Assembly: GCA_001803565.1 (NCBI GenBank)
Contig: MHDQ01000225.1
Location: forward strand, 1-10,955
Length of the DNA stretch: 10,955 nt
Origin: Nitrospinae bacterium RIFCSPLOWO2_12_FULL_45_22
GTDB taxonomy: Bacteria > 2-12-FULL-45-22
Reading direction: 5' to 3'
In this document: positions 1 through 10,955 of the stretch, one piece after another
Position numbering within the stretch: position 1 is the first letter of the stretch
Layout: the number at the start of each line of letters is the position of its first letter
Program-made: the position numbers and the translations under genes
Notes under the pieces: model-generated
The model's database searches: none
What the model was told of the DNA's origin: nothing
What the model saw: only the letters and a program-made list of their open reading frames with translations

Positions 1-3000
1 TAGCATGGCTCCAGCAATAGTTCCGGGCATACAGGTGAAGGGCATAACCAGGATGAGACCGCTGGCACCCTGGTAGATAAAATCCATGGCCCGGCCCAGA
101 CTCAGGACCGCCTCGGTGCCGCAGCTATGGTGGAGGTACTTATCAGAATATTTTAGAATTAATTCTATTTCTGGCTCTTCTATATGAGTTGAGTAGCTTT
201 TAAATAGGCCAGAAATCTTCTTCTCGTCCCGCTTCTGGAAATATCGCTTAAGGTATGCCCGCAAAAATCCTTTATAGTCACCCCTCTCCCAGCTATCACG
301 CTCCAGCCAATGGCTGACAAACATTATCCACTCCTGGGTAGTAGCCTGCCATACCTCCCCACCTAGCTCTTCGATCCTGGCTATGAGATAATTATTGCTG
401 AAGGGATGGGAGCGAAGATAAATTTCACCTACAATGCCAATGATAGGTTTTTTCTTGCCCCGGTCTAAAGGAATCTGGCCATATATGGGCAATATCTCTT
501 CCAGCGTGGCGGAGAGCCGATGTTCTATTACCCCCTGGGCAAGGGTTTTTAACCCATCTCTATAAACTTGATTTAGATGCTCCTTATCTAAGGCATAAGG
601 CCGGTAAGCGTGGTATAGTTTCTCAAGAGACTCAAAGGCCACGATGGCTTGCCAGGCCGTGCGAGAAAAGCCGGGGGGGAATTTGGCCAGCTCATTATAG
701 TACCCGTTAGCACTGCCCTGGTTAGGGCTGATAAAGGGGATATTGCCATAGCCTAGTTGCTGGAAGATCTGCTTATGGCGGTGGAAATAGAGTCCAAAAC
801 GGCATGGCCCATCGGATGTAGGCATGAAAAATGCACTTGTCTCGGGATCGAAGCTGCCTTCCTGGAGCTTCTTCAAGAAATCACCCAGGGTAATAATAAA
901 AGGGAGACATTCTTTACCGATAGCATGTTTTTTCCCTAACTCCAGGGATTCATCGTCTGAGACCGGCAATACCTGAGCATCTATGCCATGGGCCTTAAAG
1001 GCCGCTTCTAAGGCATAAGAGCCATCGCCCATATAGGGTATGAAGATGGTCTGCGGAAAAGGGGCAGACTTTAATTGTCGGGGATCAGTTGTCAGGGATC
1101 GGGGGTCGGGGGTGGGGGATCGGGGATCAGAGAAGAGTCTTACCTCTAATATCTCATCTTTGACCTCTGCCCCCTGACTTCTGACCCCTGGCCCCTGATC
1201 CCTGATCCCTGATCCCCGCTTATTCCATCCTGCTTTGCTCCAGAGCTGCTCAATGCTGTCCAGGAAAGCCTCACAGCGGGTTATTAAGCCAGCATCAGCG
1301 CTGTGTTCATCTAACTCGATTAGCAACAAGGGATAATCGGGTAGTTCCTTTTTGAAAAACCCTATCAGGAAAGAGTCAGGTCCGCACCCAAAGTTAGTAA
1401 GATAGAGGGGATACAGGGCTTTACCCATCTCTTTCCATTGACGGATGTGTTGAGCCGCCTGGATAATCCGTTGGCCATAACGCCAATACATATTGAGATC
1501 AGTAGCTTCTGACGGGCTAAAGCCCGGGGGTTCCTGGGCCAGGAGATAATCTAGTGGAATAGCTAGAATACCCATATTTTTTAGCTTGTTTACTATACCC
1601 AGGTTTATCCCAGGGTCACAGCCGTTATAAGGACGGCTTATTATGACAAGGGCCTTATCTGCAGACTGGAGGTCAGCCAGGGCTTTCTGTCCGCGCTCCC
1701 TTACGGCATCATAGAAGGCTTGCTGGGCGCTTAATGCGGCATCAATAGCCTTTTTAATCTCTCCCGTGGAGCGGTTAAGTTCCTTGCCCATTTCTATTAA
1801 GGCCCCTTGCCAGTGCTTCGCTCCCCACTGAAAATTTAATCTGGGCGACAGGAGCTTTCCTTTGCCGGTAAAGTCCTGGTTTTTGATGAAAGAGTCCACC
1901 ATATAGGGTAATGCCGGTATATACGGACAGGTCTGGTTCTTTTTCGGGCAGTGAATATCACCAAAATCAGGGTAATGGAGGAGGCTGGGGAGGAAGATAA
2001 AATCCAGGTCTTGCTTCAGTAGATGGATAATATGGCCGAAGGCTACTTTTACAGGGAAACAGGTCTCAGCCAGGGAATATTCGGTAGCAAAGTTTATGCT
2101 CTTCTGGTTTGTGGTAGGGGATAGAACTGTTTCGCAACGCAGATAGGAGAAAAAAGCCAGCCAAAAGGGCAGGAACTCATGGAAATGCAATATGCGGGGT
2201 ATACCAATTTTTAGAGAGTTTTCTCTCCCCGGTACTAAGCCCATAGGGGGTGAGACAAAGTTAGAGAGGAGTAAACTTTCTCTTTCCTGGAACAAATTAG
2301 GCAATGACTGACCCAGCTTCTTCTCATCTCCTACTTCATAACGTTCGCAGCGGGCACCATAGAAGAGGGGCTTCTCCTGGCCAAACTGTATTTTGTTTAT
2401 TTCGCATTGGTTTTCACAGGCTGAGCAATGGAAATTCTCTACCTGATAGGGCCGCTGGCTCAGGTCAAACCCTTTAAACCGTGAAGCTCCTCCGGGGCCC
2501 ATTTCTTTGGCCAGGATAGCCATCCCAATAGCCCCGGTAACATCATGATGGGGCGGGACGATAACCTCCTGGCCTAATACTTTGCTAAAGGCCGCTACTA
2601 CTCCCTGGTTAGAGGCAACCCCTCCCTGGAAAAAGACCTTTTCACCTATTCTCCGCTCCCCTACTACCCGGTGCAAATAATTATAGACAATGGAATAACT
2701 CAGACCCGCTACCAGCCCTTGAAAGTCTGCCCCTTTGCACTGATTAGCCACCAGATCGGATTCCATAAAGACCGTACAGCGATCACCCAGGCGGCAGGGG
2801 CTCTCGGCCATGAGGGCCAGGTTACCAAACTGATCTACGATATCTATCCCTAATCTCTCTGCTTGTTCCTCTAAGAATGAGCCTGTGCCGGCTGCACAGA
2901 CCTTATTCATCTCAAAATCCACTATTATGCCTCTATCCAGGCTAATATATTTAGAGTCCTGACCACCGATCTCAAAGATAGTATCTACGCCGGGATCAAT

Positions 3001-4269
3001 ATGGATAGCTGCGGTGGCCTGGGCTGTGATCTCATTCTTTATCAGGTCTGCCCCTACAAACTGGGCCGTGAGGTACCTGCCAGATCCGGTAGTGCCTGCG
3101 CCGAGCACCTTCACCTGAGGGCCAAGCTCCTCGCCTATCTCTTTAAGCCCTTGTTTAACCGCTTCTAATGGTTTACCGGCAGTCTTCAAATAGCGCCGGG
3201 CCAATACCTGACCATCTTCATCTATAGCTACCACATTAGTGCTTAACGACCCTACATCTATCCCTACATATACCCCTTTTTGTACAGTTGGTTCTGGGAG
3301 GATATTGCGGATGGTGGTGGTTCTCTTTTCCGAATAACCGCTTCCTGAAAGGGAGTGGAGGGTCTTTATCTCTGGTTTTTGTTGGGCCATAATGCCTCTT
3401 AGCGAATCCAGAGCCAATATAGCGGGGTCAATCCTCTCGCCTTGCTCCATACTTATCAGTGCCGCACCAACCGCCCCTATGGTAGCATAATGTTTGGGAA
3501 TTATGAATTCTCCCTGGCTTAGCTCAAGGGTATCTTCAAATGCCCTGACCATCCCGGCATTAGCTGCTACTCCCCCCAGGAAGGCGATAGGTTTCTGGAA
3601 CTTTTTCCCTTTACCTAGAGTGCTTTTAAAATTCCTGGCTACGGCATAACATAAACCTGAGACAATATCGGCAGTGGTGGTACCGATTTGCTGGAGGTGT
3701 ATCATATCTGACTTGGCAAAGACCGAACAACGTCCTGCAATACGGGGCGGGTTGGTACATTTCAGGGCTTCAGCACCAAATTCACCTTCGATATCGAGCC
3801 CGAGCCGGAGGGCTTGTTGGTCTAAAAAAGAGCCAGTACCTGCGGCACAAATAGTATTCATAGAGAAGTCTTTAATTATAATATGCCCTGAAAGGTCATC
3901 CTGTTCCAGAAAGATCAGCTTGGAGTCTTCCCCCCCCATTTCAATGACCGAACGTACCTCTGGATGGAACAATTCTATGCCCCGTGTCTGGGCAATGACC
4001 TCATTAATTAAATCCTTCCCTAATAGGTCTGCCAGCCGCTGTCCCCCGGAGCCGGTAATTCCAATATTGATAATCTGGGCAGGTAATAACGGCTGACTCT
4101 GACTAAAAATTTCCTCCAGACATTCATAGAATATTTCCATCGGCTGTCCCCTAAACCGCCGGTAACACTCGATCACTACCTGCTTATCCTGATCCAGGGC
4201 GATTATCTTTATGCTAATAGAGCCTATATCAATCCCGAGAAACAATGGGAGCTTCTCTTCTCTTTTCAC
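1..4269 (-). CDS. Double acyl-CoA dehydratase activase / DUF2229 / HgdB-like fusion, cut at the window edge
   Basis: At least 1423 residues; the 3' end lies outside the window. Two activase (BadF/BadG/HgdC, ASKHA-type ATPase) domains lie in tandem. The first, about residues 9-275, has the phosphate loop LGIDIGS, GGEDSK at 112-117, Cys141 in CAAGTGSF, Cys181 in GRCSVF, and GGVAAN. The second, about 332-590, has GIDVGS, GGQDSK at 435-440, Cys458, Cys498 and GGVASN. In HgdC the equivalent two cysteines per subunit hold the [4Fe-4S] cluster at the dimer interface, so this chain could form that dimer internally (inference). A CxxCxxxC motif (C615, C618, C622) plus C641 follows. A DUF2229-type region starts near 686 (IGIPRILHFHEF, CFPVK at 737) and leads into HgdB-like segments with CGPDSF (C962), GKECLP and GPCRFG. 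GTG 4269 is the first possible start after an in-frame TGA at 4278; a purine-rich AAGGGGGG lies 10 bases upstream. The family couples ATP hydrolysis to low-potential electron transfer. The substrate here is unknown, and no separate dehydratase subunits are visible. Residues about 1018-1067 are encoded by a palindromic repeat insertion without a stop or frame shift. Confidence 0.9.
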   Translation of the reverse strand, partial: MKREEKLPLFLGIDIGSISIKIIALDQDKQVVIECYRRFRGQPMEIFYECLEEIFSQSQPLLPAQIINIGITGSGGQRLADLLGKDLINEVIAQTRGIELFHPEVRSVIEMGGEDSKLIFLEQDDLSGHIIIKDFSMNTICAAGTGSFLDQQALRLGLDIEGEFGAEALKCTNPPRIAGRCSVFAKSDMIHLQQIGTTTADIVSGLCYAVARNFKSTLGKGKKFQKPIAFLGGVAANAGMVRAFEDTLELSQGEFIIPKHYATIGAVGAALISMEQGERIDPAILALDSLRGIMAQQKPEIKTLHSLSGSGYSEKRTTTIRNILPEPTVQKGVYVGIDVGSLSTNVVAIDEDGQVLARRYLKTAGKPLEAVKQGLKEIGEELGPQVKVLGAGTTGSGRYLTAQFVGADLIKNEITAQATAAIHIDPGVDTIFEIGGQDSKYISLDRGIIVDFEMNKVCAAGTGSFLEEQAERLGIDIVDQFGNLALMAESPCRLGDRCTVFMESDLVANQCKGADFQGLVAGLSYSIVYNYLHRVVGERRIGEKVFFQGGVASNQGVVAAFSKVLGQEVIVPPHHDVTGAIGMAILAKEMGPGGASRFKGFDLSQRPYQVENFHCSACENQCEINKIQFGQEKPLFYGARCERYEVGDEKKLGQSLPNLFQERESLLLSNFVSPPMGLVPGRENSLKIGIPRILHFHEFLPFWLAFFSYLRCETVLSPTTNQKSINFATEYSLAETCFPVKVAFGHIIHLLKQDLDFIFLPSLLHYPDFGDIHCPKKNQTCPYIPALPYMVDSFIKNQDFTGKGKLLSPRLNFQWGAKHWQGALIEMGKELNRSTGEIKKAIDAALSAQQAFYDAVRERGQKALADLQSADKALVIISRPYNGCDPGINLGIVNKLKNMGILAIPLDYLLAQEPPGFSPSEATDLNMYWRYGQRIIQAAQHIRQWKEMGKALYPLYLTNFGCGPDSFLIGFFKKELPDYPLLLIELDEHSADAGLITRCEAFLDSIEQLWSKAGWNKRGSGIRDQGPGVRSQGAEVKDEILEVRLFSDPRSPTPDPRSLTTDPRQLKSAPFPQTIFIPYMGDGSYALEAAFKAHGIDAQVLPVSDDESLELGKKHAIGKECLPFIITLGDFLKKLQEGSFDPETSAFFMPTSDGPCRFGLYFHRHKQIFQQLGYGNIPFISPNQGSANGYYNELAKFPPGFSRTAWQAIVAFESLEKLYHAYRPYALDKEHLNQVYRDGLKTLAQGVIEHRLSATLEEILPIYGQIPLDRGKKKPIIGIVGEIYLRSHPFSNNYLIARIEELGGEVWQATTQEWIMFVSHWLERDSWERGDYKGFLRAYLKRYFQKRDEKKISGLFKSYSTHIEEPEIELILKYSDKYLHHSCGTEAVLSLGRAMDFIYQGASGLILVMPFTCMPGTIAGAML
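1077..1216. repeat. GC-rich imperfect palindrome of 20 heptanucleotide units inside the activase gene
   Basis: Read on the minus strand from 1216, the sequence divides without a gap into twenty 7-mers. The first arm has GGGATCA three times, then GGGGCCA, GGGGTCA, GAAGTCA, GGGGGCA and GAGGTCA. The middle (about 1133-1160) is degenerate. The second arm has CTCTGAT, CCCCGAT, CCCCCAC, CCCCGAC, CCCCGAT, CCCTGAC, AACTGAT and CCCCGAC, the reverse complement of the same type of unit, so the whole can fold into a long imperfect hairpin. Seven GATC sites lie at 1083, 1097, 1118 and 1125 in one arm and 1197, 1204 and 1211 in the other, always multiples of 7 apart within an arm. The element is open in the host reading frame throughout. 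Short tandem heptanucleotide repeats are known from cyanobacteria, but I do not recognise this one by name. Tandem structure and inversion are directly visible; mobility is inference. Confidence 0.9.
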
Positions 4270-4372
4270 GTTTGATCAACCCCCCTTATTTGTATTTTTC
4301 CTGTCTTCTTAGCCACCAGAGTTCAAAGGCAATGGTAATAATAACCGTCATCTCGCTTATTTTAGGACACCT

Positions 4373-4400
4373 ATTATATTTTTGACCACGATATAGACAA
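4373..4400 (-). promoter_or_regulatory. Possible sigma-70-type promoter for the activase gene
   Basis: On the minus strand a perfect TATAAT (4378-4373) is preceded by TTGTCT (4400-4395, four of six matches to TTGACA) with a 16-base spacer. A start near 4366 would leave a leader of about 97 bases before the GTG at 4269. The -35 hexamer overlaps the edge of the AT-rich heptad palindrome, so that element could influence initiation. This is motif reading only; AT-rich DNA yields such boxes by chance. Confidence 0.35.
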
Positions 4401-4469
4401 TGCAAAATGCAAAATTAGCAATTAACAACGAGGAATTAATTTTGAAATGCTAATTGCTAATTTTCTATG
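4393..4469. repeat. AT-rich imperfect palindrome in heptanucleotide phase
   Basis: The plus strand divides into 7-mers: ATAGACA, ATGCAAA, ATGCAAA, ATTAGCA, ATTAACA, ACGAGGA, ATTAATT, TTGAAAT, GCTAATT, GCTAATT, TTCTATG. The two arms are inverted copies of the same unit type, with a perfect 14-bp stem (4411-4424 against 4451-4464) around a 26-base loop. The architecture is like that of the GC-rich element at 1077-1216, with heptads running one way, a degenerate middle, then heptads in reverse complement, but the unit sequence is unrelated. The stem is certain; that it belongs to the same class of element is inference. Confidence 0.7.
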
Positions 4470-4535
4470 AGCGAAAATAACGGCTGGGACGCCAGAAAGC
4501 CATCCTATTAAAGGTATTACGACTTTTTTTATTTT

Positions 4536-5177
4536 GTGATCAAGCATGCGCATTATCAAATGAACTCAATTTTTATGAATTTTGACATAAAATACTGGGA
4601 ATTCCAAACAAAAAAGTTGCTTTCTCCCCCCCTCTCTTACCCACAAGGGTTGTCCCTACTGAATTTTTTTCAGATTTTCCAATCAGTTTGGTATATCTAT
4701 GAACTAGCGCCCATCCCTTACCCCACCCCATTGGTCCTATCCACCGCCCTTGATAACCTTGGATGGAAAGCAGGAGGGAGCAGTTTTGCAAACGATGCCT
4801 TTTATGCTATTGATAACGTTTTAAAGACCCGTTGGTCTACCCAGGTACCACAAAGACCTGGGGGTTGGTTCCTGGTAGATTTAGGTAAAAAGCACCAGAT
4901 TAATGGCTTAAGAATACATCTAGGAAGATATGTGGCTGACTATCCCCGGGGTTATAAGCTAGAGGTATCAGTCGATAAACATACCTGGAGATTAATAAAG
5001 GAAGAAAAGGCTGCGCTGCCGTCCTTACTCTCTTTTGCTTTGAATAATAAAGACCCTTTGTTTGAACTCTACTTCCCTGCTCAAGAAGCCCGTTACTTGA
5101 AGATTACCCAGACCGGTTCAGATCCCGTTCACTTTTGGTCTATCCCTGAGATAGAAATACTAACTCCTATTCGCTAA
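4536..5177 (+). CDS. Orphan F5/8 type C (discoidin-like) domain protein, probable 3' gene remnant
   Basis: The C-terminal two thirds (about residues 67-210 of 213) have the F5/8 type C pattern: AIDNVLKTRWST at 91-102, PGGWFLVDLG at 108-117, DYPRGY at 135-140, a strand with VSVDKHTW, LFELYF, ARYLKI at 185-190 and a closing WSIPEIEI. Such jelly-roll domains bind carbohydrates or surfaces and usually sit in exported or membrane-anchored proteins. Here there is no signal peptide or transmembrane helix. None of the candidate starts (GTG 4536, ATG 4560, ATG 4575) has a Shine-Dalgarno sequence, and the first 50 or so residues come from AT-rich DNA with no recognisable domain. In many bacteria this domain forms the C-terminus of long membrane glycosyltransferase-like proteins, so this is most likely the surviving tail of such a gene. 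It converges on the minus-strand operon with a 50-base gap and no clear terminator hairpin. Confidence 0.65.
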   Translation: MIKHAHYQMNSIFMNFDIKYWEFQTKKLLSPPLSYPQGLSLLNFFQIFQSVWYIYELAPIPYPTPLVLSTALDNLGWKAGGSSFANDAFYAIDNVLKTRWSTQVPQRPGGWFLVDLGKKHQINGLRIHLGRYVADYPRGYKLEVSVDKHTWRLIKEEKAALPSLLSFALNNKDPLFELYFPAQEARYLKITQTGSDPVHFWSIPEIEILTPIR

Positions 5178-5227
5178 AAGATGGCCTCATCCTATCCCTC
5201 TTGGATACTTATTTATGCCGCCTTTTC

Positions 5228-5542
5228 CTATTGCGCTGAAGAATAGGTGAAGGTTTCTATATTTTTGCTGATTTCCTCTCCTGTAATAGAATTTAGTAAG
5301 CGTGCCCCAACCTTATAGGTGCCAAGGGGGAAATCCCCGGTAAAGGGTATACTTATAAATTCTTTCAAGGAATAATCCATACAACCAGTCAAATTAACAC
5401 CTGCAGAACTGATATAAGATATCAGACCTAAGCTTGGAACTTCAAACCAGATCTTGATATCAACATTCCTGGGAGTAGAGGTATTGGTAATATGCAGGTC
5501 GATATTGAGGGTATCCCCTGGCTTCAAGGTTGTTTTATTCAA
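5228..5542 (-). CDS. Beta-sandwich (Ig-like) module, in-frame continuation of the upstream repeat protein
   Basis: The nearest start after the stop is TTG at 5542, giving 104 residues with no signal peptide and no ribosome binding site. It lies in the same frame as the 437-aa protein whose TAA is at 5584-5582, separated by only 13 sense codons. Those codons encode a linker and the first strand of the module (STSLNLT, continuing LNKTTLKPGDTLNI), so the domain really begins upstream of the TTG. The pattern (GDTLNIDLHITNT, then PRNVDIKIWFEVP, later FPLGTYKVGARL) matches the N-terminal module of the 1241-aa protein in the same operon (GDILTLSLSITNP, RQIDLFLGFKLP, IPSGDYIAFAFF). The family is common in large secreted bacterial proteins; I cannot name it precisely. 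Most likely a C-terminal domain cut off by a nonsense mutation or a sequencing error. An independent small protein is less likely. Confidence 0.5.
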   Translation of the reverse strand: MNKTTLKPGDTLNIDLHITNTSTPRNVDIKIWFEVPSLGLISYISSAGVNLTGCMDYSLKEFISIPFTGDFPLGTYKVGARLLNSITGEEISKNIETFTYSSAQ

Positions 5543-5581
5543 AGTCAGGTTTAAAGAGGTTGATCCAGGACAACCGGGTGT

Positions 5582-6895
5582 TTAAGTTATATTGGCCTCA
5601 GCATCGACCACTATTAAATTAGTCTTTGCTATACCCCCCAAAAATCCTGCTCCACCATCCTGAACACACCACTGCCCTTTAATCATATGGGTACCTGCTG
5701 ATAGGCGCTGAACAGTAACAATCGTTATTGGGAGCGATTGCGTCCCCGCAGAAGTATTAGTGTAGACCCCATCTGCCACTACCTTCCCATCAATATCAAT
5801 TGCAAACCTTACCCCTACACTACCAACACTGTTCCAGGTATCTGGGGCATTCAGGATAATAAGATAGTCTTTCTCTTGATCTGGGTTTACCTCAATGGAA
5901 GAAAGATCGTTGATGTCTTCATAAGATGGATATTGGGAATCCGTATAATTGACTGCCCCGCTCCGCGAGCTCATATAAGACTTTGCCCCAGCCGGTATTT
6001 CTATAACAGATAGGGTCGTGTCAGATATTCCCCCCAAATATCCCGCTCCACCATCCTGAGTGCACCACTGTCCTTTAATTACATGGGTACCTGCTGATAG
6101 GCGTTGCAAAGTAACGATCGTTATAGGTATTTCTTGTTGCCCCGCAGAGGTATTAGTGTAGACCCCATCTGCTACTATCTGCCCATCAATATTGATGGCA
6201 AATCTAACCCCTGCAGTTGCATTACTGTTCCATGAATCCGGGGCATTTAAGATTATAAGATAATCCTTCTCTTGATCCGGGCTGACCTGAATGGGAGAAA
6301 GATCGCTGATATCTCCATAAGAAGTGTAGAAGGAATCTGTATAATTAAGCTCACCGCTCCGCGAGCTCATATAAGACTTTGCCCCAGCCGGTATTTCTAC
6401 AACAGATAGGATAGTATCAGATACCTCACCTAAATATCCTACACCACCATCCTGAACACACCATTGCCCTTTAATTACATGGGTACCTGCTGATAGGCCT
6501 TGCAAAGTAACGATCGTTATGGGGATTCCCTGCTGTCCCGCAGAGGTATTAGTGTAGACCCCATCTGCTACTATCTGCCCATCAATATTGATGGCAAATC
6601 TAACCCCTGCGGTTGCATTACTGTTCCAGGTATCCGGGGCATTTAAGACTATGAGATAGCCTTTTTCTTGGTCAGGGTTTACCTGAATAGAGGATAAATC
6701 GCTTATGTCCTCATAGGAAGGATAGATAGAAGTCGTGGAAATCAGGGCACCACTTCTGGATTTGTAATAGAACTTAAACCCCTCTGCATAACTATTTTTT
6801 ATAAAGTTTGGTAAAATTAATGTAACAAGAAGTAATGCCACAAGACCATAAAGGCCTTTTCTGCAACCAGTAGATAGTTTTAATTGTGTGGTCAT
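5582..6895 (-). CDS. Exported protein of three 132-residue tandem repeats
   Basis: 437 residues. ATG 6895 is chosen because GAGGAGG lies four bases upstream and a signal peptide follows at once: Lys/Arg-containing n-region, hydrophobic GLVALLLVTLILP, likely cleavage after SYA at 35-37. A longer frame starts at 6973 but overlaps the upstream gene and lacks these signals. The mature protein is almost entirely three copies of a 132-residue unit (about 43-174, 175-306, 307-437). Each contains RSG, DISDLS or DINDLS, PDQEK, LNAPD(T/S)WN, GVRFAI(N/D)IDG, VADGVYTNTSAG, PITIVT, LSAGTH and IKGQWC, and each has one cysteine (146, 278, 410). The many short beta-strand-like stretches suggest a beta-sandwich fold. 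I do not recognise the family. It starts 11 bases after the stop of the 1241-aa gene, so the two are co-transcribed. The reading frame continues past the TAA into a further domain. A surface adhesin, binding or structural role is inference. Confidence 0.85.
   Translation of the reverse strand: MTTQLKLSTGCRKGLYGLVALLLVTLILPNFIKNSYAEGFKFYYKSRSGALISTTSIYPSYEDISDLSSIQVNPDQEKGYLIVLNAPDTWNSNATAGVRFAINIDGQIVADGVYTNTSAGQQGIPITIVTLQGLSAGTHVIKGQWCVQDGGVGYLGEVSDTILSVVEIPAGAKSYMSSRSGELNYTDSFYTSYGDISDLSPIQVSPDQEKDYLIILNAPDSWNSNATAGVRFAINIDGQIVADGVYTNTSAGQQEIPITIVTLQRLSAGTHVIKGQWCTQDGGAGYLGGISDTTLSVIEIPAGAKSYMSSRSGAVNYTDSQYPSYEDINDLSSIEVNPDQEKDYLIILNAPDTWNSVGSVGVRFAIDIDGKVVADGVYTNTSAGTQSLPITIVTVQRLSAGTHMIKGQWCVQDGGAGFLGGIAKTNLIVVDAEANIT
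5585..6769 (-). repeat. Three tandem 396-bp coding repeats
   Basis: The units at about 6769-6374, 6373-5978 and 5977-5585 are exactly in register at 396 bp. The first two share long nearly identical stretches, for example around 6496-6620 against 6100-6225. The junction between units two and three repeats the junction between one and two almost base for base (around 6361-6398 and 5965-6002). Such similarity indicates recent duplication or ongoing gene conversion, and copy number could vary between strains. Confidence 0.9.
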
Positions 6896-6899
6896 AATA

Positions 6900-6906
6900 C
6901 CTCCTC
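6900..6906 (-). promoter_or_regulatory. Strong ribosome binding site for the 437-aa repeat protein
   Basis: GAGGAGG lies immediately after the TAA of the upstream gene and four bases (TATT) before ATG 6895. It decides the start of the repeat protein and places the two genes in tight translational linkage. Confidence 0.85.
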
Positions 6907-9900
6907 TTAATTTGTATCCATGCCCTTTTCTAGGGCCATTGAGGCGCCAATAGCTGCCCATCCCGTTACCCAACTCATGTATCCAGTATCCGGGTCTATA
7001 GGTGATATGTTCCCTTTATCCCATAGGGAATCTGTAGCCCAAAAACTTTCAACCCCTAAACCTTCAGGTAATATATCGCCATCAAAACGTCCGAATTGTT
7101 GCACAGTATACTCGGTCAAATCCAGGGCCCTTTCTAGATAGTATTTATCTTTAGTAATAGAATAGAGGTTGGAATAATCCTCAATATTAAAGACCCCATA
7201 ACTAACGGAATGGACATTGGCTGGACTAGCCGCTTCCGAACCTAACCCTGACCATCCCTGTATATATAACTCACTACCTGCAGCTACGGGCCATTGATGG
7301 GCAAACTGGAAAGATAGACGCCAATCAGCGGATTCCATAGCATAGGTAAGATACTCTTGATTCTGGGTCTCTAAATAAAGCTCTAAAAAGCCATGGAGAT
7401 ACCACATGGGTACTTCACTATTAACTAAAGCCTCAATGTCACCTGGCCCGCCGTATAAGAAGCCCTTACGGAGCCAACCAGCATAATAGTGCGCTGCCTC
7501 CTCAGCAGAAGAGAGATACCTTTTGTCTCCCGTTAAACGATAGGTTTCTACCAGACCGGCCATAACCCCAGCTTCAATATTGGTACTATCATAATCATCT
7601 TCATACTCCCCCATGGCCTCGCTCTTGTGAGGGTATGACCCATCTGCTCGCTGATGGTCCACCCAGGCATCAGAACAACGCACAATTGCTTCGTACCAGT
7701 TAATATGTTCCTTACCCCTCTTAAATTCTTCTTTATAGGCTTTTTGTAGGGCATACAATGCGGTCATAATGACATAGCCGGGTTCTCCTGAAGCGCTATG
7801 CCAGCCTTTATTATATCCCAGGTAGGGAAATTCAGGCCCATTGTTAAAGGCCCAGGCAATATTATCCAATACAGCCAGGCCTGTATTATACCATAGAGTA
7901 TTATCCAGCAGCTTCCCTGCTAGCATTGAGGCCAGGGCAACATGAGCACCACCAGTAAAACCAAGAGGTGTCCATTGGGCTTTAGGCCCTGTGCCATAAG
8001 AAAATATATTATCTCTTGGCTTGTAAAAATTGTTATATAGGCTTCGGGCAATTTTTGTAACCCCTTCTTTCAGGGTCATCTTATAGGGATTTCCCCTATA
8101 ACCTGCTATTAAGCCGTAGAGGGCCTGGGCATATCTGCCCCAGGCATTTAGGTTAGTAGTAATTCTACCACTATAGACGATATTCCACCGAAGAGATTCT
8201 CCAGGTTGAGAAACATAGGTGTCATATCGAGGTTGCCTGGCAAAACTACTATATCCGGTGGGGATCCAGGGTTCATATGTAGTAGGAGTTTGGATGGTAA
8301 GCCTTACCTTTTCCCCTTCATATGCATAAAATCCTACACTATTCTCTCCCAATGGAGAAGTCGGATAGGCCCCCACAAAGGCCAATAAGTTATGGTCTCC
8401 ATCAATGGCGGCAACAAAAGGAAGCGGGAGCCGTGACGATGGAAATACCCAATGGTTAGCATGCCCGCCAGTGTTAAATTTGTCTTTTTCATCTCCTACT
8501 GGATAATCACTAGGACCCCATTTTGGTCCGCCACCATGGAAATGGTCAGGGTGGTAATTGGTCTTATAGAACTGTCCGGGAATAACGATAGTATTGTTAG
8601 AATCCCACGTTGGGTGGCCTATATCTGTTGAGACGAGATTAACAAAACGGATACTGGAGGATGAATCACCAATATGGAAATAAGCTCTTACTTCTTCGAA
8701 GATAATAGTACCATCTATCATCCTGGGGAAGAACTGACTTTCTACCCTCCAATACTGCCCGTTTGGCCCGGATAGAACTCCTTCCATTTTTAGGGTATGT
8801 CCATCAAAACTTGCTGTAGCGGCAGGGGAACTTGAAGAGATACGGGTTCCATTTTCTATTTGATACATAGGGTCCACTTCTAATATTTTCCTCATCCTAT
8901 AGCCATCATTAATATATAACCCATAGTGAAAACCATTTTCATTCTGCAAAGCCACGGAGGTATAGTTATCCACCCATAATATCAGATCCTGGTATCCATT
9001 GTTATCAATATCCCATTGGTCCCTCTGGATAAACAAGTCGGGCCGGGCCTCTTCTCTTTCCATTTCTAGGCTATAATTATGGGATGTTGAAAAATAGTCC
9101 TTATAGCTCCGGGCCAGATCTAAGTTATAGGCCCCGGAATATGGGGTGGGTATCAGATAAATTGTCCCAGAAACTGTCTGGTTGGGAGATAATGAGCTGT
9201 ATCCTATCCCTGAGGCGCCATATTCTCCGGTAGTATCATAATGTTCAAAGTTATCAAATCCTACGTTTGTGTTAAACCCCAGTATGACATAGCCCGATTG
9301 AGAAGATAACATATAGCCATCAAAGGGGAGTGATGACGCTAAACTCAATGAATCACCCCCAATTCCGTCCACCGCATCTACCATTTCGTTCGGGGTTATA
9401 ACATAGCCGGAGGAGGAGGCATGCCAGACCCGCAAGGGTATAACCTTTGATATTTCGGTTCCGACCGTTATTTGATAATCCATAGTAAAAAAAGATGGAT
9501 AAAAAGTATAAATTTTATCTATTTGGATATTAGAGGAGGTGGTTTTTGATAGATATAAAGATACATAAGGAGGAACATCTTCTATGACGCTAATTGATGG
9601 TTTGGTCAATAGGCTTCCATGCCACCCTTCTTTTTTATTATAAGTATCGGTAAATGCGCCATAGTCCAGACTCAGGATCTCAATACCCACATTCTTATAT
9701 TTCATGCTTCGAATAACTCCATAATCATCGAATTGCAACTGATAAAAAGGGGTTTTTATCACCCTTGTACCCTCATCCCAAGATACCAGATCAGTTGAAT
9801 ACCCCCCCTTTATTCCCCCATAATAGATGTCTATCTCGGCTAAGAAATCGCGATCAAAGGTATTGCTGGTGGGAACTATTAAAGTGGCACTCATGATAGA

Positions 9901-10632
9901 GCCGTCTTCATAGGCGCTATATTCGTCAATCTCAAATGGTATGGGGTGTTTGGCAGCAACAATTATCTCATCGGCTGAACCAATATGGCCCCTGGGGAAG
10001 AAGAGCTTGATCTCGTAAAACCATTTCTGGGGATTACCGGTAATTGTCACGTGCTGGCGGTATTTCGAGGCTAGGTCATACCAATTGTTAGAAGAACCCG
10101 TTCCATACTGAGCAAAGGAAAACTTTGCTAAGCCCACATCACCCACCAATTGAATGGCACCTACCTGCACAGAGCCCGGTTCAGCAAAGAAAGCAAAGGC
10201 AATATAATCGCCTGATGGAATAACAGGTAACCTTAACTCATAGATGACCTGGTTTAATAAACTAAAATTTTCTTTTAGCTCCAAAGCAGATATTGTAGGG
10301 ATAAAGGAGGAAGGAGCGGTAATATTGGCAGGGATTAGTGCGAGAGAGGGATTGAAAAAGTACAGGCTTTCATCAGGCAATTTAAAACCTAGAAAGAGGT
10401 CTATTTGTCTTTTATCACCCGGGTTAGTTATGCTTAAAGAGAGCGTTAAAATGTCTCCTACAGTATAATAGGATTGGTTGGTAGAAATTTTGATGGTCGG
10501 GGCTAAACTAGAATTATTTGCAATATCTTTAATAATAGGGATAGAGGGGTGAAAACCCGCAGAAATTCCTTCATTCCGAGAAAAGATAATGAAGATACTA
10601 AAGACCCATATCGAGATTATACGCTTTATCAC
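6907..10632 (-). CDS. Large exported multidomain protein with alpha/alpha-toroid-like C-terminus, possible polysaccharide-active enzyme
   Basis: 1241 residues. GTG 10632 is the first start after an in-frame TAG and has AGGAAG five bases upstream. A signal peptide (MIKR, hydrophobic IISIWVFSIFIIF, cleavage near ISA at 23-25) sends it out of the cytoplasm. Residues about 45-165 form an Ig-like beta-sandwich module. Residues about 190-820 are beta-rich, with a calcium-loop-like DIDNNGYQD at 541-549 and a His/Gly-rich segment at 692-724 (HPDHFHGGG, GGHANHW). Residues about 830-1235 are helical, with paired helices and intervening Trp/Gly/Asp loops: GEPGYVIMTALYAL at 949-962, WVDHQRADGSYP at 990-1001, STNIEAGVMAGLVETYRLTG at 1016-1035, YLHGFLELYLET at 1078-1089. 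This resembles six-hairpin glycosidases and alpha/alpha-toroid polysaccharide lyases. Family and substrate cannot be assigned, and catalytic residues are not certain. It heads the operon with the repeat protein. A polysaccharide-degrading or binding role is inference from fold pattern and neighbours. Confidence 0.85.
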   Translation of the reverse strand: MIKRIISIWVFSIFIIFSRNEGISAGFHPSIPIIKDIANNSSLAPTIKISTNQSYYTVGDILTLSLSITNPGDKRQIDLFLGFKLPDESLYFFNPSLALIPANITAPSSFIPTISALELKENFSLLNQVIYELRLPVIPSGDYIAFAFFAEPGSVQVGAIQLVGDVGLAKFSFAQYGTGSSNNWYDLASKYRQHVTITGNPQKWFYEIKLFFPRGHIGSADEIIVAAKHPIPFEIDEYSAYEDGSIMSATLIVPTSNTFDRDFLAEIDIYYGGIKGGYSTDLVSWDEGTRVIKTPFYQLQFDDYGVIRSMKYKNVGIEILSLDYGAFTDTYNKKEGWHGSLLTKPSISVIEDVPPYVSLYLSKTTSSNIQIDKIYTFYPSFFTMDYQITVGTEISKVIPLRVWHASSSGYVITPNEMVDAVDGIGGDSLSLASSLPFDGYMLSSQSGYVILGFNTNVGFDNFEHYDTTGEYGASGIGYSSLSPNQTVSGTIYLIPTPYSGAYNLDLARSYKDYFSTSHNYSLEMEREEARPDLFIQRDQWDIDNNGYQDLILWVDNYTSVALQNENGFHYGLYINDGYRMRKILEVDPMYQIENGTRISSSSPAATASFDGHTLKMEGVLSGPNGQYWRVESQFFPRMIDGTIIFEEVRAYFHIGDSSSSIRFVNLVSTDIGHPTWDSNNTIVIPGQFYKTNYHPDHFHGGGPKWGPSDYPVGDEKDKFNTGGHANHWVFPSSRLPLPFVAAIDGDHNLLAFVGAYPTSPLGENSVGFYAYEGEKVRLTIQTPTTYEPWIPTGYSSFARQPRYDTYVSQPGESLRWNIVYSGRITTNLNAWGRYAQALYGLIAGYRGNPYKMTLKEGVTKIARSLYNNFYKPRDNIFSYGTGPKAQWTPLGFTGGAHVALASMLAGKLLDNTLWYNTGLAVLDNIAWAFNNGPEFPYLGYNKGWHSASGEPGYVIMTALYALQKAYKEEFKRGKEHINWYEAIVRCSDAWVDHQRADGSYPHKSEAMGEYEDDYDSTNIEAGVMAGLVETYRLTGDKRYLSSAEEAAHYYAGWLRKGFLYGGPGDIEALVNSEVPMWYLHGFLELYLETQNQEYLTYAMESADWRLSFQFAHQWPVAAGSELYIQGWSGLGSEAASPANVHSVSYGVFNIEDYSNLYSITKDKYYLERALDLTEYTVQQFGRFDGDILPEGLGVESFWATDSLWDKGNISPIDPDTGYMSWVTGWAAIGASMALEKGMDTN

Positions 10633-10643
10633 TCCAGCTTCCT
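10633..10643 (-). promoter_or_regulatory. Ribosome binding site for the 1241-aa protein
   Basis: AGGAAG (10643-10638) lies five bases before GTG 10632. With an in-frame TAG just upstream it supports the GTG start. Confidence 0.7.
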
Positions 10644-10734
10644 AGTTCTCTGCTGACCTCACCTACCCTAAAATTCCTCTGTGGCAAGTATTCTTCCTGC
10701 TGAACGCTTAAAACCGATTTTAATCGATAATCTC

Positions 10735-10878
10735 TTAACTTGACATTGTCACATTATCTGAATCCATTGATACTACTACTTTAATTGTAGGCACGAGTTT
10801 TATTCGTGCTATTCAGGGGCACGGATTTATCCGTGCCTACAAAAAAGAGGGAGTTTAAATGTGACAAAGTCAAGATAA
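10735..10878. repeat. 144-bp palindromic element with 21-bp terminal inverted repeats (MITE-like)
   Basis: The left end (10735-10755) and the reverse complement of the right end (10858-10878) agree at 19 of 21 positions; both contain the block TTGTCACATT. The element encloses two GC-rich hairpins and has no coding capacity. Size, terminal inverted repeats and lack of a gene fit a miniature inverted-repeat element that depends on a transposase elsewhere. A target-site duplication is not clear: TTAA occurs at the left end and again just beyond the right end, offset. It lies 103 bases upstream of the secretion operon. Confidence 0.6.
10785..10842. repeat. Pair of related hairpins nested in a larger inverted repeat
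   Basis: Hairpin one has stem GCACGA (10791-10796) with TCGTGC (10804-10809) and a 7-base loop. Hairpin two has stem GGCACGGA (10818-10825) with TCCGTGCC (10830-10837) and a 4-base loop. The outer edges TTGTAGGCACG (10785-10795) and CGTGCCTACAA (10832-10842) also pair, so the region can fold either as two tandem hairpins or as one longer stem. The hairpins look like diverged copies of each other. Neither is followed by a T-run in its own direction, so they are not typical intrinsic terminators. Confidence 0.75.
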
Positions 10879-10955
10879 TTAATGGTTTCCATATATTTTA
10901 TACCGGTTATAGTATAAGGGTTGATCCCCTAATTTGGCTACATAAATACACCTTC

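Follow-up and report, generated by a model that had tools for sequence, protein, structure and literature searches.

The heptad array that interrupts the first gene of the window (the whole 10,955-nucleotide stretch of DNA analyzed here) is probably a passively tolerated copy of a dispersed, G-rich GGGRTCR repeat, lying in a variable linker and filtered by reading frame. By its defining features, the element is a G-rich convergent heptad repeat of the type described by Rehm et al., found here in a new lineage; what is new is an explanation of how heptads of this kind persist in proteins. The segment is presumably translated in the cell, and the peptide itself probably has no function.

Results

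Structure of the heptad element

The preliminary description had counted twenty consecutive 7-bp units. A unit scan resolves these into two arrays on opposite strands, of seven and eight units, separated by a 31-bp gap that does not follow the heptad register (Table 1). One of the seven first-arm units is GTTGTCA, a 5/7 match to GGGRTCR. Period 7 is dominant, with an autocorrelation of 0.67 at lag 7, 0.63 at lag 14, and 0.56 at lag 21, and the 140-bp element stretch holds 13 units that match at 6/7 positions or better; none of 297 further 140-bp stretches from the window has more than 5. The G+C content of the stretch is 59% versus 45% for the whole window.

Table 1. Features of the host gene and its heptad element in the window
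Feature	Positions	Strand	Basis or remark
Host gene	1..4269	minus	ORF; 3' end beyond window edge
DUF2229 domain, residues 687-908	1546..2211	minus	Pfam PF09989
Inserted translated segment, residues about 1018-1067	1069..1218	minus	Alignment with 79 homologues; AlphaFold2
G-rich arm, 7 GGGRTCR units, C-rich in gene sense	1081..1129	plus	Unit scan
Element middle, 31 bp without heptad register	1130..1160	no strand	Unit scores 2-5 of 7
Second arm, 8 GGGRTCR units (YGAYCCC on plus), G-rich in gene sense	1161..1216	minus	Unit scan
G-quadruplex motif (G3+N1-7)x4, first arm	1095..1118	plus	Regex scan
G-quadruplex motif (G3+N1-7)x4, second arm	1192..1217	minus	Regex scan

The inverted arrangement described earlier is confirmed, and the arms are largely complementary (39 nt, 72%), with a stable hairpin predicted for the DNA (-42.8 kcal/mol, z -5.4); at the level of units, however, the match is no better than that of shuffled units (p = 0.41, 15 paired elements of this genome). 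The hairpin, stable both as DNA and as RNA (z about -5), and the quadruplex motifs on both strands could point to a selected nucleic-acid role in the host gene, such as pausing transcription or translation, and GGGNATC repeats do form quadruplexes in vitro (PMC4692102). Such a role is very unlikely, as the arms have not stayed complementary unit by unit, a regex for the quadruplex motif finds it in only 8 of 25 arrays, the genes that carry arrays are functionally unrelated, and homologues of the host do without the element.

The window contains other repeats. Upstream of the host gene, an intergenic gap contains a second inverted repeat (positions 4411-4464), with 17-nt arms that are 94% complementary and with the period-7 traits AATGCAA and TGCTAAT. 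A 144-bp MITE-like element at positions 10735-10878 has 21-nt inverted ends (TTAACTTGACATTGTCACATT) and encloses GTAGGCACG...CGTGCCTAC palindromes; a similar end is present in L040. The gene for a protein with a Bc2l-C_N match includes a 396-bp coding repeat in nearly three copies (positions 5630-6726), with 83% matches.

The translated segment and its linker

The host protein matches PF01869 (BcrAD/BadFG ATPase; E 7e-77) in two stretches and DUF2229 (PF09989; E 2e-54). This arrangement is the architecture of 2-hydroxyacyl-CoA dehydratase activase-like proteins. The heptad peptides GSGIRDQ (residues 1019-1025), GPGVRSQ (1026-1032), SDPRSPT (1047-1053), PDPRSLT (1054-1060), and TDPRQLK (1061-1067) lie exactly where the preliminary description had placed them, and the host frame, which it had called stop-free through both arms, is indeed open and is the sole open frame of six through the element stretch. 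A 7-residue peptide period as a matter of design was rejected; it is arithmetic, in that 21 bp make three heptads and seven codons.

The location of the insert in a linker between DUF2229 and the segment beginning IFIPYM, previously proposed, is borne out by aligning the protein with 79 homologues that span many phyla. Between two fixed alignment points, the protein has 81 residues compared with a median of 38 (range 35-74), that is, about 43 residues above the median homologue. Residues 1018-1067 are missing as conserved sequence from these homologues, and the same inserted sequence was found in none of the 79. The linker of this gene is itself a length-variable site. AlphaFold2 modeling of residues 655-1423 (mean pLDDT 80, from an alignment of 34 rows) gave pLDDT values below 50 for residues 1014-1069 (model residues 360-415), so that the insert is predicted to be disordered; it lies between a well-ordered helix and a well-ordered strand.

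Different repeats occur at this linker of the gene in other genomes. TCAGAAG heptads, translated as SEVRSQK, occupy the site in two Deltaproteobacteria (L141 and L156), and one genome has a GGGGTCATGACCCC palindrome there (L119).

Copies across the source genome

Counts for the source genome come from pattern searches and sampled sequence stretches. Three GGGRTCR units with at most two mismatches gave 63 genome matches, whereas a reversed control pattern gave none; the 63 make up two classes, class A with about 25 arrays or convergent pairs and class B, a MITE present in about 15 copies. The repeat is dispersed, and copies inside genes are a minority (7 of the 25 class-A arrays, with 18 outside). 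Class-A arms have 2 to 8 units, and several copies are one-armed. Each of the 15 pairs is convergent, with its G-rich arm leading, and the shuffled-unit test described above led us to reject the idea that the two arms are copies of each other. No flanking direct repeats of 7-12 bp were found at the 25 class-A arrays save one off-register 7-mer, and no 8-bp target duplication was found at the window copy.

Class B is a 143-171-bp MITE with GTAACAGTTCAC ends (for example L046, L063, and L070), of which three copies show perfect 8-bp duplications. We call it IS66-like because an IS66 with near-identical ends (GTAACCGTTCACCC) is present in the same genome, on contig C275. Its terminal inverted repeats carry GGGGTCA GGGATCA GTTGTCA heptads, and the first arm of the window element likewise holds GGGATCA GTTGTCA. 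The in-gene array could therefore be an eroded MITE, derived from elements whose ends have the same heptads (GTAACAGTTCACAGGGGTCAGGGATCAGTTGTCAGG), and the perfect duplications and the matching IS66 favor this origin. We nevertheless find it unlikely: the GTAACAGTTCAC ends are absent from the window copy, from the other in-gene copies, and from the class-A arrays; there are more units than in the MITE ends; and the MITE interior is missing.

A general TCRG heptad pattern gave 196 matches, class A and class B included, versus 12 in the control. TCAGCNN heptads, a third set, appear to be more abundant. Elements of this set (for example C6:4644-4772 and C300:23205-23334) have ends like TAAGCGTTCAGC and arms about 100 bp apart, and GGGRTCR heptads lie inside some of them (L044, L061, L068, and L070). 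A GTAG tag, which marks the palindromes of REP elements with their RAYT transposase, was not seen at the array; Y1_Tnp domains occur in the genome (5 matches). We discounted weak pattern matches at 17/21 positions, among them those in MetK and a cytochrome-like protein, as chance hits or native protein sequence.

Reading frames of the in-gene copies

The seven class-A arrays in genes lie in Tmk, MetG, RecD2, DnaX, an SLT protein, a glycosyltransferase, and the activase-like host, and each leaves its gene open with the frame kept on both sides. Genes are avoided by class-A arrays, since only 7/25 are in genes, against a coding share of roughly 86% in the sampled sequence (binomial p about 8e-11). 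The in-gene copies are mostly in variable loops. The Tmk insert has 12 residues that are absent from 2pbr, and the RecD2 and MetG inserts fall at segments that vary in length among genome homologues. Near the 3' end of tmk there is also a nine-unit AAGAACM array (L037, C58:4216-4278), translated as KEPRTKNQEQRTKNKEQRTK; this heptad family is expanded within Tmk and is present on only one other contig.

The two strands of the repeat differ in how they can be read. Because 7 is coprime to 3 and every 21-bp block shows all phases, the GGGRTCR strand has no stop in any of its three frames; in the C-rich sense, YGA falls in frame once per three units. None of the nine in-frame YGA positions in genes is a stop (five are CGA and four are CAA), compared with 9/19 out-of-frame positions (Fisher p 0.026) and 48/75 positions of intergenic arrays (Fisher p 2.6e-4). 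The in-frame positions of MetG are CAA and CGA, and three of the four CGA codons of the window's host gene are within or adjoin the element stretch. CAA, which is two changes away from TGA, occupies 4/9 in-frame positions versus 0/75 intergenic units (p 6.5e-5), suggesting time spent under coding constraint. The avoidance of in-frame stops is partly forced by the choice of open genes and speaks to constraint after arrival rather than to the route of arrival. Among in-gene copies of this and other genomes that are one-armed or mainly so, G-rich sense outnumbers C-rich sense by 10:1 (p 0.012).

Open frames through intergenic arrays amount to 33/108, which, with a factor of 1/3 for length, gives a landing about one chance in ten of leaving its gene readable. 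With intergenic copies taken as the measure of the landing rate, about 110 gene landings are expected and 7 (6%) remain, so passive filtering is enough and selection for entering genes is not needed. The earlier suggestion that the repeat is adapted to, or selected for, insertion into coding sequence is unsupported by these counts: copies in genes are scarce relative to the coding share, and a passive filter predicts about the fraction observed. A mobile palindromic element specialized for in-frame landing in coding sequence, like the Rickettsia palindromic elements, would account for in-frame copies in several conserved genes of one genome, for the palindromic pairs, and for the related MITEs with 8-bp duplications. 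It is an improbable explanation given the strong depletion from genes, the lack of duplications at class-A arrays, the variable number of units with several single-armed arrays, and arms that are not mutual copies.

The source assembly is a 3.67-Mb draft genome (321 contigs, 85% complete; the window is on contig C225), and repeats can misassemble. An assembly artefact or chimera is nonetheless extremely improbable, as the frame is preserved on either side of all seven in-gene arrays, their in-frame positions are depleted of stops, and the same type of array is present in other genomes.

Occurrence in other genomes

With at most one mismatch, the GGGRTCR pattern was found in 17 of 290 genomes, most of which are related to the source only at the level of domain. 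Across 8 of the 17 genomes, the in-gene hosts supported by Pfam are an inositol monophosphatase and an ABC exporter in a genome of the same order (G001), CbiD, a radical-SAM protein, and RadA in G171, Lnt in G192, and ArgS in G151; this list leaves out ORFs in L192 and L208, where several frames are open, and in L203 and L206, which have no Pfam match. The extra residues of the ArgS insert are visible against 3fnr. The alignments of CbiD and inositol monophosphatase are too weak to place the insert, and PDB alignments of DnaX, MetG, and RadA end short of it. A long match in G151 (L195) proved to be a repeat native to the protein and was dropped. Also rejected was a MetG linker in G021 (L277), which looks heptad-like as protein but shows no period 7 in its DNA. 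Heptads of the reversed control type (GGGRCTR) are themselves frequent in G001, G225, and G272 (44, 39, and 26 matches, respectively) and resemble the Nostoc repeats.

Discussion

The closest known counterparts of the window element are the G-rich heptameric repeats reported by Rehm et al. (2015), GGGNATC of Xanthomonas and GGGGA(C/T)T of Nostoc, with 70 convergent pairs in Xcc and 75 in Xac and a mostly intergenic location (7-11% in genes, about a third in Nostoc) (PMC4692102). The window arrays, too, consist of tandem 7-bp units with a G3+ tract and an ATC-type core, and (GGGATCG)n is a rotation of (GGGGATC)n. Both systems are dispersed, vary in unit number, have a minority of copies in genes, and frequently form convergent pairs, a regularity common to the arrays of this genome and those of Xanthomonas (PMC4692102). 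The unit here differs, however, in being GGGRTCR, with a final A common, and in having a C-rich strand that contains TGA, so that readability depends on orientation. The in-gene copies described above favor the G-rich sense on the coding strand, whereas Rehm et al. report the coding strand as under-represented (PMC4692102). The effect at the level of protein was not found in the abstract, the first third of the Results, or the Discussion of that paper.

Other repeat systems share some of these features. Rickettsia palindromic elements are families of about 150 bp that lie in frame in many genes, 44 of them in R. conorii (Ogata et al. 2000; PMC10969869), and as palindromic repeats that are in frame in conserved genes of one genome and absent from homologues, they resemble, at the level of protein, the element studied here. 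The heptad element does not belong with them, since it shows no concentration in genes and its length and sequence are not fixed. Enterobacterial RU-type small mobile sequences also have open frames that are fused into annotated proteins, but those are defined MITE-like units of 103-168 bp rather than heptad arrays (PMC2759123). The TAACTGA repeat of Beggiatoaceae is likewise a dispersed heptad of few lineages; unlike the repeat considered here, it forms direct repeats near start codons, is hardly ever inverted, and has stop codons in its forward sense (PMC4679880).

How the arrays arose is a separate question. The absence of duplications, the range of unit numbers with single arms, and the nearly private heptad family of Tmk favor local birth and heptad slippage, and we infer that most arrays formed in this way, without a dedicated transposase. 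A view of pure slippage is strained by the uniform layout of the 15 pairs, whose arms always converge with the G-rich one leading and yet are unmatched unit by unit, and local birth alone is insufficient to explain this convergence. It is possible that the arrays had a mobile origin with duplications that have since eroded, given that this genome also has heptad-ended MITEs flanked by 8-bp duplications.

Under our preferred explanation of passive tolerance, a heptad repeat that usually lies between genes would arrive in a linker by passive landing or local growth. The window copy would owe its survival to a linker that can take extra disordered residues, to a total length that preserves the frame, and to the lack of an in-frame stop; copies in the C-rich sense would be readable in genes through CGA or CAA in place of in-frame TGA. 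A broader and more tentative idea, which we think has a modest chance of being correct, is that heptad repeats act as frame-blind linker makers. As 7 and 3 have no common factor, a heptad strand free of stops would be readable wherever it landed or grew, and unrelated bacteria could repeatedly gain GSGIRGQ-type disordered linkers in loops of conserved enzymes, some of them functional.

For annotators, the array is a warning that a peptide repeat of this kind should not be taken as a domain. It also provides a clean, countable case of short DNA repeats entering proteins, in which one heptad strand gives rise to one peptide, GSGIRGQ, in conserved enzymes that are unrelated to each other and come from unrelated bacteria. 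The pattern of codon phases in such arrays, with CGA or CAA and no in-frame TGA, offers a handle on which segments are tolerated and which are selected.
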